Assembly: GCF_005981925.1 (NCBI RefSeq)
Contig: NZ_VBVX01000032.1
Location: forward strand, 1 to 35,819
Origin: Streptomyces albidochromogenes
GTDB taxonomy: Bacteria > Actinomycetota > Actinomycetes > Streptomycetales > Streptomycetaceae
Direction of reading: 5' to 3'
Length of the DNA: 35,819 nucleotides
Under the pieces are notes generated by a model that worked only from the letters and a program-made list of their open reading frames with translations, did not search any database and had not been told where the DNA came from. Every line of letters starts with the position of its first letter. The stretch's first letter is position 1. Positions 1 through 35,819 of this stretch are shown piece after piece. Position numbers and translations under genes: made by a program.

Positions 1-83
1 GGCCGTACAACACCCCCGACCCCGCCACCTTCTACGGCGGCGACGAACGTGGCTACACCGACTACCCCACCCTCACCGCCTGA
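1..83 (+). CDS. 3' end of an unidentified gene (partial)
   Basis: An open frame enters from the left edge (codons begin at position 3) and ends at TGA 81-83. Only 26 residues are visible, rich in Tyr, Asp, Pro and Thr and ending in PTLTA. The next several hundred bases have no continuation on this strand. The fragment is too short to assign a family. The low-charge, Tyr/Gly/Asp-rich tail would suit a secreted enzyme, but that is a guess. Confidence 0.45.
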   Translation, partial: PYNTPDPATFYGGDERGYTDYPTLTA

Positions 84-420
84 CCTATCGACGAGCGGGG
101 GGAACGCTCAGCGGCCCGCGCGACTCCTCCCCCATGCGCAGCTCGGACGCCCCTCGTTCGTGGTGGTGGAAGATCCCTGCCCCACATGCCCGGGACGGGT
201 GTGCTGAGAAAGGTGCAACCCATGGCATTGCCTGTCTTGTTGGGGGCCCGCGTCGGCCCCCTGCGCGCGGGCAGTGCGCACCACCGGCCGTCGGGTGCGC
301 GTGGCTCGGTACAGGATGCGCACCCGGCGGCCGGAGGCAGCAGGATCAGCGCCCATATAACCGGTTGCGGTGGACGTGCGCCTCAAACCCGGCTCAACGA
401 GCGATCACGCCATCACAAAC

Positions 421-438
421 GGCGTCGAATTCGACGCC
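421..438. repeat. 18-bp perfect palindrome
   Basis: GGCGTCGAATTCGACGCC equals its own reverse complement. It lies about 350 bp upstream of the sigma factor gene in non-coding DNA. A perfect palindrome with no spacer suits a dimeric regulator site or a cruciform. Nothing in the sequence says which protein would bind. Confidence 0.6.
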
Positions 439-657
439 CTGTTGAGGGAGGGTCCGGCTGTACGTCTGCGAGGTGGTGGCGTGTGGTGAGACGCGGTAGT
501 GGGCTTGGTGCCCCTGCTGGCTGCATGCCCTGTGACGGACTGGGAGAAAGGCCAGTTGGCCCCTTGCCACCCGGCCCGGAGCATCGAAGCGGCGTGCGTG
601 GTCAAGGGCCTGGGGCGAGCAGGGGCGCCGACTGCGCTACGGGAGGCCGCGTAAGTG

Positions 658-705
658 CGTCGCCTTGGGGCGAGGGCGTGAACCCATTCGTCGCCTTGTG
701 GCGAG
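658..705. repeat. Two copies of a 17-bp hairpin word
   Basis: The words CGTCGCCTTGGGGCGAG (658-674) and CGTCGCCTTGTGGCGAG (689-705) differ at one base and are 31 bp apart centre to centre, about three helical turns. Each holds the inverted pair TCGCC/GGCGA. The spacing and the position about 80-125 bp before the sigma factor start suit a pair of operator sites. No experimental basis is claimed. Confidence 0.45.
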
Positions 706-740
706 TACTGGGTGTGAATACCCACCATCCTGACACCCAC

Positions 741-767
741 CGACCCCACCGACCCCACCGACCCCAC
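741..767. repeat. 9-bp tandem repeat upstream of the sigma start
   Basis: Three perfect tandem units of CGACCCCAC, flanked by partial units, end 17 bp before the ATG at 785. They occupy the 5' leader where a ribosome site would be sought. The only SD-like bases are GGACGGA immediately before the start. Such a repeat can change copy number by slippage, which would alter the leader length. Confidence 0.6.
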
Positions 768-784
768 CGACGGACGGACTGTCC

Positions 785-1381
785 ATGACCGACCTGGCCG
801 GCGGCGACGCCGAGCTCATCGCGGCCTCTTTGGAGGAGCCCGAGCGTTTCGCAGCGCTCTTCGACCGTCACGCACCGGCGATCCACCAGTACGTCACCCG
901 GCGGCTGGGCCGGGACGCAGCCGACGACGTCACCGCGGAGACGTTCTTGACGGCCTTCCGGATACGGGCCCGGTTCGATGCGGCCCGGGCCGGCGTGCGG
1001 CCCTGGTTGTACGGCATCGCCGCCAAGGAGATCGGCCGGCACCGCCGCCAGGAGATGAAGGCGCTGAAACTGCTCGCCCGCACCGGCCACGACCCCATCG
1101 CCGACAGTTGGACCGACTCCGCTGACGACCGTCTTGCCGCCGAGGCCGCCGTCCGCCCCCTGGCCGGGGCGCTGGCCCGACTCTCCACAGGCGACCGGCA
1201 CGTCCTGCTGCTGTTCGCCTGGGCTGACCTCAGCTACCAGGAGATCGCGGAGGCCCTCGACATTCCCGTCGGAACTGTCCGCTCCCGTCTTAACCGCGCC
1301 CGCCGCAAGCTGCGCCCCGCGACCGGCCAAGGCGGCCCCCCTCTCGTCGAAGCTCGCGTACACGAAGGTGACCCCGCATGA
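785..1381 (+). CDS. ECF-family RNA polymerase sigma factor
   Basis: A 198-aa sigma-70 family protein of extracytoplasmic-function type, which would direct RNA polymerase to a small set of promoters. Region 2 covers roughly residues 22-88, including the acidic DAADDVTAETFLTAF core and the WLYGIA segment. Region 4 covers roughly 135-180, with the helix-turn-helix LSYQEIAEALDIPVGTVRSRL. There is no region 3 or extra C-terminal domain, as usual for ECF factors. The ATG at 785 is preceded only by a weak GGACGGA. The stop overlaps the start of the next gene (ATGA at 1378), so the two are translationally coupled. That partner is membrane-anchored and could modulate the sigma factor, though it lacks a recognisable zinc anti-sigma motif. 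Confidence 0.93.
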   Translation: MTDLAGGDAELIAASLEEPERFAALFDRHAPAIHQYVTRRLGRDAADDVTAETFLTAFRIRARFDAARAGVRPWLYGIAAKEIGRHRRQEMKALKLLARTGHDPIADSWTDSADDRLAAEAAVRPLAGALARLSTGDRHVLLLFAWADLSYQEIAEALDIPVGTVRSRLNRARRKLRPATGQGGPPLVEARVHEGDPA

Positions 1382-2355
1382 ACGAGCTCTTTGAACTCTG
1401 CGGCCTGCGCGCCGACGCACCCCTTCCCGACACCGACCGGCTCGCCGCGCCGCGAGCCCGCCTCACCGCGGCGATCCACCAGGACACCCGTCGCGGACGC
1501 GCCGCCCTTCCCCAGCGCCGGATAATCCTGACCGGCGCCGCCACCGCAGGGGCCCTCGCCGTGACCGCCGGGATCATCACGGCTCTGCCCGCAGACAGCT
1601 CCGGCGCCTCCGCGCCGAAGGGCCCTCAAGTACTGTCGGCACGCGCCTCCGCTCACACGCTCGAACTGGCCGCCGCGACCGTCGAGAAGCACGACGGGAC
1701 CGAACCTGGCCCGAAGCAGTGGGTGTACGAGAAGGCAACCGACTTCGGCCAGGACAAGCCGCGAACCGTGGAGGAGTGGACCCGCTGGGACGGCACCGGG
1801 CACGCCAATCTGCCCGGCATTCCCCCGGCCGGTGACATCTCGGACTTCGACCCGGACAAGCTCCAGGTCTGGTACGGCCCCAACCAGGAGCAGAAATGGA
1901 AGAAGGAGGGCTACGACGACCGCTCTCAGCGGCAGTTCTACCGCTTCCTTGACACCCTGCCGAGCGACCCCGACCGCATGATGAAGCGCATCCGCGAGGA
2001 ACCTGCCATCGGTGACATCAAGGGGGAGACGCGCGCACAGCGCGACTGGCGGGAGATCGACGTGCTTTACCGGTCGGTCCTGATCCCACCCAAGGTCCAA
2101 GCGGGCTTGTTCCGAGCGCTCGCGAAGATCCCCGGCGCCCGGGTGACGACCGGTATGAAGGACCCGCTCGGCCGTGAGGCGATCAGCGTGAGCGTGAACT
2201 ACGCCAAGAAGATCCCGTCGGGCTGGCGGGGCAAGCAGGAGATCTTCTTCGATCCCGAGAGCTACGCCTACCTCGGGACGAGCAAGGCCGACGGGCTCGT
2301 CACCAGCGCCCGCGACGCCTGGGGCGTCGTCGACAAGCCCGGCGCCCGCCCCTGA
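1378..2355 (+). CDS. CU044_5270-type membrane-anchored protein
   Basis: A 325-aa protein whose ATG overlaps the stop of the ECF sigma gene. The N-terminus (about 1-45) is cytoplasmic and includes a DTDRLAAPRARL segment. One hydrophobic segment follows (about 46-68, IILTGAATAGALAVTAGIIT), then a large extracytoplasmic domain with conserved-looking stretches such as RFLDTLPSDPDRMM and GREAISVSVNY, ending near a DPESYAYLG motif. This arrangement (ECF sigma then single-pass protein) and these motifs match actinobacterial proteins annotated as CU044_5270 family, whose biochemical role is not established. The layout resembles a sigma/anti-sigma pair, so an inhibitory or sensing role is possible. 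No HxxxCxxC zinc anti-sigma motif is visible. Confidence 0.82.
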   Translation: MNELFELCGLRADAPLPDTDRLAAPRARLTAAIHQDTRRGRAALPQRRIILTGAATAGALAVTAGIITALPADSSGASAPKGPQVLSARASAHTLELAAATVEKHDGTEPGPKQWVYEKATDFGQDKPRTVEEWTRWDGTGHANLPGIPPAGDISDFDPDKLQVWYGPNQEQKWKKEGYDDRSQRQFYRFLDTLPSDPDRMMKRIREEPAIGDIKGETRAQRDWREIDVLYRSVLIPPKVQAGLFRALAKIPGARVTTGMKDPLGREAISVSVNYAKKIPSGWRGKQEIFFDPESYAYLGTSKADGLVTSARDAWGVVDKPGARP

Positions 2356-2791
2356 GCACCCGCGAGAAGCACCCGGTACGGGGTTCGGACTCATGCCTCC
2401 GGCGTGCCGGACCTCGCATCGGGCTGGGAGCGGCCCGAGCCGTAGCCCTTCGCTGTCCGGCGTCGGTTTCGCTGCCTGCCGCAGTGACTGCGGCTGGCTC
2501 GCTTGCGGGCGACGGGGTTGTCGGCGGAGGACGCGCCGACCTCGCGGCGCGGAGTGTATCCGAACTAAGCCTTCCTCGGCCTCGCCGTCTGGCCGATCAC
2601 ACACCGGCACGTCCGACGGCGCCCTTGTCAGGACCTCTTGCGACAGCCCGCCGGAGTCCGGTCAGAGAACATCAGCCGGCTGAGGTACGAGGGCGGCAGC
2701 TCGGTCGCGGGTGGCAGGTGTGATCACGGCGTCGGAGTGCGTACAAAAAACTCTTGTGCGCTGGCTTGCACACCTCTGCGATCATCCCCGA
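2356..2791. other. Non-coding spacer before the TerD-like gene
   Basis: About 430 bases with no supported gene on either strand. A GTG at 2711 would extend the next gene by 27 residues, but the ATG at 2792 is preferred because the extension (Cys/His-rich, no SD) looks like read-through of leader. An inverted word GTGC/GCAC lies around 2757-2772. No terminator for the preceding gene was recognised. Confidence 0.4.
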
Positions 2792-4963
2792 ATGGCGCAC
2801 AGTTTCGAATCGCTGGTCATCCGGCACACCCACCGCCTCTCCTCCCCCAAGGGCTCCGCCGGGGAAGGAGCCACCGCCGCACGGCAGTTCGACGCGGCGC
2901 TGGCATCCGTGGGCTTCAAGCTCTCGGCGGAGCTGCTGGAGCGGCTGTCGGGGCTGTCCGAGGCGGCGGTCGTGCACACCGCCAAGCGGACGCTGCGCAC
3001 CGTGAGCGAGATGGCGGGCGACCACGTCCGGCACAACGCGTACTTCATCGACTTCCCGGCGAACGTGCCGGACACCGAAGAGTTCTGGATGCGGTGTGTG
3101 GCGAAGGCGCTTGGTGACGACAGGTCGCGCGAGAACGTGCTGAAGCAGCTGGCGCACGGGGTGCTGGACCTGCTCAGCCTTCCCACGTACGGCCGGTACC
3201 AGCACACTTACGAGGAGATGCTCGCGGCGCAGGACGAGCTGATCGCCTCGGCGGGTGACCGGGTGACCGTCCTGCACCTCGGGCGGGACCTGGACGACGA
3301 ACTCACGGACCTGTACCTGGCCTTGGCGGGCAGCACGACCCCGCTGGGCGAGGACGACCTGCGCGATCTCAAGGCCCTCGCCGAGCGGTGCGCGCTCGGC
3401 CCCCAGCCGGAGTCGATCCCAGTACGGGAGAACCGGGCGGTCGTCAACGAGGCCCGTCTCGGCGTCGGCGCGGTCCTCCTCCTCGACACCGTCACAGACG
3501 TGCTGCGGCTGGCCTGCGCACTGTCGGGCGGTGACGTGACGCTCAGGGAGCCGACCCGGTTCCGGGCGCTGTCACGGCCGGTCCGCCGTGCGCTGCTCGC
3601 GGGGCTCGACGCCGTGGTCGCGGCGAACCCCGCCAAGCTCGCCGATGTGCACGCGCATCGTGAGCCCTTCAAGCGGCTTGGCGAGCGTCTCCACCCGCAT
3701 GAGTACCCGCGGTGGCCGCATGCCGCCGATGTCTTCGCCGTCGCTCGGGGCGAGAAGGAGGCGCGGTCCTTCGAGGGCCGTGTCGAGAAGCTGCTCGACG
3801 AGTTCGACGTTCTCGGTGCGGTGCAGCTGCTGAAGTCCGTTCCCGGCAAGCTGTTCCGCGCCCTGGACCTCCTGCTGCGCATCGCCGCGGACCAGGAGGA
3901 ACGGGACGCGGTGGTGGCCGCCGCGGTGCAGGTCGCTCCCGACGTCTCCGGCCGGGTCGTGCTCTCGGTGCGCGAGCACCTCCACAACCGGGAGCGGGAG
4001 ACCGGCGAACCCCGCATCTTCGTCAACCGCCGGGGCCGCGCCTGGGTCACCCCCGACGTCCGGCCGCCGGTACCGGCTGCCGACCGCGACCGTCTGATCG
4101 CCGCCCTTGACGCCGAGATGCTCCGTCGGCTCCCGGCGCCCGACCGGCTGCTGATCGACCCCGACGTCCTGGACGTGGCACTCCCGCTCAGCGGCAGGGC
4201 GACCGCGGCCGGAATCGGCGTACTGCCGCGAGGGTCGGTCTCGGCGGTCGACGGCGAACAACTGCGCTTCTTCGTGTACTGGAAGGAGACCGAGGGCCGA
4301 ACAGACTACGACCTCTCGGCGCTGCTTCTCCACTCCGACTACAGCACCGACTCCTGGCTCTCCTACACGTCCCTCAAGGCAGTCGGGGGCAAGCACTCGG
4401 GCGACATCACCGAGGCGCCCGAGGGGGCGTCGGAGTTCATCAACCTCTCCCTGGAGCGGGTGCGCAGCACATTCATCGTGCCGCAGGTCAACATCTACGC
4501 CGGCGAAAGCTTCGAGGAAGTCGAGGAGTCCTTCTTCGGCTTCATGCTGCGCGACGCTGAGCAGAAGGGACGGCCGTTCGAGCCGCGCACGGTGCGGATG
4601 AAGTCGGAGCTGCGCGGAGTGGGCCGGGTGGCGCTGCCGCTGGTGTTCCGGCGCGGGAACGACGGCCGGTGGCGCGCGAAGTGGCTGCACCTGTATCTGA
4701 AGGGCATCTCCTCGGCCAACCAGGTCGAGGAGAACCAGGTGTCGGTGTCCAAGGTGGTGCGCGCCCTCGTGGAGCGCGAGCAGCTGTCCGTGGGGTACTT
4801 GATCGGCTTGATGTCCCGCCCCACCACGGCCGTGGACTTGTGGGACGGCGAGCCGGTCCCGGACGGGCCCGTGATGTACATCGGTCTCGAACGTCCCGAG
4901 GGCCTGCACCCGGACTCCCGGGTCATCACCCTCGAGAATCTGCGCGACTTGATCCCGGGCTGA
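2792..4963 (+). CDS. Large protein with TerD-like C-terminal domain
   Basis: A 723-aa soluble protein. The first 450 residues or so are alpha-helical and charged, with no motif I can name. From about residue 450 the sequence becomes beta-rich and follows the TerD/stress-protein pattern: an IGVLPRGS segment, a DYDLSALLL segment in place of the usual DLDLS, a HSGDITEAPEGASEFI segment, a VPQVNIYAGESFEEVEE segment and a FRRGNDGRWRAKWLHLYLKG stretch. Comparable helical-plus-TerD proteins occur in actinobacteria and myxobacteria (the MXAN_6230/SCO0854 type), usually with an N-terminal RING-like motif that I do not see here. TerD domains bind calcium and occur in tellurite and chemical-stress loci. 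No other ter gene lies nearby. An in-frame GTG at 2711 is a possible alternative start. Confidence 0.72.
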   Translation: MAHSFESLVIRHTHRLSSPKGSAGEGATAARQFDAALASVGFKLSAELLERLSGLSEAAVVHTAKRTLRTVSEMAGDHVRHNAYFIDFPANVPDTEEFWMRCVAKALGDDRSRENVLKQLAHGVLDLLSLPTYGRYQHTYEEMLAAQDELIASAGDRVTVLHLGRDLDDELTDLYLALAGSTTPLGEDDLRDLKALAERCALGPQPESIPVRENRAVVNEARLGVGAVLLLDTVTDVLRLACALSGGDVTLREPTRFRALSRPVRRALLAGLDAVVAANPAKLADVHAHREPFKRLGERLHPHEYPRWPHAADVFAVARGEKEARSFEGRVEKLLDEFDVLGAVQLLKSVPGKLFRALDLLLRIAADQEERDAVVAAAVQVAPDVSGRVVLSVREHLHNRERETGEPRIFVNRRGRAWVTPDVRPPVPAADRDRLIAALDAEMLRRLPAPDRLLIDPDVLDVALPLSGRATAAGIGVLPRGSVSAVDGEQLRFFVYWKETEGRTDYDLSALLLHSDYSTDSWLSYTSLKAVGGKHSGDITEAPEGASEFINLSLERVRSTFIVPQVNIYAGESFEEVEESFFGFMLRDAEQKGRPFEPRTVRMKSELRGVGRVALPLVFRRGNDGRWRAKWLHLYLKGISSANQVEENQVSVSKVVRALVEREQLSVGYLIGLMSRPTTAVDLWDGEPVPDGPVMYIGLERPEGLHPDSRVITLENLRDLIPG

Positions 4964-5253
4964 GTGCTAGCGTTGCCCATGGCGAGGCCATGAAGGGGCT
5001 TCCTTCTCAATTCCCTTTCTGAAACAAGTTCCTTCGCTTTCCTCGTCCTCGACGTCGCCCCGGGCGGTGCCCGCGCTCACCGCGCGAGCGCCGCCCGAGC
5101 CGTTGCGAGGGCCCATTCCGCGTAGCCACGGCCAAAGAGCACAGCGTGCACCAGCAGCTGGTGTCCGCCCTGTCGAGGGCTCCGTCCTCGACGGGCCCCG
5201 GCCTCCCCTCCGCGCCCTCTCCAGGGCGAGGCACTCCTTGAGCTTTTCCATCC
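4964..5253. other. Non-coding spacer
   Basis: Between the TerD-like gene and the IS5 remnant. Frames on both strands are low-complexity Arg/Gly/Pro readings. No supported gene, and no clear terminator after 4963. Confidence 0.35.
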
Positions 5254-5510
5254 TCACTCTGAGCTGGCCAGATGCAGAGTGAGGACGGCCTGGACGAGGG
5301 GTGATCCCTGTGGTCGAGCAGCGGAGCTTGCGGAGGAGTCGCCAGCAGGGCTGGTAATGCCCACAGCAGTCGGCCGAAGGGGTCGGCGATGACTTGCACG
5401 TTCATCCCGTGTTTCTTGTGCTTGCCAGAGCAGAACGGCCGGTCCACGGCGATGCGGTCGATCGGCAGGAGCGTGCCATCCAGGAGGACGAATTCCTTCG
5501 CTGAAGCAGT
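5254..5510 (-). pseudogene. IS5-type transposase remnant, internally deleted
   Basis: On the minus strand, 5337-5510 encodes EFVLLDGTLLPIDRIA, then SGKHKKHGMNVQVIADPFGR. This is the first-aspartate region of IS5-family DDE transposases common in Streptomyces. Directly after it another frame reads WRLLRKLRCSTTGIT and, one frame further on, LVQAVLTLHLASSE before a stop at 5254-5256, which is the normal C-terminus of the same family. The central part, with the second catalytic Asp and the final Glu, is absent. The gene therefore carries an internal deletion and frameshifts and cannot make a transposase. The 5' end is also unclear. Confidence 0.75.
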
Positions 5511-5595
5511 CCGCACCGCGTTAGTACCGCAACCGTGTCCGTCCGCTACGAGGCGACTGTGCTGCTTGCAACCATCAACGAATGGCTGTGACCGG

Positions 5596-5807
5596 TAGGT
5601 CGTGTCCGGAAAGTAACGCCGTCTGCCCGCAGGGCAGAGCCCGCGGCGTCTGGTGCGTGCGATCGCAAGGCGGAGGGTCGCCCTCGTACCGGGCGTACGT
5701 GGGTGACCCCGACAACGCGGCGTGGGGGCACCTCCCGTGCCCGAAGGGCTACGGGAGGGGACGTGCCAGGCGTCGCGCGCCAGGCACGGCTTTCCGGACA
5801 CGGCCTA
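5596..5807. mobile_element. MITE-like element with 18-bp terminal inverted repeats
   Basis: The left end TAGGTCGTGTCCGGAAAG (5596-5613) and right end CTTTCCGGACACGGCCTA (5790-5807) are inverted repeats with a single mismatch, 212 bp overall. If TA is the duplicated target, the repeats proper are 16 bp. The interior encodes no transposase. It is rich in nested hairpins: ACGCCG/CGGCGT (5616-5621 and 5644-5649), CTGCCC/GGGCAG (5623-5628 and 5632-5637) and CCTCCCGT/ACGGGAGG (5731-5738 and 5751-5758). These features fit a miniature inverted-repeat element moved by a TA-targeting transposase such as an IS630/Tc1 type. The right end overlaps the stop codon of the DUF4232 gene. Confidence 0.72.
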
Positions 5808-6437
5808 CAGGCTGAGGGCGTCCTCGGCGTTGCTCAGCCACGCCGTGACGGCGTTCCGGGACGAGACGTACAGGCCGGGTGTCGACGCCTTGAGCGGAAC
5901 CTGCTCGAGGTCGGACGCGGTGTTCATGGTCATCGCGATCGAGTGGACGGTCCGGCCCGTGCCGTCGTTCGTGCTGCCCATGAGCCCCGCGTACGCCGAC
6001 TCGCCCGGCTTCAGCCTGATGTCGGTGCCGGGATGCGTCTCCGCACGCTCCGTCGCCGCGCCGTCCGGATCCCCGAAGGTCACGATCGGGTAGTCCAGGA
6101 CCTTGCACGGCTTGCCGCTCTTGTTGGTGATCTTCAGCAGGTAGCTGCTCGTGGTGCGCTCCGCGAGCGTCGCGGTGAACGTCAGGTCGTAGGTGCTGCA
6201 CGGAAAGACTGCGAAGTCGGGGTCGGACGACGGCGTGGCCGACGGGGGTGCCGGCTTCGGGAACGGCGTGGCCGACGGTGCCGGCCCGGCGGGCGGCGTG
6301 GACGACGGGGCGACCGTCTTCGGCGGAGTCACCGAGGGCGGGGCCTCCTCGGGCCCGCAGGCCGTGAGCCCCAGTGCGGACACGGCGGCGAGGATGAAGG
6401 CGGTTCTGCGGACCCCGTGGCGGACGTGACGGTTCAT
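5805..6437 (-). CDS. DUF4232 domain lipoprotein
   Basis: A 210-aa secreted lipoprotein. The ATG at 6437 is chosen because a GGGGGAG site lies just upstream and the product then starts with a positively charged lipoprotein signal peptide ending in the lipobox LTAC. A Pro/Ser/Thr/Ala-rich linker follows (about residues 25-75), then a beta-rich domain with two Cys (FPCSTYDL, KPCKVLDYP) typical of DUF4232, a family of unknown function on actinobacterial cell surfaces. It probably sits on the outer face of the membrane. Its stop codon TAG (5805-5807) is shared with the end of the MITE-like element, so the last residues may have been reshaped by that insertion. No operon partner. Confidence 0.88.
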   Translation of the reverse strand: MNRHVRHGVRRTAFILAAVSALGLTACGPEEAPPSVTPPKTVAPSSTPPAGPAPSATPFPKPAPPSATPSSDPDFAVFPCSTYDLTFTATLAERTTSSYLLKITNKSGKPCKVLDYPIVTFGDPDGAATERAETHPGTDIRLKPGESAYAGLMGSTNDGTGRTVHSIAMTMNTASDLEQVPLKASTPGLYVSSRNAVTAWLSNAEDALSL

Positions 6438-6539
6438 CGGTTCTCCCCCGAGTGCGACATGCGTGTGCCGACAGGGCACAAGCGTCTCGCCCGAGCTTCA
6501 CGATTCGGTGCCCGTGCCTTCCCGAATCCACCACGGAAG

Positions 6540-7007
6540 TCACACCACGCAGAACTCGTTCCCCTCCGGGTCCTGGAGCACCACCGCGTAATAGTCCATC
6601 CCCTCCGGCTCGTCCATCGTGTAGAGGATCGACGCGCCCAGTGCCGTCAGCCGGGCGACCTCTCCGTCCACCCGCTCGCGCCGGAGGGCGAGCGGGGCCT
6701 CCCGGCCGCCGCCGACCTTCAGGTCCAGATGCACCCGGTTCTTGACCGTCTTCGGCTCCGGGACCTGCTGGAACCAGATCCGCGGCCCGACCCCCTGCGG
6801 GTCCACGACGGACTCGGGCAGCTCCCCGGCCCCGTCGGCCAGTTCCTCCGCCGGGACGCCGATCGACTCCCAGTACGCCCGCCAGGTCGCGTGACCCTCC
6901 GGTGGCGGCTGCGGTACATAGCGCAGGGCCTCCGCCCAGAAGAGGACGAGCCTCTGGGGATCGGCACAGTCGATGGTGATCTGCAGGGTCATGTCGATGG
7001 GCTCCAT
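6540..7007 (-). CDS. VOC-family (glyoxalase-like) protein
   Basis: A small cytoplasmic protein of the vicinal oxygen chelate fold, 155 aa from the ATG at 7007. A start at 7046 would add 13 residues. Two beta-alpha-beta-beta-beta halves can be seen: residues from about 5 on (TLQITIDCADPQRLVLFWAEAL, in part) and a second half with RVHLDLKV, EVARLTALGA and YAVVLQDPEGNEFCVV. The DPEGNEFC ending is diagnostic of the glyoxalase-like subgroup. Such proteins can be enzymes or resistance binders, and the substrate cannot be read from the sequence. It is transcribed away from the P450 gene, sharing the 137-bp region between them as a divergent promoter. Confidence 0.85.
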   Translation of the reverse strand: MEPIDMTLQITIDCADPQRLVLFWAEALRYVPQPPPEGHATWRAYWESIGVPAEELADGAGELPESVVDPQGVGPRIWFQQVPEPKTVKNRVHLDLKVGGGREAPLALRRERVDGEVARLTALGASILYTMDEPEGMDYYAVVLQDPEGNEFCVV

Positions 7008-7144
7008 GGGGACGAGCCTGCCAGGCGCCACCGACAATCGAGCCAACTACCCGGATCCGGCCCGGTGTTCGTCCGAGGCTACCGGTGAGTCACCCGGTGC
7101 GGGACAATCACCGGGCCGGTGACGATCAAGGGGGCAACGCACAT

Positions 7145-8518
7145 ATGGCAACCACCAGTACGATTCCGGGCCCGGCGGGGCTACCGCTGCTCGGCTCGAT
7201 GTTCGACCTCAAGAACGACTCCCTCGGCACGTTCCTGAACTCCCAGCGCGCACACGGGGACGTCGTCCGGATCACCGCCGGACCGCCCGGCATGCGCGCC
7301 GTCGTCTACGGCGTCTTCTCCGCCGAAGGGGCCCAGCAGATCCTGGCTACCGAGTCCGCCAACTTCCGCAAGGACAACCACTTCTACCAAGAAGTCCGCG
7401 AGTCCTTCGGCAACGGACTGCTGACCAGCCAGGACGAGGACTACCTGCGCCAGCGCAGGCTCGCCCAGCCGCTCTTCACCCGTCGGCGCGTCGACAGCTA
7501 CGCCGAGGCCATCGCCGCCGAGGTGGAAGGCGTCACCTCGAAATGGTGCACCGCGGCGGACTCAACCGTCGACGTCCTAGACGAGATGACACGACTCGCC
7601 CTGCGCGCCGTCGCCCGCATCCTCTTCGGCACGGACGTCGAAGCGGCCGTCGAGATCGTCGAGCGCGCCTTCCCGGTCATGGGCGACTACGTCCTGCGCC
7701 GCGGGTTCTCGCCCGTCAACATCCCCCGCGACTGGCCCACCCCCGGCAACCGCCGCGCCGCAGCCGCGCACGAGGAGCTGTACGCCGTCTGCGACCGGAT
7801 CATCGCCGAGCGACGGGCGGCCGGGCAGGACGCCGGGGGCGGCGGCGGACAGGACCTGCTGTCCCTCCTCGCCGAGGCCGAGAGCGCCGAGGACGGCAGC
7901 TTCGACGCCTCCGAACTGCGCGAACAGGTTCTCGTCTTCCTGCTCGCCGGACACGAGACGACCGCCACCTCCCTCGGCTTCGCCCTCCACCTGCTCGCCC
8001 TCCACCCGGAGCAGCGCAAGCGGGCCCACGAGGAGGTCGACCGCGTCCTGGCCGGCCGTACCCCCAGCGCCGCCGACCTCGAGGCCCTGCCCTACGTGAC
8101 CCAGGTGCTCAAGGAGGCCATGCGGCTCTTCCCGGCCGCACCGCTCATCGGCCGCCGGGCGGTAGCCGCCACCGAGATCGGCGGCCACACCATCCCCGCC
8201 GGCGCCGACGTGATCGTCGCCCCCTGGGTCACCCACCGGCACCCCGCGTACTGGGAGGACGCGGAGCGGTTCGACCCCGAGCGCTTCACCCCCGAAGCCG
8301 AGGCGGGCCGCCCCCGCTACGCCTGGTTCCCCTTCGGCGGCGGCCCGCGCGCCTGCATCGGGCAGCACTTCTCGATGCTGGAGTCCGTGATCGCGCTGGC
8401 GATGATCCTCCAGAAGTACGACCTGGAGGCGATCGACACGGAGGTGCCGGTCAGCTCCGCGATCACCCTCCGGGCGACCGGCCCGGCACGCTGCCGCGTC
8501 CGGCCCCGTACCGCCTAG
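7145..8518 (+). CDS. Cytochrome P450
   Basis: A 457-aa heme monooxygenase. The ATG at 7145 has a purine-rich AAGGGGG site upstream and gives a normal N-terminus with the proline-rich PGPAGLPLLGS hinge. The I-helix oxygen-activation motif AGHETT is near residue 267, the K-helix ExxR (KEAMR) near 323, and the heme loop FPFGGGPRACIG near 395-406 with the axial cysteine at about 403. The length and lack of a membrane anchor fit a soluble bacterial P450 that needs a separate ferredoxin and reductase, neither of which is next to it. The PGP start and class-like heme loop resemble eukaryotic-type fatty-acid or xenobiotic P450s, but the substrate is unknown. IS481-derived sequence begins directly after the stop. 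Confidence 0.95.
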   Translation: MATTSTIPGPAGLPLLGSMFDLKNDSLGTFLNSQRAHGDVVRITAGPPGMRAVVYGVFSAEGAQQILATESANFRKDNHFYQEVRESFGNGLLTSQDEDYLRQRRLAQPLFTRRRVDSYAEAIAAEVEGVTSKWCTAADSTVDVLDEMTRLALRAVARILFGTDVEAAVEIVERAFPVMGDYVLRRGFSPVNIPRDWPTPGNRRAAAAHEELYAVCDRIIAERRAAGQDAGGGGGQDLLSLLAEAESAEDGSFDASELREQVLVFLLAGHETTATSLGFALHLLALHPEQRKRAHEEVDRVLAGRTPSAADLEALPYVTQVLKEAMRLFPAAPLIGRRAVAATEIGGHTIPAGADVIVAPWVTHRHPAYWEDAERFDPERFTPEAEAGRPRYAWFPFGGGPRACIGQHFSMLESVIALAMILQKYDLEAIDTEVPVSSAITLRATGPARCRVRPRTA

Positions 8519-8565
8519 GTGTATTGATCACGAACGTTGTTAACAGTGGTGGTCTTGATCATGGC

Positions 8566-8621
8566 GAAGACCTCCGATGTGGTGGAGGTGTCTAGGCTCC
8601 ACACCACACACGGAGGTCTTC
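8566..8621 (+). promoter_or_regulatory. Long hairpin before the IS481 transposase stub
   Basis: GAAGACCTCCG (8566-8576) and CGGAGGTCTTC (8611-8621) are perfect 11-bp inverted repeats, with further pairing of GTGGTGGAG and CTCCACACCAC inside. The right arm contains the GGAGG ribosome site of the transposase start at 8622, so the folded RNA would hide it. This is a plausible control of transposase translation by read-through transcripts. Confidence 0.55.
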
Positions 8622-8720
8622 GTGTCCCACCGTGATGCCCGGCTGACGGTTCACGGCAGGCGGCTACTGATCGAGCGTGTCCTCGCGGGCCGGCCCGTCG
8701 CGCACGTTGCCGCGGAGATG
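8622..8720 (+). pseudogene. IS481-family transposase, N-terminal stub
   Basis: From the GTG at 8622 (SD GGAGG at 8612-8616) the frame reads SHRDARLTVHGRRLLIERVL and then AGRPVAHVAAEM, the usual beginning of Streptomyces IS481 transposases and the first half of their helix-turn-helix. After VAAEM (about 8720) the similarity stops abruptly and unrelated sequence follows. The DDE catalytic core is missing, so this is a dead left-end fragment of an insertion sequence beside the P450 gene. Confidence 0.75.
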
Positions 8721-8982
8721 CGCCGGCGCCGCGCCGAGGACCCCGGCGTGCCGGTCAAGCGCCTGCTCGAGGAAATCCGTGGTGACCAGCGACTTACTTC
8801 GGGTGGCGGTCTGCCGCCGGATCTTCGCCGGGGCGCCGGCCGTGGACGCCTCGGCCCTGGTGCCTTCGGCGCCGCGCCGGGCGCAGCGCCACTGGGATCG
8901 GCTGGCCGGTGAGGGCGTAGCCGATGTGGCCGGGCAGGTGCAGGTCAGAGTGGCCTTGGAGGAACTGCAAGGATCACGAGTT
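8721..8982. other. Unidentified sequence fused to the IS481 stub
   Basis: After the IS481 break the plus-strand frame continues as RRRAEDPGVPVKRLLEEIRG and then becomes Gly/Arg/Ala-rich. The minus strand carries another open frame with LPGHIGYALTGQPIPVALRP. Neither is long or typical enough to name. These are probably fragments joined by past rearrangements. Confidence 0.3.
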
Positions 8983-9975
8983 CTAGTCGGAGAGCGTCGC
9001 GGTGAGGTCGAGGGCGTCGGCAAGGTGTCTGGTCACGGAGTCGTCGCAGCGGGTCTTTGGGAAGTTGAAGTAGAAGGAGTGCGCCCAGCCGGGGACAAGT
9101 CGCCAGGGCTTGTTCCCCCGCACCGGGACGTCATGAACTCCGCTGATGAACAGTCGCCCCAGCGGCCCGCCGAACCAGTCACCCAGGAATCCGCAGAATG
9201 AGGGGATGTAGGGGAAGTACAGATTCGTCCAGCGCACGACGGCGAAGGGTGACCAGTTGTTGAGCACGGCCGTGCCGTTCCAACTGTAGGAGAGCGGTGT
9301 GTCACCAACCCGAGTTCCTCCTGCGGGAGGGGCGGGCAGGTGACGATCTCGCGGCGGGCGACGCGTGCCTCGCCATGTTCTTCGTGTAGAGCCGCTCGGC
9401 GAACCACATAGGCGTGCCGCAGCTGATGAAGTCAGTGATCCGCCACGGGCTCCCCTGGGAGCGAAGGTCGGTCCACAGCCCCCACTGCGCCTCGCGGTAG
9501 ACGGTCGTCTCACCCGGGGTGGGGGGCCGCGTCTCTTTTCTCCCGGGCATCGCGGCGGCCGCCACTTCAAGCGTGAGCAGCGACGGCGAGCCCGGGGCGA
9601 GGGCATTCCTGGTCATGCCCCAGAACGTGGCGATTCCCTCGTAAGCGATGTAGGCCCCCAAACTGTGCGCGCCGACGATCACTCGCTCATACCGGGGCCC
9701 GCCGCCGATCTCCGCCTGGTGCAGCCGCCGCAACAACTCCACCATCCCCTCGCGGATGTCCCGCCGCACCGCGTACGACCGGGGCGAGGTGTCGAGATAG
9801 CGCACGACGCCAACAAAACTGTTGGTGATGAACGAGGCCCCGAACCGGGTGGCGAGAAAGAGCAGCACCACACCGAAGGTGCCCGTCCCCAGCACGGTGA
9901 ACGCGATGTTCAGGACATTCTCAACAGCCGACTTCTTGTCTTCGAAGGGAATATCGAGGACGAAGATCCCCCAGC
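8983..9975 (-). pseudogene. Alpha/beta-hydrolase-like membrane protein, frameshifted
   Basis: On the minus strand a protein-like sequence starts near 9975 (GWGIFVLDIPFEDKKSAVEN), passes a hydrophobic stretch (LGTGTFGVVLLFLATRFGAS) and shows RVIVGAHSLGAYIAYEG. The GAHSLG there matches the GxSxG nucleophile elbow of lipase-like hydrolases. After FAERLYTKNMA near 9375 the sense moves to a second frame (REIVTCPPLPQEELGLV), and near 9300 to a third (TPLSYSWNGTAV to DLTATLSD), ending at 8983-8985. Two frameshifts therefore interrupt it. The 5' end is also missing: no start is visible before the sequence shared by the AraC genes begins at about 10032. The original function is unknown beyond the hydrolase-like elbow. 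Confidence 0.65.
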
Positions 9976-10035
9976 CCGCCTGGGTGCATGCCCCCTGTGG
10001 CTGCGCTCACGTCGGGGTCTTCAGCAGCAGTGAAT

Positions 10036-11058
10036 CTAGGCTTCAGCGGCGCGCGGTGGTGTGCCTGACGTGCAGGGTTTCTGTGCTCTGCGCGCCGTGA
10101 GGAGCAGGGAGAGCGCACGGTGTTCAGTAGGGGTGATCCCATAGGTTTCACGGAATGCCCGGCTGAACGCGGTGGCGCTGGAGAAGCCCCAGCGAGCCGC
10201 GATCGCTTGAACGGGCTGACCGCTCACTTCCCGGGATGCGAGGTCGGCATGGGCGCGCTCCAGCCGGCTTTGACGGATGCGTGCCGCGATGCCCAGGTCT
10301 TGGTCGCCGAAGAGGGCGTAGAGGCCCCGCAGGGACAGGTTGTGCCGGTCAGCGATCACCTGAGGCGTCAGTTGCGGGTCACCGAGGTTGTTCTCGATGA
10401 AACGGTAGATCCGCTGGCGTGTCTCTTGCGCACGGGCCTCGGCAGGCGCCTCGCCAGGGTCACCGAGCTGCTGAGCGAGAAACGCTGTGGCCAATTCGAG
10501 GGCGATGGAACCCATGGCTCGCAGCTCCTGGGGGCGACAGCGTGGTCCATGTCTGAGTAGCGTTCTCAGGAAGTCGGCGAGGATTGCCCCTGACCCCGCA
10601 TCCGCAGCCATGCTCTGTGCGAGGAGGCGGTCCATCCGGTCTGGGCGCAGCGCCAGGGCCGGGCGGGGAATCTGGAGCACGACCGTCTCGACCTGCCCGC
10701 CTATGGAGGTCCCCTCGCTCGGTCGTGAGGTGTCTGTGAGCACGAGTCCCCCTGCGACCACCGATTCGCTGCTCCGCTGGGTGATCTTGAAGGCGCCTTG
10801 TGTGATGAGGGCCAGCTGCAAGTGCTCGGGATCGCCACGCCGAACATGGGCCAAGGTGCGGCGCGACAGCACCGGTGAGCAAGCCACGGCGGACAACCGC
10901 ACTACACCGAGATCCAGGTCCGAGATGCTGGCGCGGAAGTCGGTAGTGCGCCGGGTGCTGAGCATGACAGGCATCACTTCGCTGGACACTGTCTCGCAAA
11001 ACCAGTCGAACCTGTCTTCACACGCCACGACAGCATCCGACGCAACTGGCAACCCCAC
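10036..11058 (-). CDS. AraC-family transcriptional regulator
   Basis: A 340-aa regulator with an N-terminal AraC-binding-like beta domain (about 25-190, beginning RFDWFCETVSSEVMPV) and a C-terminal pair of helix-turn-helices (about 235-325). The second helix-turn-helix contains WGFSSATAFSRAFRETYGITPTEHR, the AraC/XylS signature. The GTG at 11058 follows a GGGGGA site. The length is normal. Nearby genes give no clear target: a hydrolase pseudogene follows and non-coding DNA precedes. The last third of the gene and a few bases beyond its stop recur at 18196-18530 in the same orientation, so this region was duplicated or brought in twice. Confidence 0.92.
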   Translation of the reverse strand: MGLPVASDAVVACEDRFDWFCETVSSEVMPVMLSTRRTTDFRASISDLDLGVVRLSAVACSPVLSRRTLAHVRRGDPEHLQLALITQGAFKITQRSSESVVAGGLVLTDTSRPSEGTSIGGQVETVVLQIPRPALALRPDRMDRLLAQSMAADAGSGAILADFLRTLLRHGPRCRPQELRAMGSIALELATAFLAQQLGDPGEAPAEARAQETRQRIYRFIENNLGDPQLTPQVIADRHNLSLRGLYALFGDQDLGIAARIRQSRLERAHADLASREVSGQPVQAIAARWGFSSATAFSRAFRETYGITPTEHRALSLLLTARRAQKPCTSGTPPRAAEA

Positions 11059-11599
11059 AAGATCCCCCGCACGCTAGATGTGGCAGCGAACCAGCCCATT
11101 GCTGGTTGTCGCACAGCCGTGCTCCGCCCTCACCGCCACATGAACGATTATCAGACACACGCTTCCGGACACGTGCTCAGCCGGTTGTGGCAGTCGCCGA
11201 CGAAGTCAGCTGACGCGGTGCTCTGGGTCACCGACCTCCTCCGCTGTCGACCGGTGCGCCGGGCGTGAGTACCGCATGAAGTTCCGCGCTGCCTCTGGAT
11301 GATTTGGCCGAGCCGTTCACGTTCGCTGTCGATGGAGGCGGGATGCTGCAACTGGCTCCGCGCCGCAGCGGGCACGTAACGTGTGCTGGCGGTGGAGCGG
11401 TGCTGAACACTGATGCGATGAGCATTCGTGAGGAGTCCAGGCGGTGGGTGGTCAACAAAGTCAGCCACCAGTCGACCGGCTACTGCCTGGACGTCAGCTC
11501 ATGGCCACCCCGTGCTGCCCGAGGCCCTGGATCGGATCGGGACCGGCTGGGCCTTGCCGCGCGCATCGTGGATGCGGTGGCTTCGGAGGGTGACGAGGG
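11059..11599. other. Spacer with no supported gene
   Basis: About 540 bases upstream of the AraC gene. It must hold the AraC promoter. Short frames on both strands (for example a plus-strand one reading WVVNKVSHQSTGYCLDVSS near 11450) resemble gene scraps, but none has a start site, length or motif that I trust. Confidence 0.35.
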
Positions 11600-11795
11600 C
11601 CGGGCCAGGCGCTGGAGCCGGCCGGCCGAGCCGATGCGCTCCGGCTGACCGAGCAGCTGCGCGCCGCGATCAGCGAGGCGCGGTGGGCCGCCATGGTCTT
11701 GGCGGGGCGGGTGCGGGACGCTCATCAAGCGCGGGTAAGGGTCGCACTCGGGTACTCCGGGTGGGGCGCGTACGCGCAGGGTGAACTGGGGATAG
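11600..11795 (+). pseudogene. Scrap of a helical plasmid-type protein
   Basis: A plus-strand frame reads ADALRLTEQLRAAISEARWA and then VLAGRVRDAHQARVRVALGYSGWGAYAQGEL. The pattern of an amphipathic helix followed by ALGYxxWxxYxxxEL resembles a domain seen in actinobacterial plasmid and integrative-element proteins. No start codon or SD precedes it and the frame dissolves after about 11795. It looks like a decayed fragment; the family assignment is tentative. Confidence 0.3.
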
Positions 11796-11919
11796 GCTCG
11801 CCCCGCCGTACTGGTCTGAGCGAAGGGCCCCGGCAAAGTGCCCCTTGCCGGGCGTCCCGAGGTCGGCCATCCCGCCGGGACTCTTGCCGTGGCGGGTCAG
11901 GGCGTTGGGGGCACTGCGT

Positions 11920-12330
11920 TCAGCCACCAAGGACGACCAGGGCCGCGATCGCCGGGCCGAACGCGCCGCCGAGTTGGTAGCCCAGGTTGAAAAGACCGAT
12001 CGCTGTCGGGTTCTGGGAAGCCGGCGCGCTTTGGCCGGCGAGCACCGCGAGCGTGGCCTGGCCCGCGCTCGTGGTCAACACGGCCGGCATGGCGACGGGC
12101 AGGAGCAGCGATGGCCAGGGGGCAGCAGAGCTGTGAGCGGCGCCAGGGCTCCGGTCGTGAGCAGGATGGCCAGGACGCGAGGGCGGCCCAGCCGGGCCGC
12201 GGCCACGGCCGGCGCCATGGAGAGCACCGAGCCGGCGAGCAGGGCTCTTCGTGGAACTCGTTGTCGCCGCGAGGATCACGAAGAGCGTGGCGGTCGCCCT
12301 CGCCGGCCGCTTGAGCATGGTGGCGGCGAT
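11920..12330 (-). pseudogene. MFS transporter C-terminal relic
   Basis: Three minus-strand frames each carry hydrophobic, transporter-like pieces in the right order. First comes RPARATATLFVILAATTS, then LLAGSVLSMAPAVAAARLGR with VLAILLTTGALAPLTALLP, and finally PWPSLLLPVAMPAVLTTSAG continuing to GLFNLGYQLGGAFGPAIAAL and the stop at 11920-11922. The SQNPTAIGLFNLGYQLGGAFG segment is typical of the penultimate helices of major facilitator efflux proteins. At least two frameshifts and the missing N-terminal half make it a pseudogene. Confidence 0.6.
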
Positions 12331-12592
12331 ACAACGTGGTCGGCCGCGGGAGTCGGGCATCCCGTCCGGCATCGGTTTGATCTCCTCACCCCCGGGTCCG
12401 AGCCAGGGCCCGGTTCAGCCGTCAGGAGACACGAGTAGTGACTGGCCACCCGCGTCTCCACAGTTTGGGCGAGGTTGTGCCAGATGTGCCACACAACCGC
12501 CTGCCGAGGAGCAGTAACAACGGCTACTCCCCCTACCTCGCACGGTCACCCACTGACGACCAACCACTGCCACCACCCCACCCTTTCACAGG

Positions 12593-13855
12593 TCAGCCGC
12601 GAAGGGCTTCGGCCGGTTGCACGGAGGACGCACGCCGGGCGGGATAGATCCCGGCCACGACGCCGGTCGCCAGACCGATGAACGGGGCAGTGGCCAGGGT
12701 CACCGGGTGCATGACCGGCGTCCAGTCCCTGATCAGCGCCACCACCAGGACGGCCAGCGTGCCGATGGCCGTACCGAGGAGTCCGCCGAACGCGCCCAGC
12801 GTGCCCGACTCGGCGAGGAACTGGGCGGTGACATGCCGCCTCTGAGCGCCGAGGGCACGGCGCAGGCCGATTTCCCCGGTGCGTTCCAGGACCGCCACGA
12901 GGGTGGTGTTGGCGATTCCGACCGCTCCGATGACCAGGCACACCCCGGCGAGCAGCAGAAACAGCTGCTCGAGGTCGGAGGTCACCGAGGTACGCAGGCT
13001 CTTCGGGTCCGGCGGCGGAACCGCCTTGAGGTACTCCGGGTGGTCAGGGCGCAGCGCCGTGGGGGCCTCCCCGGCCACCTGACGGGCGGCGCCTAGATCG
13101 GTGGCGATGAGCATTCTGCCGCCCTCGGTGGGCCGCCCCCACATCTCGACCGCGGTGGTCTGCGGTACGAGAACCGAGAGCAGTACGTCCGGCTGGCGCT
13201 GGACGTCCTCGACGATGCCGATGACCGTGAACGGCTGCCCCCCGATGAAGATCGCCGGTTTGGTCTCCAGCGTGGTGATCCCCAGCCGTGCGGCGATGCC
13301 CGAGCTGATCACGGTGACGCGCTGGCGGGCATCGGCGTGGAAGTCGTCGTACAGCCTGCCCTGGGAGAGCCGGGGTTCGGCCGCGCGCAGGGTGGCGGGA
13401 GCGGCGGCCACCACGCTGAGGGCTTCCCCTCCGGTGTGGCCCACCGGGGCGGCGGTGACGGCGAGTTCGGCGGCGCTGCGCCGGGGCTTCACCATCCACA
13501 GCACACCGGCGTGCCGCACCCCGTTGAGCCGCTCGACACGGTCCGTGGCGTCGTCCGGGAACGCCGCGCCCGCGAACTTGTCCTGCTCGTGGGCGATGTC
13601 CTCGACCGTCACCTCGGTCGCGGAGAGCACGTTGAAGCGGTCGTCGATCTGCGAGGAGGCGGTGGCGGTCAGGCCGAGCACCGCGACAAAGGCGCCGACG
13701 CCCAGGACCGTGCCGAGCATGGTGAGCGCGGAGCGCGCGGGGCGCTGCAGCATCCCGGCCAGTGCCTCGGCCAAGAGGTCCCGTGGCGCGAACAGGGAGC
13801 GACCGATGTCGGGCTGGGAGGAGGCGTCCCGTGGTTCTCCGATCCGGCTCAGCAT
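12593..13855 (-). CDS. MacB/FtsX-type ABC transporter permease
   Basis: A 420-aa inner-membrane permease, last gene of a four-gene operon. The ATG at 13855 overlaps the end of the ATPase gene. One membrane helix lies near residues 44-66 (SALTMLGTVLGVGAFVAVLG), followed by a large external domain of about 200 residues (MacB periplasmic-core type). Three C-terminal helices follow (LFLLLAGVCLVIGAVGIANT, LGAFGGLLGTAIGTLAVLVV, FIGLATGVVAGIYPARRAS), then the family ending PARRASSVQPAEALRG. This topology defines type VII (MacB/LolE) permeases, which transmit ATPase motion to extracytoplasmic partners rather than moving substrate through the membrane. The partner is probably the fusion protein encoded upstream. 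The substrate is unknown. Confidence 0.93.
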   Translation of the reverse strand: MLSRIGEPRDASSQPDIGRSLFAPRDLLAEALAGMLQRPARSALTMLGTVLGVGAFVAVLGLTATASSQIDDRFNVLSATEVTVEDIAHEQDKFAGAAFPDDATDRVERLNGVRHAGVLWMVKPRRSAAELAVTAAPVGHTGGEALSVVAAAPATLRAAEPRLSQGRLYDDFHADARQRVTVISSGIAARLGITTLETKPAIFIGGQPFTVIGIVEDVQRQPDVLLSVLVPQTTAVEMWGRPTEGGRMLIATDLGAARQVAGEAPTALRPDHPEYLKAVPPPDPKSLRTSVTSDLEQLFLLLAGVCLVIGAVGIANTTLVAVLERTGEIGLRRALGAQRRHVTAQFLAESGTLGAFGGLLGTAIGTLAVLVVALIRDWTPVMHPVTLATAPFIGLATGVVAGIYPARRASSVQPAEALRG

Positions 13856-14562
13856 GCGCCCACCTGCTCGCTCTCGCTCAGTGTGCCGTCCCGGATGGTG
13901 ATGGTCCGCCGGCCACGGGCGGCCACGGCCAGGTCGTGGGTGATGAGGACGACCGTGATGCCCTCGGCGTTGAGGGTCTCCAGCAGCTGGAGCACCGCCT
14001 CGGCGTTGCCGGAGTCGAGGTTCCCCGTCGGCTCGTCGCACAGGAGCAACGAGGGCCGGGCGACCAGAGCCCGTGCGATGGCCACGCGCTGGCGTTCGCC
14101 GCCGGACATCCGGGTGGGCAGCGCGTCCGTCCGGTGGCCGAGGCCGACCCGGGCCAGCGCCTCGCTGGCCCGCTGGGGGCGCTCGCGGCGCGGGACACCG
14201 CCATAGACCATGGCGAGTTCGACGTTCTCGCGGGCGCTGCGGTGCGGCAGCAGGTGGAAGGCCTGGAAGACGAACCCGATACGGCGGCCGCGCAACGTGG
14301 TGCGCTCGGTGTCCTTGAGCCGGCCGGTGTCGATGCCGTCGAGCAGAAAGCTGCCCCTGGTGGGGGTGTCGAGGAGTCCGGCGATGTTCAGGAACGTTGA
14401 CTTGCCCGATCCAGAGGGGCCGACGACGGTGATGAACTCGCCCTTGCGGACCACGAGGTCGCCGGGGCGGAACGCCTCCACGGGCGGCGGCCCCGGATAG
14501 GTGAGGCCGACCTGCCGGAATTCGATGACGGGCGGCTCGGACGGGGCCGGGGACGCGGTCAT
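13849..14562 (-). CDS. ABC transporter ATP-binding protein (MacB/LolD type)
   Basis: A 237-aa ATPase energising the permease encoded downstream. Walker A is GPSGSGKST near residue 45, the Q-loop is in FVFQAFHLLPH, the signature is MSGGERQRVAIARAL, Walker B is SLLLCDEPTGNLDS and the switch histidine is in LITHDLAVAA. The LCDEPTGNLDSG form and 230-residue size match the LolD/MacB ATPase group. The ATG at 14562 overlaps the TGA of the preceding gene by four bases, and its own stop overlaps the permease start, so the subunits are made in step. Walker B carries Cys where Ala is more usual, a harmless-looking change. Confidence 0.95.
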   Translation of the reverse strand: MTASPAPSEPPVIEFRQVGLTYPGPPPVEAFRPGDLVVRKGEFITVVGPSGSGKSTFLNIAGLLDTPTRGSFLLDGIDTGRLKDTERTTLRGRRIGFVFQAFHLLPHRSARENVELAMVYGGVPRRERPQRASEALARVGLGHRTDALPTRMSGGERQRVAIARALVARPSLLLCDEPTGNLDSGNAEAVLQLLETLNAEGITVVLITHDLAVAARGRRTITIRDGTLSESEQVGAC

Positions 14563-16100
14563 CCGGTGCCTCCCGGCGCGGCGTCGTCGGCCCGGACCCC
14601 GGTCACCACCCGGGCGCCCTCGCGGAGGGCCCCGCTGCCCAGGGGGGTGACTTCGACATGGCCGTCGCCGGTGGTGCCGGGCTTCACCCGGACCCGGCGC
14701 TGCTTGCCATCGTCCTCGAGCACGGTCACCACAGTGGCACCGTCGGCGCCCGCCGACACCGCCGAGACGGGTACGACCAGGACCTTGCCGCCGGTCGTGG
14801 CGGCCAGGACGGTCAGGCGGACGTTCTGCCCCGTCCATTCGGCCTCCAGCGGCCGGCCGGGTGTCACCACCATCAGATAGCCGTCCGCGTCGGCCTGCCC
14901 ACCGGCCTGCCCAGCGGCCGGCTGCCCGTCCTGCGCGCCAGCATCGGTACGCGGCGTCGTACGCGTGGTGGCGATGGACCGTACGGAGGCGTTGGCGGTG
15001 GCGCCGTCGGCCTCCGAGAGAAGCTCCGCCTTCTGGTCCGGCCTGATCAGGCCCTTCTGGTGGTCGGGCACATAGGCGTGCACCACCAGGGGACCTGCGG
15101 CAACGGTCATCACGGTTCCCTGCACCTTCCCGCCGAGCCGTACGGGGAGATCCTGCACCCGGGCGGGGAAGCTTTCCAGGAACGTCACCTCGCCGGACGG
15201 GACCATGGGGCCGGAGGCCGCCTTCGCGGCGGCGAGACCCTCGCGCGCGGTGGCCAGGTCCTCCCGGGCTCGGTTGACCGCCTTGCGCAGCGGCTCCAGA
15301 TCGCGACCATCGCCATCCGCTTCCGCGGCTGTCCCCGTGGTCGAACCTGTTGAGCTGGTCGAGCCCGTACCGGAGCCGGAGCTGGCCTCGGCGGTCTCAA
15401 ATGCCTCCTTGGCGTCGTCCAGTTCTCGTTCAGCCGAGGTCACCTGTGTTTCGGCCGTGGTGACGGCGGCCGAGCCCTCGGCACCACCGACCTGGACGGG
15501 TTCGTACCCGGCCGCGTCGTACAGCTTGGTGACCGCCGCCTTCGTGCCCTCGCCGAAACGCCCCCGGTTGTCGGGGGAGGTGGAGTGGCCGAGCCGCTGG
15601 AGCGCGTCCTGGAGCTGGGCCACGTCACTGCCCTGGGCACCGGGCTTGAGGTCGCGATAGAGCGGAACAGTGCCCTGGAGCGCGATCACCGGACGGCCGG
15701 AGATCTCGACCAGCAGCCGACCCGCGCGTACCTCGTCCCCTGCCTTCAGCGGCAGCTTGGAGACCGTGGGACTGCCTCCATCGGCCGCACCGCCGCCGGG
15801 CGTGATCTCCACACTCTGGCCGGCGACCACGGTGCCGCGGAGGACCATCGAGGAGGTCAGCGCCCGGTACTCGACCAGAGTGGTGATCACGGACGGCGCG
15901 GGAGGCCGGGAGTCCGCCGCGGCCTGGGCGGGCGACTTGATCAGCAGGGAGGCTCCGAAGCCCGCCCCGGTGAGCGCGACCGCGCCCACCGCGATCAGGG
16001 CGAGCGAGCGGCGCCTGATCCGTACGCCGTCACCACCGTTACCTCCGTTACCGTGGGCCGCCTCGGCTGCGTCCACGAAGGGCTGTTCGTCGTTCTGCAT
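14559..16100 (-). CDS. Membrane-fusion protein with peptidoglycan-binding domain
   Basis: A 513-aa protein anchored by one helix (about 31-53, LALIAVGAVALTGAGFGASL). Outside the membrane comes a lipoyl/barrel-sandwich half (VEYRALTSSMVLRGTVVAGQ, AGDEVRAGRLLVEISGRPV), then a peptidoglycan-binding type 1 domain (about 150-195: GSDVAQLQDALQRLGH and GRFGEGTKAAVTKLYDAAGY). A helical hairpin with a Ser/Gly/Thr-rich tip follows (about 215-300), then barrel and membrane-proximal domains (VVPVSAVSAGADGATVVTVL). This is the HlyD/MacA-like adaptor of Gram-positive MacB systems. The wall-binding domain would hold the adaptor against peptidoglycan. The ATG at 16100 directly follows the stop of the lipoprotein gene. 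Confidence 0.9.
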   Translation of the reverse strand: MQNDEQPFVDAAEAAHGNGGNGGDGVRIRRRSLALIAVGAVALTGAGFGASLLIKSPAQAAADSRPPAPSVITTLVEYRALTSSMVLRGTVVAGQSVEITPGGGAADGGSPTVSKLPLKAGDEVRAGRLLVEISGRPVIALQGTVPLYRDLKPGAQGSDVAQLQDALQRLGHSTSPDNRGRFGEGTKAAVTKLYDAAGYEPVQVGGAEGSAAVTTAETQVTSAERELDDAKEAFETAEASSGSGTGSTSSTGSTTGTAAEADGDGRDLEPLRKAVNRAREDLATAREGLAAAKAASGPMVPSGEVTFLESFPARVQDLPVRLGGKVQGTVMTVAAGPLVVHAYVPDHQKGLIRPDQKAELLSEADGATANASVRSIATTRTTPRTDAGAQDGQPAAGQAGGQADADGYLMVVTPGRPLEAEWTGQNVRLTVLAATTGGKVLVVPVSAVSAGADGATVVTVLEDDGKQRRVRVKPGTTGDGHVEVTPLGSGALREGARVVTGVRADDAAPGGTG

Positions 16101-17006
16101 TCAGTTCGCCAATGCCTCGTTCGCCGACTTGATGACCGCGCCCTGATCCTTCTTGATCTCGGCGAAACCGGCGGCATTCTGCTCGATGTAGTCGTTCTGG
16201 ATCTGTGTTTCGGCGCGGACCAGCACGGTGGCGAGTTTCGTTTCCTGCTTGCACTTCACATCTGCCTTGGCCACGACCTTCTCCTCCGGTGAGGCGGAGT
16301 TCCCCTGGGCCGCGTACTTCTCGGCGGGCTGCAGGAAAGCGGTGTGCTGATAGCCAGACTTCTTCATGCAGGCCACCCATTCGTTCTGCGCCTTCTTGAA
16401 CTCCGGCGTCTCCTGGGCCTTCCCGAAGGAGGAGTAGTCGATGCTGAGCAGCCCGATCTTGCCCTTCGCAGGGTCCTGCACCTTGTCGAGACCCAGTTTG
16501 CGGCCCGCCTCCCCGATGCAGCCGCCCTGGGGGATTTCCTTGCCCTGGTAACTGCCGCCCGCCCCCGTCTTGCCGCTCTTGGCGCCGTAGATTATGTAGG
16601 CCTCGGGCGGGAGCTTGGCCCCGCTGGACACCGCGCCTTCGGCGTGCTCCTTGTCGCCCGGCGACGGGATCACGTGATAGCCGTGCTCGGCGGCGATCTT
16701 CTCGCCGACCACGCCGTACCGACGGCTCACGACCTTGACCGGCTCGGCCTTTTTGACGGGCCAGTCGAAACCGAACCGCTTCATGCAGTCAGAAGCCAGG
16801 GTGGAGTGAGCGGTGTCGATCACCGCCTGTTGCTCGGGAGTGAAGAGGTAGGCGGACACCGGGAGGACGATGTCGGCCTCCGTGACGACATCCCGGACAG
16901 CGGAACTGCCACCGCCGGCACCGGCACCTTCCTGGCCGCCCTCCGAACAGCCGGTGAGCAGCAGCGTGCCGACCCCGGCGGCGATGACGAGACGCGTGTA
17001 TTGCAA
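16101..17006 (-). CDS. Cysteine-containing lipoprotein of the ABC operon
   Basis: A 301-aa lipoprotein of unrecognised family, first gene of the four-gene operon. I choose the TTG at 17006: it follows AGGGG at normal spacing and gives a proper signal peptide (QYTRLVIAAGVGTLLLTGC) with lipobox LTGC. An in-frame ATG at 17072 would add 22 hydrophilic residues and run through the hairpin at 17035-17065. The mature part has four further Cys, in SDCMKRFGF, GGCIGEAG, VACMKKSGY and VKCKQET, which could form two disulfides outside the cell. Its stop touches the start of the fusion-protein gene. It is probably an extracytoplasmic partner or ligand-binding subunit of the MacAB-like complex. This role is inferred only from its place in the operon. 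Confidence 0.82.
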   Translation of the reverse strand: MQYTRLVIAAGVGTLLLTGCSEGGQEGAGAGGGSSAVRDVVTEADIVLPVSAYLFTPEQQAVIDTAHSTLASDCMKRFGFDWPVKKAEPVKVVSRRYGVVGEKIAAEHGYHVIPSPGDKEHAEGAVSSGAKLPPEAYIIYGAKSGKTGAGGSYQGKEIPQGGCIGEAGRKLGLDKVQDPAKGKIGLLSIDYSSFGKAQETPEFKKAQNEWVACMKKSGYQHTAFLQPAEKYAAQGNSASPEEKVVAKADVKCKQETKLATVLVRAETQIQNDYIEQNAAGFAEIKKDQGAVIKSANEALAN

Positions 17007-17034
17007 AGGAACCCCTGGATAGAGTGGATGTGCG

Positions 17035-17065
17035 CGGTGGGGCGGAATTGGCCTCCGCCCCACCG
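17035..17065 (-). terminator. 12-bp stem hairpin after inhibitor gene 1
   Basis: CGGTGGGGCGGA (17035-17046) and TCCGCCCCACCG (17054-17065) pair perfectly around a 7-base loop, starting 17 bases past the stop of the 17082-17525 gene. No U-tract follows, as often in Streptomyces. The same structure recurs after the neighbouring paralogue. Confidence 0.75.
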
Positions 17066-17081
17066 TGGTCATGAGCGACGA

Positions 17082-17525
17082 TCAAAAGTTGTACGTGCTC
17101 CCCAGGCAGCTGTCGCCGAACCTGTGGGAGTTCATGTTGTCGTTGGCCTGCTTGGTGGAGGTGATGTAGATGCTCGCCATGTTCTTCACCCTGCCGTAGT
17201 CTGCGATCTTGAAGCAGGGACCGGCGTATCCGGAGTTGTAGAACACCGAGACCCTGGAGTCCGGGTCCATGTTGTTGATGGAGCTGACGTTGTCGGGGTG
17301 GTAGTCACCCTGGTAGACCGCGGGCTGGCCGCCGTAATAGGTGATCTGGGACCAGTTGGGACGGGAGCTGAAGTCGTCCCGAACCAATCCATTGAAGTCG
17401 CTGTCCGAGTGGAGACAGACGTTGTCCCAGGTGCAGTTGTAAGCCTGCGCGGGCGCGGCCATGGCGACTCCCGCGCCGAACAGAGATGCCACGGCAAGCA
17501 GCATCGCCGAAGTGCGTCGAAGCAT
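17082..17525 (-). CDS. Peptidase inhibitor family I36-type secreted protein (copy 1)
   Basis: A 147-aa secreted protein. The ATG at 17525 follows GAGGAAAG and begins a Sec signal peptide (LRRTSAMLLAVASLFGAGVA, cleavage likely after APAQA). The mature domain of about 115 residues has the crystallin-like inhibitor pattern: CTWDNVCLHSDSDFNG, DNVSSINNMDPDSRVSVF and GPCFKIADYGRVKNM, ending NNF-like in GSTYNF. I36 proteins such as the Streptomyces metalloproteinase inhibitor block extracellular proteases. Four Cys could form two disulfides. It is a clear paralogue of the gene at 17625-18068, with the same leader, SD and downstream hairpin. The differences are concentrated in the loops after the first Cys pair, which may reflect a changed target. 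Confidence 0.85.
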   Translation of the reverse strand: MLRRTSAMLLAVASLFGAGVAMAAPAQAYNCTWDNVCLHSDSDFNGLVRDDFSSRPNWSQITYYGGQPAVYQGDYHPDNVSSINNMDPDSRVSVFYNSGYAGPCFKIADYGRVKNMASIYITSTKQANDNMNSHRFGDSCLGSTYNF

Positions 17526-17576
17526 AAGTCTTTCCTCGCTTTCGTTCCGTGCCGAACGAACGGCGCGTCTCATCTG

Positions 17577-17607
17577 CGGTGGGGCGGAATTGGCCTCCAC
17601 CCCACCG
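17577..17607 (-). terminator. Duplicate hairpin after inhibitor gene 2
   Basis: CGGTGGGGCGGA (17577-17588) pairs with TCCACCCCACCG (17596-17607) with one mismatch, the same loop and nearly the same flanks as the hairpin at 17035-17065. It follows the stop of the 17625-18068 gene by 18 bases. The unit gene plus hairpin was duplicated as a whole. Confidence 0.72.
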
Positions 17608-17624
17608 TGGTCATGGGCCGGCGA

Positions 17625-18068
17625 TCAGAAGTTGTACGTGGTCCCCGTGCAATTGTTGGTGAAGTTGTGCGAGTTCATGTTGTCGTTGGCGGTCTTGCCG
17701 GAGCTGAGGGGGATGCTCGCCATGTTGCCCACGCTGCCGTAAGCCGCGACCTTGAAGCAGGGGCCGGCGTATCCGGAGTTGTAGTAGACCGAGACCCTGG
17801 TGTCCGGGTCCCAGTTGTCGATGGAGCTGACGTTATCGATGACACCGTCGCCCGCGTAGAGCCGCCAGCCAGCGTATTCGTAGGAGATGATGGACCAGTT
17901 GTCACGGGAGTTGAAGTCGTCCCGCAGGTATCCGGTGTAGCCGCTGTTCGACCAGAGACAGACGTTGTCTTGGGTGCACTCCCGTGCCTGTGCGGGCGCA
18001 GCCATGGCGACTCCCGCGCCAAACAGGGATGCCGCGGCAAGCAGTATTGCCGAAGCGCGTCGAATCAT
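17625..18068 (-). CDS. Peptidase inhibitor family I36-type secreted protein (copy 2)
   Basis: A 147-aa paralogue of the next gene downstream. The ATG at 18068 follows GAGGAAAG and starts the signal peptide IRRASAILLAAASLFGAGVA with cleavage near APAQA. The mature part reads CTQDNVCLWSNSGYTGYLRD, then DNVSSIDNWDPDTRVSVYYN and GPCFKVAAYGSVGNMASI, ending GTTYNF. This is the I36 inhibitor pattern with conserved Cys positions. It is expected to act outside the cell on proteases, its own or those of competitors. A perfect inverted repeat GATGTGCA/TGCACATC lies 88-110 bp upstream of the start and may be a regulator site. A truncated AraC gene lies beyond that. Confidence 0.85.
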   Translation of the reverse strand: MIRRASAILLAAASLFGAGVAMAAPAQARECTQDNVCLWSNSGYTGYLRDDFNSRDNWSIISYEYAGWRLYAGDGVIDNVSSIDNWDPDTRVSVYYNSGYAGPCFKVAAYGSVGNMASIPLSSGKTANDNMNSHNFTNNCTGTTYNF

Positions 18069-18155
18069 GAGTCTTTCCTCGTCTTCGATCCAGGCCGAAC
18101 GAGCGGCCGATGAACGGCGAGGGACATACGCAACGCGGCGCCACATCCCCCCGCC

Positions 18156-18178
18156 GATGTGCATGTTGTGTGCACATC
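18156..18178. promoter_or_regulatory. Inverted repeat upstream of the inhibitor genes
   Basis: GATGTGCA (18156-18163) and TGCACATC (18171-18178) are perfect 8-bp inverted repeats with a 7-base spacer. They lie in the short region between the AraC fragment and the first inhibitor gene. The centre-to-centre distance suits a dimeric regulator. An intrinsic terminator for the AraC fragment is less likely, since there is no T-run on either side. Confidence 0.4.
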
Positions 18179-18195
18179 AGGTGTGGAGGTCGAAT

Positions 18196-18530
18196 CTAGG
18201 CCGGAGCGGCGCGCCGTGGTGTGCCTGGCGTGCAGGGTCTCTGTGCTCTGCGTGCCGTGGGGGCCAGGGAGAGCGCACGGTGTTCCGTAGGGGTGATCCC
18301 GCAGGCTTCACGGAATGCCCGGCTGAACGCGGTGGCGCTGGAAGAACGCAAGCGAGCCGCGATCGCTTGAACGGGCTGACCGCTCAGCTCCCCGCGTGCA
18401 AGGTCGGCGTGGGCGCGCTCCAACCGACTGTGTCGGATACGTGCCGCGATGCTCAGCTGCTGGTCGCCGAAGAGGGCATGGAGACCCCGCTGAGACACGT
18501 TGTGCCGATCAGTGATCAACTGAGGTGTTC
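18196..18530 (-). pseudogene. Truncated second copy of the AraC-family regulator
   Basis: The minus strand encodes only the C-terminal DNA-binding part: PQLITDRHNVSQRGLHALFG, then SRLERAHADLARGELSGQPV and SSSATAFSRAFREACGITPT, with the same tail as the complete gene at 10036. The DNA is nearly identical to that gene from a shared GAATCTAGG word just past both stops up to about 18530. There a stop (TGA) and unrelated sequence replace the sensor domain. No sensible start precedes it. It could still yield a short DNA-binding fragment from an internal start, but no SD is evident. Confidence 0.82.
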
Positions 18531-19181
18531 AGGCCCAGGGCGAGTGCGGCGACTGGTCACCAACGCCATTCACCACACCCGGGGCTGTGCACACGGCCCG
18601 TCCAACCAGACCCGTTCGCTGGCTGACGTAACCGGCTGACAAGTGGGTGACACTGTCCCGTTCGCTCTGCACTACCGCCACGGCGGACGGATTGATCCCT
18701 TGGCGGCATAGTCCGGCCTGGCAACTAACTCGCTGCCTGGCCTGGGATTGAAGCTCTCAGGCGATCGCGACGGAGCCCAGCCCGCCCGCCTTGGCCTTTC
18801 GACGAGGGAGCTGAACTGGTCAGCGCTCGGCTGCGCCCGCTGATCAAAGTCGTCGGTGATCACGACCCTGCGCTCGGCGGGAGCGGCTTCGCCCAGGCAT
18901 CTGAGGGCACCCCCGGCAGACTTTCCGCAGCCTGCAGGGGCGACCCCAGATACCGGTAGCCGGTGACTGACCCCGCTGTCCAAAGGTGCGTCGCGACCAG
19001 AATCATTTGGCGGTCCTACGGGAACCTGACGCTCCCCTCATCCGACTACTGCCACGTGCGAGGGGCTTGCCAGAGCCGAGAACGTGCTCAACCCCGTACA
19101 GGTGAATGTGCTTAATTGACGATGCGCTGACCACAGGTTCTCGCCAGTCCGCAATGAAGGGTCAACGGCGTTGGGCACTTC
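18531..19181. other. Gene-poor spacer with possible scraps
   Basis: About 650 bases without a supported gene. Immediately past the AraC break a plus-strand scrap reads RRLVTNAIHHTRGCAHG, reminiscent of the LVTNAxxH box of RsbW-like serine-kinase ATPases, but it is too short to call. Another plus-strand scrap near 18840 (LIKVVGDHDPALGGSGFAQA) is unassigned. The rest shows no motif. Confidence 0.35.
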
Positions 19182-20105
19182 TCATGCCACCTTGATGACG
19201 ACCTTGCCCGAGGTGTGACCGTTCTCAACAGCGGCGAGGGCGGCCGGGGCTTCGGAGAGCGGATGGACCGCGGTGATTACGGGGGCGAGGACTCCGTCAA
19301 GGGCCAGCCGGGCCGACCGCTCCAGGTTCTCGCGGTCGACGCGACGCTCGACGAAACGCCCACCGAGATCGGGCACAGACGCATCACCCACAGCCATGAC
19401 GTTGCGGGGATCCCGGGCCAGCGGAGCGACCGTCCGCAGCGAGGTGCCTCCGACCAGGTCGACGATCCCGTCGAAGCCGCCCGGAACCAGCTCTTGTGCC
19501 GCGGCGGCGACGTCCTCGGCGGTGTAGTCGATGAACCACACCCCTATGCCCTCGGCGTGCTCGCGTTTAGCAGTACTCCCGGTGCCGATCACGCGCAGCT
19601 CGCGCCCGATCGCCAGCCGGGCGACGGCGAGGCCGACCCCGCCCCCGACCCCGTTGACCAGGACCGTAGCACCGGCTGGGAGTCCGAGCTGGTCGAGCAC
19701 GTCCACCGCGGTCGTCCCGGCCACTGGCAGCGTTGCCGCCACGGTTGCGGACACACCCGCCGGGATGCGCGCGGTGTTCGGCGCGGACAGCACCGTCGTT
19801 TCGGCGTAGGTGCCGCCACCGGTCAGTGCGAAGCCGAAGACCGGGTCGCCCACCTCGAGCCCGTTGACGTCCTCGCCCCGGGCAAGAACGGTTCCGGCTG
19901 CCTCCATGCCCAGCACGCGGGGAAACGGACGCCCGCCGTCGAGCCCGTCGACCAGACCTGAGCGCAGCAGGTGGTCGAGGGGGTTCACGCCGGCGACTTC
20001 GACCCGGATCAGCACCTCACCGCGACCGGGTACGGGGTCGGGACGATCGAAGAACTCCTGCACCTCGGGCCCGCCATACCTGTCGAAACCCCACGCCTGC
20101 CCCAT
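19182..20105 (-). CDS. NADP-dependent zinc-free alcohol dehydrogenase/quinone oxidoreductase
   Basis: A 307-aa medium-chain dehydrogenase/reductase of the quinone-oxidoreductase type. The N-terminal GroES-like domain includes GEVLIRVEVAGVNPLDHLLR and PRVLGMEAAGTV. The Rossmann domain has the dinucleotide loop GATVLVNGVGGGVGLAVARL, followed by VIGTGS, where a small residue suits NADPH. The usual zinc-binding Cys/His set is absent. The C-terminus HPLSEAPAALAAVENGHTSG and GKVVIKVA is typical. It probably reduces reactive quinones or enones in the cytoplasm. The MerR gene upstream is read in the same direction, 106 bp away, with a perfect palindrome between, so the pair probably forms a stress-responsive unit. 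Confidence 0.93.
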   Translation of the reverse strand: MGQAWGFDRYGGPEVQEFFDRPDPVPGRGEVLIRVEVAGVNPLDHLLRSGLVDGLDGGRPFPRVLGMEAAGTVLARGEDVNGLEVGDPVFGFALTGGGTYAETTVLSAPNTARIPAGVSATVAATLPVAGTTAVDVLDQLGLPAGATVLVNGVGGGVGLAVARLAIGRELRVIGTGSTAKREHAEGIGVWFIDYTAEDVAAAAQELVPGGFDGIVDLVGGTSLRTVAPLARDPRNVMAVGDASVPDLGGRFVERRVDRENLERSARLALDGVLAPVITAVHPLSEAPAALAAVENGHTSGKVVIKVA

Positions 20106-20154
20106 CTTCTGCCGCCTCTCGTATGACCGACCCGGTGATTCCGGGCGCTGTCGC

Positions 20155-20187
20155 CATCCTCATCGCTGACATTGATGTCAGGGGCAA
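20155..20187 (-). promoter_or_regulatory. MerR-type operator/promoter before the oxidoreductase
   Basis: CTGACATTGATGTCAG (20166-20181) is a perfect 7-2-7 palindrome. On the minus strand it sits between TTGCCC (20187-20182), a fair -35 element, and GAGGAT (20161-20156), a Streptomyces-like -10 element, with a spacer of 20 bases. An overlong spacer holding a dyad is the hallmark of promoters untwisted by MerR proteins. The MerR gene begins 400 bp upstream on the same strand. Confidence 0.6.
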
Positions 20188-20211
20188 CCGGTTGAGATGC
20201 AGGTCACAGCA

Positions 20212-20607
20212 TCAGGTCGACTGCGCCGCCGGTTCCGGGGTCGTGGAAAGCTCCGCCCGGTGCCGACTGTTGGCCCTGATCAGCGTGTCGAGTGCATCCC
20301 GGGTCTCGATCAGGTGCGCGATGTCGGCGTCGATCCGGTCGCGTTCGCGCATCATCGCTGTGAACGTCTCCTCGGCGACATCCAGGTCACCCGGGATGTC
20401 CACACACGGCAGCACAGTCGCGATCACCCGGCTGGACATCCCCGCGTCGAACAGCTGCCGGATGAGCGACACGCGCTGGACCGCAGCATCGGAATAGTGA
20501 CGCTGCCCCGCGTTGGAGCGTGTGCTGGTCAGCAGTCCCTGATCTTCGTAGTACCGCAGTGAGCGCGGACTCACGCCCGTGCGCTTGGCAAGCTCGCCTA
20601 TCCGCAT
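20212..20607 (-). CDS. MerR-family transcriptional regulator
   Basis: A 131-aa MerR protein. The ATG at 20607 gives the exact family start MRIGELAKRTGVSPRSLRYY, followed by EDQGLLTSTR and the second-helix region of the winged domain. Residues about 75-120 form the dimer coiled coil (ERDRIDADIAHLIETRDALD). The effector tail is short (PEPAAQST), with a single Cys in LPCVDIPGD, so metal sensing by a Cys cluster is unlikely and a small-molecule or redox signal is more probable. It lies upstream of and co-directional with the oxidoreductase gene, whose promoter carries the palindrome at 20166-20181. It probably activates that gene. Confidence 0.93.
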   Translation of the reverse strand: MRIGELAKRTGVSPRSLRYYEDQGLLTSTRSNAGQRHYSDAAVQRVSLIRQLFDAGMSSRVIATVLPCVDIPGDLDVAEETFTAMMRERDRIDADIAHLIETRDALDTLIRANSRHRAELSTTPEPAAQST

Positions 20608-20649
20608 CCTTGAGAGCCTACGCCCGCAGCCTCCAGATTCAGACCGCCG

Positions 20650-21210
20650 ATGAGACATGGACGCCTGCGGACACCCTCACCGCCGCAGGGCTGCCGTCCC
20701 AGCCCCACGACTGAGCACGTTCGTCTGTACAGGTGGGACTCGGCCACACCCGGCTACACCGAGCAGGAATGGGCAAAGTTGCTGGTCACAGCCCGCGATG
20801 AGCACCGCATCGCCGCGTACCGCAAGCGGACGTACGCGATGCTCCTGGTGCTCAACACCTGCTGCCTGCGCATCGACTCCCTGCTCAACGCCCGCGTGGA
20901 GGACCTCGAGTACGACAGGGGGCACCGTGTGCTGCTCCTGGAGAAGATGAAGGGCGGCGGGCAGACAAGGAAGCCGATCCCGCCTGCGGCGTGGGACGCC
21001 CTCCAGGACTACCTCGACGGCCGGACCGAGGGCTGGCTGTTCTGCACGTCCAGCGGCGGCCGGCTCGACGAACCGGCAGTGCGGCGCACGCTCCAGGCCC
21101 TCGCCAAGCGCGCCAACCTGCCGCTGCGCGGGCCGCACGGCACCAAGGTCGACGCCATCACGCATGCTCTCGCGAAGCCGGATGCCCGTCCCGACAGGGT
21201 GCAGCGCTGA
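20650..21210 (+). pseudogene. Truncated tyrosine recombinase/integrase
   Basis: The plus-strand frame contains the catalytic half of a phage-type integrase. It includes YTEQEWAKLLVTARDEHRIA, the box I arginine in LNTCCLRIDSLLNARVEDL, the beta-hairpin lysine region KMKGGGQTRKPIP and the box II region GPHGTKVDAITHALAK. In box II the usual HxxR reads HGTK. The sequence ends shortly after (VQR, stop 21208-21210), before the second His and the nucleophilic tyrosine. The N-terminal arm- and core-binding domains are also missing; the first 25 or so residues look like unrelated leader. It cannot recombine DNA. It is probably the relic of an integrated element whose site may lie nearby. Confidence 0.75.
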
Positions 21211-21345
21211 GCCGATCACAAGGACTCGCGCATCACACGCTTGTCCTGGACGCCAGCCATGGTGCCGTGACGGGTGCCGATCCACCTGACCACCTGCCAG
21301 CCGAGCTCATTGGCCGCGTGGCGGCCAGGACCTGGCAAGCGAAGG

Positions 21346-21441
21346 TCAGTACATCAGCGGGCAGATGGCCTCGTTGGCTTCCTTGTACCACTTGTAGTCC
21401 TCAGCCGCCTGGGGGCTGTAGAGGCGCGCCGCCCAGGACAA
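21346..21441 (-). CDS. Possible 31-aa ORF after the HicB-like gene
   Basis: In the frame following the HicB-like stop, a TTG at 21441 begins SWAARLYSPQAAEDYKWYKE and ends ANEAICPLMY at TGA 21346-21348. The residue composition (Tyr, Trp, Lys, Glu balanced) looks like real protein rather than shadow translation, and it could equally be the preserved C-terminus of a lost gene. There is only a weak AAAGGG upstream. No family recognised. Confidence 0.3.
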   Translation of the reverse strand: MSWAARLYSPQAAEDYKWYKEANEAICPLMY

Positions 21442-21456
21442 CCTGCAGTTGCCCTT

Positions 21457-21945
21457 TCAGTCCTGAGCCTGCGGGGCGTTGAGCAGCTGCGAGACGCGCT
21501 GGGGCGAGACTCCCAGGACGTGCGCGATGTCCCTCCCGGTCAGGCCGCGTTCCATGAGTACGGCCGCTGTGCGCCGCAACTGTGCTGCGGCCGACACCTG
21601 TGCTTTGTGCGCATCGACGGTTGCCTGCGTCGACGCCCTGACGTGTTGGTTGAGCTCGTCGCCAAGGTCGATCTTGAGTACGGCCGAGCGTTCGGCGCCA
21701 GGGATTTTGGCCGCTTCGATCAGGATGCGACCGCGCTCAACCGCACCGTCCAGGCGCCTGGCGTAGGTCGGCTCGACCCCGTCCTTGTGCCACAAGCTAC
21801 GCCGGCCGTAGAAAGGCCCGGCAGGTGCCACTGCCGGGGCCTTCCGCTTTGCGCCTACGGGCCCTTGCTGCAAGCGCGACGGCGCTGGCCGTGCCACGCG
21901 CTGGCCTGGGCTTTCACTTCCGCTCGATAGATGTCGAGTCGGCAT
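21457..21945 (-). CDS. HicB-like antitoxin, 5' end uncertain
   Basis: The C-terminal 70 residues read VSAAAQLRRTAAVLMERGLT and then GRDIAHVLGVSPQRVSQLLN, a helix-turn-helix found at the end of actinobacterial HicB-type antitoxins. Before it, YARRLDGAVERGRILIEAAK and AVLKIDLGDELNQHV follow the HicB RNase-H-like fold, but the first strands (the usual YTA...WWAI...PE segment) are not visible. The open frame continues upstream to an ATG at 21945, yet a strong hairpin typical of a terminator (21813-21843) lies inside it. The first 50 or so residues are therefore suspect, and the natural N-terminus may have been lost. No HicA toxin is recognisable beside it. Confidence 0.5.
   Translation of the reverse strand: MPTRHLSSGSESPGQRVARPAPSRLQQGPVGAKRKAPAVAPAGPFYGRRSLWHKDGVEPTYARRLDGAVERGRILIEAAKIPGAERSAVLKIDLGDELNQHVRASTQATVDAHKAQVSAAAQLRRTAAVLMERGLTGRDIAHVLGVSPQRVSQLLNAPQAQD
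21813..21843. terminator. Strong bidirectional hairpin
   Basis: AAGGCCCGGCAG (21813-21824) pairs with CTGCCGGGGCCTT (21831-21843) with one bulged G, flanked by A-rich and TTCCGCTTT sequence. It looks like an intrinsic terminator. Its position within the 5' part of the HicB-like frame argues that the frame's beginning is not a real gene start. Confidence 0.65.
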
Positions 21946-22156
21946 CAGCCCGGAACTTGACCGTTCATTACGCCCCGCCCCCCAGTCTTCACCCAGCTCG
22001 AGGGCGCGACTCCGGCGGAGCGACTCCGGAGCCCCCGATTCTCCTGTCGGGGACCCGCAGATCCCCGGCCACCAGCCGAAGGGGAAGCCTCGTGGTCTAC
22101 CACCAAAGCTCCGCGCCTCGGTCCTTGTCGCCGCCGAGCGCCAGCCCTGCTGGGGG

Positions 22157-22690
22157 ATGAGCCCTGCGGCGGCGGCGCCGGCAAAGCCCGTGGGGGACGG
22201 TTTCTATGAGATCCGTGCCCAACACTCAGACGCCATCGACGTCAACGCGCTGCTGAAGGCCGGCTGCACCCGCGCTCGACTGCTCGAACTCGCTGCGCAG
22301 AACGAGGCCGAACCCAGTCTTGACGAGTACGTGTCTGCCCTCGCCCGCGTAGGCCGGGGGCTGGGGTCTCCTTCGACGCCCCTGGCAAGGAGCAGAGCAC
22401 CGCCACCGGCCCCGTTCCTCGTGGAAGGCGCCGAGGGCAGCGGCAACGACGGAACGATGACGGGCGAGGCCTCCCCCGTACGGATCGACGCCTCCGGAAG
22501 ACAGGCCGTCGTCCTCACCGTGACGGACTTCTACCTCCCCACACAGTTCACCGCGAAGGCCGGCGTACCCACCACACTCTTACTGCGGGGCAAGGACTCC
22601 GGCGGCTGCGCCCGCGCCTTCACCACCCCGAACTCGGCATCCAGGAGATCGCCGAACGGGACGCCCCCTGGCCTCGGAGGTTACGGCCGC
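22157..22690 (+). pseudogene. Chimeric frame ending in a broken cupredoxin domain
   Basis: The frame begins near 22157 with GDGFYEIRAQHSDAIDVNAL and LLELAAQNEAEPSLDEYVSA, a helical segment of unknown family. It passes a Pro/Ser-rich stretch and then reads VVLTVTDFYLPTQFTAKAGV, PTTLLLRGKDSGGCARAFTTP. This is the start of a cupredoxin-like domain as found in copper and metal-handling proteins. At the PELG position (about 22630) a one-base shift moves the sense to ELGIQEIAERDAPW in another frame, and the rest of the domain, including the C-terminal metal-ligand loop, is gone. It collides with the convergent hydrolase gene at 22681. Two unrelated parts appear to be joined here. Confidence 0.55.
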
Positions 22691-23919
22691 GCGGCCTGAC
22701 CGTCGCCGCACATCGCCTGCCCGTACAGCGTCTTCAGCGCGTCGTCGATGGGGTGGTGCGGCGGCTTCCCCGAGGAGTCCGGCGTGTTCCACCTCTGGAG
22801 GTTGACCGCGACCGACATCTGGCGTTTACCGTCGGACCGGGTCAGGGAGATCGTTCCGGCCCCCCAGACGGTGCCGTCGTGACCCCAGAAGGTGCCGCAA
22901 TCCGGGATGTCGACCTTATGCAGACCGAGGCCGTACTGGATCGTCGATCCGTCCAGGGCGATGACCGGGACCGTGCGCTGCATCTCCTCCAGCGACGACC
23001 GATTGACGATCTTACCGTCGAGCAGCTTGCTGTAGAAGCGGTTGAGATCGTCCGTGGTCGACACCAGGGCGGCCCCCGTCCCCGTCCAGGACATGTTGTA
23101 GACGCTGTAGTCGCGCGGCGGGTCGAGCAGGCCCCACAGGGCCTCGTACATCCGTGAGTGCGGCCCCTGGATCCGCGTCCCGGTCGGGAACCCGGTGTGC
23201 CGGAGGCCGGCGCGCTCGATGACGTTCCGGGTGATGTACTTCTCGGCCGGGATACCGGTCACGTGCTCCAGGAGCTGGCCGAGGAGCAGGTAATTGGTGT
23301 TGGAGTACACCCCGGTGTGGCCTCCGGGCTCGCCGGTGGGGGGCGCGTTGAGCCCCAGCTCGATCAGCTCGGCCGGGCGGAACTGCCTGAACCGGTTGTC
23401 GTCCAGGCTCTGGGGCGAGCCGGTCTGGAGGGACGGGAACGCGTATCGGATGTAATCGGGGATGCCGCTGGTGTTGTTGAGCAGCATCCGCACCGTGATC
23501 TTCCGGCCGCGCTCTCCCGGCACCAGTTGCGGCAGGTAGTCACCGATCGGCGCATCGAGCCGGATCCGGCCCCGCTCGACCTGCTGCATGACCGCAGCGG
23601 CGGTGAAGGTCTTGGTGATGCTCCCGACGCGCTGCCGCATGTCGGGCGTGACGGGACGGCCGGTCGTGACATCGGCGACCCCGGAAGCGCCGCGCCATGT
23701 CCGGCCGCCCTCGCGTACCTCGGCGTACACCCCCGGTATCCCCGCGCGCTGGACACCGTCCAGGGCGGACTTCAGCTCCGCGGGACGGAAGGGGGCCGAC
23801 GGCCTCGTGCCGCCGGCCGCCACGGAATGTGCCTCGTCGGGTGCGGGAGCTGCCGCCACCGTGCCCGCGTAGACGCTCAGCGCGGCCACACTTCCACACA
23901 TCGCCAGTCGGATATTCAA
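22681..23919 (-). CDS. Secreted serine hydrolase (beta-lactamase/D-Ala-D-Ala carboxypeptidase family)
   Basis: A 412-aa class C beta-lactamase-fold enzyme. I choose the TTG at 23919, placed after GAAAGGACGG, because it starts a signal peptide (NIRLAMCGSVAALSVYAGTV, cleavage near AAAPA). The nucleophile motif SxxK is S100-I-T-K103, the YxN motif is Y205-S-N207 and the HxG motif is H347-D-G349, all properly spaced. This matches Streptomyces R61-type DD-peptidases and related esterases, acting on wall peptides or small esters outside the cell. The stop TAA is 71 bp from a similar-direction esterase gene's stop on its upstream side; the SD-TTG pair suggests independent, modest translation. Confidence 0.92.
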   Translation of the reverse strand: MNIRLAMCGSVAALSVYAGTVAAAPAPDEAHSVAAGGTRPSAPFRPAELKSALDGVQRAGIPGVYAEVREGGRTWRGASGVADVTTGRPVTPDMRQRVGSITKTFTAAAVMQQVERGRIRLDAPIGDYLPQLVPGERGRKITVRMLLNNTSGIPDYIRYAFPSLQTGSPQSLDDNRFRQFRPAELIELGLNAPPTGEPGGHTGVYSNTNYLLLGQLLEHVTGIPAEKYITRNVIERAGLRHTGFPTGTRIQGPHSRMYEALWGLLDPPRDYSVYNMSWTGTGAALVSTTDDLNRFYSKLLDGKIVNRSSLEEMQRTVPVIALDGSTIQYGLGLHKVDIPDCGTFWGHDGTVWGAGTISLTRSDGKRQMSVAVNLQRWNTPDSSGKPPHHPIDDALKTLYGQAMCGDGQAARP

Positions 23920-23990
23920 GACAGCCGTCCTTTCGTGATCAATGAGTGCAGGCGACAGGGACGCTCCCCGCGCCTTTCGACGTGTACGGA

Positions 23991-24887
23991 TCAATGGGCC
24001 AGGGCGCGGCGCAGAGCGGCGCCGAGTTCGGCGTTCTGGCGCTGCGAGACCTCGGCGGACAGAAGCGCCTGCGATCCGTGGAAGGTGCCGGGCCACTGGT
24101 GGAGCTCGACCGACACGCCCGCCTGCATCAGGCGCAGCGCGTAGGCGATGCCCTCGTCGCGGTTCGGACAGAACTCCGCGGTGGCGATGTAGGCCGGTGG
24201 CAGCCCGGACAGATCGGCGGCCCGCGCGGGGGCGGCGTACGAAGTGGCGGGCCGGGAGCCCAGGTAGTGCCGCCATGCCGCGGCGAGCTTGTCGCGGTCG
24301 AACCAGGGCGTGTCGGTGAAGTTCCGCGCCGACCACGTCTCCTGCCGGTCGTCCAGCCCCGGCTGGTTGAGCAGTTGGAAGCGGATCGCCGGTCCCTGCT
24401 CGTCACGCGCCCGCAACGCCACTGCGGCCGCGAGGTTCGCTCCGGCGCTGTGACCCCCGACCGCGATCCGCGCCGGGTCGATGCCGAGTTCGTCCGCGTG
24501 CTCGGCCGTCCAGGTCAGTGCGGCGTAAGCGTCGTCGAAGGCGGCCGGGAACGGGTCCTCGGGCGCCAGGCGGTAGCCCACCGAGATCACCACCGCCCCG
24601 GAAAGGGACGCGACCCGGGCGGCCCACGGATGCTCGGTGTCCAGGTCGCCGAAGACTCCGCCGCCGCCGTGCAGCCAGACGACGGCGCCCTGTGCCCGGT
24701 GCGGGCGGTAGACCCGGACCGCCACGTCCGGATCGACGGACGCCGTGCGGTCCTCGACCTCCATGTCCGAGGTGTCCGGCGCCGGCGCCGCAGCCGCACG
24801 CTCGGCGAAGTCCTTGCGTGCGGTGACCGGGTCGTTCATGTCGAGTCGCGGGAGAAACGGGATGAATGCTTCGAGTTCGGGATCCAT
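23991..24887 (-). CDS. HSL-type alpha/beta hydrolase (esterase)
   Basis: A 298-aa cytoplasmic esterase of the hormone-sensitive-lipase family. The ATG at 24887 follows GAGG. The oxyanion motif HGGGG is at 73-77, the nucleophile elbow GHSAGA at 145-150 puts Ser at 147, and the histidine is in the FHGSQ segment near 270. The family normally has DPLRDEG here; this protein reads C240-P-N-R-D-E-G, so the usual acid position is Cys, leaving D244 as the nearest carboxylate. Activity may be altered. It is followed on the same strand by the secreted serine hydrolase, and faces the PucR-like gene across 107 bp, suggesting regulation by that protein. Natural substrates are unknown. Confidence 0.9.
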   Translation of the reverse strand: MDPELEAFIPFLPRLDMNDPVTARKDFAERAAAAPAPDTSDMEVEDRTASVDPDVAVRVYRPHRAQGAVVWLHGGGGVFGDLDTEHPWAARVASLSGAVVISVGYRLAPEDPFPAAFDDAYAALTWTAEHADELGIDPARIAVGGHSAGANLAAAVALRARDEQGPAIRFQLLNQPGLDDRQETWSARNFTDTPWFDRDKLAAAWRHYLGSRPATSYAAPARAADLSGLPPAYIATAEFCPNRDEGIAYALRLMQAGVSVELHQWPGTFHGSQALLSAEVSQRQNAELGAALRRALAH

Positions 24888-24947
24888 GACGCCCATCCTC
24901 ACGGGCGTCACCCAGGGGGTCACCCGCCATCCGTCGCGCATCCCGCC

Positions 24948-24966
24948 CCGATCACGCACCGATCGG
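24948..24966. promoter_or_regulatory. Dyad between the divergent esterase and PucR-like genes
   Basis: CCGATC (24948-24953) and GATCGG (24961-24966) are perfect inverted repeats around 7 bases, midway to the PucR-like start at 24995. Two GTCACCC words lie at about 24907 and 24920. A shared operator for autoregulation and esterase control is plausible. Confidence 0.35.
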
Positions 24967-24994
24967 CGCACCCACTTCCTTCTATCCTTCTGCC

Positions 24995-26029
24995 ATGGAG
25001 GCACTGGCCGTTCGGCTGTCGGGACTGGATCCGTACGTCGACGGGGCGATGCGCATCGTCGCGTTCTACGACACGCTGATGCGCCGACGGGTGGATCTCC
25101 CGGCGCTCGCCCGGGCCTCGGCGGGCCTGGCCGAGTGCGTGGCCGGGATACGGCTCCACGGCACGGGGCGGGCGACCCGCGTCTCGCCCGACGGCAGGCC
25201 GGCGTCCGCCTCGCCGGCACCCGCGTCCACCACAGCGCCGATCACTCTCGACGAGGAGGAGATCGGCAGGGTGTGGCTGGAACGCCCCGGCCCGCCGAAT
25301 CCGCTCGACGAAGTGCTCCTCGACAGGCTCGCCATCGCCGCCGCGGCCGTCGCCGAGCGGTACGGCCCGGCCCGCACCACCATGGCCGACCCCGCCCTCG
25401 TCGAACTGGCGATCAGCTCGGACGGCGACGACGCGGCCCGAGCCCGGGCCCTGCGGCTCCTGGGATTCGCCGCCGAACTGCCCCTCCACGTCGTCGCCGT
25501 ACGCTCACAGCTGTCGCTCGACCGGATCGGCGGCCTGATCTGCCCAGGCCGCCATGTGAAGGCGGCGCCGCTCGCCGACGTCGGCGTCATCCTGGCCGCC
25601 TTCGTGGACCCGGCGCGGTTCCCGGCAGGCGTACGCGCGGGCATCGGCACAGCCGACAGCCCCGACCGGTCCTGGCGGGAGGCCCGCACTGCCCTTCGCT
25701 TCACGACCCCGCGCGAACCCGTCATCCGCCACGCCGGCCTGGGCGCGCTGGCGCTCCTGGCCGAGGTGCCCCAGGAGACCGCGCGGGAGAACGACGACGT
25801 GGCGGCCATCGCCCGCGTCGCCGGCAACCCGGAAGACCTGGAGACGCTGGACACCTACTGCGCCACCGGCTCCCTCCGCCGGGCCGCCGACCTGCTCCAC
25901 CTGCACCACAGCAGCATCGCCCGCCGCCTCGAACAGATCGCGAAGACCCTGGACATCGAACTCACCGAACCCATGGGACTGACACGAGCCAGGATCGCGC
26001 TCACCGCGTGGCGGCTTCTCGACCTCTGA
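24995..26029 (+). CDS. PucR/CdaR-like helix-turn-helix regulator
   Basis: A 344-aa regulator. The first 120 or so residues form a helical, GAF-like region. The middle (about 140-260) resembles the GGDEF-like domain of CdaR proteins (LPLHVVAVRSQLSLDRIGGL, VRAGIGTADSPDRSWREART). The C-terminus has the PucR helix-turn-helix, LETLDTYCATGSLRRAADLL followed by HLHHSSIARRLEQIAKTLDI. Members sense small molecules and control neighbouring catabolic or secondary-metabolism genes. The ATG at 24995 has only a weak SD. It is divergent from the HSL esterase, which is the natural target candidate. Confidence 0.85.
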   Translation: MEALAVRLSGLDPYVDGAMRIVAFYDTLMRRRVDLPALARASAGLAECVAGIRLHGTGRATRVSPDGRPASASPAPASTTAPITLDEEEIGRVWLERPGPPNPLDEVLLDRLAIAAAAVAERYGPARTTMADPALVELAISSDGDDAARARALRLLGFAAELPLHVVAVRSQLSLDRIGGLICPGRHVKAAPLADVGVILAAFVDPARFPAGVRAGIGTADSPDRSWREARTALRFTTPREPVIRHAGLGALALLAEVPQETARENDDVAAIARVAGNPEDLETLDTYCATGSLRRAADLLHLHHSSIARRLEQIAKTLDIELTEPMGLTRARIALTAWRLLDL

Positions 26030-26083
26030 GGAGGATCCGCCTCGCCACGGTACGCGGGGGCTGGGATCGCGGTGGCCAGCCGC

Positions 26084-26230
26084 CTACCCAGAGCGTGGGT
26101 GCACGGTTGTCAGTTCGCCGAGCAGGCCCGCTACGAGAGCACCCATGGCGAGTGCGCCGGTGAGGAGGAAGCGGAAGGTGGCGTTCATTCGACCGAGGAG
26201 GTGGTCCGGGGTGACCACCCCCGGCCCCGC
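26084..26230 (-). pseudogene. MFS transporter C-terminal fragment
   Basis: The minus strand reads GPGVVTPDHLLGRMNATFRF, then LLTGALAMGALVAGLLGELT and a stop at 26084-26086. VPDHLLGRVNAT is the conserved loop before the last helices of MFS_3-type exporters. Only about 47 residues survive and the upstream side abuts a Tn3 transposase fragment, so the gene was cut by rearrangement. Confidence 0.65.
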
Positions 26231-26254
26231 CGCAAGGGGCGAGGCCGGCGCCGA

Positions 26255-26401
26255 GTGGTGCGCACGGTCTACGGGGTCGTCGCCTTCCAGGCCCTGCGCG
26301 ACCAGCTCAAATGCAGGATGATCTGGGTCGTCGGCGCCGACACGTGGCGCACCCCTGACGAGGACCTTCCCCAGGACTTCGCCGAGCGCCGCGAGGACCG
26401 C
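26255..26401 (+). pseudogene. Tn3-family transposase fragment
   Basis: The plus strand encodes VRTVYGVVAFQALRDQLKCR, then MIWVVGADTWRTPDEDLPQD and FAERRED. The block EIWVVGADRxRNPDEDLPxDF is a hallmark of Tn3-family transposases. Nothing before or after in this frame belongs to the family, so about 49 residues of a roughly 1000-residue protein remain. No 38-bp Tn3 ends were recognised close by. Confidence 0.75.
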
Positions 26402-26517
26402 TCTGCTCGGCGGGGAGGTCCACGTCGAGCCCGAGCCGCTCCTGTAGCCGCACGGTGGCGCTTGCGAGGGAGGGGAACAGCGTCGTTGACGCAGGTGGCG
26501 AACAGGGCGACGTGCAA
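26400..26517 (-). pseudogene. LutA-like iron-sulfur protein, 5' fragment
   Basis: Minus strand: GGAGG, then a TTG at 26517 starting HVALFATCVNDA, which is how LutA/YkgE lactate-utilisation iron-sulfur proteins begin. After the DA a frameshift moves the sense to LFPSLASATVRLQERLGLDV and DLPAEQS, and the sequence stops just before the expected CCGQP cysteine motif. A genuine start with SD remains in front of a dead gene, 31 bp past the beta-helix gene stop. Confidence 0.65.
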
Positions 26518-26548
26518 CGTTCCTCCTGTGGCGGCACGCTCCTCGGTG

Positions 26549-28693
26549 TCAGGGCCACCGCAGCGTACTGGCCTTGATCAGGGGGGTGTGGTTGGTTTCG
26601 GTCCATTCCATGCGGGCCTTGAGGTCCTGGATGCAGATCTCGTGGCACGTGCGGATGGCGAGACCGGGAGCGACCCGGGACGTGTAGTTCTGGACCTGCG
26701 CGATGTTGCCCTTGACGGTGGCAGTGACGTTCGTGAGGGAGACCTCAGGGATGGGCGCGTCGGGGAAGGTGCCCCGCAGGATGAAGACGCCCCCGCCCTT
26801 GGCGAACAGCGGCTTGGCCACCGTGGTGGGTCCCGTTCGGAATCCGCTGCCGTTGCCGGTGATCAGGCAGCTCGCGTCCACCGTCACTCTGATCTTGCGC
26901 ACCTCGAAGACCTCGTGCTGGATCGCGGTCCACATGTCGGGGAAGCCGGCCATGTCGCCCTCGGTGTCCGCGAATACCAGCAGTCCGCCGCCCGGGTGGT
27001 CGCTGGTGATGTTGCCGCTCGGCCCACCGGGCGTGGTCCCGATACTGGTCGTGGTGAGCGCGAGATCGGCGTTGCGCACCGAGATGCCGCCCCCACCCGG
27101 CGTCGCCACCGGAATGGAGGGCTTCGCGGGTCGGTCGATCGTGAAGGGGCCGACCTTGATGGACGAGGCGGGCCGGGCTTTGGACATCTGGGTACCGGGT
27201 CGGGTGCCGCACGCGTTGTGGTCGACGGTGCTGCCGGTGAAGGACCCGGCGGATCCCATGGAGAGGCGGACGCCTCCGCCCATGCCGGGGGCACTGTTGC
27301 CGTCGATCCGGCAGTCGGTGACGGTGATACGGGAGAGCACGGAGGCGTAGACACCGCCCCCGTCGTCGCCGCATTCGTTGTGCGTGATCGTGGACTTCTT
27401 GACGGTAATCGACCGGGTGCGGGCGGCCTTGATCTCGTCCTCGTTCCAGGCGTCCCAGCGGCCCAGCGCGAGCGATGTGGCGGCGAACACGTAGAAGAGC
27501 TCCCGAAACAGCAGTTCCGGGTCTTTGTAGCTGTTGCTCAGGAACAGCATCAACCGCCGAAGGTTGTCGGTGATGACGGGGGGCTGCGTGGGGTCGAGCA
27601 GCCACCGGGCGAACTGCATCAGTTCGAGCGGGCTGGGGATGGGCACCGATGCCATGGCGGCGCGGGCCGCCGACGCTTTGCTCCGGAGGAACCGCACCAG
27701 TTCGATCTCGCTCAGATCGCGCGGCAGCTTGCCCGGCAGGGAGATTTCCGCACCGATGCCGCCGCCGTCGAGGCGTCCGCGGTCACCGCTGCGGTTGCGG
27801 TCGATCCAGCAGTTCTCCACCGTGGGCCAGCCGTACCCGATGACCGCGAGGCCCGAGCCCCGGCCCTGGGCGCGGTTGCTCTGGATGCGGCAGTTGCGGA
27901 TCACGGCACTCGACCAGACGGTGGCGATGCCGCCACCGAAGGCTTGGCCGGCCAGCCAGTTGACGCCCTTGCCGGGCGGGATGTGGGCGTCGAACTCCGT
28001 GCCGATCATGTCCTTGACGATGTTGCGGTCGAACGGCGGAATGGGGGCGATGCCGACGGGGAGGTTGCGGATCAGCCGGTTGGCCGCCTCGATCATGAGG
28101 TTGAGCGCCATCTCGACGAACGGCGGGACGACCGTGTCGACCAGGTCCACGAGGTCCTTCCGCAGCGCGGCGCGGTCGGCCTCCGGCCAGGCAGGGAGCG
28201 ACGCAGCCTGCGTCTGGCAGCCGGTCACTACGCACCGCTCGATCAGGACATCGTCGGTGTCGACCACCGCGATGCCGCCGCCCGCGCCGAGGGCCTGGTC
28301 CGGGCCACCGGGCACGTGGACGGCTCGCCCCTGGGTTACTCGCAGGCCTCTGACGACCACCGGCCCAAGAGGCTTGCCGGGGGCGCCGGACACACGCAGC
28401 ACACGGTGCTGGGCACCCGACTTCGGCGCGAGCGTCGGCAGTGCCCGGACGTCGAACGCCGGGTTGCTCGGGTCGGCCTGTGGGTGAGCCCGGAGGAACT
28501 CGCTGGTCAGCGTCAGGGGCTTGTCGATGACCAGCTCGTCCTCGAGGTAGGTGGCGGCGTCCAGGATCACGACCGTGTCGCCGGCGGCGGCAGCCTTGAG
28601 CGCGGCACCGACCGAGCGCGCGGGCTTGGCGGGCGTGTCGAACCTGCCGCTGGACGTGCCCTTGGTCGCGTGGACGAAGCGGGTGCTCGCCAT
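26549..28693 (-). CDS. Right-handed parallel beta-helix protein
   Basis: A 714-aa protein, last gene of a three-gene operon. It opens with the pectate-lyase-like entry ALKAAAAGDTVVILDAATYL (about 30-50), then many turns of beta-helix repeats such as GGGIAVVDTDDVLIERCVVT, GSGLAVIGYGWPTVENCWID, GGGVYASVLSRITVTDCRID and GGGISVRNADLALTTTSIG. A helical insert of about 130 residues (roughly 325-420) interrupts the solenoid. There is no signal peptide or membrane helix, unlike typical secreted lyases. No catalytic lyase residues can be identified by eye. Beta-helices of this sort serve as carbohydrate-active enzymes, phage tailspikes or adhesins. The ATG at 28693 lies 4 bases past the stop of the 98-aa gene. 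Function unknown. Confidence 0.85.
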   Translation of the reverse strand: MASTRFVHATKGTSSGRFDTPAKPARSVGAALKAAAAGDTVVILDAATYLEDELVIDKPLTLTSEFLRAHPQADPSNPAFDVRALPTLAPKSGAQHRVLRVSGAPGKPLGPVVVRGLRVTQGRAVHVPGGPDQALGAGGGIAVVDTDDVLIERCVVTGCQTQAASLPAWPEADRAALRKDLVDLVDTVVPPFVEMALNLMIEAANRLIRNLPVGIAPIPPFDRNIVKDMIGTEFDAHIPPGKGVNWLAGQAFGGGIATVWSSAVIRNCRIQSNRAQGRGSGLAVIGYGWPTVENCWIDRNRSGDRGRLDGGGIGAEISLPGKLPRDLSEIELVRFLRSKASAARAAMASVPIPSPLELMQFARWLLDPTQPPVITDNLRRLMLFLSNSYKDPELLFRELFYVFAATSLALGRWDAWNEDEIKAARTRSITVKKSTITHNECGDDGGGVYASVLSRITVTDCRIDGNSAPGMGGGVRLSMGSAGSFTGSTVDHNACGTRPGTQMSKARPASSIKVGPFTIDRPAKPSIPVATPGGGGISVRNADLALTTTSIGTTPGGPSGNITSDHPGGGLLVFADTEGDMAGFPDMWTAIQHEVFEVRKIRVTVDASCLITGNGSGFRTGPTTVAKPLFAKGGGVFILRGTFPDAPIPEVSLTNVTATVKGNIAQVQNYTSRVAPGLAIRTCHEICIQDLKARMEWTETNHTPLIKASTLRWP

Positions 28694-28697
28694 GCAT

Positions 28698-28994
28698 TCA
28701 GCGCCCGTGGACGCGTGGCAGCCGCGTGGGCACCCCGGGCGCGGCCGGTTGTACGGGCGCCCGCTGACCGGCTGACGGGCGGTAGACCTGGAGGCGTTCC
28801 TCGTTCCGCAGGTCGTCCGCCGGGCGGGGCCGGACGGTGCTGACCACCTTCAGCCGCTCCCAGGCGGCCTCGGCGTACGCCTCGCGCTGAGCCCGGCCGA
28901 CCTGTTCCTCGTACGCGGCCAGGTCCGTGACGTACTGGGCGTGCACAGTGTCGAGCGCCAGTGGCGTCCTGAGGCTCGTGTGCGTCGCGTTCAC
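28698..28994 (-). CDS. 98-aa protein resembling a segment of its upstream neighbour
   Basis: A GTG at 28994 overlaps the TGA of the 910-aa gene (GTGA) and the stop lies 4 bases before the beta-helix ATG, so the three genes are translated as a unit. Residues 20-72 (DLAAYEEQVGRAQREAYAEA, then AWERLKVVSTVRPRPADDLRNEERLQVYR in part) match residues about 591-641 of the 910-aa protein (AEYQKEVDRLQHEAYGQAVR, then RLRLISSMRLRSSEDLRNEE). The shared part is a charged amphipathic helix followed by a turn with LRNEER. The C-terminal 26 residues are Pro/Arg-rich and unmatched. It could be a helical assembly module or competitor for the same contact in the large protein. This is inference. Confidence 0.7.
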   Translation of the reverse strand: MNATHTSLRTPLALDTVHAQYVTDLAAYEEQVGRAQREAYAEAAWERLKVVSTVRPRPADDLRNEERLQVYRPSAGQRAPVQPAAPGVPTRLPRVHGR

Positions 28995-31723
28995 AGTTGT
29001 TGGCCCGTCTTGGGGTCGTACTTGACGCTGACGGCGACGACTTGGTCGGTCGGGAGCACCTCAACCCATTGATCGAAGACCTGATAGGGCTCTGCGGGGC
29101 GGAAGCCACCGGCCAGGGGATCGAACCCGTTCTCGAAGACCTTGTCGGCGGCGAGCGTCGTGTCGAAGTTCTCCTGGGCCAGGGACCGCAGGTGCGTGGC
29201 AAGGCGGTCCAAAACCTGGCCGACCGTTCCCTGGAAGTCTTGAGGGTCGTCGTCCTTTCTTGTGTACGTCTTGCCAAGGCCAGCTTCTCCCTCGACCTTC
29301 TTCAGCCAAGCGAGCGCAGCTTGTTCCTGGCCGGGCCGGACGGGCAAGACCACTTTGGCCCAAGCAGCGTTCAGGAATTCATTGCGGCGCTCGTCGGCGT
29401 CGATCTGGATCAGCCAGCCCAATGAACTTCCGAGGGGTGCTGGCACGGTCTCTTCGGAGATCAGGTAGTTGACCCGCCACTCGTACGGCGGCGATGGCGA
29501 CGTGCTATTGGGCAGCGCGTAGAAATCCGCACCGGAGTACCATCCTGCGACCGTCTGGCCGGCCAAAGGCTGCAGTGGGTTGCCGGGTTCGGGCTTCGGA
29601 ATGGGGCGTACAGGATACCTGCCGGTGCTCTGGGCGGAGGGCGTGGGCGCGTTCACCGCGCCAGCGCGCCAGAAGTCGGGGGAGACGAAGTAAAGCATCT
29701 CGTCGACGTCGAAGAACTTCTGGATCTCTTCCGCCTCCAGGTACGGCGTGTTGTTGTTGGGCGTGGGGTAAATGCCCTCCGGCAGCTGCTTGATCAGGTT
29801 CCGGAAAACGCATCGGCGCTCCTCGTTGCGCAGGTCCTCGGAGGAGCGGAGACGCATCGAGCTGATCAGGCGCAGCCGCTCACGAACGGCCTGGCCGTAC
29901 GCCTCGTGCTGGAGCCGGTCGACCTCCTTCTGATATTCGGCCTGTGCCGCTTCGTTGAGTGTCTTGACCTTATTCTTGGCCTCATCCGTCGGCTCATAGA
30001 CGAGCGTGAGGTCGAATGGGAGGGATTTGCGGCCCTGGAAGTTGGCGTACGTCATCTTCACGTTGAGCGTGTGGGGGTTGGTCGACGTATTCACTGTGAA
30101 CGGAGCGAACTCGACCTGGGCGCCGTGTTTGTCCAGGGAATGCACCTTGCTGAAGATGTAGTCCACCGGAACGGGTGGCAGCGGCTTGGGGAAGCAGAAC
30201 TGGATGATGTCGTCCTTCCCCGGAAGGTAGTCGGGAGTATCGTTCAGCCCCCGGCAATCGTTGCCCGGCTCGGGCAGATAAGTCAGCTCGGCCTCGTCGT
30301 CCGGGCCCTGCTCGTGCTGGAAGGAGATTTCGAAGTGGTAGGGCACTTCCTTAGTCGCCGGCTCCGGGATCTTCTCCGGCTTCTGGATCGCGCTGAGGTC
30401 AGGCGCGGGAACGACGTGCACCATGTCCCCCAGGCCGAGTTCCCTGCCGGGATCCATCAGGTGGATCTGCCAGCACAGGCGTGATCCGACGTGTTGCAGC
30501 TGGATGCCGACCTTGCGCATCTTGCGCCGCATCTCGTAGTTCACCAACTCGGAGGTCGTGTTCTGCAGGACGTAGCGGCGACTCGATGTGTCGGTGGTAT
30601 CCGTAACCGTCCGGAACGTCGTCTTGAAGTTCCGCTTGATCTCGCTGGTGACCTTGGAGGTCTGCGTGCGGGCGCGCTTGTGCGTCGTCTCGGCACCCCG
30701 CTTGACGGTGTTCTGAGTACTGAAACTGAGACTAGCGTCGGCATGATAAATCTTGGCGTTCACCCCACCCGTGGCGCTCACGCCGAGTTTCGTGTCGTTG
30801 GCGTTCTCCTCCTTGACAGCGTCCGAGACATCTGTCTGATCAGTGAGGCTCTCCTCGCTCTTGCGGGAGACCTCCTCCGACTGCTCCACCACCTTCTCGA
30901 CCAGGGTGCGCCGTGTGCTGCTCTCCACCACCTCGACAGTGCCTCCCGGGCTGACCCAGATGTGTCCCGAGGGGGTTCCTAGGAAGTTGTCGAACTCGAA
31001 GAAGTACTCACGGAAGAGGTTGACCAGCCCCACCGGGGACAGTGCTCCTCCCGCGCTAGCGCTGTAGCGGTCGGCCAGCGCCTTCAGACCGGGCTGGATG
31101 AGCGTCAGGGCGTCGCTCCCGTGGAAATTCTCACGGGTGAGAGCGCCGATATCGGACGACGGGTGAATCTTCTTCGCAGACATTCCGGCCGTGGCCCCCA
31201 CCCACCCGGACAGCGGCTGATAGACGCCGAACAGTTCACTGTCGTACGGCAGCGCTCCTGCGAAGTCGTACAACGGCCGTCCGGTGAACGCGGGCGCGCC
31301 GGCAGCGGGCACGACCAGACGCTGGGAATGGCTGGCCGCGCCGCCGTCGGGAACGGCTTCGTACTGGACTTCCACCAACTCGTTGCCGGGAGTGGCCTTG
31401 AAGAGCTGGACCAGGCCGCTGGATGTCTGCGCCGCGGCGACGAACGCGATCACCACGCTGCCGGCCGCGCTGGCCCGGGCCGCCACGTACTGGCGTGTCC
31501 CCTCAGGGCTCCGCCACACGAGAGTCCCGCTCAGCGCGTCCACGCCGGGATAGGCGCTGGGGTCCACCACCGTGACGCTGCCCGGGAAGGCCATGGTCAT
31601 CCGGCGCCCGGTGACGATCTCGGTGTTGGAGCCCTCCACCTTGTACGACCAGATCCGATATGCACCGCCGCTGGACGTCACAGGAAGGGATGACGTGCCC
31701 AGGAATGTGACTGTGTACGTCAT
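28991..31723 (-). CDS. 910-aa protein of unknown family
   Basis: First gene of the operon. The ATG at 31723 is chosen for its GAGGAG site 7 bases upstream. The N-terminal 250 residues are beta-rich (TYTVTFLGTSSLPVTSSGGA). A polar segment follows (about 266-381) with EKVVEQSEEVSRKSEESLTD and a Thr/Lys/Arg-rich run (RGAETTHKRARTQTSKVTSE), probably helical or coiled. Then come a beta domain (RRYVLQNTTSELVNYEMRRK, LCWQIHLMDPGRELGLGDMV), the module shared with the 98-aa protein (about 591-641), and a mixed C-terminal region ending KYDPKTGQQL. No signal peptide, membrane helix or enzymatic motif is visible. I do not recognise the family. The layout with a beta-helix partner suggests a structural or surface assembly, but that is speculation. 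Confidence 0.8.
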   Translation of the reverse strand: MTYTVTFLGTSSLPVTSSGGAYRIWSYKVEGSNTEIVTGRRMTMAFPGSVTVVDPSAYPGVDALSGTLVWRSPEGTRQYVAARASAAGSVVIAFVAAAQTSSGLVQLFKATPGNELVEVQYEAVPDGGAASHSQRLVVPAAGAPAFTGRPLYDFAGALPYDSELFGVYQPLSGWVGATAGMSAKKIHPSSDIGALTRENFHGSDALTLIQPGLKALADRYSASAGGALSPVGLVNLFREYFFEFDNFLGTPSGHIWVSPGGTVEVVESSTRRTLVEKVVEQSEEVSRKSEESLTDQTDVSDAVKEENANDTKLGVSATGGVNAKIYHADASLSFSTQNTVKRGAETTHKRARTQTSKVTSEIKRNFKTTFRTVTDTTDTSSRRYVLQNTTSELVNYEMRRKMRKVGIQLQHVGSRLCWQIHLMDPGRELGLGDMVHVVPAPDLSAIQKPEKIPEPATKEVPYHFEISFQHEQGPDDEAELTYLPEPGNDCRGLNDTPDYLPGKDDIIQFCFPKPLPPVPVDYIFSKVHSLDKHGAQVEFAPFTVNTSTNPHTLNVKMTYANFQGRKSLPFDLTLVYEPTDEAKNKVKTLNEAAQAEYQKEVDRLQHEAYGQAVRERLRLISSMRLRSSEDLRNEERRCVFRNLIKQLPEGIYPTPNNNTPYLEAEEIQKFFDVDEMLYFVSPDFWRAGAVNAPTPSAQSTGRYPVRPIPKPEPGNPLQPLAGQTVAGWYSGADFYALPNSTSPSPPYEWRVNYLISEETVPAPLGSSLGWLIQIDADERRNEFLNAAWAKVVLPVRPGQEQAALAWLKKVEGEAGLGKTYTRKDDDPQDFQGTVGQVLDRLATHLRSLAQENFDTTLAADKVFENGFDPLAGGFRPAEPYQVFDQWVEVLPTDQVVAVSVKYDPKTGQQL

Positions 31724-31913
31724 CGAGACGCTCCTCACCTCGTCGTATTTCCACTGTCATATTCGCCTGACATTCGGAGCGAGGCGCGCTGAGACGCAGC
31801 CAGCCACCTGAATGGCTGGCCGATCGTGTGACGGGGCCCCCTCATCGGGTCGGTGAGCAGCGCGCGAGGTGTACGGATGGGACGATGTCTCATCAGCTAC
31901 GGGAGGTGCACGC

Positions 31914-32108
31914 GTGAACGTCTATGTCGTCGAGTACACGACACCCAGGACCCCGCCCCTGAGGGAACGCAAGGTGGAAGCAGACGACTTCGCGGTGAGG
32001 GACACGTTCGTGGAGTTCACCACTGCCGACGGCAGGAAAGTCTTCAGCGTCCGCGCCGAGACCGTTGTGACCATCGCCAAGATGGCCCCGGAACCACCGA
32101 CCACGTAA
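31914..32108 (+). CDS. 64-aa protein of unknown function
   Basis: The GTG at 31914 has a textbook GGGAGG seven bases upstream. The product (NVYVVEYTTPRTPPLRERKV, then DFAVRDTFVEFTTADGRKVF and SVRAETVVTIAKM) is balanced in composition and predicts a small beta-barrel or sheet with the FVEFTTADGRKVFSV hairpin. It resembles short Streptomyces hypotheticals but I cannot name a family. It is divergent from the 910-aa gene across 190 bp. Confidence 0.6.
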   Translation: MNVYVVEYTTPRTPPLRERKVEADDFAVRDTFVEFTTADGRKVFSVRAETVVTIAKMAPEPPTT

Positions 32109-32172
32109 GGATGCACGAACCAGCATCTGTAGCTCTTCTGGAGAGAAGGACGTGGCTCAGGTGGTCAGCCGG

Positions 32173-32310
32173 TAAGTGGCCTGGATAGAGCCGGTGGTGT
32201 TCGCGTTCGGTGTGGAAGGTCCAGTAGGTGTCGAGGTTGCCGCTCGCGGTGAGGGCACGAAGGCGGAGTACGGCTTCGGCTCCTTCGGGTCCCCAGCCGC
32301 TTCGGTGATG
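32173..32310 (-). pseudogene. ISKra4-type transposase C-terminal fragment
   Basis: The minus strand reads WGPEGAEAVLRLRALTASGN, then LDTYWTFHTEREHHRLYPGH. The pattern GAEAxLxLRAxxxNGDxDxYWxxHxxxEHxR is the C-terminal hallmark of ISKra4-family transposases. The catalytic core upstream is missing, and other frames up to about 32400 carry only scraps. The assignment rests on this one block. Confidence 0.6.
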
Positions 32311-32476
32311 TCGAGGCCGGCCAGCACTGGGCTCCGGCCTGAGCATGGCTTGCGTGGGGTGTTATCCGATACCCGCTTCTCTCCGCGGGCCGTGCGCTGA
32401 GCAGAGCACCGAGGCCGGTACGTCGTGCGGGGACCGTCCGCCGGGCGTGACCGCGGCAGACACGTAACCGCTGTGG

Positions 32477-32899
32477 TCAACGGGCGTGGCGGTAACGGGT
32501 CAGAGCCCGCCAGCCCAGGGCCGTCCCGATCAGACCCAGCAGCAGGGCCACGTAGGCGCCGCCCAGCCCGTTGCCGGTGCCGAGTCCACCGTCGGCGGTG
32601 GCCGCTACCAGCCCGCCGAGGGCCATGGCGGTCAGCCCCGCGACCAGAGCCACCGTGGCCCCAAGCGACCCGTTGGCGATGCCGATACGACCGGCGGGCC
32701 GAGTCAGCGCGAGCACTGCGATCACCACGGCGGCCAGCCCCAGCAGCCCGCCGGTAGTGGCTCCGAGCCTTCCGAGGCTGAAGTTGGTGACATCGGCGGC
32801 GAGCGACTGGACTGAGTCGTGCGCTGCCGCTGGTGTGGCAAGACCAAGCCCGGCGGGCAGTGCGGTCGCGGAGGCGGCGAACAGGCGACGAGCGGACAT
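32477..32899 (-). CDS. DUF6223-type membrane protein
   Basis: A 140-aa small membrane protein. The ATG at 32899 follows AAGGAG. A signal-like N-terminus (SARRLFAASATALPAGLGLA, TPAAAHD) precedes three hydrophobic helices: LGATTGGLLGLAAVVIAVLA, GSLGATVALVAGLTAMALGG and GGAYVALLLGLIGTALGWRA. The order and the GLGTGNGLGGAYVAL loop match DUF6223 proteins of streptomycetes, function unknown. It stands alone, with an IS relic downstream and a kinase stub on the other strand upstream. Confidence 0.82.
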   Translation of the reverse strand: MSARRLFAASATALPAGLGLATPAAAHDSVQSLAADVTNFSLGRLGATTGGLLGLAAVVIAVLALTRPAGRIGIANGSLGATVALVAGLTAMALGGLVAATADGGLGTGNGLGGAYVALLLGLIGTALGWRALTRYRHAR

Positions 32900-33096
32900 C
32901 AGAGTGCTCCTTCTTTTCCCACGACTGGATGTGGTTCGAGCATGTCGGCCGGGCCTATGGCAGGTCGTCCAGCAGTCGCAGACACTTCGCGCTACCACGG
33001 ACGCGGCAGGTGCCGCCGAGCTACTGCGCGCGTGGTAGTCGACCGCTCGTCCGCGAGCGGGATTCGCCTGCTGCGGCCACGGGCTACGGTGCGCGC

Positions 33097-33642
33097 ATGA
33101 ACAAAGGACGGTTCCGGGTTCGGGCCGGTGTCAGGGACTGGCTGATAGCCGTAGGCGTGGCGGCGGCGCTGCTGGTCACCGGTCTGTCGGGGCATCACTC
33201 CGCAACGGGCCCCGGCCTGCCCGGCTACGTGCTCTTGGTGGTGGGCGGCCTGGCGCTGGCCGCGGGCCGCCGGGCTCCGGTCGCCGTCCTCGCCGCCACC
33301 GGGCTCTGCGCGGTGGGCTACCAGGCGGCAGGGTTCGACGTGGCTGCCATCGCGTTCCTCTTCGCGGTGTACGCGGCCATGCGGGCGGGCCACCGCCTCA
33401 TCACTGTGGTGGTGAGCGTGGCCGTGCTGGCCGCTCTCCCCCTCGCGGCCCTGGCCTCCAGCGTGCACGACACGGGCGAGGCATTCGCGCAGGCCCGGGG
33501 CGCCCTCCACGCAGGTATGGCGGCGGCTTCGTGGTGGGCGCCGGAGATGCCGGAGCCGGCCAGGAGGATTGCGACGTCCTCGACGTCGAGGACGTCGAGG
33601 GTGGATCTCGATGGGAGGTTGATCTCGTTCTGTGGCAGGTAG
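33097..33642 (+). pseudogene. Sensor histidine kinase, membrane-domain stub
   Basis: From the ATG at 33097 the first 135 residues form the membrane part of an actinobacterial two-component kinase: helices DWLIAVGVAAALLVTGLSGH, LPGYVLLVVGGLALAAGRRA, PVAVLAATGLCAVGYQAAG, AIAFLFAVYAAMRAGHRLIT and VVVSVAVLAALPLAALASS. After EAFAQARGALHAG (about 33515) the expected HisKA_3 and ATPase domains are missing. The frame runs into unrelated Ser/Thr/Arg-rich sequence containing a 24-bp palindrome and stops at 33640-33642. No response regulator gene is adjacent. Confidence 0.68.
33573..33596. repeat. 24-bp perfect palindrome
   Basis: The half-site GACGTCCTCGAC is followed at once by its reverse complement GTCGAGGACGTC, and a further GTCGAGG comes right after. 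It lies at the junction between the kinase stub and unidentified sequence. It could form a cruciform. The minus-strand reading DVLDVEDV shows it might also be a codon repeat in a lost gene. Confidence 0.6.
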
Positions 33643-33830
33643 AGACCTGACGGATACTCAGCACGGTCCGGGGTGCCACTGTGACGCCAGACCTCGAAGA
33701 TCGTTTACCGTGCGTGATCTACTCCGGCACGTCGCTCAAGACGCCGCATCTCCCCGCCGAGACTGCTCCGCCACCGGGCGAGCCACTTGTGCGAGCACAT
33801 CGTTGACAGGGCTTCTCCTGCGAATCACGC
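33643..33830. other. Spacer before the hydrolase gene
   Basis: 188 bases, no gene. A TTGACA at 33803-33808 is a consensus -35 word, but no matching -10 element follows at the right distance. Confidence 0.35.
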
Positions 33831-34664
33831 GTGATCCGCGCATCCGCCCCTCGATTCCCGCCCGTGCTGATCATCGGCGGTGCGTTCCAGCGCAAGGAGT
33901 CCTGGGGGCGCTGTGAAGAGGTGTTCCTCGGGAGCATGGACGTGTTCACCGTCGACCCCCCGGACTGGGGGGCAGCCGACTTGCTGCCCGAAACCTACGG
34001 CGTCGACTTCCTCGCCGACGCGGTCTGCCACATGCTCGATGAGTGGGATGCCGGTCAGGTCAACGTGCTCGCCGGCTCCTACGGAAGCGCCATCGCCTAC
34101 GAGATCGCCCGAAGGTACCCGGACCGGGTGGGGCGCATGGTCCTGGTCGGCACGATGATCGCCATCCCAGACCACGCACAGGCCGCGATGCGCCGCACTC
34201 TGGAACACCTGGCAGCCGGAGACATGGAGACTTACGCGCACGTCACGCTCGACCTGCTCATGACGCCCGAACGCCTCGCAGACATCCCCAACGGCGCCCG
34301 CATCCGCAGACTGCTGCTGCGCCGCATCACCAACATCTCCGAGGCGGAGGCGCACCAGATGCGTGCCAACACCCTGCGCCTGCTCACCCATCAGGCTCTC
34401 GATACCCGCCAGCCGCCTCGTGCGCCGGTCCTGACCGTGGCCGGCGAGTACGACTCGTTCACCACGCCGGAGCTGTGCCGCCAGATGGCGGCGGCGTGTG
34501 CCGACAGTTGGCACGCGGAGGTCCGCGACGCCGATCACATGGTGATCCTGGAACGGACAGCGGAAGTCGCACACTTGATCACCCGGTTCCTTGCCGGGGA
34601 GCCGCTACACGGACTGCCGTACTGCCGCAGCGTTGAGCGAGTGTCACCAGGCATCACCGGGTGA
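33831..34664 (+). CDS. Alpha/beta hydrolase, possibly N-terminally shortened
   Basis: A 277-aa alpha/beta-hydrolase fold protein. PPVLIIGGAFQRKESW is the first strand and oxyanion region, the nucleophile elbow is LAGSYGSAIAYEIA (Ser within GSYG), the acid is in VAGEYDSFTTPEL and the histidine in DADHMVILE. All parts are in order. The GTG at 33831 is the first possible start after an in-frame TGA and has no good SD. Relatives usually begin with a DGTxIAYxxxGxGP strand pair that is absent here; only ASAPRF precedes PPVLI. The original 5' end may thus have been replaced. Substrate unknown. Confidence in the fold is high, in activity moderate. Confidence 0.8.
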   Translation: MIRASAPRFPPVLIIGGAFQRKESWGRCEEVFLGSMDVFTVDPPDWGAADLLPETYGVDFLADAVCHMLDEWDAGQVNVLAGSYGSAIAYEIARRYPDRVGRMVLVGTMIAIPDHAQAAMRRTLEHLAAGDMETYAHVTLDLLMTPERLADIPNGARIRRLLLRRITNISEAEAHQMRANTLRLLTHQALDTRQPPRAPVLTVAGEYDSFTTPELCRQMAAACADSWHAEVRDADHMVILERTAEVAHLITRFLAGEPLHGLPYCRSVERVSPGITG

Positions 34665-34802
34665 GCAGTCGCAATAAGGAATACACCGCTGAGTGCGCCC
34701 ATACGACGCAGCGTGATCACACCACGGTCGTCGTCTTCGAGGAAGACTGCTACAGCTTCGCCCCGCCAGCCTGGCCCTGCCTCGCCACGGTATCCCCACG
34801 CG

Positions 34803-34862
34803 CTGATCACAGCCACTCGTTGATGGCTGCTACGAGCAAATCTACTTTCGACACACGACCTA
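34803..34862. repeat. Insertion-sequence end with MITE-like terminal repeat
   Basis: CTTTCGACACACGACCTA (34845-34862) matches the MITE right end (5790-5807) and the reverse complement of its left end at 15 of 18 positions against the latter. Next to it, the reverse complement of 34803-34830 matches 5568-5595 at 24 of 28 positions. Both loci therefore carry the same two sequence words, in different order. The stop codon of the IS630 transposase overlaps the repeat. Confidence 0.5.
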
Positions 34863-35576
34863 CTGATCATTTCGTAAGTTCGGTGGGTGTAGTGGGTGGA
34901 TGGTCAGGCCGGTGTGGGCGAGGAAGGACCATGACAGTTGTGGGTTGTGGTTGATGCGGTGGATGCCTTGCTCGGTGGCGTCGGCGACACCGGCGAGGTG
35001 GTCGCCGGCGAGGTTGGCGAGTTCACGTTTCTTGAGTGAGGACCACAGCAGCTCCACCGGGTTCAGCTCGGGTGCGTAGGCGGGAAATCGCTCCAGGGTG
35101 AGCCAGTCCTGGCCGGCGACCCAAGCCCGCATCGCCCGGCTCCAAGGGGCGGATAGGCCGTCCCAGACCAGGACCACCCGCTCGCCGCGGTAGAACACCT
35201 TCATCTGCTCCAGGACCTCGATGAGGGCGGCAGTGTCGTAGCTGCCGGGCTTGAGATGGAAGCACAGGCGGGCCCCTCGACCGGGGTCGGTGGAGTGGTA
35301 TCCCAGGGCCCCGGCCATCGACGCCCGCTTCCAGTTCAGTCGGTGCCGCAGCAATGGGGTGCGGCCTCGGGGTGCGTAGGTGCGGCGGATCTGAGGCAGC
35401 AGGGAGACACCTGATTCGTCGAGGAACACGATCCAGGCACGTGTGTTCACTGCCCCTTTTTGATCCGCGGCCACTCGTGCGCGATCCAGCGGGCGATCTG
35501 CGACTCGTCCCCCTCGACCGCCCGCCGCTCGGGCCGCTGCAGACTCCATCCGAGCCGGCCGGTCAGCAACCGCCAC
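34860..35576 (-). CDS. IS630 transposase, catalytic half (ORF B)
   Basis: This frame carries the DDE domain: first acid in RAWIVFLDESGVSLLPQIRR, second in GERVVLVWDGLSAPWS, third in FPAYAPELNPVELLWSSLKK. These are the IS630/Tc1 signatures. The second motif has Pro where His is usual after DGLSA, probably tolerated. Real similarity begins near 35470, so the ATG-like start at 35576 is formal. Expression is expected by -1 frameshifting from ORF A at an A5G4 run. The protein ends HPPNLRNDQ at a TAG that overlaps the repeat at 34845-34862. The catalytic residues are intact, so the element could be active if the missing 5' part is. Confidence 0.85.
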   Translation of the reverse strand: MAVADRPARMESAAARAAGGRGGRVADRPLDRARVAADQKGAVNTRAWIVFLDESGVSLLPQIRRTYAPRGRTPLLRHRLNWKRASMAGALGYHSTDPGRGARLCFHLKPGSYDTAALIEVLEQMKVFYRGERVVLVWDGLSAPWSRAMRAWVAGQDWLTLERFPAYAPELNPVELLWSSLKKRELANLAGDHLAGVADATEQGIHRINHNPQLSWSFLAHTGLTIHPLHPPNLRNDQ

Positions 35577-35819
35577 ACCGACGCCCTCGACAGCACCACT
35601 CCCGTCACCCGCTCAACGACGGCGCCAACTCGCTCCAGGGTCCACAGGTCGGCCTCGAAACCATAGGCTTGTGCTCCTCTCTCCAATGCGGCCCGGACGG
35701 TCTCGACCTGGGCGTCGTCCAGCTTGGGCGGGCGACCGGTGGCCGCACGCCGCCGCAAGGCCGAAGCACCACCCTCCTCCCACGCCCGCCGCCATCGCCG
35801 CACGCTCTCGGCGCACACC
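35447..35819 (-). CDS. IS630 transposase, DNA-binding half (ORF A, partial)
   Basis: The frame runs off the right edge of the window, so the N-terminus is missing. Visible are the helix-turn-helix CAESVRRWRRAWEEGGASAL, the linker RRRAATGRPPKLDDAQVETV and a second winged-helix domain (LWTLERVGAVVERVTGVVLS, RASVWRLLTGRLGWSLQRPE). It ends EWPRIKKGQ at TGA 35447-35449, right after the frameshift run. This is the standard DNA-binding half of IS630 transposases. Confidence 0.85.
   Translation of the reverse strand, partial: VCAESVRRWRRAWEEGGASALRRRAATGRPPKLDDAQVETVRAALERGAQAYGFEADLWTLERVGAVVERVTGVVLSRASVWRLLTGRLGWSLQRPERRAVEGDESQIARWIAHEWPRIKKGQ
35453..35461 (-). other. Probable -1 frameshift site (A5G4 run)
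   Basis: On the minus strand the ORF A codons ATC AAA AAG GGG CAG TGA contain AAAAAGGGG. A slip of one base back at A AAG GGG lets both tRNAs re-pair and continues in the ORF B frame (GGG GCA GTG AAC). The stop of ORF A follows two codons later, as in known IS630 frameshift windows. Confidence 0.6.

What the first reader, a model, noticed from the sequence alone, without database searches (positions are those of the whole stretch)
26549..31723. Unrecognised three-gene operon: 910-aa protein, 98-aa partial paralogue, 714-aa beta-helix protein
The genes are coupled by a GTGA overlap and a 4-base gap, so they are made together. The large protein belongs to no family I recognise. The beta-helix protein lacks a signal peptide and has a helical insert. 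None has a membrane segment or clear enzyme motif. Large intracellular proteins made with a solenoid partner could be a particle, tail-like or surface structure released without Sec, or a stress assembly. This is the best candidate for a new system in the window.
Basis: partly seen in the sequence, partly recalled or inferred. Interest (0 to 1): 0.65.

Follow-up and report, generated by a model that had tools for sequence, protein, structure and literature searches.

The report
Widespread carrier protein with swappable partners
A probable Streptomyces genome carries a 910-residue member of an unnamed protein family that recurs in several bacterial phyla and an archaeon, usually just upstream of a different, sometimes toxin-like gene, so it may be the constant half of a mix-and-match weapon or defence, and the three-gene set seen here is just one such pairing.

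Summary
The three ORFs are real, but the set was found nowhere else. In the closest relative found (S. cellostaticus, L003) DNA homology (91%, 3.2 kb) covers the 64-aa and 910-aa genes and stops 8 bases past the 910-aa stop codon; another gene follows there. The 98-aa ORF holds about 47 residues of a carrier's helical segment, probably a recombination scar. No second full-length beta-helix protein was found.

The 910-aa protein has no significant match in Pfam, NCBIfam, PHROGs, PADLOC or PDB sequences. 31 collected carriers (Actinomycetota, Pseudomonadota, Bacteroidota, Cyanobacteriota, a haloarchaeon) share a core of about 184 positions, whose sequence suggests helix / amphipathic beta-hairpin / helix. 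A same-strand gene of at least 300 aa follows closely in 23 of 30, against 37 of 126 background genes. Partners differ; only 3 of 35 scanned pass a Pfam cut-off (beta-helix, patatin, VWA), several others look toxin-like below it. Best reading: a carrier paired with exchangeable effectors. Delivery is inferred; both structure predictions failed (pLDDT 34, 41). Intracellular defence is a serious rival. A tail-like particle is not supported: no PF06841 tube protein in this genome.

The parts
28991..31723 (-). 910-aa carrier protein
   Evidence: Open frame; relatives; no significant Pfam/NCBIfam/PHROG/PADLOC match
30443..30991 (-). Core of the carrier (residues 245-427), found in all 31 collected carriers
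   Evidence: Iterated HMM from the window core; profile A16 finds it in 17 of 150 genus genomes, five of which gave rows to the profile
30722..30796 (-). Approximate amphipathic beta-hairpin inside the core (about residues 310-334)
   Evidence: Two-residue hydrophobic periodicity, z=10.8 against shuffles with one row per cluster; helical periodicity in the flanks
28698..28994 (-). 98-aa ORF holding a partial copy of a carrier's helical segment, probable recombination scar
   Evidence: 39-60 residue matches to carriers, none to the collected partners
26549..28693 (-). 714-aa right-handed beta-helix protein now in the partner position
   Evidence: PF13229 48.6 bits; no other full-length copy in 295 genus genomes, plasmids or phages
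31914..32108 (+). 64-aa gene linked to the carrier, divergently transcribed
   Evidence: Found in 3 of 31 loci: window, L003 (divergent) and L016 (between carrier and partner)
28983..32177 (.). 3.2-kb block 91% identical to S. cellostaticus, ending 8 bases past the carrier stop codon
   Evidence: blastn

Best explanation
The 910-aa protein is the constant part (carrier) of a two-part module whose second gene, directly downstream, is exchangeable. Shown: a shared core, a downstream partner in most loci collected, and partners that differ even between near relatives, with the break at the carrier's stop codon. Inferred: the carrier is a pore-forming or translocating protein, with a helical arm tipped by an amphipathic beta-hairpin that inserts in membranes, and it delivers or escorts the partner, an effector, into a competitor or across an envelope. 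In this genome the partner position holds a beta-helix protein (perhaps a polysaccharide-acting or binding effector); the 98-aa ORF is the scar of the swap. How the carrier leaves the producing cell is unknown.
For: 31 of 31 collected carriers share the core (collected by homology, so not independent). Downstream same-strand gene of at least 300 aa in 23 of 30 against 37 of 126 background genes; 16 of 20 clusters at 60% core identity (partner list set by hand); 4 of 6 further loci that could be judged. The same partner family recurs beside distant carriers: L040 and L082; a 380-aa family in L019, L020 and L053. Polymorphic-toxin hallmarks: the L056 partner and a separate 218-aa ORF share 78 residues, then have different ends, each with an HExxH; L045 and L056 partners match only in the middle. 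Weak toxin-domain hits, all below cut-off: Tox-MPTase4 (20.4 bits), Ntox4 (16.1), PT-TG (18.7), Het-C (16.4); one strong Patatin hit (79.3 bits, cut-off 27.7). Hairpin periodicity. Breakpoint at the carrier stop.
Against: No experiment. Both AlphaFold2 models are low confidence (pLDDT 34.1 and 40.8), so no fold supports a pore. No clear export signal in the 31 carriers by hydropathy; the most hydrophobic N-terminus is L016 at 1.64. 7 of 30 loci had no partner by the script: L022, L039, L044, L050, L052, L024 (a 3.2-kb contig) and L029 (a gene-calling miss); L083 and L085 also have none. Only 3 of 35 partner-position proteins scanned pass a Pfam cut-off. The beta-helix protein has no toxin hallmark, and no immunity gene was identified in the window.
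Confidence: 0.45

Rival explanations
1. Anti-phage or other intracellular defence system: the large protein senses an intruder and switches on an exchangeable effector (patatin, nuclease-like, membrane protein) that harms the cell.
For: No clear export signal in the 31 carriers by hydropathy; loci on plasmids and on contigs called viral; one carrier lies between CRISPR-like arrays (L029) and one near restriction-modification and VapC genes (L051); partners include a patatin and proteins with hydrophobic stretches.
Against: PADLOC had no match for the 10 proteins scanned, six of them carriers; orphan toxin cassettes and sub-threshold pre-toxin and Ntox-like hits are typical of toxins aimed at others; no ATPase or nucleotidase domain in the 12 whole carriers scanned with Pfam.
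Confidence: 0.22
2. Surface or extracellular scaffold that displays enzymes (a cell-surface degradation assembly), not a weapon.
For: Several partners look like hydrolases, the window's is a beta-helix, and one carrier has a Tectonin domain at its cut-off (L052).
Against: No clear signal peptides; toxin-like cassettes.
Confidence: 0.15
3. Part of, or cargo of, a phage-tail-like particle or contractile injection system.
Against: The host has no PF06841 tube protein (0 candidates; genome 99.99% complete but in 795 contigs). 12 of 19 carrier genomes tested have one (10 of the 15 in the genus; two further genus carriers, G046 and G069, were not in that call) against 64 of 101 in the genus, so no enrichment. 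No phage-collection hits for P0001 or the L053 carrier.
Confidence: 0.07
4. No functional module: the downstream genes are unrelated passengers and the adjacency is chance.
For: Most partners pass no Pfam cut-off (3 of 35 do) and the three-gene set is not conserved.
Against: 23 of 30 against 37 of 126 (Fisher p 2.7e-6, rows related); the same partner families recur beside divergent carriers.
Confidence: 0.08

Closest known systems
Polymorphic toxin systems (PMC3482391, passages read)
   Same: Constant part with variable toxins; orphan cassette in L056; pre-toxin-like hydrophobic segments in some partners
   Different: No carrier scanned matched a marker of the delivery routes named in the passages (signal peptide, TPSASD, VgrG/PAAR/Hcp1, WXG/LXG, PVC metallopeptidase, TcdB/TcaC, MuF, PrsW); the toxin is usually in a separate gene
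Streptomyces umbrella toxins (PMC11062931, passages read)
   Same: Streptomyces; large protein with long helical parts; variable toxin domains
   Different: UmbC has a TAT signal, ALF repeats and a fused C-terminal toxin; the window carrier has no Pfam family and no N-terminal hydrophobic segment
Two-component AB or pore-forming toxins (recalled, no call)
   Same: Separate translocator and effector proteins; amphipathic beta-hairpin between long flanks
   Different: No sequence relation found; fold unknown
Right-handed beta-helix proteins (PF13229)
   Same: The 714-aa protein matches the profile above cut-off

Membership tests
Polymorphic toxin system | Constant region with variable C-terminal or partner toxin | tested here: met
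   Family level only: L045/L056 partners and the L056 orphan; partner exchange in window versus L003
Polymorphic toxin system | Recognised toxin domain in the window's own partner | tested here: not met
   P0003 gives Beta_helix and weak NosD-type hits only
Polymorphic toxin system | Adjacent immunity gene | tested here: inconclusive
   Small genes follow the toxin-like genes of L056 and L045, no Pfam immunity match; none assigned in the window
Polymorphic toxin system | Known secretion leader | tested here: not met
   No leader domain in the carriers scanned with Pfam or NCBIfam; that the libraries hold all leader models is recalled
Umbrella toxin (UmbC) | ALF repeats | tested here: not met
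   Pfam scan of P0001, (that Pfam holds an ALF model is recalled)
Umbrella toxin (UmbC) | TAT signal | tested here: not met
   First 60 residues, best 19-residue hydropathy 0.63; no dedicated predictor run
Contractile injection system (component) | Tube protein PF06841 in the host genome | tested here: not met
   0 candidates in G000
Pore-forming toxin | Amphipathic membrane hairpin in a solved or confident fold | tested here: inconclusive
   Sequence periodicity met; models below usable confidence
Known anti-phage defence | Match to a PADLOC model | tested here: not met
   10 proteins including P0001-P0003
Beta-helix protein (714 aa) | PF13229 above cut-off | tested here: met
   48.6 bits, cut-off 25.9

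The most novel reading that the evidence does not exclude
The carriers are a further, self-contained route for delivering polymorphic toxins and lipase- or peptidase-type effectors, shared by bacteria and archaea, in which the carrier itself forms the membrane passage through its amphipathic hairpin and takes whichever partner is encoded next door, partners being exchanged by recombination at the carrier's stop codon.
Probability: 0.22. Interest if true: 0.85.

Novelty: new variant of a known kind. Interest (0 to 1): 0.6.

Why it matters
If right, a widespread protein family with no significant match in the standard libraries searched is the constant half of an antagonism or defence module. 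It would give function to many 'hypothetical protein' records, point to undescribed effectors (they sit next door), and in Streptomyces add to the known protein weapons. The core profile makes the idea directly testable.

Tried and rejected
Structure prediction of P0001 with a 3-row alignment (pLDDT 34.1) and of residues 220-430 with 8 rows (pLDDT 40.8): unusable. PDB sequence searches with P0001, P0003, A1, A13 and A16 gave nothing convincing (best E 0.1). I first took the C-terminal extension of L050 for a GH19-type enzyme by eye; the PDB search had no hit, so I do not claim it. 'PD-(D/E)xK-like' for the L019/L020/L053 partner is only my reading of motifs and is not claimed. 'Alpha/beta-hydrolase-like' rests on a Ser/Asp/His order and GxSxG-like motif in the five rows of A13, without library support. 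'M14-like' for L040/L082 rests on an HxxE...H...E pattern read from the alignment; Pfam gave L040 a sub-threshold aspartoacylase-type hit (17.0 bits, cut-off 25) and L082 nothing. Viral-contig scans with A4, A5 and A6 found nothing; A7 found only the L040 contig again. My gene caller misplaced frames in L029 and L086 and probably the carrier start in L022; L086 was left out of counts. Literature searches (listings) showed no paper on this family, but it has no name to search for, so absence from print is not established.

Full report
What is there. The window is one whole contig (C286) of a 7.27-Mb genome in 795 contigs. The three minus-strand ORFs are as described: 910 aa at 31723-28991, 98 aa at 28994-28698 overlapping by GTGA, and 714 aa at 28693-26549 after four bases. 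The GTGA overlap says little: the carrier ends CTG TGA, and CTGTGA always contains GTGA; the same letters start the partner in L004 and lie, with no gene found on them, in L003. The 714-aa protein is a right-handed beta-helix by Pfam. By hydropathy the 910-aa and 714-aa proteins have no signal peptide or membrane segment.

Is the trio a unit? No. In genome contigs two relatives of the 910-aa protein were found: S. cellostaticus (L003, 90%) and Streptomyces sp. MMG1121 (L004, 52%). Window and L003 are 91% identical over 3.2 kb, from 32177 down to 28983, that is the 64-aa gene plus the 910-aa gene, and homology ends 8 bases after the 910-aa stop codon. L003 has instead a 457-464-aa gene downstream. 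The beta-helix protein gave its own copy plus two short weak matches in 150 genus genomes, five besides its own in 295 (partly the same genomes), none in plasmids and none in phages. Searched against the collected carriers and partners only, the 98-aa ORF matches carriers over 39-60 residues, best at 67% to L004; I read it as a scar of recombination between carrier copies.

What the large protein is. It has no significant match in Pfam, NCBIfam, PHROGs, PADLOC or PDB sequences. Protein searches found it in 7 of 150 genus genomes, own included, on an Embleya plasmid, and, going out from distant members, on plasmids of Sinorhizobium, Ensifer, Cupriavidus, Tsukamurella, Chryseobacterium, Nostoc, Aulosira, Miltoncostaea, the archaeon Natronorubrum and others, and on five viral contigs records without given taxonomy. 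I collected 31 carriers. An HMM started from residues 222-440 of the window protein alone reached all 31 in three rounds, matching 166-184 of 184 positions. They were collected by homology, so this shows one family, not independent discovery; median pairwise core identity is 17%. A profile of 24 cores (A16) then found the core in 17 of 150 genus genomes (five of them gave rows to the profile) and 5 of 296 phylum genomes (three gave rows), own genome included in both.

Anatomy of the core. Averaged over 31 rows, the two flanks show helical periodicity and the middle shows two-residue (beta) periodicity. Against shuffles of the same residues, with one row per 60%-identity cluster (21 rows), the middle gives z=10.8 for beta and -4.2 for helix; the second flank gives z=10.4 and the first z=2.8 for helix. 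This is what a long helical arm with an amphipathic beta-hairpin would give, as in some pore-forming proteins (recalled). It is sequence evidence only: the two structure predictions have mean pLDDT 34.1 and 40.8.

Neighbours. A script asked whether a same-strand gene of at least 300 aa follows within 260-base steps: 23 of 30 carriers (L054, at a contig end, left out) against 37 of 126 other genes of at least 300 aa in the same loci, Fisher p 2.7e-6, with related rows in both sets. The seven misses are L022, L039, L044, L050, L052, L024 (a 3.2-kb contig) and L029, the last a gene-calling error. By cluster 16 of 20 have a partner, with the partner list set by hand. Of nine further loci found with the core profile, four have a partner (L079, L080, L082, L084), two do not (L083, L085), and three could not be judged (L078 ends 0.8 kb downstream, L081 is cut, L086 was not parsed). 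The exceptions matter: carriers of the L052/L083/L085 kind seem to work alone, L039 has a VWA protein upstream, and L044 has an upstream neighbour related to the downstream partner of L043.

What the partners are. Five type-A partners (L003, L004, L016, L017, L018) share a Ser/Asp/His order like alpha/beta-hydrolases, which no library confirms. L040 and L082 share a family that I read as M14-like, although their carriers are far apart. L019, L020 and L053 share another family; L053 is an unlabelled 36%-GC record. L046 has a patatin (79.3 bits). L056, whose carrier is close to that of Chryseobacterium, shows a toxin cassette: the 744-aa partner and a separate 218-aa ORF share 78 residues, then differ, each with an HExxH, with a sub-threshold Tox-MPTase4 hit. 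Sub-threshold hits to Ntox4, PT-TG and Het-C occur in L041, L021 and L079. In all, 3 of 35 partner-position proteins scanned pass a Pfam cut-off: the window's Beta_helix, L046 Patatin and L039 VWA. 13 of 39 partner-region proteins have a 19-residue hydropathy mean above 2.0, against 1 of 31 carriers (L051, 2.07).

Reading. The best account is a constant carrier with an exchangeable effector next door. That the pair acts on other cells is inferred from the toxin-like features of some partners; that the carrier makes a passage is inferred from the hairpin. An intracellular defence system explains the lack of clear export signals and the plasmid and CRISPR-side locations about as well, and I give it 0.22. 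A tail-like particle is unlikely: no tube protein in the host, no enrichment of tube proteins in carrier genomes (12 of 19 tested against 64 of 101), and no phage record for the two carriers searched.

Known work. The polymorphic toxin survey (PMC3482391, passages read) names at least eight delivery systems; no marker of these appeared in our scans. Umbrella toxins (PMC11062931, passages read) differ in TAT signal, ALF repeats and fused toxin. Text searches (listings) showed no description of this family, but a nameless family cannot be searched for well.

Scores. Carrier family with variable partners: about 0.9. Effector delivery by the carrier: about 0.45. Beta-helix as the current effector of this copy: about 0.35.

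Noticed in passing
L029 2331-3216, 9808-10938, 17040-17551: CRISPR-like arrays (61-base spacing, repeat like CTGCTCCCCGCACCCGCGGGGATGGTCCC) lie on both sides of the carrier gene in this same-genus genome.
   Followed up: partly
window 31914-32108: A 64-aa gene without Pfam family sits divergently beside the carrier; its homologue in L016 lies between carrier and partner. Function unknown.
   Followed up: partly
L056 9628-12957: Toxin-like gene, small gene, orphan cassette sharing 78 residues, in a viral contigs record whose carrier is close to that of Chryseobacterium.
   Followed up: partly
L019 9395-12112 (carrier residues 813-873): A type II secretion pseudopilin-G domain (PF08334, 40.9 bits, cut-off 21) inside a carrier; L020, 84% identical, was not scanned.
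   Followed up: no
window 17082-17462 and 17625-18005: Tandem pair of 126-aa proteins, 65% identical to each other.
   Followed up: no
window 34860-35818 and 5007-5516: Transposase-like ORFs, by eye only.
   Followed up: no
G106: L017 and L084: One genome carries two carriers of very different types, one with the hydrolase-like partner and one with an L038-like set.
   Followed up: partly
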